A stretch of 32,319 bases of DNA, from the NCBI GenBank assembly GCA_013815465.1, contig JACDGE010000023.1, positions 1 to 32,319 on the forward strand, in the 5' to 3' direction. Under the pieces are notes generated by a model. The model had not been told where the DNA came from and ran no database searches. It worked only from the letters and a program-made list of their open reading frames with translations. The position numbers and the translations under genes were made by a program. Positions 1-32,319 of the stretch are shown here, one piece after another. Numbering within the stretch: position 1 is the first letter of the stretch; the number at the start of each line of letters is the position of its first letter. Source of the stretch: Alphaproteobacteria bacterium (lineage in GTDB: Bacteria > Pseudomonadota > Alphaproteobacteria > UBA9655).

Positions 1-59
1 ATTCCAGAGATACTTTTAGTATAAGGTCGAGTTGTGAACTTGTCTAATGAAATTATTTT

Positions 60-314
60 TCAAAAGTTGGAGTTCACATCCCTTGATTTGAAACAAATTC
101 TTGTGAACTCCTCTTCTGAAATTGACACTTTGAGTTGAGACATGCGTATGTTTATGGATCCATTGCCATCCATGCGGCGGTAATATTTCAAATTTCCATG
201 ATTATCCATAATGGCGATGGCAATTTTAATTTCTTTTTCCAAAGCTTTAGCTTCTGCAGCGTCTGCCATCTTTTTTGCCAAATCTAAGGATAGGGCTTTT
301 ACGGTGAGTGTCAA
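60..314 (-). pseudogene. Truncated GlcG/HbpS (DUF336) family heme-binding-like protein
   Basis: The first ~50 residues resemble the N-terminal half of the GlcG/HbpS (DUF336) family: a helix rich in Ala/Glu (ADAAEAKALEKE) followed by IAIAIMDNHGNLKYYRRMDG, which matches the usual 'vaVvD.gG.l....RmDg' core. Family members are about 130-140 residues, but this ORF ends at 84, and the last ~25 residues do not look like the family. I see no continuation of the conserved C-terminal half in the 60 bases downstream. The 3' end contains a 9-bp inverted repeat (GGAGTTCAC at 69-77, GTGAACTCC at 103-111), so a deletion or small insertion may have replaced the original end. Family members bind heme or are encoded in glycolate operons; no function is claimed for this remnant. 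Confidence 0.55.
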
Positions 315-377
315 AGAAGCCTCCTGTCTAATATTTTTTTAAATTTTTTATAAAAATTCTTGATGAGATAAAACTGC

Positions 378-405
378 TTGCATCATCAAAAATTTATGCT
401 AAATT
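378..405 (+). promoter_or_regulatory. Possible promoter of the 55-residue ORF
   Basis: TTGCAT (378-383), a 16-base spacer and TAAATT (400-405) preceded by TG at 397-398 (extended -10) lie about 75 bases upstream of the ORF at 481. A 9-bp tandem (AGCGGATCT/AGCGGATCC, 421-438) lies in the presumed leader. Assigned by eye only. Confidence 0.3.
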
Positions 406-480
406 GTTCATAACGTGATGAGCGGATCTAGCGGATCCACCCATCACTAACCAAGCAACCCTAAATCCAAGGAGGATTAC

Positions 481-648
481 ATGGCTAATCTCTATATACA
501 CGCGTCCCCAGAATTTCTCAACCAGCTTGACTGGCAACTTCGTCGTCTCTTGATTTTAATCGAGATGATGGAAGGACTTGCTGTCAGCATGCGAGATTTT
601 CATGAGGCTCTCGGTAATTTATTGAGTGAGGCGTATATCAGAAGGTAA
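481..648 (+). CDS. Small hypothetical protein, 55 residues
   Basis: I do not recognise this protein. It is an ATG ORF of 55 codons preceded by a near-perfect Shine-Dalgarno sequence (AAGGAGG, 469-475, five bases before ATG), the strongest site in this part of the window. The product begins MANLYIHASPEFLNQLDWQL and is predicted helical, with a hydrophobic/amphipathic stretch (LLILIEMMEGLAVSM, residues ~28-42). No signal peptide is obvious. A 9-bp perfect hairpin follows (663-688). It stands alone between the GlcG-like remnant (opposite strand) and the GIY-YIG unit. It could be a small membrane-associated or regulatory protein, or a remnant with a surviving start region. The coding call rests on the ribosome binding site and clean reading frame. 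Confidence 0.5.
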   Translation: MANLYIHASPEFLNQLDWQLRRLLILIEMMEGLAVSMRDFHEALGNLLSEAYIRR

Positions 649-662
649 CCAGCTTGGGGATT

Positions 663-688
663 GAGGTCTTCATCCGTTCGAAGACCTC
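663..688. terminator. Hairpin after the 55-residue ORF
   Basis: GAGGTCTTC (663-671) and GAAGACCTC (680-688) form a perfect 9-bp stem with an 8-base loop, 15 bases after the stop of the 55-residue ORF. There is no T-run after it, so intrinsic termination is uncertain; it may act as a transcript-stabilising hairpin. Confidence 0.35.
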
Positions 689-748
689 ACGTCTCAGCTT
701 TAGCGGATGGGTATAAAACCACTTAAAGAAATTTATAGGTTCCACACA

Positions 749-822
749 CTGTGTCATTCTCGGACTAGAACCTCTTGAATTTTCAAAGAAAATTCTTTAG
801 AGGTTCTTGTTCCGAGGATCCA
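749..822. repeat. Left 74-bp inverted repeat of the GIY-YIG unit
   Basis: These 74 bases are the exact reverse complement of 1137-1210. Each arm is itself nearly palindromic: CTCGGA, AGAACCTCT, GAATTTTC, loop AAA, then GAAAATTC, AGAGGTTCT and TCCGAG with small bulges. The arm stops 16 bases before the ATG of the GIY-YIG gene. Confidence 0.9.
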
Positions 823-838
823 TATTAAAGAGCAATAA

Positions 839-1135
839 ATGAAACAGCATCAATATTATGTTTATATCATGGCAAGCAAACCTAACGGAACTCTGTATAT
901 TGGTGTGACAAATAATTTGGTGAGGCGAGTATACGAACATAAAAATGGTTTAATCTCCGGGTTTACGAAAAAATATAATGTTAAATTACTCGTTTATTTT
1001 CAAATCTATGAATATGTCTATCATGCACTTCAGAGAGAAAAAACACTAAAACATTGGCTAAGAGACTGGAAAATAAAGACGATAGAGGAAAAAAACCCTC
1101 ACTGGGAAGATTTATCTGCAACCCTCGGCGTATGA
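839..1135 (+). CDS. GIY-YIG nuclease-family protein (YhbQ/UPF0213-like), inside an inverted-repeat unit
   Basis: This 98-residue protein is a single compact GIY-YIG domain. The first motif (YYVYIM, residues 6-11) and the second (LYIGVT, 19-24) are intact, followed by the conserved RR-x-YEHK segment and a C-terminal LQREKTLKHW...IEE..NP.W..L block typical of the short stand-alone UvrC/URI-like family (about 80-100 residues). Proteins of this family are presumed DNA nucleases; biological roles are mostly unknown. The ATG is preceded by AAAGAG. The gene is boxed tightly by perfect 74-bp inverted repeats, 16 bases before the start and one base after the stop, so gene and repeats look like one unit of about 462 bp. 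This suggests a mobile or formerly mobile element in which the nuclease acts on, or is spread with, the palindrome. That role is inference. Confidence 0.85.
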   Translation: MKQHQYYVYIMASKPNGTLYIGVTNNLVRRVYEHKNGLISGFTKKYNVKLLVYFQIYEYVYHALQREKTLKHWLRDWKIKTIEEKNPHWEDLSATLGV

Positions 1136-1136
1136 G

Positions 1137-1210
1137 TGGATCCTCGGAACAAGAACCTCTAAAGAATTTTCTTTGAAAATTCAAGAGGTTCTAGTCCGAG
1201 AATGACACAG
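1137..1210. repeat. Right 74-bp inverted repeat of the GIY-YIG unit
   Basis: Perfect reverse complement of 749-822, base for base. It begins one base after the GIY-YIG stop codon, so its internal stem-loop could also act as a transcript end structure. Its outer tip (GAGAATGACACAG) is repeated in the tandem array that follows. Confidence 0.9.
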
Positions 1211-1275
1211 GGTATGGAGCTTCGAGAATGACACAGGGTGTTGAGCTTCGAGAATGACACAGGGTGTTGAGTTTC
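1198..1275 (+). repeat. 26-bp tandem repeat, three copies
   Basis: Three consecutive 26-bp units (1198-1223, 1224-1249, 1250-1275) follow the pattern GAGAATGACACAGGGTGTTG plus AGCTTC, with a few substitutions in the first and last copies. The first 13 bases equal the outer tip of the right 74-bp inverted repeat, so the array seems to have grown from the end of that element. No spacers are present, so it is not a CRISPR array. Confidence 0.85.
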
Positions 1276-1286
1276 TTAATAAATTG

Positions 1287-1796
1287 CTAGCCCCTCACCA
1301 CAAATCTCCACAATTTCTCTTGCCCTTTTGTAATGCCAATGCGAGGTGTGGCCTCAAAATCAGGTGAAAAGGGGGAATCCTTAACATAGAAAAAGGGGCT
1401 TGTTGCAATATCAATGCCATTGTGATCGCGCGTAATGCCTAAATGGCGACAGAGCTTTCCCGGTCCTGTGAGGTGGAGCGAAGAAGGCTCAATCAACATA
1501 AGGCCACGGATGAGGACAGCAGCAGGACTGCCTTCCCCTTCTGTCACAAAATTAAGGCAATGATACATCCCATAAATGAAATAGACATAGGTAAAGCCTG
1601 CAGGCCCAAACATAACTGCATTTCGGGGTGTCTTTCCCCGGGCTGCATGACAGGCGGGGTCATCCTGGCCGATATATGCTTCTGTTTCTGTAATAAGGCC
1701 TGCGGCGTTCCCAAACACCATAATTTTTCCCAAAAGTTGTTGCGCAACTGTTAAGGTGGATCTGTCAAAAAAAGCTCGGTTGAGGACTTCAGCCAT
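1287..1796 (-). CDS. mpg: DNA-3-methyladenine glycosylase (AAG/MPG family)
   Basis: Removes alkylated purines from DNA in base-excision repair. The 169-residue product matches the compact bacterial AAG/MPG fold: an N-terminal VAQQLLGKIM segment, the ITETEAYIGQDDPACHA catalytic block containing the active-site Glu, ARGKTPRNAVMFGPAGFTYVYFIYGMYHCLN, which carries the Tyr/His DNA-intercalation and base-pocket residues, and GPGKLCRHLGIT towards the C-terminus. It is somewhat shorter than the common 180-210 residues but all core motifs are present. Its start overlaps the stop of the upstream COQ9-family gene by 8 bases, so the two are translationally coupled. It is transcribed towards the tandem repeat array, and no T-rich terminator was seen at its end. 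Confidence 0.93.
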   Translation of the reverse strand: MAEVLNRAFFDRSTLTVAQQLLGKIMVFGNAAGLITETEAYIGQDDPACHAARGKTPRNAVMFGPAGFTYVYFIYGMYHCLNFVTEGEGSPAAVLIRGLMLIEPSSLHLTGPGKLCRHLGITRDHNGIDIATSPFFYVKDSPFSPDFEATPRIGITKGQEKLWRFVVRG

Positions 1797-2394
1797 CTTG
1801 TTTCCAAGGGCGTAGGCGCCTCAATATCTTTTGGGGAAGCTTAGGCAAAGTAAGGACTTCCTCAATCCGTCGATCAAGAAATGTCCACGTATTTTCAAAA
1901 TTATCGGAATGATCGCGCAACCAATACAAAAAGGTTGCGGAATACACCCATGCTAAAAGACCGCGCTTTGTGTAAAAATTATAGTCTGTGGAGGTGTCGC
2001 CCGCATAGTACCAAATTTCATTAACAGTCTGATAGAGGAGTTTCGTTCCTCTTGCCATATGGTGAGGGAGGCTGAGAAAATTCGCTGTTTTGCGAGCGGC
2101 CTCTCGATAGGGAATTAAAAGCATAAGGCGGGTTTTGACCGCGAGGGTCACTTTCTCTCGTACTTTCAAATTTTCAGGGGAGAGAAGGGCATGCAGCATT
2201 TCTTGATCTAAAAGATGGCTCCAATAAGAAATAGCCTCTATAGGCCCGGAGGGAAAAAGGCGCCAGCCAAAGGAAGGATCATATCCTTCTTCGATCGCAG
2301 CCCGCTCTAAAACATCTTGAGTCCATCCCTCAAAAGGAATATGTATCAGGGCACGTTTTATAATTTTCTTTTTTATTTCGTCCCGTTCGTCCAT
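1789..2394 (-). CDS. coq9: COQ9-family protein (ubiquinone biosynthesis accessory; rpsU-divergent family)
   Basis: This 201-residue protein belongs to the COQ9 family, also known in bacteria as the 'rpsU-divergently transcribed protein'. COQ9 binds lipids and helps present ubiquinone intermediates to COQ7-type hydroxylases at the membrane. Visible signs are the N-terminal TetR-like helical part (IPFEGWTQDVLERAAIEEGYD), a central helix with VREKVTLAVKTRL, the conserved WYYAGDTSTDYNFYTKR segment, and the LLAWVYSATFLYWLRD helix followed by the C-terminal WTFLDRRIEEVL lipid-binding region. Length is normal. It is divergent from rpsU, exactly the arrangement the family is named for, and overlaps mpg downstream. 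The ATG is preceded by AGGGAAA. Confidence 0.92.
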   Translation of the reverse strand: MDERDEIKKKIIKRALIHIPFEGWTQDVLERAAIEEGYDPSFGWRLFPSGPIEAISYWSHLLDQEMLHALLSPENLKVREKVTLAVKTRLMLLIPYREAARKTANFLSLPHHMARGTKLLYQTVNEIWYYAGDTSTDYNFYTKRGLLAWVYSATFLYWLRDHSDNFENTWTFLDRRIEEVLTLPKLPQKILRRLRPWKQDG

Positions 2395-2465
2395 ATTTTT
2401 CCCTTTTCTTAATAGAGGAGATATACTATAGTTATCATGTTTTGTTCAACCCTTTACCCTTCGCC

Positions 2466-2567
2466 TTTCAAGTTTCGGGGGCGTTGCCCTTCGGGATTCG
2501 TCCTCGGTCACGTATAAGAATACGCTCCTCGGACTTACCGCTCGGGCGCCTACCCGAATTCTTGAAA
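2466..2567. repeat. Long imperfect palindrome between coq9 and rpsU
   Basis: The ends are TTTCAAG-t-TTCGGG (2466-2479) and CCCGAA-tt-CTTGAAA (2553-2567), with further partial pairing inside (GGCG/CGCC, GCCC/GGGC). The centre has two CCTCGG boxes around an ACGTATAAGAATACG mini-palindrome. It resembles the short palindromic intergenic elements of many Alphaproteobacteria. It sits in the shared promoter region of coq9 and rpsU. Confidence 0.7.
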
Positions 2568-2610
2568 TCCTTGGGGTATACTACATTTTGGAAGGAGGTG
2601 TTTAAGGTTC

Positions 2611-2808
2611 ATGCAAGTTATTGTACGTGACAATAATGTTGATCAAGCGCTTCGCGTTCTCAAGAAAAAAATGCAACGAGAAGGTATTTTTAGAGAAATG
2701 AAGTTGCGTCGGCATTATGAAAAACCTTCCGAGAAAAGAGCTCGTGAGCAAGCCGAAGCTGTTCGGCGCGCTCGTAAGCTCGCCCGAAAGAAGTTAGATC
2801 GAGAGTAA
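2611..2808 (+). CDS. rpsU: 30S ribosomal protein S21
   Basis: Small-subunit ribosomal protein S21, bound near the 3' end of 16S rRNA and involved in initiation. The 65-residue product has the standard pattern: [31 protein letters not shown], then the [14 protein letters not shown] motif and a basic tail [11 protein letters not shown]. Start: ATG with AAGGAGG at 2592-2598, 12 bases upstream; the internal start of a longer overlapping frame from 2442 is rejected because that frame is the palindrome. It is divergent from coq9. A 10-bp hairpin lies 20 bases after the stop. Confidence 0.97.
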
Positions 2809-2828
2809 TCGATTTTAAAATAAGCAGG

Positions 2829-2858
2829 GGTACTTAGCCATTTAAAGCGCTAAGTACC
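2829..2858 (+). terminator. Hairpin downstream of rpsU
   Basis: GGTACTTAGC (2829-2838) pairs perfectly with GCTAAGTACC (2849-2858) around a 10-base loop, 20 bases after the rpsU stop. There is no immediate T-run (the next one, TTTTT, is at about 2880), so this is a likely but non-canonical transcript end. Confidence 0.5.
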
Positions 2859-2920
2859 TCTCCACAACCACAAAACGTGTTTTTACATTACAATATCTCT
2901 TGATTTACTAGTAAAACTCT

Positions 2921-2963
2921 TGTCCTGATGTCCTGATGTCCTGATGTCCTGATGTCCTGATGT
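2921..2963. repeat. 8-bp microsatellite (TGTCCTGA x 5.4)
   Basis: Five perfect tandem copies of TGTCCTGA plus TGT. The unit length is not a multiple of three, but no ORF crosses it convincingly. Confidence 0.95.
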
Positions 2964-2996
2964 AGATGGGGATTGAGTGGAGGCCTTATGTCTCAT

Positions 2997-3280
2997 CCTC
3001 GATGCTGTCATCCCGGCCTTGAGCCGGGATCTAATGCCAAATCCGGTAATGAAATCCTCAATAACAACTTGCGTCTATTTCTACGATTTCCCCGCTTCGC
3101 AGTTCCTTACGAATCAAAATATTATGCTAATATAGTGCATTAAGTTGAAGATGCCTCAACTCCTCAGGTGTCATCCTGAATTTATTTCAGGGTCTTTTTT
3201 AGATGCTGACACAAATTCATTAGACTTTTTTCGGAATGAGAATTAGACCCCGGCTCAAGGCCGGGATGACAGCATCGAGG
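2997..3280. repeat. Composite repeat bounded by perfect 32-bp inverted repeats
   Basis: 2997-3028 and 3249-3280 are exact reverse complements (CCTCGATGCTGTCATCCCGG, then CCTTGAGCCGGG, on the left arm). The 'TCATCCCGGCCTTGAGCCGGGAT' text is a familiar dispersed palindrome in alphaproteobacterial genomes. The 220 bases inside hold no gene but include the 72-bp dispersed repeat at 3134-3205. The interval 2809-3400 therefore has no coding sequence that I can support; it is a repeat cluster. Confidence 0.85.
3134..3205 (+). repeat. 72-bp dispersed repeat, copy A
   Basis: Matches 30441-30512 with a single substitution over 72 bases, in the same orientation. It contains a small stem (CCTGAA / TTCAGG) in its second half. 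Translated, that half gives the CHPEFISGS-type peptide commonly produced by repeats in related genomes. Confidence 0.9.
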
Positions 3281-3400
3281 GCATAAGATCCCGGCTCAAC
3301 CCCTTCTGCGCGGGGACAGAGCCCAGGAATGTAAAATTTCAACTAATCGCTAACAGATTGAGAGTTTAGAAGCTCCTTCATACAAGCTGCCATTAGGGTC

Positions 3401-4705
3401 TTAAGATATAGCCGATGGAACTTCCAATGCTCCTTCTTTAAAAGTTTTAATTTTAATCAGTGCATAAAGCGTAGCCCCAATGGTAACGGCGCAGGCACAC
3501 ATCAAATAATACGCGACAGCTTGGACGCTTCCCGTGTTCTGGATAAGCCACATAGACAAAATTGGCGCAACTCCTCCAAAGGCAATGGACGTAAAATTCC
3601 AACAGAATGCCACGCTTGTGGCCCTAATATTGGTGGGGAAAGTTTCTGCTACAATGGGGTTAAGTGTACCTTCCGTCATACCAATAAAAGCTCCCAAGAG
3701 GAGGGACATGATAAAAATTAAAGAAGAAAATCCACTTTCTAAAGAATGGATGAAGGGGGCTGCGGAAAGAAAAATACCGACTGTCCCAAAGAGTATGATA
3801 TATCGTTTGTTAATTTTATCCGACAAATACCCAAAAACGACTGTGGCAATTGTATAACTCACCATAGTTAGTAAATTAAATTGTCCGGCCGTTTGCGAAT
3901 CATAATTCAGAAAGTCAATCATCATGGTTTTGCCAAAGATGAAAACAACAAAAAAAGAAATCTGGGTTGTTAGGAAAATGGCGAATAAGCCACATAAGGA
4001 CGCTTTGTGATTACGGAAAAGTGCGGCAAGGGGATTTCTAACCACTTCTTGTTTTTCCTGTACAGCCAGGAAATCTGGGCTTTCTAAGAGATTTCTTCTC
4101 ATATAAAAGGCGAGCAAGCTACCTAATACGCTGATAAAAAATGGAATTCTCCAAGCATACGCGTAAAGTGCTTCTTTTGTAACACAAGCTTCCACAATTA
4201 AAATTGTACAAGCGCTTAACACCAATCCCATTCCCACACCCGTCAGAGCAAAAGAGCCAAAAAAACCTCTCTTATTTTGAGGGACAGACTCATATAAATA
4301 GACGCACGACGCTCCAAATTCTCCGCCAAGAGCTACACCTTGAATGATGCGGAGAATGATTAGCGTGAGAGGAGCTAAAATTCCGATTTGTTCGTAAGTG
4401 GGGAGAAATCCTATGCAGAGGGTGGGAATAGACATCAATAATATGGTGAGGGTTAACATCTTTTTGCGGCTGTATTTATCGCCGATATATCCAAAAATAA
4501 TTCCCCCAAAAGGTCGTACCGCAAGTCCTACGGCAAAAGTTGAAAAGGTGAGGATCATGGAAACAAAACGATCATTTGAAGGAAAAAAAAGGGTGCTTAT
4601 AATTGTCGAAAAATATGCGTAGAGCGCGTATTCATACCACTCTAAGACATTCCCAATTGATGAAGAAATAATTGAGCCTACAGCGTTTTTGTAGTGAGCA
4701 ACCAT
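3401..4705 (-). CDS. MFS transporter, metabolite:H+ symporter (MHS/ProP-like) family
   Basis: Proton-coupled inner-membrane importer of the MHS branch of the major facilitator superfamily, which includes ProP (proline/betaine), citrate and ketoglutarate carriers. The 434-residue product has about 12 hydrophobic segments. Diagnostic motifs are the N-terminal SSIGNVLEWYEYALYAYFS, the cytoplasmic A-motif GYIGDKYSRKKML (residues ~80-92) and RIIQGVALGGEFGASCVYLYE (~120-140). FGYLSDKINKR is the second-half counterpart. Substrate cannot be read from sequence. ATG at 4705 (MVAHY) is preferred, since AGGAA lies seven bases upstream; an in-frame TTG at 4711 would add two residues. It is monocistronic, with repeats downstream. 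Such carriers are numerous in intracellular Holosporales and probably take up host metabolites. Confidence 0.93.
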   Translation of the reverse strand: MVAHYKNAVGSIISSSIGNVLEWYEYALYAYFSTIISTLFFPSNDRFVSMILTFSTFAVGLAVRPFGGIIFGYIGDKYSRKKMLTLTILLMSIPTLCIGFLPTYEQIGILAPLTLIILRIIQGVALGGEFGASCVYLYESVPQNKRGFFGSFALTGVGMGLVLSACTILIVEACVTKEALYAYAWRIPFFISVLGSLLAFYMRRNLLESPDFLAVQEKQEVVRNPLAALFRNHKASLCGLFAIFLTTQISFFVVFIFGKTMMIDFLNYDSQTAGQFNLLTMVSYTIATVVFGYLSDKINKRYIILFGTVGIFLSAAPFIHSLESGFSSLIFIMSLLLGAFIGMTEGTLNPIVAETFPTNIRATSVAFCWNFTSIAFGGVAPILSMWLIQNTGSVQAVAYYLMCACAVTIGATLYALIKIKTFKEGALEVPSAIS

Positions 4706-4895
4706 ATGCAAATTCCTTGTGCGTCAGGCGTGAGATCAAATTGATATAAAATCATTAGGAATGAATAATGGCAAGAAAAATGTGTAGAAAAATATGGAGA
4801 GATTCTCGCTCTGGATTACGGCATTTGTAATGACGATGTGGTGAGATAACCATAAAACCTAAAATTTTTTACAATTTTTAATAAAATTAAATATT

Positions 4896-4924
4896 TTGAC
4901 TTTTGTTTTTTTGTAAATTATATA
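4896..4924 (+). promoter_or_regulatory. Promoter of the first small secreted-protein gene
   Basis: TTGACT (4896-4901), a 17-base spacer and TATATA (4919-4924), 36 bases before the ATG. The whole upstream block (from ~4855) is closely similar to that at ~6001-6108, where TTGACT-17-TATAAC occupies the same place. The conservation between two copies supports real function. Confidence 0.7.
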
Positions 4925-4960
4925 TTCGTTTTTGTTGTTAAATCTATAAAGGTAATTTTT

Positions 4961-5326
4961 ATGAATAAAATTTTATTTAATTTTTTGATTGTTGGTGTCT
5001 TATTGGCGGCTATTCAAGGCGCTTCTGCAGGAAAAAGTGGAAAACTACCTCTGGAAGAAAGAAATGTGAACACTACACCGCGGTCCCCTGTAAAGATTCA
5101 GAAAACTCTGCAGCCTCCACCTGTGAGGAAGAAGCAAGCCCCAACTGTAAGTTGTGCAGCTAAGGTGTGCTTAGAAAACAGGAGCTATCTTCAGGCTATT
5201 GTTCATTCTGTTATCAGTGGCAAGAGAGAAAGGAACGGGGATCCCATTGACTGTAGAATTAGACTGAAAACCCCTTTTCTTCTAGAAGATGGTCCTCTCT
5301 TTGTAGATGACCAGGTCGAACAATAA
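4961..5326 (+). CDS. Small secreted protein, paralogue 1 of 3
   Basis: Function unknown. This 121-residue protein starts with a clear signal peptide: MNKILFN, a hydrophobic core FLIVGVLLAAIQ and a cleavage site after GASA (residue ~23). The mature part is polar and Lys/Pro-rich, with the stretch EERNVNTTPRSPVKIQK that is shared with paralogue 2 (EERDVKTTPRTPTKIPK). It has three cysteines further on. The AAAGG ribosome binding site and following bases (AAAGGTAATTTTTATG) are shared by all three paralogues. The next paralogue starts 45 bases after this stop without a promoter of its own, so the two are probably cotranscribed. An exported host-interaction or periplasmic protein is a guess from the signal peptide, small size and rapid divergence. 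Confidence 0.75.
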   Translation: MNKILFNFLIVGVLLAAIQGASAGKSGKLPLEERNVNTTPRSPVKIQKTLQPPPVRKKQAPTVSCAAKVCLENRSYLQAIVHSVISGKRERNGDPIDCRIRLKTPFLLEDGPLFVDDQVEQ

Positions 5327-5371
5327 GTTAAACTGTTTATTTTTTTTATTAATTTTATAAAGGTAATTTCT

Positions 5372-5815
5372 ATGAATAAAATTTTATTTAATCTTTTGAT
5401 TGCAGGTGTGTCATTAACTGCCATTCACGGCGTCTCTGCGACAAAGCTTGTTACCACAGGCCCAGAAGAAAGAGATGTGAAGACCACACCTCGCACACCG
5501 ACAAAGATTCCGAAACCAAGTAATTTAAGGAACAGAGCTCCATTGGGAACTCTTTACCCTAGCCACGCAAGAGGTGTGGAATCTCCAGAAGGAGACAAAA
5601 TAGTGGGCAAAAAAGTATTATGTAGTCCTAGTCGTATTGCAAACTCCATCAAACTATCCATTGGAAATCAGGGAATTTTTATGATAGATGGAAAAGGCAA
5701 CGAAATCCCTTGTTATAGAAAAAATACTGCTTTAAAAGATTTATTGGTATCAGCTATTCCCCTTGAAAGAGCTGGAGTTGAAATTCCTGAGATTATTATA
5801 TCATTTTATGACTAG
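5372..5815 (+). CDS. Small secreted protein, paralogue 2 of 3
   Basis: Function unknown; 147 residues. The signal peptide (MNKILFNLLIAGVSLTAIHG, cleavage after VSA near residue 23) is nearly identical to that of paralogue 1, and the first mature segment EERDVKTTPRTPTKIPK is clearly homologous. After about residue 50 similarity to the other two copies is lost. The C-terminal half (from ~residue 80) looks like a small folded domain with alternating hydrophobic residues (SIKLSIGNQGIFMIDGKGNE, then PEIIISFYD). The start has the shared AAAGGTAATTTC leader. A strong hairpin terminator follows (5843-5885). It probably forms a two-gene operon with paralogue 1. Confidence 0.75.
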   Translation: MNKILFNLLIAGVSLTAIHGVSATKLVTTGPEERDVKTTPRTPTKIPKPSNLRNRAPLGTLYPSHARGVESPEGDKIVGKKVLCSPSRIANSIKLSIGNQGIFMIDGKGNEIPCYRKNTALKDLLVSAIPLERAGVEIPEIIISFYD

Positions 5816-5842
5816 TTTTAAATAAAAATTTATTTTCTATTA

Positions 5843-5885
5843 AAAAAGCCATTTCCCCTATATTCAAGAAGGGAAGTGGCTTTTT
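5843..5885 (+). terminator. Intrinsic terminator after paralogue 2
   Basis: AAAAAGCCATTTCCC (5843-5857) pairs over 15 bases, one G.T wobble, with GGGAAGTGGCTTTTT (5871-5885), giving a stem followed by its own T-run. The A-run on the left means it could also work in reverse, but no gene approaches from that side. Confidence 0.9.
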
Positions 5886-6045
5886 CATTTTCCAGGTTAT
5901 TCGGTCTTTGGATGAATGTCTTATGCCTTAACTCGAGGAGGGAAGTCACACGGCTAGCTTTTGAAGAGAATAACAAAGCTGAATAAATAATTTTTTTGAA
6001 TTTAAAACCTAAAATTTTTCATAATTTTTAATAAAATAAAATGTT

Positions 6046-6074
6046 TTGACTTGATGTTTTTTATTTATTATAAC
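6046..6074 (+). promoter_or_regulatory. Promoter of the third small secreted-protein gene
   Basis: TTGACT (6046-6051), 17 bases, TATAAC (6069-6074), 34 bases before the ATG at 6109. It is homologous to the promoter block at 4896-4924, including the upstream AAACCTAAAATTTTT segment, which indicates that the promoter was duplicated with the gene. Confidence 0.7.
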
Positions 6075-6108
6075 TCTGTTGTTGTTAATATTTATAAAGG
6101 TAGTTTTT

Positions 6109-6396
6109 ATGCATAAAATTTTATTTAATTTTTTAATCGTTGGTGTCTCGTTAGCTGGTATTCAAGGCGCTTCTGCGATGGAAGATGATAACCAGTCTTC
6201 TCGCACACCTAGAAAGCTTCAGGATACTCCGGAGATTCAGAATATTCAGAGAATCCCTTGTGCCCCCATGAAAGCTTCTGCCCGTCATTTTGGCCGCACA
6301 AGAGTAGAGAAATCTCCGAATGAATATGAGATGATCGGTGGTACCTTATGGAAAAAGGTACAATCCGAAACTCCTTCCATGGTAGCCTATAAATAA
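6109..6396 (+). CDS. Small secreted protein, paralogue 3 of 3
   Basis: Function unknown; 95 residues from the ATG at 6109. An in-frame ATG at 6079 lies between the -10 box and the ribosome binding site and is not used as start. The signal peptide MHKILFNFLIVGVSLAGIQG with cleavage after GASA is close to that of the other two copies, and the leader AAAGGTAGTTTTTATG is shared. The mature part is short, with a RTPRKLQDTPE stretch that echoes the TPR(S/T)P.KI motif of paralogues 1 and 2. It then diverges. It has its own promoter and its own terminator (6408-6450). It may be an active shortened member or a decaying copy. Confidence 0.7.
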   Translation: MHKILFNFLIVGVSLAGIQGASAMEDDNQSSRTPRKLQDTPEIQNIQRIPCAPMKASARHFGRTRVEKSPNEYEMIGGTLWKKVQSETPSMVAYK

Positions 6397-6407
6397 AAAT
6401 AATTGAT

Positions 6408-6450
6408 AAAAAGCCATTTTCCGTTCACTCCCTACGGGAAGTGGCTTTTT
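6408..6450 (+). terminator. Intrinsic terminator after paralogue 3
   Basis: AAAAAGCCATTTTCCG (6408-6423) pairs with CGGGAAGTGGCTTTTT (6435-6450) over 16 bases with two G.T wobbles, followed by a T-rich tract. The stem is nearly identical to the terminator at 5843-5885, so the terminator was duplicated with the gene. Confidence 0.9.
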
Positions 6451-6538
6451 CTTTAATCTCATTTCTCATTCTCCATGCTTGCTTTTTCCACCTATCTCTA
6501 TAAAAATCATTGAACCATTATAAACGAGATAGGAATCC

Positions 6539-7468
6539 ATGCTCACACCTTGCGAAAATTTAGTCCTTTTTGGTCATCAGGAAGCCCGGGAGTCGTTTTT
6601 AAAATCCATGCATTCTCCTCGCTTTTCCCATGCGTGGATCATCAGTGGGCCCTTTGGTATAGGCAAGGCAACCTTTGCTTTTCATATGGCCCGTTACCTT
6701 TTGTCAGGCCGTACGGATGGTAATACCGTTTTTTCAGAAACCGATCCTCTCCAACGTCGTATGGTGGCTCAAAGTCATGGGGATCTATGGACGCTTGCGA
6801 GTAATGAGGGCAAGGAAATTGGCGTTGACGCTATTCGAGATCTCAACGTTGCCTTGAATCAAACACCTGCCGAAGGAGGCTGGCGCGTTGTGATCATTGA
6901 TGGGGCGGATCGTATGAATCGCAATGCAGCAAATGCTTTGTTGAAACGTCTTGAGGAGCCGCCGGTCAAAACCGTTTTTTTCCTTCTAACGACTCTGCCC
7001 GGTCGTCTCTTACCTACCATTCGTTCGCGCTGTCAGTTTCTTCCCTTAAAACCATTGAATACGGATGAGGTGAAAGAGGTGTTAGAGTCTCAAAGCCTTG
7101 TCATGCCAGATTTCTTAGCCGTTTCAGAGGGAAGCCCAGGGCAGATCCTAAGCCTTGTAGAAGGGGAGGGAGCACAATTATCCGCTGATCTCCAGGCTGT
7201 TTTAAAGGGCGGAGAAGCTGCATCCTTTATCCGTACCTATGGGGGAGAAGAACAATCCTATGGACTGATTGAAGATCTTATGCGGCACTTTGTCCACGAT
7301 CAATTGCTAGAGAAGGTTGAGGGGAGAGATTCCTTCTTTGCATACCAGTCTCTTGATAACGCTCTAAAAGTAAGAGAGAAAATAGAAGGGCTCTTTGATC
7401 AGTGCCGGGTTGCCCAACTGGATCGAAAGGCAACGTTGACCTGTGTTTTTGCGAGTTTGAGGGGTTAA
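6539..7468 (+). CDS. holB: DNA polymerase III subunit delta' (clamp-loader)
   Basis: Delta' is part of the clamp-loader complex that places the sliding clamp on DNA. The 309-residue product has the Walker-A-like GPFGIGKAT (residues 37-45), the Walker-B-region VVIIDGADRMNRNAANALLKRLEEPP, and the sensor segment TIRSRCQFLPLKPL, all in AAA+ order. The cysteines of the zinc module found in the E. coli protein are not visible between the Walker motifs. ATG 6539 is preceded by GATAGGAA. It is followed by metG, a common alphaproteobacterial neighbour; tmk, which often precedes holB, is absent and replaced by the secreted-protein cluster. Confidence 0.92.
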   Translation: MLTPCENLVLFGHQEARESFLKSMHSPRFSHAWIISGPFGIGKATFAFHMARYLLSGRTDGNTVFSETDPLQRRMVAQSHGDLWTLASNEGKEIGVDAIRDLNVALNQTPAEGGWRVVIIDGADRMNRNAANALLKRLEEPPVKTVFFLLTTLPGRLLPTIRSRCQFLPLKPLNTDEVKEVLESQSLVMPDFLAVSEGSPGQILSLVEGEGAQLSADLQAVLKGGEAASFIRTYGGEEQSYGLIEDLMRHFVHDQLLEKVEGRDSFFAYQSLDNALKVREKIEGLFDQCRVAQLDRKATLTCVFASLRG

Positions 7469-7728
7469 CTAAGGCAAATTGAGGGGCGATGAAATGGGCA
7501 ATTGAAAAATTTGCCAGGGTCGAAAATAATCTATAAAATGATAAATGTAAGCTCAGATAAATATTTTTGTAAAAAGCTCATGTCCTCTGCATATATGGGA
7601 AAGCATTCACACTTTGCAGATGGCTTCAATGCCTTTTCCCCATGCCCATACATCATTCTCTCATTCCCTTTGACTCAGCCCCTCATTGTTTCATATACTT
7701 ATTCAAATTAAAATAGGAACATAACACC
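7469..7728. other. holB-metG intergenic region with nested inverted repeats
   Basis: These 260 bases hold no convincing gene; a 69-codon open frame (7502-7711) has no ribosome binding site or recognisable product. TGAGGGGC (7480-7487) pairs with GCCCCTCA (7678-7685), and GATGAAATGGGCA (7488-7500) pairs with TGCCCATACATC (7643-7654) with one bulge. The metG start is preceded by AGGAA. Confidence 0.4.
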
Positions 7729-9249
7729 ATGACCGTCCGCTGTATCACCACCCCTATTTATTACTTAAATGGTGCACCCCATTTGGGCCATGTTTATACA
7801 ACCATCGCAGCGGATGTGCTTGCACGTTACTGGCGGCTTGCAGGTGCGCAGGTGAAATTTCTTACGGGCACGGATGAGCATGGACAAAAGGTTGCTCAAG
7901 CAGCCGAAGCCGCCGGTGAGACGCCTCAAGCTTTCACGGATCGTATGTCGGCTCTGTTTCTCGATATGACAAAGAAAATAAACAGCTCCCACGATGTTTT
8001 CTTACGAACAACGGAAAAACGTCACCATGAAGCGGCGCAAGCGTTGTGGAAAAAGCTGGAAGAAGCGGATCAAATCTATGAAAGCACCTATGCGGGTTGG
8101 TATGCCGTACGGGATGAAGCTTATGTGGATGAAGCGGAAGTCAAAGACGGGAAGGCTCCCTCAGGGGCGCCTGTTGAGTGGATGGAAGAATCGTCCTACT
8201 TCTTTCGTCTTTCCGATTGGGAAAGACCGCTTCTGGATTATTATGAAGCAAATCCAAAAGCTCTTGCGCCAATCGGCAGGCGGAATGAGGTTTTGAGCTT
8301 TATTAAGGGTGGGCTTCGGGATCTTTCCATTTCCCGCACAAAGTTTACGTGGGGTGTCGCTGTGCCGGGGTCGTCTCAACATGTGATGTACGTTTGGATT
8401 GATGCTTTGACCAACTATCTCACGGCTTTGGGATATCCGGATATAGAGGGTGAAGACTTCAAAACCTTTTGGCCCGAGTCGATTCATTTGCTTGGAAAGG
8501 ATATCCTCCGCTTTCACGCTGTTTATTGGCCTGCCTTTTTGATGGCCGCAGGACTAACGCCCCCAAAACGGATTTTTGCTCACGGATGGCTGGTGCATGA
8601 CGGGGAGAAAATGTCCAAATCGCTTGGGAACGCGGTGGATCCTTTCCAACTTATTGAAACCTACGGACTTGATGCTGTCCGTTATTTTCTCATGAGAGAA
8701 GTTGTGTTTGGCCAGGACGGTAGTTATTCAGAGGCCGCAATGGTTCAACGGATCAATAGCGATTTGGCAAATGATTTGGGCAATCTGGCCCAGCGAGTTC
8801 TTTCGTTCATTTATAAAAATGCGGGAGGCAAAATCCCTCAACCCCATGAGTTTTCTGAAGAAGATCGAGAAATGCTGGCACGCGCTGCTCACCTGCATGA
8901 TACCTTACGGGATGATATGGAGGTTCAAGCCCTGCAAGCCTATTGTGTGCATATTTGGGAAGTAGTCGCAGACGCGAATCGCTATGTGGACGCGCAAAAA
9001 CCGTGGTCTTTGAAGAAGTCTGCGGAGGCAGAGGACCAGTTGCGCATGGCCACCGTTTTGTACGTTCTGTGTGAAGTCATTCGACATGTTGCGGTGTACG
9101 TGCAGCCCCTCATGCCAGAGGCTGCCGCTAAAATGCTTGATCAGTTGGGGCAAGAGGAACGGACGTTTGAGAGTCTGCAAGAGCCTTTAAAGCCTGGGAC
9201 AGCTTTGGTTGAGCCTGTTCCACTGTTTCCAAGAATTGAGAAGGTTTGA
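7729..9249 (+). CDS. metG: Methionyl-tRNA synthetase
   Basis: Charges tRNA-Met with methionine in the cytoplasm. The 506-residue product is the short type: class I Rossmann fold with the HIGH-like HLGH at residues 18-21 (TPIYYLNGAPHLGHVYTT), TGTDEHGQK at ~45, the KMSKS signature at 294-298 (DGEKMSKSLGN), and the alpha-helical anticodon-binding domain after ~380. There is no C-terminal tRNA-binding extension. The CP insertion lacks a four-cysteine zinc knuckle. All catalytic motifs are complete. It lies in the same direction as holB. A strong hairpin (9296-9332) follows. Confidence 0.97.
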   Translation: MTVRCITTPIYYLNGAPHLGHVYTTIAADVLARYWRLAGAQVKFLTGTDEHGQKVAQAAEAAGETPQAFTDRMSALFLDMTKKINSSHDVFLRTTEKRHHEAAQALWKKLEEADQIYESTYAGWYAVRDEAYVDEAEVKDGKAPSGAPVEWMEESSYFFRLSDWERPLLDYYEANPKALAPIGRRNEVLSFIKGGLRDLSISRTKFTWGVAVPGSSQHVMYVWIDALTNYLTALGYPDIEGEDFKTFWPESIHLLGKDILRFHAVYWPAFLMAAGLTPPKRIFAHGWLVHDGEKMSKSLGNAVDPFQLIETYGLDAVRYFLMREVVFGQDGSYSEAAMVQRINSDLANDLGNLAQRVLSFIYKNAGGKIPQPHEFSEEDREMLARAAHLHDTLRDDMEVQALQAYCVHIWEVVADANRYVDAQKPWSLKKSAEAEDQLRMATVLYVLCEVIRHVAVYVQPLMPEAAAKMLDQLGQEERTFESLQEPLKPGTALVEPVPLFPRIEKV

Positions 9250-9295
9250 GGGGGGATTTTAAGCATTTTCCTGCTCTACTGTGGGGTAGGTTAAG

Positions 9296-9332
9296 CTTTT
9301 TAGATTCTGAACTCGTTTCAGGATCTAAAAAG
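9296..9332. terminator. 16-bp hairpin downstream of metG
   Basis: CTTTTTAGATTCTGAA (9296-9311) pairs with TTCAGGATCTAAAAAG (9317-9332) with one wobble and a 5-base loop. The text TTCAGGATCT...AG also occurs in the 72-bp dispersed repeats, so this may be a repeat-family palindrome that serves as a terminator for metG. Confidence 0.65.
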
Positions 9333-9402
9333 TCCCTTTAACAAATATTTAATATTTTCCTTATACGATTTCATGGAAAAGAAATGAAATAAGGAAATAA
9401 AG

Positions 9403-10332
9403 ATGATGAGAAGAAAAGCAAATTTTTTGCTCCTTTCCTTGATGGTTGCCATCGCTTTCATCGCAATTTCTTACAACGCAAAAGCCGTGGATGTATGTGC
9501 ATCAGTAACTTTGACTTCAGATAATGCAAAGCAATCCTGCCAATCGACGTGTGGGACTGCGGAAAACTGGAGTGGTCAGTGGACGACACAAGCTTCGGGG
9601 ACGACATGTTCGAATAATTCGACGAATAGTGTGTGTGGTTGTTATCTCTATCCTACGTGCTTTTGCGATAAAAATGGCGAACAAATTGCGAACTGTCTCA
9701 TGCCATCAAGCTGTCCAGGCGGGTTTTCGAGCTGCGATTGCCCAAAGGGAACATCTTGTGATAATTTTACATGTCAACCAAATGGTGGTGGCACTCCTTG
9801 TCAACAGTGTAATTCAAATTGTTTGATGTCCTGTCAGGGTGTTCCTGTACAAGGTCGAGCGGATTGTCAGACCTCTTGCTTCGCCCAGTGCGAGAGTAAT
9901 GTCTGTAAAAATACGAATGCAAAGGGAAAACTTCCACAAACGAAGATCCCAAATAAAAAAATTGTCGGTCCTCTAACGCCTCCATCTGCTACAGTTAAAG
10001 AGGCATCAAAAGAAAACTCTCAACCTGAAAAAGAGGCCGTGCCTTCAACGCCTAAGCCTTCTCCAACAGTTGAAGAGGCACCAAAAGAAAACTCTCAACC
10101 CGAAAAAGAGGACGCCCCTTCAACGCCCAAGTCTTCTCCAACAGTTAAAGAGGCACCAAAAGAAAACTCTCAACCCGAAAAAGAGGACGCTCCTTCAACG
10201 CCCAAGTCTTCTCCAACAGTTAAAGAGGCACCAAAAGAAAACTCTCAACCTGAAAAAGAGGCCGTGCCTTCAACCTCCACATCGTCTCCTGAGAGTAAGG
10301 AAGTTCCGAGCCACGAACGCCAGCCTAAGTAA
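9403..10332 (+). CDS. Exported Cys-rich protein with a 25-residue Pro/Glu/Ser repeat tail
   Basis: Function unknown. This 309-residue protein begins with a signal peptide (MMRRKANFLLLSLMVAIAFI, cleavage near the AKA at residues 26-28). Residues ~30-172 contain 22 cysteines spaced like a disulfide-knotted extracellular domain (for example CGCYLYPTCFC and CQQCNSNCLMSC). From ~residue 197 there are four tandem 25-residue repeats of the type TVKEAPKENSQPEKEDAPST plus PKSSP, encoded by 75-bp DNA repeats (9991-10290). Copies 2 and 3 differ at only two bases, indicating recent expansion. The tail is charged and probably unstructured, like a stalk or surface linker. The last 88 bases overlap the 3' end of tssG on the other strand. 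AAGGAA precedes the start. A surface or secreted protein is likely. Confidence 0.8.
   Translation: MMRRKANFLLLSLMVAIAFIAISYNAKAVDVCASVTLTSDNAKQSCQSTCGTAENWSGQWTTQASGTTCSNNSTNSVCGCYLYPTCFCDKNGEQIANCLMPSSCPGGFSSCDCPKGTSCDNFTCQPNGGGTPCQQCNSNCLMSCQGVPVQGRADCQTSCFAQCESNVCKNTNAKGKLPQTKIPNKKIVGPLTPPSATVKEASKENSQPEKEAVPSTPKPSPTVEEAPKENSQPEKEDAPSTPKSSPTVKEAPKENSQPEKEDAPSTPKSSPTVKEAPKENSQPEKEAVPSTSTSSPESKEVPSHERQPK
9991..10290 (+). repeat. 75-bp coding tandem repeat, four copies
   Basis: Units at 9991-10065, 10066-10140, 10141-10215 and 10216-10290 each begin ACAGTTAAAGAGGCA (or close). The unit is an exact multiple of three, so copy-number change keeps the reading frame. The middle two copies are almost identical; the outer two have diverged. 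Confidence 0.95.
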
Positions 10333-11264
10333 GCCTTATCTTTAAGTGTGGTTGAAGGGGGGTTTTTCGCTGCATAATGCACACTGAAATCCATTGATGG
10401 CCCCACGTAAAGTTTTGTGAGATCCTTGAGTCGCTCAAATCCCTTTCCACAAGGGATGAAGGTATCCAGTTTTTCCACATCCAGGGGGCCGAGATGTAAA
10501 CGAAAATGGCCCATTTGATCCCAAACCCGTGTTCCCAAGACAGCTCCTTGTCCTAATCGTTGCCATTGACCTGTTCGACCAATACGTGTTTGCTCCGTTC
10601 TTGCAAGGGGGCGCCACCCCCCCACATAACGTTCGACAGATACGGGAATCTTAAAATAACTTCTTAGGATCGTTTCAAGGCCCTTTGCGGATCTAGGATG
10701 TGACCAATAAAGAGCAGCATAATCCAACAGACTTCGGTCAGGAACTGCCAAGCGGTTTTCAAGTGCATCTTGCCCGATTCCTATAAATGATTTGAGCCCA
10801 ATCGCTATTTCTGTTTTCTCTGGTACGAGAGTATTAAGGCTGATCATATATTGTTTACGGATACGATGGAGAATGGATGTTAGGCGATGATTGAAAATAT
10901 CTAGAAAATCCTTAAGACTTGTGTCTCCATTACGTATGCGTTGAATTAGCATTTCTGTATAAGGGAAGGGCAGGGGCCCTTGAATGCCGGCAATTCCCAT
11001 AAAATTTATATTGAGGATGGGAGGGAATTCTGAAGTCAGTTGGACATTATCTAAGGAGTAAATATCGCTTGCCATGGATTCTAAATAAATCCGTGATTTA
11101 ACCGTTACCACTTCATCGAGAGGGTTAACCGTTTCTCCAAAGGGGGCAGCTTTAGGGTAAAGATATTCTAAGAGCTTAATGGCTTGATGAAATTCAAACC
11201 TATAGGGCTCCTGAAAAAGGATATCCTTTATAGGAGGGGCTGATTGCCGATTTGTGCGGGCCAT
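10245..11264 (-). CDS. tssG: Type VI secretion baseplate protein TssG
   Basis: TssG (VasB/ImpH family) forms the baseplate wedge with TssF, TssE and TssK. The 339-residue product has the family hallmarks: EPYRFEFHQAIKLLEYLYP near the N-terminus, the FPPILNINFMGIAGIQGPLPFPYTEML segment, FLDIFNHRL, RSLLDYAALYW...AKGLETILRSYF, and the C-terminal TKLYVGPSMDF and LGWRSWLGT. ATG at 11264 is preferred over the in-frame TTG at 11273, because most family members begin M-A-x-x-N-R. It overlaps tssF by 37 bases, so translation is coupled. The 3' end overlaps the Cys-rich gene on the other strand by 88 bases; the last ~12 residues after GDD are antisense to the 75-bp repeat and look unlike the family. 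Confidence 0.92.
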   Translation of the reverse strand: MARTNRQSAPPIKDILFQEPYRFEFHQAIKLLEYLYPKAAPFGETVNPLDEVVTVKSRIYLESMASDIYSLDNVQLTSEFPPILNINFMGIAGIQGPLPFPYTEMLIQRIRNGDTSLKDFLDIFNHRLTSILHRIRKQYMISLNTLVPEKTEIAIGLKSFIGIGQDALENRLAVPDRSLLDYAALYWSHPRSAKGLETILRSYFKIPVSVERYVGGWRPLARTEQTRIGRTGQWQRLGQGAVLGTRVWDQMGHFRLHLGPLDVEKLDTFIPCGKGFERLKDLTKLYVGPSMDFSVHYAAKNPPSTTLKDKAYLGWRSWLGTSLLSGDDVEVEGTASFSG

Positions 11265-13054
11265 CGTTTCCAAATTCCATCCGTTTGAGAGCTAATAAGC
11301 GTTAATTCTGTAAAAGAGTTGAGCGAGACATATAGACTAAAAAACTCATTAAGAACTGAAGCAAGCATAAACCCTCCATTTCCCGAATTGGGGGGCTCGT
11401 TTATGGTTAAAGTAATACTTAATCCTTGTATAAATCCTCTCCACGAATCCTTTCCCCACCGACGCATAACGGATTCATAGGTAATGTTTTCGAGTGCATT
11501 AATTTCAGGATGGGATTTACCCTTATTAAAACCAGAGTAAAGCTGTAAAAGCTCTTTTAATGCCAAGGTGGCTTTCTGGTTTCCGCTTAAACTCAAATGA
11601 TTGAGCGAAAGTTGAGAGATTAAGCGCCATTGAGATTCCCCATCTAAGGATGGGGGTAAGGGAGCCGTTGGTCGAGAGAGACACGTAATGCTTGTGGGAG
11701 GGATCATATCTTCCGCCTGGAGCGCGCCTCCCGCAGGGATATAAAGAGGCAAGTCTCGGTTCGTACAAAGAGTATGGGCGTAGACGGTTTGATTGCTCGG
11801 ATTTTTCGGGGAAAAATTATAGTCGACAAAAGAAAGAAAAACCTCGGTGCCCGAAACTTCAGGGATTTCAGAAGGAGACCGTGTTGAATGCCAAAAAAGT
11901 CCATTATCCTTTGCTTCTATGGCGTAATCATAGGAAAAATAAGGAGCAAAAACTTCTGTTTCCTTTCCCCCATTTATAGCCGCAACAACTTTTAGAATAC
12001 TGTGGATCTCCGTTGAATCTTCGTTCCGTTGATCCCCCACGATTTGGTAAGAAACGGATTGGTAATTCAAATCAATAGGTTCACTAATTTTAGGAAAAAG
12101 ATTGATGATCGGTGTGCAGCCCAAAACAAAATGGGTATGATTGATATGGAGCTTATCGACGCGACTGCTGTCGGCCAGGGGGATGTAAATATCGACATAA
12201 CGATCAGCTTTGCTGGTCGAAAAATTGTGAATGTCTAAAAACTTAAATTTATCGGGAAAGATAAAAAATTCATGCAATAATCGATAAGCATCCAGGACAT
12301 TATGGGGGTAGGGGATTAAGGATTCGTCCTCCCTGAATCCGACAGGCGTGATGGATCCTTCAGGTAATAGAGTAGGGGTGGGGGCCGTATCCGCTTGGAC
12401 AAAGACGGGTGTTGGCGTGTCGGGAAGATAGGCCAAGATGCTATCGTAGAGACATTGAGAGGTAAGAGAATCTCCAGATAGAAAGAAGCGTAAGCGAGAG
12501 GGCTCAAGTTCACTCATTATCCCGTCATACCGTTGAATACGCAAGTGAAGGATCCACTGGGTTTTGACCTCAGCCGGCAAAAGGGGGCTTTGGTCGATAT
12601 TGAGGATCTTTGCGGTTGAGACTTCAAAGGGCCATAACTCTACGGGGTAAGCTGTTTGAAAACGGCAAATTTTCTTTTCTTGGGCTTCTGCAAAAAGAGC
12701 TGTCCCACGGGGGACTTCGTATCCAGCAGTTGGTTTTCCGAGATGAGGGGAGAGACGGAATGAAGCAATGGCAGCAGAAGGAAAAGGAGCAACAAATTGC
12801 GGATACAGAACACCTAAAAGCGTGTTCGTAAACTGAATATAGCGATTGTCCAATTCTTTTTGTAGCCGCCCTGTCAGGAAAGCAAAGGATTCTAAAAGCC
12901 GTTGGACGTGTGGATCAGATGATCCCGCAGGAGACATGTTCAAGTTTTGTGCAATTTTAGGATATTGGGCAGAAAAGCGTGCGCCTGCGCGATGCAAGTA
13001 CATCATTTCCTGCTGATAGTAATCCAGCATTTGCTCAAAGTTTTCTCGGCTCAC
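11228..13054 (-). CDS. tssF: Type VI secretion baseplate protein TssF
   Basis: TssF (VasA/ImpG family) is the main baseplate wedge component. The 608-residue product has normal length and the expected N-terminus (FEQMLDYYQQEMMYLHRAGARFSAQYPKIAQNLN, then SSDPHVQRLLESFAFLTGRLQKELDN), the YPQFVAPFPSAAIASFRL segment and a C-terminal FFSLYVSLNSFTELTL...W..WPAQIGNQPLL. The start is GTG with GGGGA eight bases before it. It begins 75 bases after the pccA stop in the same direction and overlaps tssG. No other type VI genes are in the window, so the rest of the apparatus must lie elsewhere if it is functional. Confidence 0.94.
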   Translation of the reverse strand: MSRENFEQMLDYYQQEMMYLHRAGARFSAQYPKIAQNLNMSPAGSSDPHVQRLLESFAFLTGRLQKELDNRYIQFTNTLLGVLYPQFVAPFPSAAIASFRLSPHLGKPTAGYEVPRGTALFAEAQEKKICRFQTAYPVELWPFEVSTAKILNIDQSPLLPAEVKTQWILHLRIQRYDGIMSELEPSRLRFFLSGDSLTSQCLYDSILAYLPDTPTPVFVQADTAPTPTLLPEGSITPVGFREDESLIPYPHNVLDAYRLLHEFFIFPDKFKFLDIHNFSTSKADRYVDIYIPLADSSRVDKLHINHTHFVLGCTPIINLFPKISEPIDLNYQSVSYQIVGDQRNEDSTEIHSILKVVAAINGGKETEVFAPYFSYDYAIEAKDNGLFWHSTRSPSEIPEVSGTEVFLSFVDYNFSPKNPSNQTVYAHTLCTNRDLPLYIPAGGALQAEDMIPPTSITCLSRPTAPLPPSLDGESQWRLISQLSLNHLSLSGNQKATLALKELLQLYSGFNKGKSHPEINALENITYESVMRRWGKDSWRGFIQGLSITLTINEPPNSGNGGFMLASVLNEFFSLYVSLNSFTELTLISSQTDGIWKRWPAQIGNQPLL

Positions 13055-13129
13055 GGCTTTCCCCTGCTGTTTTTATAAAGAGAGTTTACTTGAAAATTGC
13101 TCGGGTTGCTATCCCCAAAGGGATCCAGC

Positions 13130-15070
13130 TTACCCAATCTTCGCAAGGTGCTGATCTACAATAACGCTCTCGCCCTTTTTGACATAAATATTTTCAATCA
13201 CACCATTGCGTTGTGAGCGAATAATATTTTCCATTTTCATCGCCTCAATAATAGCAATCGGCTGCCCACGCTTAACCACGTCCCCTATGTGAACAGCAAC
13301 TTCCACCACAAGTCCGGGCATGGGCGCTACAACAACTCTCGGGCTATCGACCTTTTCTTTGACCGGCATCAGAGGAATAAGATTCCCCACTTTACGATTC
13401 ACAACCCACGTTGTCGCGCCATAGCCATTCCAGAGCAGCTCATCCTTGATCTCTTGGGTATTCACTTGCAGAGTGATGGCATTTCCCTGAAAGATGCTTT
13501 TAAAGAGAACATCCCCAGGCTTCCATTCTGTTTCGACTAAAAGTGTTGAATCTCCTTCCGTGACAATATAGCGTGATTGAGCCACCGTCACTGTAACCAG
13601 ATAGGGTTCTCTTTCAATAAATACACTCAATTCGGCGGAGGTTAATCCGCGTCTCTTGACATGCATCACAGCGGCCGCTCCAATGGCCACAGAGGGATCT
13701 AAAGGAGTCACGGGTGCAAATCCCTTCTCATAATATTCATCCAGGGTTGTGACGTTAAAATTCGCCTTTTTAAAAAATGGAGAATTGACAAGAGAGGCCA
13801 AAAAATGAACGTTCGTTTCGATCCCCCTTATATAACATTCATTAAGAGCATTGAGCATCCTATCACAGGCAAGCTCTCGAGTTGGTTGGTGAACAACCAG
13901 CTTAGCAAAGAGGGGATCATAATAGGGAGTGATAATCGTTCCTTCTTCTATCCCACTATCTAGTCGAACCTCACCCTCCTTTTCAAAAGGAGGATGATAG
14001 GAGCGAATACGTCCTGTGGATGGCAGAAAACCACGGGAGGAATCTTCCGCGTATAACCGTGCTTCTATGGCATGCCCTTTAAATTGGACGTCTGATTGCA
14101 GAAGACGAAGGGGTATGCCAGCTGCAACGGAAACCATTTCCTCTACAATATCAAGGCCTGTAATCATTTCCGTAACAGGATGTTCAACTTGGAGGCGAGT
14201 ATTCATTTCGAGGAAATAAAAATTACCGCTGGGATCCAGAACAAATTCCACCGTACCAGCTGAGGTATATCCAGCTGATTTTGCTAAACGGACAGCTTCT
14301 TCTCCTATGCGTTGGCGCATTATAGGTGTAAGAGAAGGACTGGGGGCTTCCTCAATAACTTTTTGATGGCGCCTTTGTAGAGAACATTCCCTCTCGCCTA
14401 AGTGGATCACACGGCCATGAAGGTCCGCCAAAATTTGAATTTCAATATGGCGAGCGCCATCAATATATTTCTCGAAAAAAATACGGCTATCGCCGAAGCT
14501 GGATTCGGCTTCATTTATGGCCCCCTTTAAGCTGTCTTTAAGGTCAGACGGATGCCTAACAATGCGCATTCCCTTCCCGCCGCCACCGGCTGCAGGTTTC
14601 ACCATTAAGGGATAACCGATCTTTGCTGCAATTTTATCTGCTTGTTCTAGATCTGCAAGAGGCTCATCTGTTCCAGGAATGCAGGAGATCCCGGAAAGAC
14701 GAGCAAGTCGCTTCGCTTCCAGCTTATCCCCCATAGTTGCAATGACGTCGGCAGAAGGCCCGATAAAGACAAGCCCTTGATCCTGCACAGCTTGCGCAAA
14801 AGCGGCATTTTCAGATAAGAAGCCATAACCCGGATGAATGGCTTCCGCCCCACTTTCTTGTGCAATCCTTAAAATAGTGGAGATGTTTAAGTAACTCTCA
14901 CGAACAAGGGCCGGGCCGACACAATAGGCCTCATCGGCCCTATTGACGTGCGGGCTATCTTCATCCGCTTCTGAATAGATCGCGACTGATTCAATCCCCA
15001 TCCGCCGGAATGTACGGATGAGGCGGCAAGCGACCTCTCCACGGTTTGCAATAAGAATTTTTTTAAACAT
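13130..15070 (-). CDS. pccA: Propionyl-/acyl-CoA carboxylase alpha subunit (biotin carboxylase + BCCP)
   Basis: The alpha subunit carboxylates its own biotin with ATP and bicarbonate; the beta subunit then transfers the carboxyl group to propionyl-CoA. Order of domains in the 646-residue product: biotin carboxylase N-domain (FKKILIANRGEVACRLIRT, residues 1-20), ATP-grasp (KPAAGGGGKGMR at ~160; HIEIQILAD; FLEMNTRLQVEHPVTE), BC C-domain (EARLYAED), a linker domain, and a C-terminal biotinyl domain with EAMKMEN (biotinylated Lys 612). Length is close to the PccA norm, and the single-chain BC-BCCP design fits PccA/MccA rather than AccC. With pccB two genes upstream it probably makes D-methylmalonyl-CoA from propionyl-CoA. 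A palindromic repeat lies between its start and the 2TM gene. Confidence 0.9.
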   Translation of the reverse strand: MFKKILIANRGEVACRLIRTFRRMGIESVAIYSEADEDSPHVNRADEAYCVGPALVRESYLNISTILRIAQESGAEAIHPGYGFLSENAAFAQAVQDQGLVFIGPSADVIATMGDKLEAKRLARLSGISCIPGTDEPLADLEQADKIAAKIGYPLMVKPAAGGGGKGMRIVRHPSDLKDSLKGAINEAESSFGDSRIFFEKYIDGARHIEIQILADLHGRVIHLGERECSLQRRHQKVIEEAPSPSLTPIMRQRIGEEAVRLAKSAGYTSAGTVEFVLDPSGNFYFLEMNTRLQVEHPVTEMITGLDIVEEMVSVAAGIPLRLLQSDVQFKGHAIEARLYAEDSSRGFLPSTGRIRSYHPPFEKEGEVRLDSGIEEGTIITPYYDPLFAKLVVHQPTRELACDRMLNALNECYIRGIETNVHFLASLVNSPFFKKANFNVTTLDEYYEKGFAPVTPLDPSVAIGAAAVMHVKRRGLTSAELSVFIEREPYLVTVTVAQSRYIVTEGDSTLLVETEWKPGDVLFKSIFQGNAITLQVNTQEIKDELLWNGYGATTWVVNRKVGNLIPLMPVKEKVDSPRVVVAPMPGLVVEVAVHIGDVVKRGQPIAIIEAMKMENIIRSQRNGVIENIYVKKGESVIVDQHLAKIG

Positions 15071-15086
15071 GCGATACCTTTATGAA

Positions 15087-15166
15087 CGTCATCCCCCGCC
15101 GTGGTGGGGATCCCAGGAAAATTTTTGTACTGTGGCACCTGCGGCCCCACTTTGGCGAGGATGACG
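15087..15166. repeat. Palindromic repeat between the 2TM gene and pccA
   Basis: The ends CGTCATCCCCCGCC (15087-15100) and GGCGAGGATGACG (15154-15166) are inverted with one mismatch/indel, and inner parts (GTGGGG / CCCCAC) continue the palindrome. The GTCATCC...GGATGAC design is typical of dispersed alphaproteobacterial palindromes. It lies inside the pccB-2TM-pccA transcription unit and may shape mRNA processing. Confidence 0.75.
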
Positions 15167-15182
15167 CCAGGGAGGTGTGCCC

Positions 15183-15701
15183 TTACACCTTCGTTTTTTT
15201 TGGACCCTCACCTCGGGCTGTATTGACAGGTTGAGCCTTTGTTTTAACAACTTTCGGCTTGCGTGGGTGTTTAACCATGACAGCTTCCTTAACAGCTAAA
15301 CTCTTACCCCGAGACGCACGTGGGTGTTTAACCATGACCGCTTCCTTAACAGCTATGCTTTCAACCTTTACAATTGGTTTTTCAGCTTTTTTGCGTGCTT
15401 TTTCATCTGCTTTTTCTTTTCCCTTGTACCCTGCTTCCATTAAGCGACGCACTTCTTGGTCTTCCCATTCAGCGGTCATAAAAGGCACCATGGCATTCAT
15501 TTGAGGAATGAGACCCAAACTAAAAGCGTGGACCCCAAGCCCAATTCCCCAGCTAATAATGACCCATATGGGCCAAAAATAGCCTCCCCCTGAAATGGCC
15601 CAAATAAAAATGAGCCCAACATTTACAACTACATAGATGAGTGCGTCCGTATAAAAACGGCGCAGCTTCCTTACATGATCGCGTACTTGATGTTCATTCA
15701 T
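15183..15701 (-). CDS. 2TM-domain membrane protein with repeated basic tail
   Basis: This 172-residue protein starts with a region typical of the short '2TM domain' family: a charged amphipathic segment (DHVRKLRRFYTDALIY), two hydrophobic segments (residues ~20-38 and ~43-63), and the family-like DQEVRRLMEAGY at ~82-93. Function of the family is unknown. The C-terminal 75 residues are very Lys/Arg-rich and contain two copies of AVKEAVMVKHPR (once after ESI, once after KSL). The tail is probably cytoplasmic and may bind nucleic acid or acidic lipid; that is inference. It lies between pccB (20 bases away) and pccA in the same direction, so it is probably cotranscribed with them. Start: ATG with weak GGGGA upstream. 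Confidence 0.75.
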   Translation of the reverse strand: MNEHQVRDHVRKLRRFYTDALIYVVVNVGLIFIWAISGGGYFWPIWVIISWGIGLGVHAFSLGLIPQMNAMVPFMTAEWEDQEVRRLMEAGYKGKEKADEKARKKAEKPIVKVESIAVKEAVMVKHPRASRGKSLAVKEAVMVKHPRKPKVVKTKAQPVNTARGEGPKKTKV

Positions 15702-15721
15702 AATGCGTCCCCGTAGTTCTA

Positions 15722-17254
15722 TTATAATGGTATATTGTTATGCTTTTTCCATATCTTTTCAAGGCTCTTATTTTTGAGCATCTTTAAAGAACGACAAATG
15801 CGCATCCTCGTCTCTTGAGGTATGATGATATCGTCGATATACCCCCGGCTCGCTGCCACGAGGGGATTAGCAAATTTTTCCCTATATTCCTCTACATAAT
15901 GTTCTAGCTTTTTCTTATCCCCACCTTCTTTACGAAACATGATTTCAATGGCGCCTTTAGGCCCCATTACAGCAATCTCAGCTGAAGGCCACGCATAATT
16001 TACATCCCCCTGCAAATGTTTTGAGCTCATCACATCATAGGCACCCCCATAGGCCTTACGGGTAATAACCGTGACTTTAGGGACAGTGGCTTCCGCAAAT
16101 GCAAAGAGAAGTTTTGCCCCATGCTTAATAATCCCCCCATGTTCTTGAGATATGCCGGGCAGAAATCCGGGAACATCCACGAAGGTTACGAGGGGAATAT
16201 TAAAACAATCACAGAATCGAACAAATCGGGCGGCTTTTCGTGCGGAATCAATATCAAGACACCCTGCGAGAACCAAAGGCTGATTTGCCACAATTCCCAC
16301 GGTTTGACCTTCAAGACGTGCAAAACCGATAATAATGTTTGCTGCAAAGGTAGGCTGAATCTCGAAAAAGTCTCCTTCATCGACAACTTGATAGATAAGG
16401 TCTTTCATATCGTACCCTTCAGAAGAATTTGGCGGAATAAGTTTATCTAAAGAGGGGATTTTTCGATCCGCAGGATCTGATGTTGGTGTGATTGGAGATG
16501 TTTCTCGATTCGAGAGGGGTAAAAAGTTAAAAAATCGCCGTATTTCAAGCAATGTTTCCACATCATTTTCAAAAGCCGCATCCGCAATGCTTGATTTGCT
16601 TGTATGAACCTTTGCACCCCCCAACCGTTCATGGGTAACAGATTCATGGGTGACGGTTTTCACCACATCTGGTCCAGTGACAAACATATAGGACGAGTCC
16701 TTAACCATAAAAATAAAATCGGTCATGGCGGGTGAATATACAGCCCCTCCTGCACAAGGCCCCATAATCACAGAAATTTGAGGAATCACGCCTGAGGCAT
16801 CCACGTTTCGTTGAAAAACAGCCGCATACCCAGCTAAAGATTCAACACCTTCTTGAATCCGAGCGCCCCCAGAATCATTCAGTCCAATAACAGGTGCCCC
16901 CACCTGCAGGGCTTTATCCATAATTTTAACAATTTTCTCCGCATGAGTTTCGCTTAAACTGCCCCCAAAAACCGTAAAATCTTGTGAGAAAACAAAAACC
17001 ATACGTCCTTCAATGGTTCCATACCCCGTAATAACGCCATCCCCCGGAATCTTCGTTTTTTCCATTCCAAAATCATGGCAGCGATGTTCAACAAGCATAT
17101 CCCATTCTTCAAAAGAACCGGGATCAAGAAGGACGTCTAACCTTTCGCGGGCGGTAAGCTTGCCCTTTTGATGCTGGGCTTCAATTCGCTTAAGTCCTCC
17201 ACCCAGCTTGGCAGAGGTTCTTTTCTCTTCGAGCTTTTTTAGGATGTCATACAT
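15722..17254 (-). CDS. pccB: Propionyl-CoA carboxylase beta subunit (carboxyltransferase)
   Basis: Transfers CO2 from carboxybiotin to propionyl-CoA. The 510-residue product covers the full crotonase-fold double domain: [18 protein letters not shown] at the N-terminus, [17 protein letters not shown], the acyl-CoA pocket [20 protein letters not shown] (~130-150), [12 protein letters not shown], and in the second half [41 protein letters not shown] and [11 protein letters not shown]. These are PccB signatures, and the length is normal. A GGAGGGG ribosome binding site precedes the ATG. It is the first gene of an apparent operon pccB-2TM-pccA. Methylmalonyl-CoA epimerase and mutase, needed to use the product, are not in the window. 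Confidence 0.95.
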
Positions 17255-17353
17255 CGGTCTTTCCCCTCCCTTGTCCTATTATGCCAAAAGGAGAAAAAAG
17301 GACGAAGGGTTTGATCAACTTGTCTTCTAGACTCAAAGGACTTCAAGAATATA

Positions 17354-17713
17354 TCAGTGCTTGGAATGTATGCCCATTACAGCGCCTGTCGGATCAAGAA
17401 AAACGCTGATAAATCCTTGATTTTGTCCAAGATCCATAACAGGTACAACAATTTCAGCGCCTAAATCTTTTGCTTTATTTGTATATTCATGGATATCACC
17501 GACAGAAACGAAAGGAATCCAACGCGATTCCTTACCTTCCTTAGCCTCAGAAATTCCTGCGCAAGGTCCTTCACCCGCATCAATTTCCAAAAATGATTTA
17601 TCCCCATCCATTTTTTGGGGGGTTATCTTCCACCTAAAAAGATGTTCGTAAAAGTCTTTTGCTGTTTTCGGATCCGTCGTGCCTAGTTGCACCCAGCCAA
17701 ATGTATTTTTCAT
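17354..17713 (-). CDS. VOC-superfamily (glyoxalase/bleomycin-resistance-like) protein
   Basis: The 119-residue product is a single vicinal-oxygen-chelate unit with two beta-alpha-beta-beta-beta modules: FGWVQLGTTDPKTAKDFYEHLFRWK at the N-terminus, then WIPFVSVGDIHEYTNKAKDLGAEIV, and DPTGAVMGIHSKH at the C-terminus. The pattern WvqL.T.D...a..FY..LFgW is that of the widespread bacterial VOC proteins of unknown substrate. ATG at 17713 is preferred because GGAG lies nine bases upstream; an ATG at 17719 is only three bases from it. The gene stands alone between pccB and the symporter; no function beyond the fold is claimed. An epimerase-like role next to pcc genes is conceivable because methylmalonyl-CoA epimerase is also a VOC protein, but its motifs were not recognised here. 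Confidence 0.85.
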   Translation of the reverse strand: MKNTFGWVQLGTTDPKTAKDFYEHLFRWKITPQKMDGDKSFLEIDAGEGPCAGISEAKEGKESRWIPFVSVGDIHEYTNKAKDLGAEIVVPVMDLGQNQGFISVFLDPTGAVMGIHSKH

Positions 17714-17776
17714 AATCATTTTCTCCTTTTTAATGCTTTTTTATTATAGAAGAAAATAAATTAAATTTTTATTAAG

Positions 17777-18985
17777 CTATGCTTCAGCTGGCACTTCTTC
17801 CAAGGCTTGAAAAGTTTTCATTCGCCCACAAATCTTATCCATAAAGATGGCAAGCGCACCATTGCAAAGCACATTAGCCACTGTAATAAAAGGATCGATC
17901 AAAATATAGAGTGTTGTTAAAAGTCCTATCATGGGGCCAGTAAAACCAAAATATTCGCCCAAGATCGGCGTTAACACAAGCATCTCTCCCCCTGGGACAG
18001 ACGCGACCCCGAATTTTGCAACCATGTAATACATGGAAAAGATTAAAAATGTTCCATAGCTCATAGCCTCAAACCCATTAATTGCCAAAACCGCTGCCAT
18101 CAAAATGGGGATACCGATCGAATCTCCCACGTGGTGGATATTGGCAGTTGCAGGAATAATGGCTTGGGGTAGAGCTTTGTTATTTGTGCTTTTTTCTGCG
18201 GCTTCCAAAGTCAAGGGCATCGTGGCTACACTGGACATGGTGGAGAGAGCCACCAGACCTGTCGGGAAAAAGTTTTTTAAAGAGGTTTTTATATTCTCCA
18301 CGTTTCCCATATTGGCTTTAATGAAAAAGAACAGAATAGAAAGTGTTTGGACAACAACTATAAGCCCAATCATGGGGCCGTAGCCTGCAAACATATCAAA
18401 AAGAGACTCATCGTGTTGGATTTTAAATAAAAAACCAATGACGTATAGAGGAACCATAGGAATAAATATCTTTGTTAATCCAAGTTGAATCTTGTTTTTT
18501 AAGATATTTCCCCAGGAGGCAAGCCTTGCATTGCCAAAAAAGGCGCCATAAAGGCCAACAACCGTCCCCAAAAGTAGCGCTATTTCTGTGCTATTTTTGA
18601 ATCGCGGATAGGGCAAAGAAAAGAAAGGTTCAAGCTTAGGAAGAAGAGACGGTGCATTCGTAACAATATTATCGGCATGATAGCCAAGGAAGGGTAAAAA
18701 GATATCCCCAGCAAAGTAGCCTACATGAATAAAGGCAAAGTTAGAGATAACCACAAAGGCTAAGATCATAACGATCAGAATAGGCGCACGCTGTTGAAAG
18801 GCCGAAAGACAAGCAAAAATAAAACCAAAAACAATAAGAGGCATGCAGAAAACAAGGGTTTCTTTCATAAAAATGCTTACAGTAAAGAAAGCGCGTTGAA
18901 TGTTCTCAGGTACATAATCCCCGACCAGCATGATTAAGACGATGGAAAGCCCTAGTTTTATAATTAAACCAAAATCTTTCGTCAT
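17777..18985 (-). CDS. Dicarboxylate/amino acid:cation symporter (DAACS family)
   Basis: Secondary transporter of the GltP/DctA (SDF) family, importing dicarboxylates or acidic/neutral amino acids with H+ or Na+. The 402-residue product has about eight hydrophobic segments and two re-entrant regions. Diagnostic motifs are GLVALSTMSSVATMPLTLEAAEK (serine-rich first hairpin) and ATANIHHVGDSIGIPIL (the counterpart of the NMDGT region). It is slightly short for the family (about 410-440). Start: ATG with AAGGAGA seven bases upstream. In intracellular bacteria such symporters supply host-derived metabolites. Substrate cannot be read from sequence. Confidence 0.92.
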   Translation of the reverse strand: MTKDFGLIIKLGLSIVLIMLVGDYVPENIQRAFFTVSIFMKETLVFCMPLIVFGFIFACLSAFQQRAPILIVMILAFVVISNFAFIHVGYFAGDIFLPFLGYHADNIVTNAPSLLPKLEPFFSLPYPRFKNSTEIALLLGTVVGLYGAFFGNARLASWGNILKNKIQLGLTKIFIPMVPLYVIGFLFKIQHDESLFDMFAGYGPMIGLIVVVQTLSILFFFIKANMGNVENIKTSLKNFFPTGLVALSTMSSVATMPLTLEAAEKSTNNKALPQAIIPATANIHHVGDSIGIPILMAAVLAINGFEAMSYGTFLIFSMYYMVAKFGVASVPGGEMLVLTPILGEYFGFTGPMIGLLTTLYILIDPFITVANVLCNGALAIFMDKICGRMKTFQALEEVPAEA

Positions 18986-19067
18986 TTGTTTCTCCTTAAT
19001 AAAATTTTCTCAAACTACCGAATTTTGCGCGTTTTGAAAAGGAATTTGTGTATTTTGTGGCTTATCG

Positions 19068-19097
19068 TTGACTTTTCCTCGGGACTCGGCGTATATA
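19068..19097 (+). promoter_or_regulatory. Promoter of rpmH
   Basis: TTGACT (19068-19073) and TATATA (19092-19097) with an 18-base spacer, 41 bases upstream of the rpmH start codon. The sequence is close to the sigma-70 consensus. Confidence 0.65.
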
Positions 19098-19137
19098 GCT
19101 AGTAGTAATTTTTTCATACATCTTAGGAGATAGTAAC

Positions 19138-19272
19138 GTGAAGCGCACTTTTCAACCCAGTAATCTTGTTCGTAAGCGTCGTCATGGTTTTCGTGCCCGT
19201 ATGGCAACCGTCGGTGGCCGTAAGGTTATCAACCGTCGCAGAGCTAAGGGACGTGCACGTCTGAGTGCTTAG
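19138..19272 (+). CDS. rpmH: 50S ribosomal protein L34
   Basis: A 44-residue ORF starting at GTG with AGGAG eight bases upstream. Translation is (M)[19 protein letters not shown], followed by [24 protein letters not shown]. This is the complete L34 signature (KRT.QPS...R.RRHGFR.RM.T..GR.V...RR.KGR..LSA). It is the first gene of the rpmH-rnpA-yidD-yidC-engB cluster and overlaps the proposed rnpA start. Confidence 0.98.
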
Positions 19273-19636
19273 TCAGTTCCCCGCCTCCGCGAGGACAATC
19301 TTGGAACGCCTTAAAAAACGCCCAGAATTTGTGGCCGTTTCAAAGACAGGCAACAAGTGGATCACCCCCGCTTTTGTCATTCAAATATATCAACGGGCCC
19401 CGAGTGGGCTCCTCCGTTATGGAATTACGGCCAGCAGAAAAGTAGGCGGTGCGGTTGAACGCAATCGGGCTAAACGGCGTTTAAGAGTCCTTATAAAAAA
19501 TATTTTGCCTTCGCTTGGTCGCCCAGGGGTGGATTATGTCTTCATTGCGCGCCAAGAGATTTTAAAGCGAGATTTTGCGACGATGGAGGAAGAGCTGACC
19601 CATGCCGTAAATATGTTGGGTAAGAAGGCGAATTAG
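19265..19636 (+). CDS. rnpA: Ribonuclease P protein component
   Basis: Protein subunit of RNase P, which matures tRNA 5' ends. The 123-residue product has the RnpA fold: [27 protein letters not shown] at the start, the [24 protein letters not shown] core containing the RNR motif that contacts the catalytic RNA, and [22 protein letters not shown] at the end. The start is uncertain: GTG at 19265 overlaps rpmH by eight bases (adopted); TTG at 19301 would give a start nearer the usual family N-terminus. It is followed by an unrelated exported protein rather than directly by yidD. Confidence 0.94.
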
Positions 19637-19760
19637 GCTTATAGAATCAACTTTGTGAAATACTTTTTTTCTTGTTTATATCCCACACCTATTTTATATT
19701 GTTTTTATCATACGAGGATAATTCTTTTGATTCTTACTTTTAAACAGGAGATGTTTGCCC

Positions 19761-21011
19761 GTGCGTTTTAATAAATTTTTTATACTTTCCTTATTAGCTT
19801 CCTTTCATTTTTACAATGCCAGTGCGATGGAACAAGATGATAAACCGGAAGAGTTGATATGGAAAACACCTGTGGGGCAGGCGCACTGTACGGTAGAAAA
19901 GCATCCACAGCCTTTATATATTAAAGACGGACTCTACGAGGCAGTGGATCAGATTTTTGGCCACCCTCAGCACTTGTTTGTACACTCCTGGGGGTTTTTA
20001 AACAACAATACAGAGAGATCATTATTTACCCTTCTTTATGCCCAATGGGACCAAGGCCTTGCTTTGATTTGGAGTTTATCTAAAAATTGCGGCCGTTACG
20101 CCAATGGTACTGACCAAACGGCTGACCTATTGGAGGCTTCCATAAAAAACTTCGTTACCCATCTTCAAAAAAAGAATCGCGTGTTTTATGCTCCCGATTA
20201 CAAGCTTTCAGAGTTTCTGCGAAAGGAACTGGAAAATCTGCAAGTACAAGAATTGGATTCGGTTGTGACAGCCTCACCCATTACAGGCGAGCGTCTCCTA
20301 AAGTTCTATGTAGGAGGCAAAAAAGGAAACACCTTCACAACGAATCTTTTGGATTTGGTGCACAATGCCTCTGTAAAGGATGAAGAGCAGGAAGGTAATT
20401 ATATAAAGAGTAAAGTGAAAGACCTGGATTCGATAGTCCATATGGGCATTCGATTTGACGTTCATGAAATCAATGATGAGCCTAGGGATGAGCTTTATAT
20501 TGATCTTAGTAATAACTTCTCAACCCATAAAAAAACAAATTATGAACTAACGTCATGGGTGCCTTTTGATGTATACCCAAGTCCCTTACCAGCTTCTAAC
20601 CCTGTCCACCGTTTATATAACCTAAACTTTACAAGATGGGCAGACGTCTCACCACCAGAACAAACGGCTTCTGGGAAAGGAACTGTTGTATTATGGTCTA
20701 CAGATGTGGATAATCGACATACTCACACGTATGTGCAATTTCACGTAGAGCCGTCTAAAGGAGACGCTGAACTTACGGAAATTTTAAAAGCGTCACATTT
20801 ATCGTCTCTCAGTTCCTTTATTTCTGAATTTCAGAAAGATAATGTAGTTTACTTTTCTCCCTCTTTTCCAGAATCATGGCATAGTATGCTCGGCCTGATG
20901 AAAGTAGATCCAATCACGTCCATCAAAAAAGAAGTAGTGACCTATAAGACGGTATTCTCTATTGGTAATGAAGAGGTAGAGAACTTATCAACCTTGCCCA
21001 TATCGAAATAA
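19761..21011 (+). CDS. Exported protein of unknown function inserted between rnpA and yidD
   Basis: I do not recognise this 416-residue protein. It has a signal peptide (MRFNKFFILSLLASFHFYNA, cleavage after NASA near residue 23), no later membrane segment and few cysteines. GTG at 19761 is preferred because AGGAG lies ten bases upstream; the in-frame TTG at 19755 is only four bases from it. Two regions look distantly alike: LLEASIKNFVTHLQKKNRVFYAPDY and, ~210 residues later, LSSLSSFISEFQKDNVVYFSPSF, each followed by a segment ending in a F-x-x-G turn. This suggests two related domains; the match is weak and made by eye. It disrupts a cluster that is contiguous in most Alphaproteobacteria and has its own terminator (21038-21070). 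Periplasmic or secreted location is likely. Confidence 0.8.
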   Translation: MRFNKFFILSLLASFHFYNASAMEQDDKPEELIWKTPVGQAHCTVEKHPQPLYIKDGLYEAVDQIFGHPQHLFVHSWGFLNNNTERSLFTLLYAQWDQGLALIWSLSKNCGRYANGTDQTADLLEASIKNFVTHLQKKNRVFYAPDYKLSEFLRKELENLQVQELDSVVTASPITGERLLKFYVGGKKGNTFTTNLLDLVHNASVKDEEQEGNYIKSKVKDLDSIVHMGIRFDVHEINDEPRDELYIDLSNNFSTHKKTNYELTSWVPFDVYPSPLPASNPVHRLYNLNFTRWADVSPPEQTASGKGTVVLWSTDVDNRHTHTYVQFHVEPSKGDAELTEILKASHLSSLSSFISEFQKDNVVYFSPSFPESWHSMLGLMKVDPITSIKKEVVTYKTVFSIGNEEVENLSTLPISK

Positions 21012-21037
21012 TAAGAACTAATTAACCCTTACTGACC

Positions 21038-21070
21038 AAGAAGCCCTTCACTTTACATGAGGGGCTTCTT
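21038..21070 (+). terminator. Intrinsic terminator between the inserted gene and yidD
   Basis: AAGAAGCCC (21038-21046) pairs with GGGCTTCTT (21062-21070) over nine bases, with a 15-base loop and ATTTAT following. It begins 24 bases after the stop of the exported protein and ends 17 bases before yidD, so yidD may depend on readthrough or on a promoter inside the gene. Confidence 0.75.
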
Positions 21071-21087
21071 ATTTATCTAGGAGATAC

Positions 21088-21321
21088 ATGAAGGCCTTAG
21101 TAACCCTCTTACTCAAACTCCTTATCTACACATATCGCCTTGGAATTTCCCCTTGGCTGCACCCCCGTTGTCGATTTTTACCTACCTGCTCCCAGTATGC
21201 TCTTGACGCCATCGTCTGTTATGGGCCTTATAGGGGCAGTATTTTAGCATTAAAAAGGCTGTGCCGTTGTCATCCCTGGGGAGGGCGCGGCCATGATCCA
21301 GTTAAGGAAGAAGAATTATGA
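21088..21321 (+). CDS. yidD: Membrane protein insertion efficiency factor YidD
   Basis: Small membrane-associated protein that helps YidC-dependent insertion. The 77-residue product shows the full family motif set: [55 protein letters not shown]. An N-terminal amphipathic/hydrophobic helix (residues 1-16) anchors it to the membrane. Start: ATG with AGGAG upstream. The stop overlaps the yidC start (ATGA). Confidence 0.96.
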
Positions 21322-23009
21322 ACGACCAAAAGAATTTGATTATTGTTATCATCCTCTCCATTGCCATCCTCTTTGGATTTCAATATTTCTTTTCTTCTAA
21401 GTCTCAGAATACTCCAGCCCCTCTTGCACAACAAACACACCAACCCGCTCCACAAGCAGCGGCCCCTACAGCATCTCAGGTCCTGACCCGGGAAGAGGCT
21501 TTAAAAGCCCAACCCCAACGGCTTGCCATCGAAAGTATAAGCGTCAAGGGTTCAATCAATCTGGAAGGGGCTTTGTTTGATGATCTGACCCTGTTGAAGT
21601 ATCGGGAAACCGTTGATCCCAGTAGTCCACATATTATCCTTTTGTCTCCCGAAAATACGAAACACGCCTACTTTGCGCGGTTTGGGTGGACGGCCCCGCA
21701 AGGCGCTCTCCCCAATGAAAAGACAGTTTGGAAGACCAATGGATTAACGTTGACGCCCCAAACGCCTGTCACCTTAGAGTGGGATAATGGGCAAGGCCTC
21801 CTTTTTCATCAACTCATTGCTATTGACGAAAATTATATGTTCACCATTGTCCAAAAAGTAACAAACCAGGGAACGGATGCGGTTTCTTTAACCCCTCAAG
21901 GGATGTTAACCCGCCTGGGGGAGCCAAAGTCTGCGGGCTTTTTTATTCTCCATGAAGGTCCTGTTGGTGTTTTTGATGGAAAACTTTCTGATCCCAGTTA
22001 TGAAGATATCGCCAAAACGGGCATTCTTCAAAACCCGAAGGCTCCCGGCTGGTTGGGTCTAACGGACAAATATTGGTTGACAGCACTGATTCCTGATCCA
22101 AAAGTTGCCATGACCTCGTCTTATACTTATCAAGGGGAGGCAGAGAAGGCCTTAATTTCGGCCATCTATCAAAGAGATCCCTTGGCTCTTGAGCCGGGAA
22201 AAAGCATTGAGGTAACGGACCACTTTTTTGCGGGGGCGAAAGTTCTAAGTCTTCTCGATGGATATGAGCCCACTCTGGGCATTAATCACTTTGACTTGGC
22301 CGTTGATTTTGGATGGTTCTATTTTCTGACCAAACCGATCTTCTATGCCCTCGACTTTTTAAAGAATCTTTTAGGGAACTTTGGTCTTGCGATTTTGGCC
22401 TTAACAGTTCTCATTAAACTCCTGTTCTTACCGTTGGCGAATAAATCCTATTCTTCTATGGGACGGATGAAAGCGTTGCAGCCCGAAATTGAAAAGATCC
22501 GTGAACGGTATGCGGATGATCGTCTCAAAATGAATGAAAAAACCATGGAGCTTTATAAAAAAGAAAAAGTTAACCCTATGGCAGGTTGCCTGCCCATGAT
22601 CGTTCAAATCCCTGTGTTTTTTGCCCTTTATAAGGTTCTGTTTGTATCGATTGAGATGCGCCAAGCCCCCTTTTATGGATGGATTCATGATCTTTCTGCT
22701 CCCGATCCAACAACTGTTTTTAACCTTTTTGGCCTCATTCCGTGGGATCCACCGTCCTTTTTGATGATTGGGGCATGGCCCTTGATTATGGGGGCTACCA
22801 TGTTTTTACAACAGAAAATGAGTCCCCCTCCTGGTGACCCGACGCAAGCGAAAATGTTTTTGCTGATGCCTATTTTCTTTACCTACCTTTTGTCCCAATT
22901 CCCCGCCGGTCTTGTCATCTACTGGGCGTGGAACAATACGCTCTCTATTGCTCAACAGTGGTTTATTATGAAACGCTCAGAAAAGAAGAAGAAAAAGGCC
23001 AAAGCATGA
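21318..23009 (+). CDS. yidC: Membrane protein insertase YidC
   Basis: Inserts and folds inner-membrane proteins, alone or with SecYEG. The 563-residue product is a typical proteobacterial YidC: an N-terminal anchor ([19 protein letters not shown]), a Pro/Ala/Gln-rich linker, the large periplasmic beta-sandwich domain (~residues 60-330), then the conserved 60KD_IMP domain with [62 protein letters not shown] and [21 protein letters not shown], ending in a Lys-rich tail that can touch ribosomes. It overlaps yidD and engB by four bases each, so translation is coupled. Confidence 0.97.
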
Positions 23010-23641
23010 GTGAAAGCGAAGAGCTGGACGTCAGCGAATATGCGCGCTGGCTTTTCGCACAGGAATGTACTTTCGAGGCGGGTGCAGACAAAATGGAAAT
23101 TCTGCCCCCCCCTACTTTGCCTGAAATTGCGTTTGCGGGGCGCTCGAACGTTGGGAAGTCCAGCCTCATCAATGCTCTTCTAAACCGCAAAAGCCTCGCC
23201 CGTATCTCTCATACCCCAGGACGTACCCAACAACTGAATTTTTTCCTGCTCGGAAAACGATTTTACATTGTCGATATGCCTGGCTATGGTTACGCTGCTG
23301 TATCAAAATCAAAGATTAAGACATGGTCTCAATTGATTCAAAATTACCTGAAAGGACGCGTGCCCTTAAAGCGTGTCTTTCTGCTGATTGATAGCCGCCA
23401 CGGGTTTAAGGTAACCGATGAAGCGGTAATGAAAGAATTGGACCAGGCTGCCGTTTCTTATCAAATCGTCCTCACAAAAACGGACAAGTCGACGCCATTG
23501 GAAATAGAAACGCTAGTTGAATCGATTACAGCTACGCTTAAAAAGCACCCCGCTGCTTTCCCCATTCCTCTTCTAACGAGTTCGTTCACTAAGGAAGGAT
23601 TGGCCCCTTTGAGGGAGGCGATCGCGGAGTTGGTGGGGTAG
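23006..23641 (+). CDS. engB: Ribosome-biogenesis GTPase EngB/YsxC
   Basis: GTPase of the TrmE-Era-EngA-EngB-Septin group, needed for large-subunit assembly. From the ATG at 23006, which overlaps the yidC stop as ATGA, the product has 211 residues: G1 GRSNVGKS (45-52), the G2-region ISHTPGRTQQLNFF, G3 DMPGYG, and G4 TKTD. Length is normal. A longer open frame starting at 22928 is only the yidC end read in another frame. In many Alphaproteobacteria argB follows; here it is absent. Confidence 0.96.
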   Translation: MSESEELDVSEYARWLFAQECTFEAGADKMEILPPPTLPEIAFAGRSNVGKSSLINALLNRKSLARISHTPGRTQQLNFFLLGKRFYIVDMPGYGYAAVSKSKIKTWSQLIQNYLKGRVPLKRVFLLIDSRHGFKVTDEAVMKELDQAAVSYQIVLTKTDKSTPLEIETLVESITATLKKHPAAFPIPLLTSSFTKEGLAPLREAIAELVG

Positions 23642-23971
23642 TTTACCCCGCTGGATTTATGATTACATGCCAGCAAGCCACATGATTGCTATTGTAAATC
23701 TAGAGATATATCTATGATGGAAAAATAATTTTTACGGAATAAAGATGGGCGTTATAGCGAATCATGTGAATAGCGCCATCACAACCGCTCCCTCACGTGC
23801 GGCAATTCGATGACATTGCAAGGTGTGATCCTGCCGCGATATCTTGTTTTTCAATATATTAAAGTTCTGCAATTCCCCAGAAGTTGACCTTTTTTCACCC
23901 ATACGACAGCACTATCCAGAAAGCCATAAAAATGGATTGCTTTGCTGCGCTCCCAATAACGAGCCTGTCGT
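23642..23971. other. Non-coding stretch between engB and ppiD with a palindromic repeat
   Basis: No gene is visible. The right part is a repeat: ACGACAG (23903-23909) and CTGTCGT (23965-23971) bracket text like TGGATTGCTTTGCTGCGCTC, a sequence familiar as a dispersed intergenic element in related bacteria. The repeat abuts the ppiD stop codon, so it may act as its transcript end. On the minus strand an open reading segment between ~23775 and 23880 gives QDHTLQCHRIAAREGAVVMA, which may be a gene remnant but is not recognised. Confidence 0.5.
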
Positions 23972-25570
23972 CTACTGTGTATACAAGCTCTTAAGGGCAG
24001 CGCTATTGACTTTCACAGGGTAGCGAACGCGAAGAGCATTCACATAGCTTGTTAAAAGATCATTTTGGTAATGCTTCAAAAGAGCTTCCTTGAAGGCGGC
24101 CATTTTTTCTTCCCTTACCTTCGGATCTGGAGGAATGACCTTATTCAAAACAACTACAGCAAATCCTTCAGGAGTATGGGCCACCCCTGCTTGGCCTAAA
24201 TGCAAGGAATAGATAAGGTTTTTCACTCCGTCTGGAACGGTTGGAGAAGGCTCGGACAAGGAAATATTTGGAAGGAGAGTCATTAAAGCGGCCTTCCGAT
24301 TGCCTTGGTTGAATTCTTGTTTATACTTGTCTGCTTTAGCGTAGGCTTCCTTGATTTTCTCGTTTTCAGACCATATTTTTAAGACACGACCTTGAATTTC
24401 GGCAAAGGGCTGAAAGGCAGGGGGGCTAACTTTATCGACTCTCGCCGTAAAGTAGGCTCCATTGTTCGCTTGTGTGAAGGGGCTATCCGAGCCTTCCTCA
24501 AGTTCAAAGGAAGCTTTTAGTATTTCTTGAGTGAACTCTCCATCTTGAGGAAGTTGAGGAGAGACTGTTTCCATCCGGTCCTGACCATGGATATTAACAT
24601 CCGTCAGCTTAATGAGTTGTGCCCCCGGAATGGTGGGAGAGAGCTCTTCAAAAGTAGCGCCGCCTGCAATTTTATCATCAATTTCTTGGGTAAGTTTATA
24701 TATTTTTTCAATTGATTTTTCTTTCTGCACCTCAGCTACGACAAGAGCCTTTATGTCTTCTAGTTTTTGTTTCCCAAAGATTTCTGATTTCGCTTCATAG
24801 GTTTCCTTTATTTCTTCATCCGTGACTGGGATTTCTTTTCCTATAACGCCTGGGTCAAGAATCAGAAGGGAAATTGTCCTCAGTTCGGGGGTCTCAAATT
24901 CCTTTTGGTGTTCTTTATAAAAGGCTTCTAAAACTTCATTGCTGGGGGGTGGAGGGGGTGGTATATCTTTGATGGACACCATAAGCATGGCAACTTGTCG
25001 ATGTTGGTATTGAGCATCAAAAAGAGGATCTATCATGGCGTCCGGGAGGTAAGCCCCCACCATAATTGCGTCTGATAGCTGCTCACGGACGAGTCCCTGG
25101 CGAATTTCAGAAATGAACGTATCTTCTGAAAGTCCATTGCTACGTAGGATTTGCACAAAATGATCCTTATCAAATGCCCCGTTTTCATTTTGAAATGCTT
25201 TTATAGAATGGATGCGATCGCGCAGGATATCATCACTCACTGTAAGCCCTAAGTGTTTTGTTTCAAGATTAAGGAGCAACTCATGAATCAGCTCCCACAA
25301 AATCATTTGGGGGAGATCCGCCTTTAAGAGCTCTTCACGGCTGGGTGATTTGCCAGAGTCAGCCGCCATACGTTGTGCATATTGTTGCACTTTTTCAGTA
25401 AGCTCGTAGCGACTGATGGCTAAGTTGCCCACTTCAGCAACAACAGCATTAGGGTCGTGAGGTCGAAAAAAATTCCCTCCCCCAAAGAAAGCAATAAAAC
25501 TTAAAGCAACGATAGCGAGAAAGACTTTCGCTATGCGAGATTGAGAAAATTTTTGAAAGGCTTGGATCAT
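23972..25570 (-). CDS. ppiD: PpiD-like periplasmic folding factor (SurA N-domain / parvulin)
   Basis: Membrane-anchored periplasmic chaperone of the PpiD type. The 532-residue product has a short cytoplasmic N-terminus (MIQAFQKFSQSRIAK), a single membrane segment (VFLAIVALSFIAFFGGGNFF), the SurA-like N-domain (VAEVGNLAISRYELTEKVQQY and LIHELLLNLETKHLGLTVSDD), a Pro run at ~205, and a C-terminal region of chaperone type (ATFEELS..., AVVLNKVIPP). The parvulin catalytic core is hard to recognise, as in many alphaproteobacterial PpiD proteins, so isomerase activity is uncertain. Length is a little short of E. coli PpiD (~620). It lies alone between the engB cluster and tRNA-Ser, on the opposite strand to both. 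Confidence 0.9.
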   Translation of the reverse strand: MIQAFQKFSQSRIAKVFLAIVALSFIAFFGGGNFFRPHDPNAVVAEVGNLAISRYELTEKVQQYAQRMAADSGKSPSREELLKADLPQMILWELIHELLLNLETKHLGLTVSDDILRDRIHSIKAFQNENGAFDKDHFVQILRSNGLSEDTFISEIRQGLVREQLSDAIMVGAYLPDAMIDPLFDAQYQHRQVAMLMVSIKDIPPPPPPSNEVLEAFYKEHQKEFETPELRTISLLILDPGVIGKEIPVTDEEIKETYEAKSEIFGKQKLEDIKALVVAEVQKEKSIEKIYKLTQEIDDKIAGGATFEELSPTIPGAQLIKLTDVNIHGQDRMETVSPQLPQDGEFTQEILKASFELEEGSDSPFTQANNGAYFTARVDKVSPPAFQPFAEIQGRVLKIWSENEKIKEAYAKADKYKQEFNQGNRKAALMTLLPNISLSEPSPTVPDGVKNLIYSLHLGQAGVAHTPEGFAVVVLNKVIPPDPKVREEKMAAFKEALLKHYQNDLLTSYVNALRVRYPVKVNSAALKSLYTQ

Positions 25571-25679
25571 GCTAAACCGTTATGTTAATTTATTTTCAAA
25601 GATCCTACAAGTTATTGAGCAAACTCGCAAGACAAGAACCTTGACTCAGCCCTCATATTTCTGTACTTGATTTAAATGT

Positions 25680-25769
25680 GGATGGGTGGCCGAGCGGTTG
25701 AAGGCACCGGTCTTGAAAACCGGCAAACGTGAGAGCGTTTCGTGGGTTCGAATCCCACCCCATCCGCCA
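25680..25769 (+). tRNA. tRNA-Ser (UGA anticodon)
   Basis: A 90-base serine tRNA with encoded CCA. The acceptor stem GGATGGG (25680-25686) pairs with CCCATCC before G-CCA; the D-arm is GGCCGAGCGG...; the anticodon stem-loop is CCGGT-CTTGAAA-ACCGG with TGA in the anticodon position; there is a long class II variable arm; and the T-arm is GTGGG-TTCGAAT-CCCAC. All parts pair well. Confidence 0.97.
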
Positions 25770-26034
25770 TTTTCAAGGGTTTTTAGCAGGGCTTTTTCTT
25801 TTGCAGGAATCCCAGGGGATACTAGAGAATAACAAAAGACATTTGAAGAGTCATTGGTGGCCCTCTGTTAATACGTCAATCGCAGAGTCTGTATACTGTC
25901 CCCCAGCTGTCCCACACCCCATTAAAAATCCTATATTTGGTCATTTTTACTACAAAAATATAAAACTACGTAGTTCATTAATGACTCTATTCTTAAGCCC
26001 ATTTGAAGCTCATTTCACCTGAACCCGTATACTC
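25770..26034. other. Sequence downstream of tRNA-Ser, no gene seen
   Basis: The only long open frame starts inside the tRNA and has no ribosome binding site, so it is rejected. No duplicate of the tRNA 3' end was found further right, so no attachment site is proven, although the next ~5 kb is accessory in content. Confidence 0.4.
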
Positions 26035-27048
26035 TCAAAGATTTTTTGAGGTGACCGTGTCTGCCTTTCTCTCACCTTTAATGCGCTCCGGGGATTGCTG
26101 GCGCAAATTCAATAGAGTTGAAATCCTTTCTTGATATATTTCTTGAAGTTTTTCGACGGAATCAAGGTGCTGATTCCTTTTTTTCAACCAATTTCTCTGT
26201 TCCTGGAGAAGTTGTGTTTTAGATTTATCATCTAAGAAGGAGAGTAATATTTTATAAGAAGCATTCAAATTATTATCCAGGTTCTTTAATTTTATATTAT
26301 CACCCAATAAGCCTGCTAAAAGTTCTTCCTTATTTAAACGATTTCCGACAGCATACAATTTACCATCTTTGCTAAGGCGCCTCAAGATGACAGCGCTTGA
26401 CATGTCGGCAGTGCCTCCACCAAAACTAAATACTTTGCAAAGGATTTCTTGATAGCCGCTATGAGTAAAATCCCCCCTTGCAATTTCTTCTAAGATTATT
26501 GTGTCGGGATCCATTTCATCGCCCCTTATTGACTCAGGCTTTGGACATTCAGCAATCTTCAGAAAAGTATCCGTGCTCTCAAGAACGACATACTCTTTAT
26601 CTTTGATAAGATCAGCTACGGTTTTGTTTTTATATTTTTTCTCAAGTCCATCGAAATACTCATTACTGCTAACGCACGTTTCTAAAAGCATTTTAGCTGG
26701 AATAAGTTCTATGTTTTTTAAAGTTATATTTGAATCAATATAATTATTTTTCGCAATTTTTACGCCAGCTAATATTTCAAGGGTATCGCATTGCCTAATA
26801 AAGGCAAAGTTTGCATTGATACTCGCTTGGGAAACATAAGTTGGGTCGGGGCTTCCCTTCATGTGATATTCTTTACATGTTAAAATCGTCCCAATTTCGC
26901 TATGAAAAAATGTAAGATTTGATTCCTTGCCCATGGCATACACACCTCCCTGAATTAGGATCTTATTCTCCTGAGCGCAAAGAAAGTCTGCTGCGCATAA
27001 AGTAAAACAAAATAATAGAAACGTTCTATAAAAAATTTTATTTGTCAT
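26035..27048 (-). CDS. Exported protein with C-terminal LprI-like (lysozyme-inhibitor) domain
   Basis: This 337-residue protein starts with a signal peptide (TNKIFYRTFLLFCFTLCAAD, cleavage near FLCAQ). The middle (30-230) is unrecognised and contains several cysteines. The C-terminal ~60 residues, LNASYKILLSFLDDK...LLQEQRNWLKKRNQ, fit the LprI/DUF1311 pattern 'LN..Y..L...L.....L...Q..Wl..R'. LprI-domain proteins inhibit lysozyme or are periplasmic proteins of unknown role; in a bacterium living in a phagocytic host, lysozyme defence is plausible but inferred. It is divergent from the LRR gene across 212 bases that contain a 13-bp inverted repeat. The ribosome binding site is weak (GGATAAAAT). 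Confidence 0.7.
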   Translation of the reverse strand: MTNKIFYRTFLLFCFTLCAADFLCAQENKILIQGGVYAMGKESNLTFFHSEIGTILTCKEYHMKGSPDPTYVSQASINANFAFIRQCDTLEILAGVKIAKNNYIDSNITLKNIELIPAKMLLETCVSSNEYFDGLEKKYKNKTVADLIKDKEYVVLESTDTFLKIAECPKPESIRGDEMDPDTIILEEIARGDFTHSGYQEILCKVFSFGGGTADMSSAVILRRLSKDGKLYAVGNRLNKEELLAGLLGDNIKLKNLDNNLNASYKILLSFLDDKSKTQLLQEQRNWLKKRNQHLDSVEKLQEIYQERISTLLNLRQQSPERIKGERKADTVTSKNL

Positions 27049-27134
27049 ATTTTATCCATTGTTGTAATTGTATAATTAATAGCGAGCTGCTTCTTGAGGG
27101 GATCGATGGTACTTATAGCACTTCATAAACTAAA

Positions 27135-27178
27135 GTAAAGACTTAATGCCCTATGGTTAGCGTATATTAAGTCTTTAC
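27135..27178. promoter_or_regulatory. 13-bp perfect inverted repeat in a divergent promoter region
   Basis: GTAAAGACTTAAT (27135-27147) and ATTAAGTCTTTAC (27166-27178) with an 18-base spacer, between two divergently transcribed exported-protein genes. It could be an operator bound by a dimeric regulator or a leader hairpin. Confidence 0.5.
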
Positions 27179-27260
27179 AGATAACCTAGAGGGATGTATG
27201 TATAGAAATATCTAATACGTTGTTGTTGGTTTAGCTTTTTAATTATTTGGAGTTTGTTTT

Positions 27261-28691
27261 ATGAAAAAATCTATGAGCGTTTTGTCTGCTTTATTTTTGT
27301 TTTTATTATCTCCTCTCCCCGTTATTGCCATGGATCCATCGCCTTTTGATGATGAACCTAAGCAAAGAAAAATTCCTTCATTATTGGATCTTTCGGCTAC
27401 AAAGGTAGCTGCCCAAATAAAAAAAGAATTTTACCAGGCGTCCTCTACAACCCTTCAAAGGATTCTTTTGAGCGGGCTTAGCCTTGAATTAATATGTAAA
27501 CCAATTGAGCCTACGACTATATTTAACCCAAGGAAAATATCAGTTTTTCTTAAGGAGAACGATAAGCTTTCTTTGAAAGTCGGAACGTATGAAGTGGAAG
27601 ATCTGGTTGTTGTTTCTGAAGAATCAGACAATGGATTACCTAGGTATACATTTTCTAAATTATTAAATGCTTTAAAAGATCCTAATAACAAAGCACTTTA
27701 TAAGCAGATTTTAGAAGAAGAGACGAAAGGAAACGTCAGTGTCGCAAATTACCTACGCAACCAAATTGCTCGAAATCTGACATTGTCTGACTGGGTGGAG
27801 TTAACCCAATACACACAAGGGCTTGGATATGGGACTTATGCAGTCAATGATGTAAATAAAATTATTTTTTCACAGGAATTTTCATTCCAAAATAGTATAT
27901 TCAGAGATGAAGATATTTACAGTATTTCTGAGATTGCGTCCTTTGGTGCATGTTTGACCAATATCAAGCTGAGTCGACTAAATCTAGATCGGCTTCTGCG
28001 AACGGAAAGTGCTGCGGGAGGTCGTCTGACTGCTCTCCTGCAAGGACCGTCTTTAAAATCCCTTGATCTGAGTGGCAACGATCTCCGTCAAGATTTTTTA
28101 AATGTTTTGCAAAAATTATCACAGCTCACAAATCTTAATGTGGAACACAACTTATTGAACAGTTTGGATTTGAGGAGCTTTCCTCAGCTTACAACCCTTA
28201 ATGTAAGTTGGAATTGTTGCCTTAAGGATTTTCTTCCATACTCATGCCACTATCCTGAGAATATAAAATGGTGCCTTACATCTCTTAATGTTGCTCATAA
28301 TGATTCCATAAACACCAAGCATTTTCAGCATTTCACAGCTCTAACAGATCTTGATATGAGTTACTGCGAGCTTCGGAAGGTCAATGATTTGTCTTCTCTC
28401 ACAAATCTTAGAATCCTTAACTTGAGAGAGAACGAACTTGGGGAAATAAAGAGGGCCCAGCACTTTAATTTGGAGGGGCATGAGCCTGGGGAAAATATGA
28501 GTATCTTGGCTACATTACCCAATCTGACAAGTCTAAATGTGGCCTGTAATGGTCTTAACCGTGAGGATATCATTGCTTTGGAACCCCTTCTGGAAAATCA
28601 GACGACAACTACTTATTTGGGAAAAGACAAGACTGGAGAACATATCATTATTGGTCCCCATAAAGAGCTATTCGATATAGATACACAATAA
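27261..28691 (+). CDS. Exported leucine-rich-repeat protein
   Basis: This 476-residue protein has a signal peptide (MKKSMSVLSALFLFLLSPLP, cleavage after VIA). Residues ~35-230 are not recognised. From ~235 to 445 there are about seven LRR units, for example LKSLDLSGNDL, LTNLNVEHNLL, LTTLNVSWNCCL, LTSLNVAHNDS, LTDLDMSYCEL, LRILNLRENEL and LTSLNVACNGL, with the LxxLxLxxN core. Units are irregular in spacing. Such secreted LRR proteins are common candidate host-interaction factors in amoeba-associated bacteria; binding partner unknown. It is divergent from the LprI-domain gene and may share regulation through the inverted repeat at 27135-27178. Confidence 0.85.
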   Translation: MKKSMSVLSALFLFLLSPLPVIAMDPSPFDDEPKQRKIPSLLDLSATKVAAQIKKEFYQASSTTLQRILLSGLSLELICKPIEPTTIFNPRKISVFLKENDKLSLKVGTYEVEDLVVVSEESDNGLPRYTFSKLLNALKDPNNKALYKQILEEETKGNVSVANYLRNQIARNLTLSDWVELTQYTQGLGYGTYAVNDVNKIIFSQEFSFQNSIFRDEDIYSISEIASFGACLTNIKLSRLNLDRLLRTESAAGGRLTALLQGPSLKSLDLSGNDLRQDFLNVLQKLSQLTNLNVEHNLLNSLDLRSFPQLTTLNVSWNCCLKDFLPYSCHYPENIKWCLTSLNVAHNDSINTKHFQHFTALTDLDMSYCELRKVNDLSSLTNLRILNLRENELGEIKRAQHFNLEGHEPGENMSILATLPNLTSLNVACNGLNREDIIALEPLLENQTTTTYLGKDKTGEHIIIGPHKELFDIDTQ

Positions 28692-29027
28692 GATAAGCTT
28701 TATAGTCGCCGGCTTAAAAAGGCGGCTTAAGAAGGAGACGAAACAGCCTACTTCTGTTTTACGGATCACGCTCTACACCCCTTTTTCGTTTGGTTAACGG
28801 AGTGAGAGCGTGAAAAGTTTAACGCGGTAGAAGAGCCTATTCCCAGATAAAAATCATGCGTAGGCCGAACTTCTTGAGCTTGCTCACAATGGCATTCACG
28901 TTGCTGAGTTTATCAAGGAGCTTCTTCTAGCCGAGGTATTTGAAAAAAAACTCCACAAAGCACTAGAGTATACGAAAGCTCGGCTTGAAAAGATTTGCTG
29001 AAATCACCTTGCACGTGCTAACTCATA
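28692..29027. other. Intergenic region with two hairpins and a gene remnant
   Basis: A stem at 28708-28726 (GCCGGCTT / AAGGCGGC, one mismatch) and a perfect 9-bp stem TCACGCTCT (28766-28774) / AGAGCGTGA (28805-28813) follow the LRR gene. From 28864 to 29001 a 45-codon open segment reads AELLELAHNGIHVAEFIKEL, then LLAEVFEKKLHKALEYTKARLEKIC and a stop, with no start codon and in-frame stops upstream. Its helical, non-random composition suggests the end of a decayed gene of unknown family. Confidence 0.45.
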
Positions 29028-30029
29028 ATGATGCATAAGGTCGTATCATCCTTTTTACAAACAATGGACTTAGCTTCAACAACAGATCTTGTTGAAGCAA
29101 CCTATGTCCCTATCATAAACGGAAGCGCTGCGGCTCTCTTTCGTTTTGACGTGAAAGATCGCTCTTATGTTCTGCGTATTCTGCCTCCTCAAGCTAGCCA
29201 CATAACTCGAACACATGAAGTTCTACTGGCACAACGGGCTGGAGAGGTGGGCATCGGGCCCAAAATCCATTTTGTTGCCCCTCATTTAGAAGCATTCATT
29301 ACGGATTTTATTTCAGGTCGCACCGTAAATCCACTAGACTTTCAAAACTTATCTCAGTTGGGGCAATTTGCTCAACTGCTCCAAAAACTCCATAGCTCTC
29401 CCGGTAAAATCCCGGTAGCTTGCAGTCCCTTTCAACGTTTTCATAACTTCCTCGCAAAAAGTGAGCAACGGGGGTTAATCCTTTCTCCAAAGCTCTCTGA
29501 GGTAAAAAGATTGATGGAGGAAATTGAAGAAATTTTCCGATTGCATGATATTCCTCTTGTCCCGTGCCATCTCGATCTTCACTCTGAAAATATTATGCTC
29601 AGAGAAAAGGATTTTGTTGTTGTAGATTGGGTGAATGGAGGATTAAGTAACCCATATTTTGACCTAGCCACCTTTGCTATTTTTCATGGTTTAAATGAAT
29701 TTCAGACAACAGCTTTCCTTACCACCTATTTTGGTCAACCCCCTCGAGAATTAGAATGGAGCCTTTTCAGGGTTGCGCAACCACTCCGCCTATTCGTTAT
29801 AGCCCTTGGCTGCCTCTCAATGTCATCTGAAGGCAGTACATCTTACAATGACGCTTCGTTGGATTCTGAAGTCATTCCCTTCAGAGATTACATTTATATG
29901 CCTGCGAATGAAAAACTAAACCTGGCCCTGTGGAAAATAGGATTAATGATGTTGAAGGCGGGGCTTGACCAAGTTGATAAAAAGAATTTCAAAAATTCTC
30001 TCCAATATCTACATGACAACATCATTTGA
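29028..30029 (+). CDS. APH/choline-kinase-family phosphotransferase
   Basis: This 333-residue protein has the aminoglycoside-phosphotransferase/choline-kinase fold. The N-lobe carries YVLRILPPQ (ATP-binding Lys replaced by Arg at the usual strand) and a hinge FITDFISGRTVNP. The C-lobe has the Brenner motif HLDLHSENIM (H181, catalytic D183, N188) and the metal-binding VVVDWVNGG (D200), followed by PYFDLATFA. These residues are intact, so it should be an active small-molecule kinase; the substrate (choline, ethanolamine, sugar amine or other) cannot be told. No good Shine-Dalgarno is seen before ATG 29028/29031. It stands alone among gene remnants. Confidence 0.85.
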   Translation: MMHKVVSSFLQTMDLASTTDLVEATYVPIINGSAAALFRFDVKDRSYVLRILPPQASHITRTHEVLLAQRAGEVGIGPKIHFVAPHLEAFITDFISGRTVNPLDFQNLSQLGQFAQLLQKLHSSPGKIPVACSPFQRFHNFLAKSEQRGLILSPKLSEVKRLMEEIEEIFRLHDIPLVPCHLDLHSENIMLREKDFVVVDWVNGGLSNPYFDLATFAIFHGLNEFQTTAFLTTYFGQPPRELEWSLFRVAQPLRLFVIALGCLSMSSEGSTSYNDASLDSEVIPFRDYIYMPANEKLNLALWKIGLMMLKAGLDQVDKKNFKNSLQYLHDNII

Positions 30030-30227
30030 AAAAAACTGTGGAAAGAAAGGCCAGTACCTGATGGCTTTACCTCAATATTTTTCAATGACATTCCTCTCCT
30101 AATCTGCTATTGTATTTACAGCAACAAGTTGAAAAACAACAATATAACTCCAGATAACTCAGAATATATACAGATAACAATTCATCACGCTTAACGCCCC
30201 CAAGACCCCGCCAAAAAGGAGGAAAAT

Positions 30228-30532
30228 ATGACACCCCACACCCAAAAGATTTTTCCGATTTTGAAAAGGAAGCCCTGGAAGCATCATCCATCGATACTCT
30301 CAAATTGGATCTGCAGCGCCATCTTAACAAGCTCCACGGGGAACAGAGAGAGGATAGTAAGGAACGGATCTCTGCCATTGAAGAACGTTGTAATGAGGAA
30401 ATTCACTCAACCCTTGAGAAGCACGTGATGCTGCAGTTAGAGTGCATTAAGTTGAAGATGCCTCAACTCCTCAGGTGTCATCCTGAATTTATTTCAGGAT
30501 CTTTTTTAGATGTTGAAATAAGTTCACCATGA
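30228..30532 (+). pseudogene. Frameshifted fragment of a coiled-coil protein, interrupted by the 72-bp repeat
   Basis: An ATG at 30228 has a strong AGGAGG site five bases before it and codes MTPHT, but the following reading frame shifts. In the +2 frame the text continues PKDFSDFEKEALEASSIDTL, then KLDLQRHLNKLHGEQREDSKERISAIEER and so on, a highly helical charged sequence. One missing base near 30243 would join the two. At 30441 the 72-bp dispersed repeat begins and the protein text becomes repeat-derived (CHPEFISGS). So this is a gene with a frameshift and a repeat insertion. Family not recognised. Confidence 0.5.
30441..30512 (+). repeat. 72-bp dispersed repeat, copy B
   Basis: 71 of 72 bases equal those of copy A (3134-3205), same orientation, 27 kb away. 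It lies in the coiled-coil gene remnant. Confidence 0.9.
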
Positions 30533-30540
30533 TAGTCTGG

Positions 30541-30900
30541 AGAGGTCATGATGGCTATGTGATCTCCAATTCAAACTAACCCACTATAGACAAGCATTTT
30601 CAGGAGATCCTGAAGACCTTCCACGGCACTGTGCTTCAGCTCTTCTCCCCGCACTTGAAGCGCTCGGAGGAGGATGGGGGGTGGCTCTACGCGCGACTCA
30701 CTTCTCCGTCAACCGTAAACACTTTTCGCCTTATTCAAGAGTTTTTTGGTTTTAAAAGAAGCAGAAGGGCTCTTTCGAGCCGCGGTGATAACATCATGAC
30801 CTTCATCATGGAGGCGGTGTACAACCGCTTGTCCAATCCCTTGCCTGCGGCAATTACTAAAAAACGAGCCATAGCTTTTTCCTACGTGGAGTTGTAAAAA
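30541..30900 (+). pseudogene. Unrecognised ORF remnant upstream of mutM
   Basis: An open frame runs from about 30580 to a stop at ~30897 (for example DKHFQEILKTFHGTVLQLFS ... DNIMTFIMEAVYNRLSNPL), with an in-frame stop at 30577-30579 and no convincing ribosome binding site before the only early start (GTG 30631). The composition is protein-like but no family is recognised. It may be the 3' end of the gene whose start is the fragment at 30228, though the frames differ. It is convergent with mutM. Confidence 0.35.
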
Positions 30901-30903
30901 TTT

Positions 30904-31740
30904 TTATTGTTGGCATTTTTCACAATAATAAGTCGCCCGACCGCTTTGATTCATTTTCGTAAGAAGGGTGGTCTGACAATGATGGCAAGGCATATTAGCT
31001 CGATTATAAACCTTAAAAGAATGCTGAAAATAACCGATATTACCATTGGGTTGAATGTGATCTCGTAAAGTAGATCCTCCCGCAGCAATAGCGCGTCTTA
31101 AAACATCTTGGATTTCGTTTAGTAAAAGGTTTGTCTCCTCAAGGTTTAGCGTATTTGCTAAGCGTAAAGGGGATATTCTTGCTTGCCATAAAGCCTCAGA
31201 TGCATAAATATTTCCTATTCCTGCAATAATATTTTGATTAAGGAGAGCATTTTTTATGGGGATGGCACGACGCCTTAAAGACGCATAGAGCTTGCCGGTA
31301 TTTAAGGAACAATCACTTAAAGGTTCAAAGCCTAATGAATTAAAGGGAGTTGAATTTTCAATTTGATCTGTAGCCCTAATTAATAAAAAGCCAAAACGAC
31401 GGGGATCGTTGAAGGTAATTTTAAATTTTTGAGTGGTGATAAAAATAACATGATCATGCTTCCCCGCTTCCACGGAAGAAGTTCCTGGCTCCTCAATAAG
31501 AACTCGGCCTGACATTCCAAGGTGCCAAATCAGGGTTAAACCATGATTAAAATGCAGCAAGAGATACTTAGCGCGACGCACCACAAGCGTAATCGTGTTA
31601 TCTTTAAGAGTGCCTTCCATATTAAGGGGGAGGGGATAACGCAAGTTTTGTCGATTACACTGGATCTTTGTAAAAGCCTGCCCCTCCAGGACTGGCTTTA
31701 ACGCTTGGCAAACGGTTTCAACTTCGGGAAGTTCTGGCAT
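30904..31740 (-). CDS. mutM: Formamidopyrimidine-DNA glycosylase (Fpg/MutM)
   Basis: Removes 8-oxoguanine and formamidopyrimidines and nicks the abasic site. The 278-residue product has the catalytic N-terminus PELPEVETV (Pro2, Glu3), the conserved Lys in RRAKYLLLHF, HLGMSGRV, the H2TH region NQNIIAGIGNIYASEALW, HIQPNGNIGYFQHSFKVYNR and a complete C-terminal zinc finger (Cys252, 255, 273 and 276). Length is normal. With mpg this is the second base-excision-repair glycosylase in the window. Confidence 0.96.
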   Translation of the reverse strand: MPELPEVETVCQALKPVLEGQAFTKIQCNRQNLRYPLPLNMEGTLKDNTITLVVRRAKYLLLHFNHGLTLIWHLGMSGRVLIEEPGTSSVEAGKHDHVIFITTQKFKITFNDPRRFGFLLIRATDQIENSTPFNSLGFEPLSDCSLNTGKLYASLRRRAIPIKNALLNQNIIAGIGNIYASEALWQARISPLRLANTLNLEETNLLLNEIQDVLRRAIAAGGSTLRDHIQPNGNIGYFQHSFKVYNRANMPCHHCQTTLLTKMNQSGRATYYCEKCQQ

Positions 31741-32027
31741 AGCAGGAAATTCCTAATATTTTATGTTTTTTAACCCTTAGAATAATTTTAGATCATATAT
31801 GCAAATTTTTATACCTTAATTTTGATGAATTGTGGAGAATTTTATTCTCACCAAACGTATGCTTTTTAAAAATATTATTTCGTTATATATGACATGTTGC
31901 TTATGGATGCGTAGGCGAAAAGCTCGGAAAAGCATTGTTAGGGCCCACTAAGGGCGAACAAAATCTCCTGCCCAAATGATTTATAATCCCTTGGCTTTTT
32001 ATTCCCCGTCGTTTGTAGCCCACAACC
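31741..32027. other. Intergenic region upstream of mutM
   Basis: AT-rich; presumably contains the mutM promoter. I see no gene. A short open frame over 31901-32116 overlaps the transporter end in another frame and is rejected. Confidence 0.4.
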
Positions 32028-32319
32028 TTAAGTAGGACTATAACCACCCATAGGAAGTGGGGTATAAGAACCACTTTCGTTATCATGTGGTGAGCTTCGA
32101 CGGGACTGAATAACACAAATAAAAGCTAAGATTGCGCTAAACATCACATAATAGGCAGGAGTAACAGGATTTCCTGTCCAATTCGTTAAAAACGTAGAAA
32201 CCACGGGTGCGGTTCCTCCAAAAATCGCGAGGCCCATAGAATAGCTAAAGGCAACGCCACTATACCGTCTTTCTGCTGGAAAAAGATTAGCCATAAAAAG
32301 ATTCATAGGCCCTTGAAAC
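32028..32319 (-). CDS. C-terminal part of an MHS/ProP-like MFS transporter (runs off the window)
   Basis: The reading frame is open to the right edge and codes for the last ~96 residues: FQGPMNLFMANLFPAERRYS, then GVAFSYSMGLAIFGGTAPVVSTFL, a final membrane segment YYVMFSAILAFICVIQ and a polar tail. The pattern 'FP...R.sGvafsYn.....fGGtaPl' is the conserved region before the last two helices of MHS-family transporters, also seen in the complete copy at 3401-4705 (FPTNIRATSVAFCWNFTSIAFGGVAPIL). The start lies outside the window. Confidence 0.88.
   Translation of the reverse strand, partial: FQGPMNLFMANLFPAERRYSGVAFSYSMGLAIFGGTAPVVSTFLTNWTGNPVTPAYYVMFSAILAFICVIQSRRSSPHDNESGSYTPLPMGGYSPT

What the first reader, a model, noticed from the sequence alone, without database searches (positions are those of the whole stretch)
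4855..6450. Three-copy family of small secreted proteins with conserved leaders and diversified mature parts
The signal peptides, the ribosome binding site and 5' leader are nearly identical in all three; the promoter block is shared by copies 1 and 3, the terminator by copies 2 and 3. The mature regions share only a short (T)TPR(S/T)P.KI stretch and then diverge strongly. This pattern (fixed export and expression cassette, variable cargo) fits a diversifying effector or surface-protein family.
Basis: partly seen in the sequence, partly recalled or inferred. Interest (0 to 1): 0.6.

Follow-up and report, generated by a model that had tools for sequence, protein, structure and literature searches.

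The report
Duplicated exported proteins with diverged cores
A bacterium that looks like a symbiont of single-celled hosts carries three neighbouring genes for small exported proteins that kept the same on-switch and export tag while the working part of each changed almost beyond recognition, a pattern known from some proteins that bacteria send into host cells, but what these three do is untested.

Summary
Three ORFs (121, 147, 95 aa) share a 23-aa Sec signal peptide ending in an A/V-S-A cleavage site, and an RBS/leader. Copies 1-2 form one transcription unit and copy 3 another, which explains why the promoter is shared by 1 and 3 and the terminator by 2 and 3. Neither flanking element was found elsewhere in the genome. 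Mature parts are barely alignable (1-2 share 17 residues; 2-3 weak traces), although signal peptides differ by only dS 0.5-0.65.

No further copies were found in this genome. But a congener carries one gene whose mature C-terminus (RPEEYKIIGNTIWKKV vs SPNEYEMIGGTLWKKV) matches copy 3 and whose upstream DNA matches the promoter block. So copy 3 probably keeps the ancestral core; cores 1 and 2 are derived. In a 20% sample of the genome two more pairs show shared signal-peptide leaders with unalignable mature parts.

Best reading: small, basic, exported, lineage-specific proteins whose cores were replaced or diverged very fast after duplication. The pattern resembles phytoplasma SVM-leader proteins, but these are not members of that family. 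An effector role is plausible and unproven; export beyond the periplasm was not tested. Real, of moderate interest.

The parts
4853..4960 (+). promoter block and 5' leader of unit A: AT-rich upstream element TTTAATAAAATTAAATATTTTGAC (4877-4900), -35-like TTGACT, 17-nt spacer, -10-like TATATA, RBS AAAGG
   Evidence: 81% identical to 6003-6086; 24-nt element conserved upstream of the congener homologue and matched with 2 or fewer mismatches nowhere else in about 0.6 Mb scanned. The hexamers are read from the sequence; they are not among the sites listed by the promoter scan
4961..5326 (+). copy 1, 121 aa; signal peptide 1-23 (MNKILFNFLIVGVLLAAIQGASA), mature 98 aa, pI 9.6, 3 Cys
5054..5104 (+). 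proximal mature block EERNVNTTPRSPVKIQK shared with copy 2
   Evidence: 78% DNA identity to 5465-5515; dN 0.17, dS 0.60
5341..5371 (+). duplicated leader with RBS in front of copy 2 (no promoter block, no terminator before it)
   Evidence: upstream similarity to copy 1 limited to about the last 32 nt
5372..5815 (+). copy 2, 147 aa; signal peptide 1-23 (MNKILFNLLIAGVSLTAIHGVSA), mature 124 aa, pI 9.5, 2 Cys
5465..5515 (+). proximal mature block EERDVKTTPRTPTKIPK
5843..5889 (+). intrinsic terminator of unit A (copies 1-2)
   Evidence: hairpin -20.8 kcal/mol, z -5.8; shared with 6408-6454; stem sequence found only in this locus in the genome
6003..6108 (+). promoter block and leader of unit B
6109..6396 (+). 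copy 3, 95 aa; signal peptide 1-23 (MHKILFNFLIVGVSLAGIQGASA), mature 72 aa, pI 9.3, 1 Cys
6310..6363 (+). C-terminal core motif of copy 3 (KSPNEYEMIGGTLWKKVQ), conserved in the congener homologue L123:1414-1626
   Evidence: Smith-Waterman score 72 vs 23.5 +- 4.6 for shuffles, 0 of 5000; congener found
6408..6454 (+). intrinsic terminator of unit B
   Evidence: hairpin -22.6 kcal/mol, z -6.2

Best explanation
Two adjacent transcription units (copies 1-2; copy 3) arose by duplication of one ancestral gene for a small, basic, Sec-exported protein. The ancestral gene was probably copy-3-like, since a single-copy relative with the same promoter element and C-terminal motif survives in a congener. 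After duplication the promoter, RBS, signal peptide and terminator stayed similar, while the mature cores of copies 1 and 2 were replaced or diverged far faster than the surrounding DNA, giving three different exported products under one expression and export module. Shown: gene structure, shared modules, core divergence, congener relative, recurrence of the pattern in two other gene pairs. Inferred: export through Sec (signal peptide anatomy only), transcription-unit layout (spacing and terminators), the direction of change (copy 3 ancestral). Inferred and weak: that the products act on the host or on competing bacteria (effector-like), as against a periplasmic or surface role.
For: Anatomy. 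Shared leader well beyond chance. SP under purifying constraint (dN/dS about 0.1-0.23). At dS 0.53-0.65 neutral DNA should keep about 57-62% identity, and the flanks keep 79-81%, yet identity of copies 1 and 2 falls abruptly from about 0.7 to 0.1-0.3 at codon 49 and cores do not align in DNA or in any frame. Congener homologue: protein score 72 vs 23.5 +- 4.6 (fitted p about 9e-7 per pair) and, independently, upstream DNA score 55 vs 25 +- 4 (p about 4e-5). Two further leader-sharing pairs with unalignable mature parts (L087:7428-7748 with 11322-11606; L094:808-1548 with 1777-2466), E 3e-9 and 1.6e-6 against a shuffled best of 6.7e-5. A Paracaedibacter-like symbiont is reported with 158 signal-peptide proteins, 105 of them uncharacterised (PMC8163844).
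Against: No copy in 16 other genomes of the order at E 0.01 with the three-copy profile, none in GTDB r220 contigs or IMG/VR, no domain match and no confident single-sequence fold, so function is open. The congener hit alone (E 0.0064 in one of 59 genomes searched) would not survive multiple testing without the promoter match. No population or expression data; with three sequences positive selection cannot be told from core replacement or from gene conversion of the flanks.
Confidence: 0.72

Rival explanations
1. Effector-like reading in the strict sense: the mature proteins leave the bacterium (Sec export followed by an outer-membrane route, vesicles or lysis) and act on a protist host, and host pressure drives the core divergence.
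For: Small, basic (pI 9.3-9.6), signal-peptide-bearing, lineage-specific proteins with conserved export part and variable mature part; T6SS genes tssF and tssG in the window; relatives in the literature are described as protist endosymbionts with many uncharacterised exported proteins (PMC8163844).
Against: No known effector domain. A Sec signal peptide only takes the protein to the periplasm; no outer-membrane route was identified. Proteins with Sec signals are not typical T6SS cargo. Host not established.
Confidence: 0.35
2. Periplasmic or envelope proteins with loosely constrained, largely disordered mature parts; divergence is relaxed constraint after duplication, not diversifying selection.
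For: The proximal mature parts are Pro/Thr/basic-rich and all models are low-confidence. Constraint on SP and proximal block is visible while the rest drifts. Lineage-specificity can reflect mere failure to detect homologues (PMC7660931).
Against: Drift at the neutral rate cannot make cores unalignable at dS 0.6 while noncoding flanks stay at about 80%. Copy 3 keeps a motif shared with a distant congener, so at least its core is constrained.
Confidence: 0.3
3. Old duplicates whose flanks and leaders are kept alike by gene conversion (concerted evolution), so that dS of the leader underestimates their age and the cores had time to diverge by ordinary evolution.
For: Similarity is strongest at the RBS and first 12 codons and falls off along the signal peptide, as short conversion tracts would give; the units are adjacent.
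Against: The proximal block of copies 1-2 (codons 32-48) is again 78% identical after a divergent patch, which needs several tracts or selection. No direct test possible with one genome.
Confidence: 0.25
4. Secreted toxins or polymorphic-toxin cassettes (bacteriocin or T6SS type) with exchangeable cores.
For: Conserved N-terminus with variable C-terminus, and polymorphic toxin systems with alternative modules are described in a related symbiont (PMC8163844).
Against: No large parent toxin gene and no immunity gene: the gap between copies 1 and 2 is 45 nt and between 2 and 3 only 293 nt, with no ORF longer than 48 codons. No toxin domain; PADLOC was not run.
Confidence: 0.06
5. Chance ORFs behind a repeated AT-rich element; not genes.
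For: No homologues of cores 1 and 2 anywhere searched.
Against: Synonymous-biased changes in SP and proximal block, RBS, promoter element conserved in a congener, terminators, and a conserved motif in copy 3.
Confidence: 0.02

Closest known systems
Phytoplasma SVM (sequence-variable mosaic) signal-sequence proteins, Pfam PF12113 (SAP11, SAP54 and others)
   Same: Small Sec-dependent proteins that share a conserved N-terminal signal-peptide segment while mature parts differ widely; described as rapidly evolving; in an intracellular bacterium (PMC3984173, PMC8401217, PMC8026896).
   Different: No match to PF12113 in the Pfam scan. A different phylum. Phytoplasmas have one membrane, so Sec export reaches the host directly; a Gram-negative bacterium needs a second step. 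SVM genes are many, partly on mobile units; here three tandem copies with no mobile element seen.
Uncharacterised signal-peptide proteins of Paracaedibacter-like symbionts (for example Ca. Bodocaedibacter vickermanii)
   Same: A large pool of exported, lineage-specific proteins in a symbiont with Sec and T6SS (PMC8163844); the present genome also has tssF and tssG.
   Different: That paper does not describe leader-sharing families with unrelated cores.
Polymorphic toxin systems with alternative C-terminal modules
   Same: Conserved N-terminal part with exchangeable C-terminal part.
   Different: No large parent toxin, no immunity genes, no toxin domains.
Multigene peptide families with conserved signal peptide and hypervariable mature part in animals and plants (conotoxins, frog antimicrobial peptides, NCR peptides; from general knowledge)
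   Same: Selection acts differently on the export module and on the product.
   Different: Eukaryotic, much larger families, cysteine scaffolds usually conserved; no homology implied.

Membership tests
Sec/SPase I exported proteins | basic n-region, hydrophobic h-region, A-x-A-like cleavage site | tested here: met
   M(N/H)KILFN(F/L)LI(V/A)GV...G(A/V)SA with the proposed cleavage after residue 23 in all three; read from sequence and by a crude rule, no dedicated predictor available
Phytoplasma SVM signal family (PF12113) | sequence match to the SVM signal profile | tested here: not met
   no Pfam family at E up to 1 for any copy
Phytoplasma SVM signal family (PF12113) | shared signal segment with divergent mature parts | tested here: met
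   a matter of how it looks and works, not of membership
Polymorphic toxin system | immunity gene next to each toxin gene | tested here: not met
   no ORF over 48 codons between copies 2 and 3, 45-nt gap between 1 and 2
Polymorphic toxin system | known toxin or trafficking domain | tested here: not met
   no Pfam or NCBIfam match
Host-directed effector | delivery outside the bacterium | not testable with these tools
   only export across the inner membrane can be inferred
Copy-3 type family with congener member | C-terminal motif [RS]P[EN]EY[KE][IM]IG[NG]T[IL]WKKV behind a signal peptide and the TTTAATAAAAT..TTTTGAC promoter element | tested here: met
   copy 3 and L123:1414-1626; copy 2 has only a weak trace, copy 1 none significant

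The most novel reading that the evidence does not exclude
This genus makes new exported proteins by a repeatable route: a gene is duplicated with its promoter, RBS and signal peptide, and the core is then exchanged or rewritten, so that several independent leader families (three in a 20% sample of this genome, counting the window's) each carry unrelated cores. That would be a leader-retention mechanism for gene birth in a protist symbiont, independent of the phytoplasma SVM case.
Probability: 0.25. Interest if true: 0.6.

Novelty: new member of a known kind. Interest (0 to 1): 0.4.

Why it matters
Most exported proteins of protist symbionts have no recognisable relatives, and how such orphan proteins arise is an open question. 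This locus gives a case where the steps can be read: a single-copy relative in a congener, one copy with the ancestral core, and two copies with new cores behind the same promoter and export signal. It makes 'core replacement' against 'fast point divergence' directly testable by sequencing a few strains, and gives a leader-based way to find further candidates.

Tried and rejected
1. Frameshift as the cause of core divergence: cores compared in all frame pairs, nothing at p < 0.05. 2. Mature parts aligning end to end once done properly: soft-gap semi-global alignments give only p 0.035-0.86. 3. Homology of cores 1 and 2 with the CP...CxY small exported family next to tmk (L067:5145-5495 and relatives L069, L070): looked similar by eye, rejected by profile comparison (probability 0.4% and 0.1%). 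4. The weak leader hit on contig C108: an AT-rich signal peptide of an unrelated Cys-rich protein. 5. Terminator as a genome-wide common hairpin: the stem sequence is found only at this locus. 6. Conserved synteny: relatives mostly have tmk next to holB; here tmk lies on another contig, and the MFS gene lies elsewhere in congeners, so the locus is at a rearrangement junction and gives no positional orthologue. 7. Structure prediction from single sequences: mean pLDDT 46.6 and 50.5, not used for fold search. 8. PDB profile hits (FGF12, E 0.097): chance level. 9. Plasmid, phage and viral collections: nothing. 11. Organism name: not obtained; Paracaedibacter-like is inferred from gene content only.

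Full report
What was checked. The window is one contig (C106) of a 2.26-Mb, 151-contig draft genome. Each protein starts with M(N/H)KILFN(F/L)LI(V/A)GV and ends its signal peptide in A-S-A or V-S-A at residue 23. Copy 2 starts 45 nt after copy 1 stops, with no hairpin between; strong hairpins follow copies 2 and 3. So the most economical reading is two transcription units, [1-2] and [3], each with the same promoter and terminator. This explains why the promoter is shared by 1 and 3 and the terminator by 2 and 3. The upstream similarity of copy 2 to copy 1 covers only about the last 32 nt, so copy 2 looks like a duplication that began just before the RBS.

Is it more than chance? Leader similarities have E values of 1e-19 to 1e-37; in 20 sets of dinucleotide-shuffled leaders the best value was 6.7e-5. 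The terminator stem sequence was found only at this locus, and the DNA search found no other copies of the leader or promoter beyond a weak AT-rich signal-peptide hit. The signal peptides show dN 0.06-0.15 and dS 0.53-0.65, and the block shared by copies 1 and 2 shows dN 0.17 and dS 0.60; with so few codons these are rough, but the excess of third-position changes says that these stretches are translated and constrained.

The mature parts. After the signal peptide, eight residues differ freely, 17 residues are shared by copies 1 and 2, and then identity falls within a few codons to background. Distal cores do not align significantly at protein level by local alignment (p 0.10, 0.65, 0.48), nor in DNA apart from a short 2-3 trace (p 0.045), nor in other frames. 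Copies 2 and 3 do keep weak in-frame traces, so a common origin of their cores is likely but nearly erased. With dS about 0.6, DNA evolving neutrally would keep about 57-62% identity, and the noncoding flanks keep about 80%. The cores were therefore replaced, rewritten by many indels, or changed under strong selection, unless the flanks were kept alike by gene conversion. One genome cannot decide between these.

Relatives. No further copy was found in this genome with the three-copy profile at E up to 10, none in the other 16 genomes of the order held here, none among relatives with copy 2 as query at a meaningful level, none in GTDB r220 contigs or IMG/VR, and no known family in Pfam, NCBIfam or PHROGs. 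A search with the cores of copies 1 and 3 found one weak hit in a congener, G013 (E 0.0064). On inspection it is a 71-aa ORF with its own signal peptide (MRNLVYIISIFTIVGTFPLKA), whose C-terminus AAKRPEEYKIIGNTIWKKVNKK matches copy 3 VEKSPNEYEMIGGTLWKKVQSE (Smith-Waterman 72 against 23.5 +- 4.6 for shuffles, none of 5000 as good). Given the number of genomes searched, that protein match alone is not decisive. But the DNA upstream of this ORF matches the promoter block of copy 1 (score 55 against 25 +- 4), and the element TTTAATAAAATNANNTNTTTTGAC fits all three places without mismatch and no other place with two or fewer in about 0.6 Mb scanned (the element was defined from these three sites, so the test is of specificity only). 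Two independent similarities at the same gene make homology very likely. The HolB proteins of the two species are 63% identical, so this is a distant comparison: the regulatory element and the copy-3 core have been held over a long time while the signal peptide has not. Within our genome the reverse holds: signal peptides alike, cores 1 and 2 unlike. I infer that copy 3 keeps the ancestral core and that copies 1 and 2 are derived. In G013 the gene is single, between fabI and hemF by my reading of the neighbours.

Does the pattern recur? In 455 kb (20%) of the genome, 199 ORFs with a crude signal-peptide pattern were compared by leader DNA. Besides the window family and pairs that align throughout, two pairs have similar leaders but unalignable mature parts: L087:7428-7748 with 11322-11606 (E 3e-9, mature p 0.09; similarity extends into the 5' UTR) and the tandem pair L094:808-1548 with 1777-2466 (E 1.6e-6, mature p 0.2). 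The sample was chosen by contig number and by where earlier hits lay, not at random in a strict sense, and the signal-peptide rule is crude, so this supports but does not establish a general mechanism.

How it most likely works. Shown: a shared expression and export module, three different mature products, one of which has a conserved relative. Inferred: the products are co-regulated, made in similar conditions and exported through Sec; mature proteins are small (72-124 aa) and basic (pI 9.3-9.6). Their destination is unknown. T6SS genes are present (tssF and tssG in the window; a VgrG and a DUF4280 protein near the C101 pair), but Sec-exported proteins are not typical T6SS cargo. A published Paracaedibacter-like symbiont has 158 signal-peptide proteins of which 105 are uncharacterised (PMC8163844); if our organism is of that kind, these proteins belong to such a pool. 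Effector function is one plausible reading (about one in three); an envelope or periplasmic role is about as likely.

Known comparators. The closest parallel in design is the phytoplasma SVM signal family: a conserved signal segment before rapidly evolving mature parts, among them proven effectors (PMC3984173, PMC8401217, PMC8026896). Membership is excluded by the Pfam scan. In phytoplasmas Sec export reaches the host directly, here it does not. Hence: a new member of a known kind of arrangement, not a new kind of system.

Noticed in passing
L123:1414-1626 (G013:C1, L126:9886-10101): Single-copy congener relative of copy 3 with its own signal peptide, conserved C-terminal motif RPEEYKIIGNTIWKKV and conserved upstream element, between genes that look like fabI and hemF.
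   Followed up: yes
L087:7428-7748 and 11322-11606 (own genome, contig C101): Two small Cys-rich exported proteins with matching leaders (MKKY[HR]FYILI and 5' UTR) and unalignable mature parts; a VgrG and a DUF4280 (PAAR-like) gene lie just downstream.
   Followed up: partly
L094:808-1548 and 1777-2466 (own genome, contig C97): Tandem exported proteins with similar signal peptides and unalignable Lys/Ser-rich mature parts; the second has nuclear-localisation-like basic clusters (TKRKLSS...AKKSKLAR).
   Followed up: partly
L038 (G014), 651-aa ORF upstream of holB: Exported 651-aa protein in the tmk-holB interval with a bipartite nuclear-localisation-like stretch (KREAEEDKNSSKRIKL) near the mature N-terminus; this interval holds different lineage-specific exported proteins in several congeners.
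   Followed up: no
window 6178, 19827, 27330; L081, L085, L087, L088, L091: Many exported proteins here have Met right after the presumed cleavage site, often followed by Glu or Asp (A|MED, A|MEQ, A|MDP, A|MDT, A|MEI); crude count 5 of 42 at +1 against a 1.7% background of Met.
   Followed up: partly
window 9403-10332: Exported 309-aa protein with a weak match to the mannan-binding lectin family MVL (PF12151, E 5e-5, just below the curated cut-off) and a repeated KEAPKENSQPEKEDAPSTPKSSPTV tail.
   Followed up: no
window 10245-13054: T6SS baseplate genes tssG and tssF, minus strand.
   Followed up: partly
window 26035-27048 and 27261-28691: Two further exported proteins: one with an LprI-like C-terminus (PF07007), one with leucine-rich repeats (PF13855).
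   Followed up: no
L095:675-4346 and L096:728-4435 (contigs C36, C22): Two exported paralogues of about 1,230 aa, 55% identical over most of their length; function unknown.
   Followed up: no
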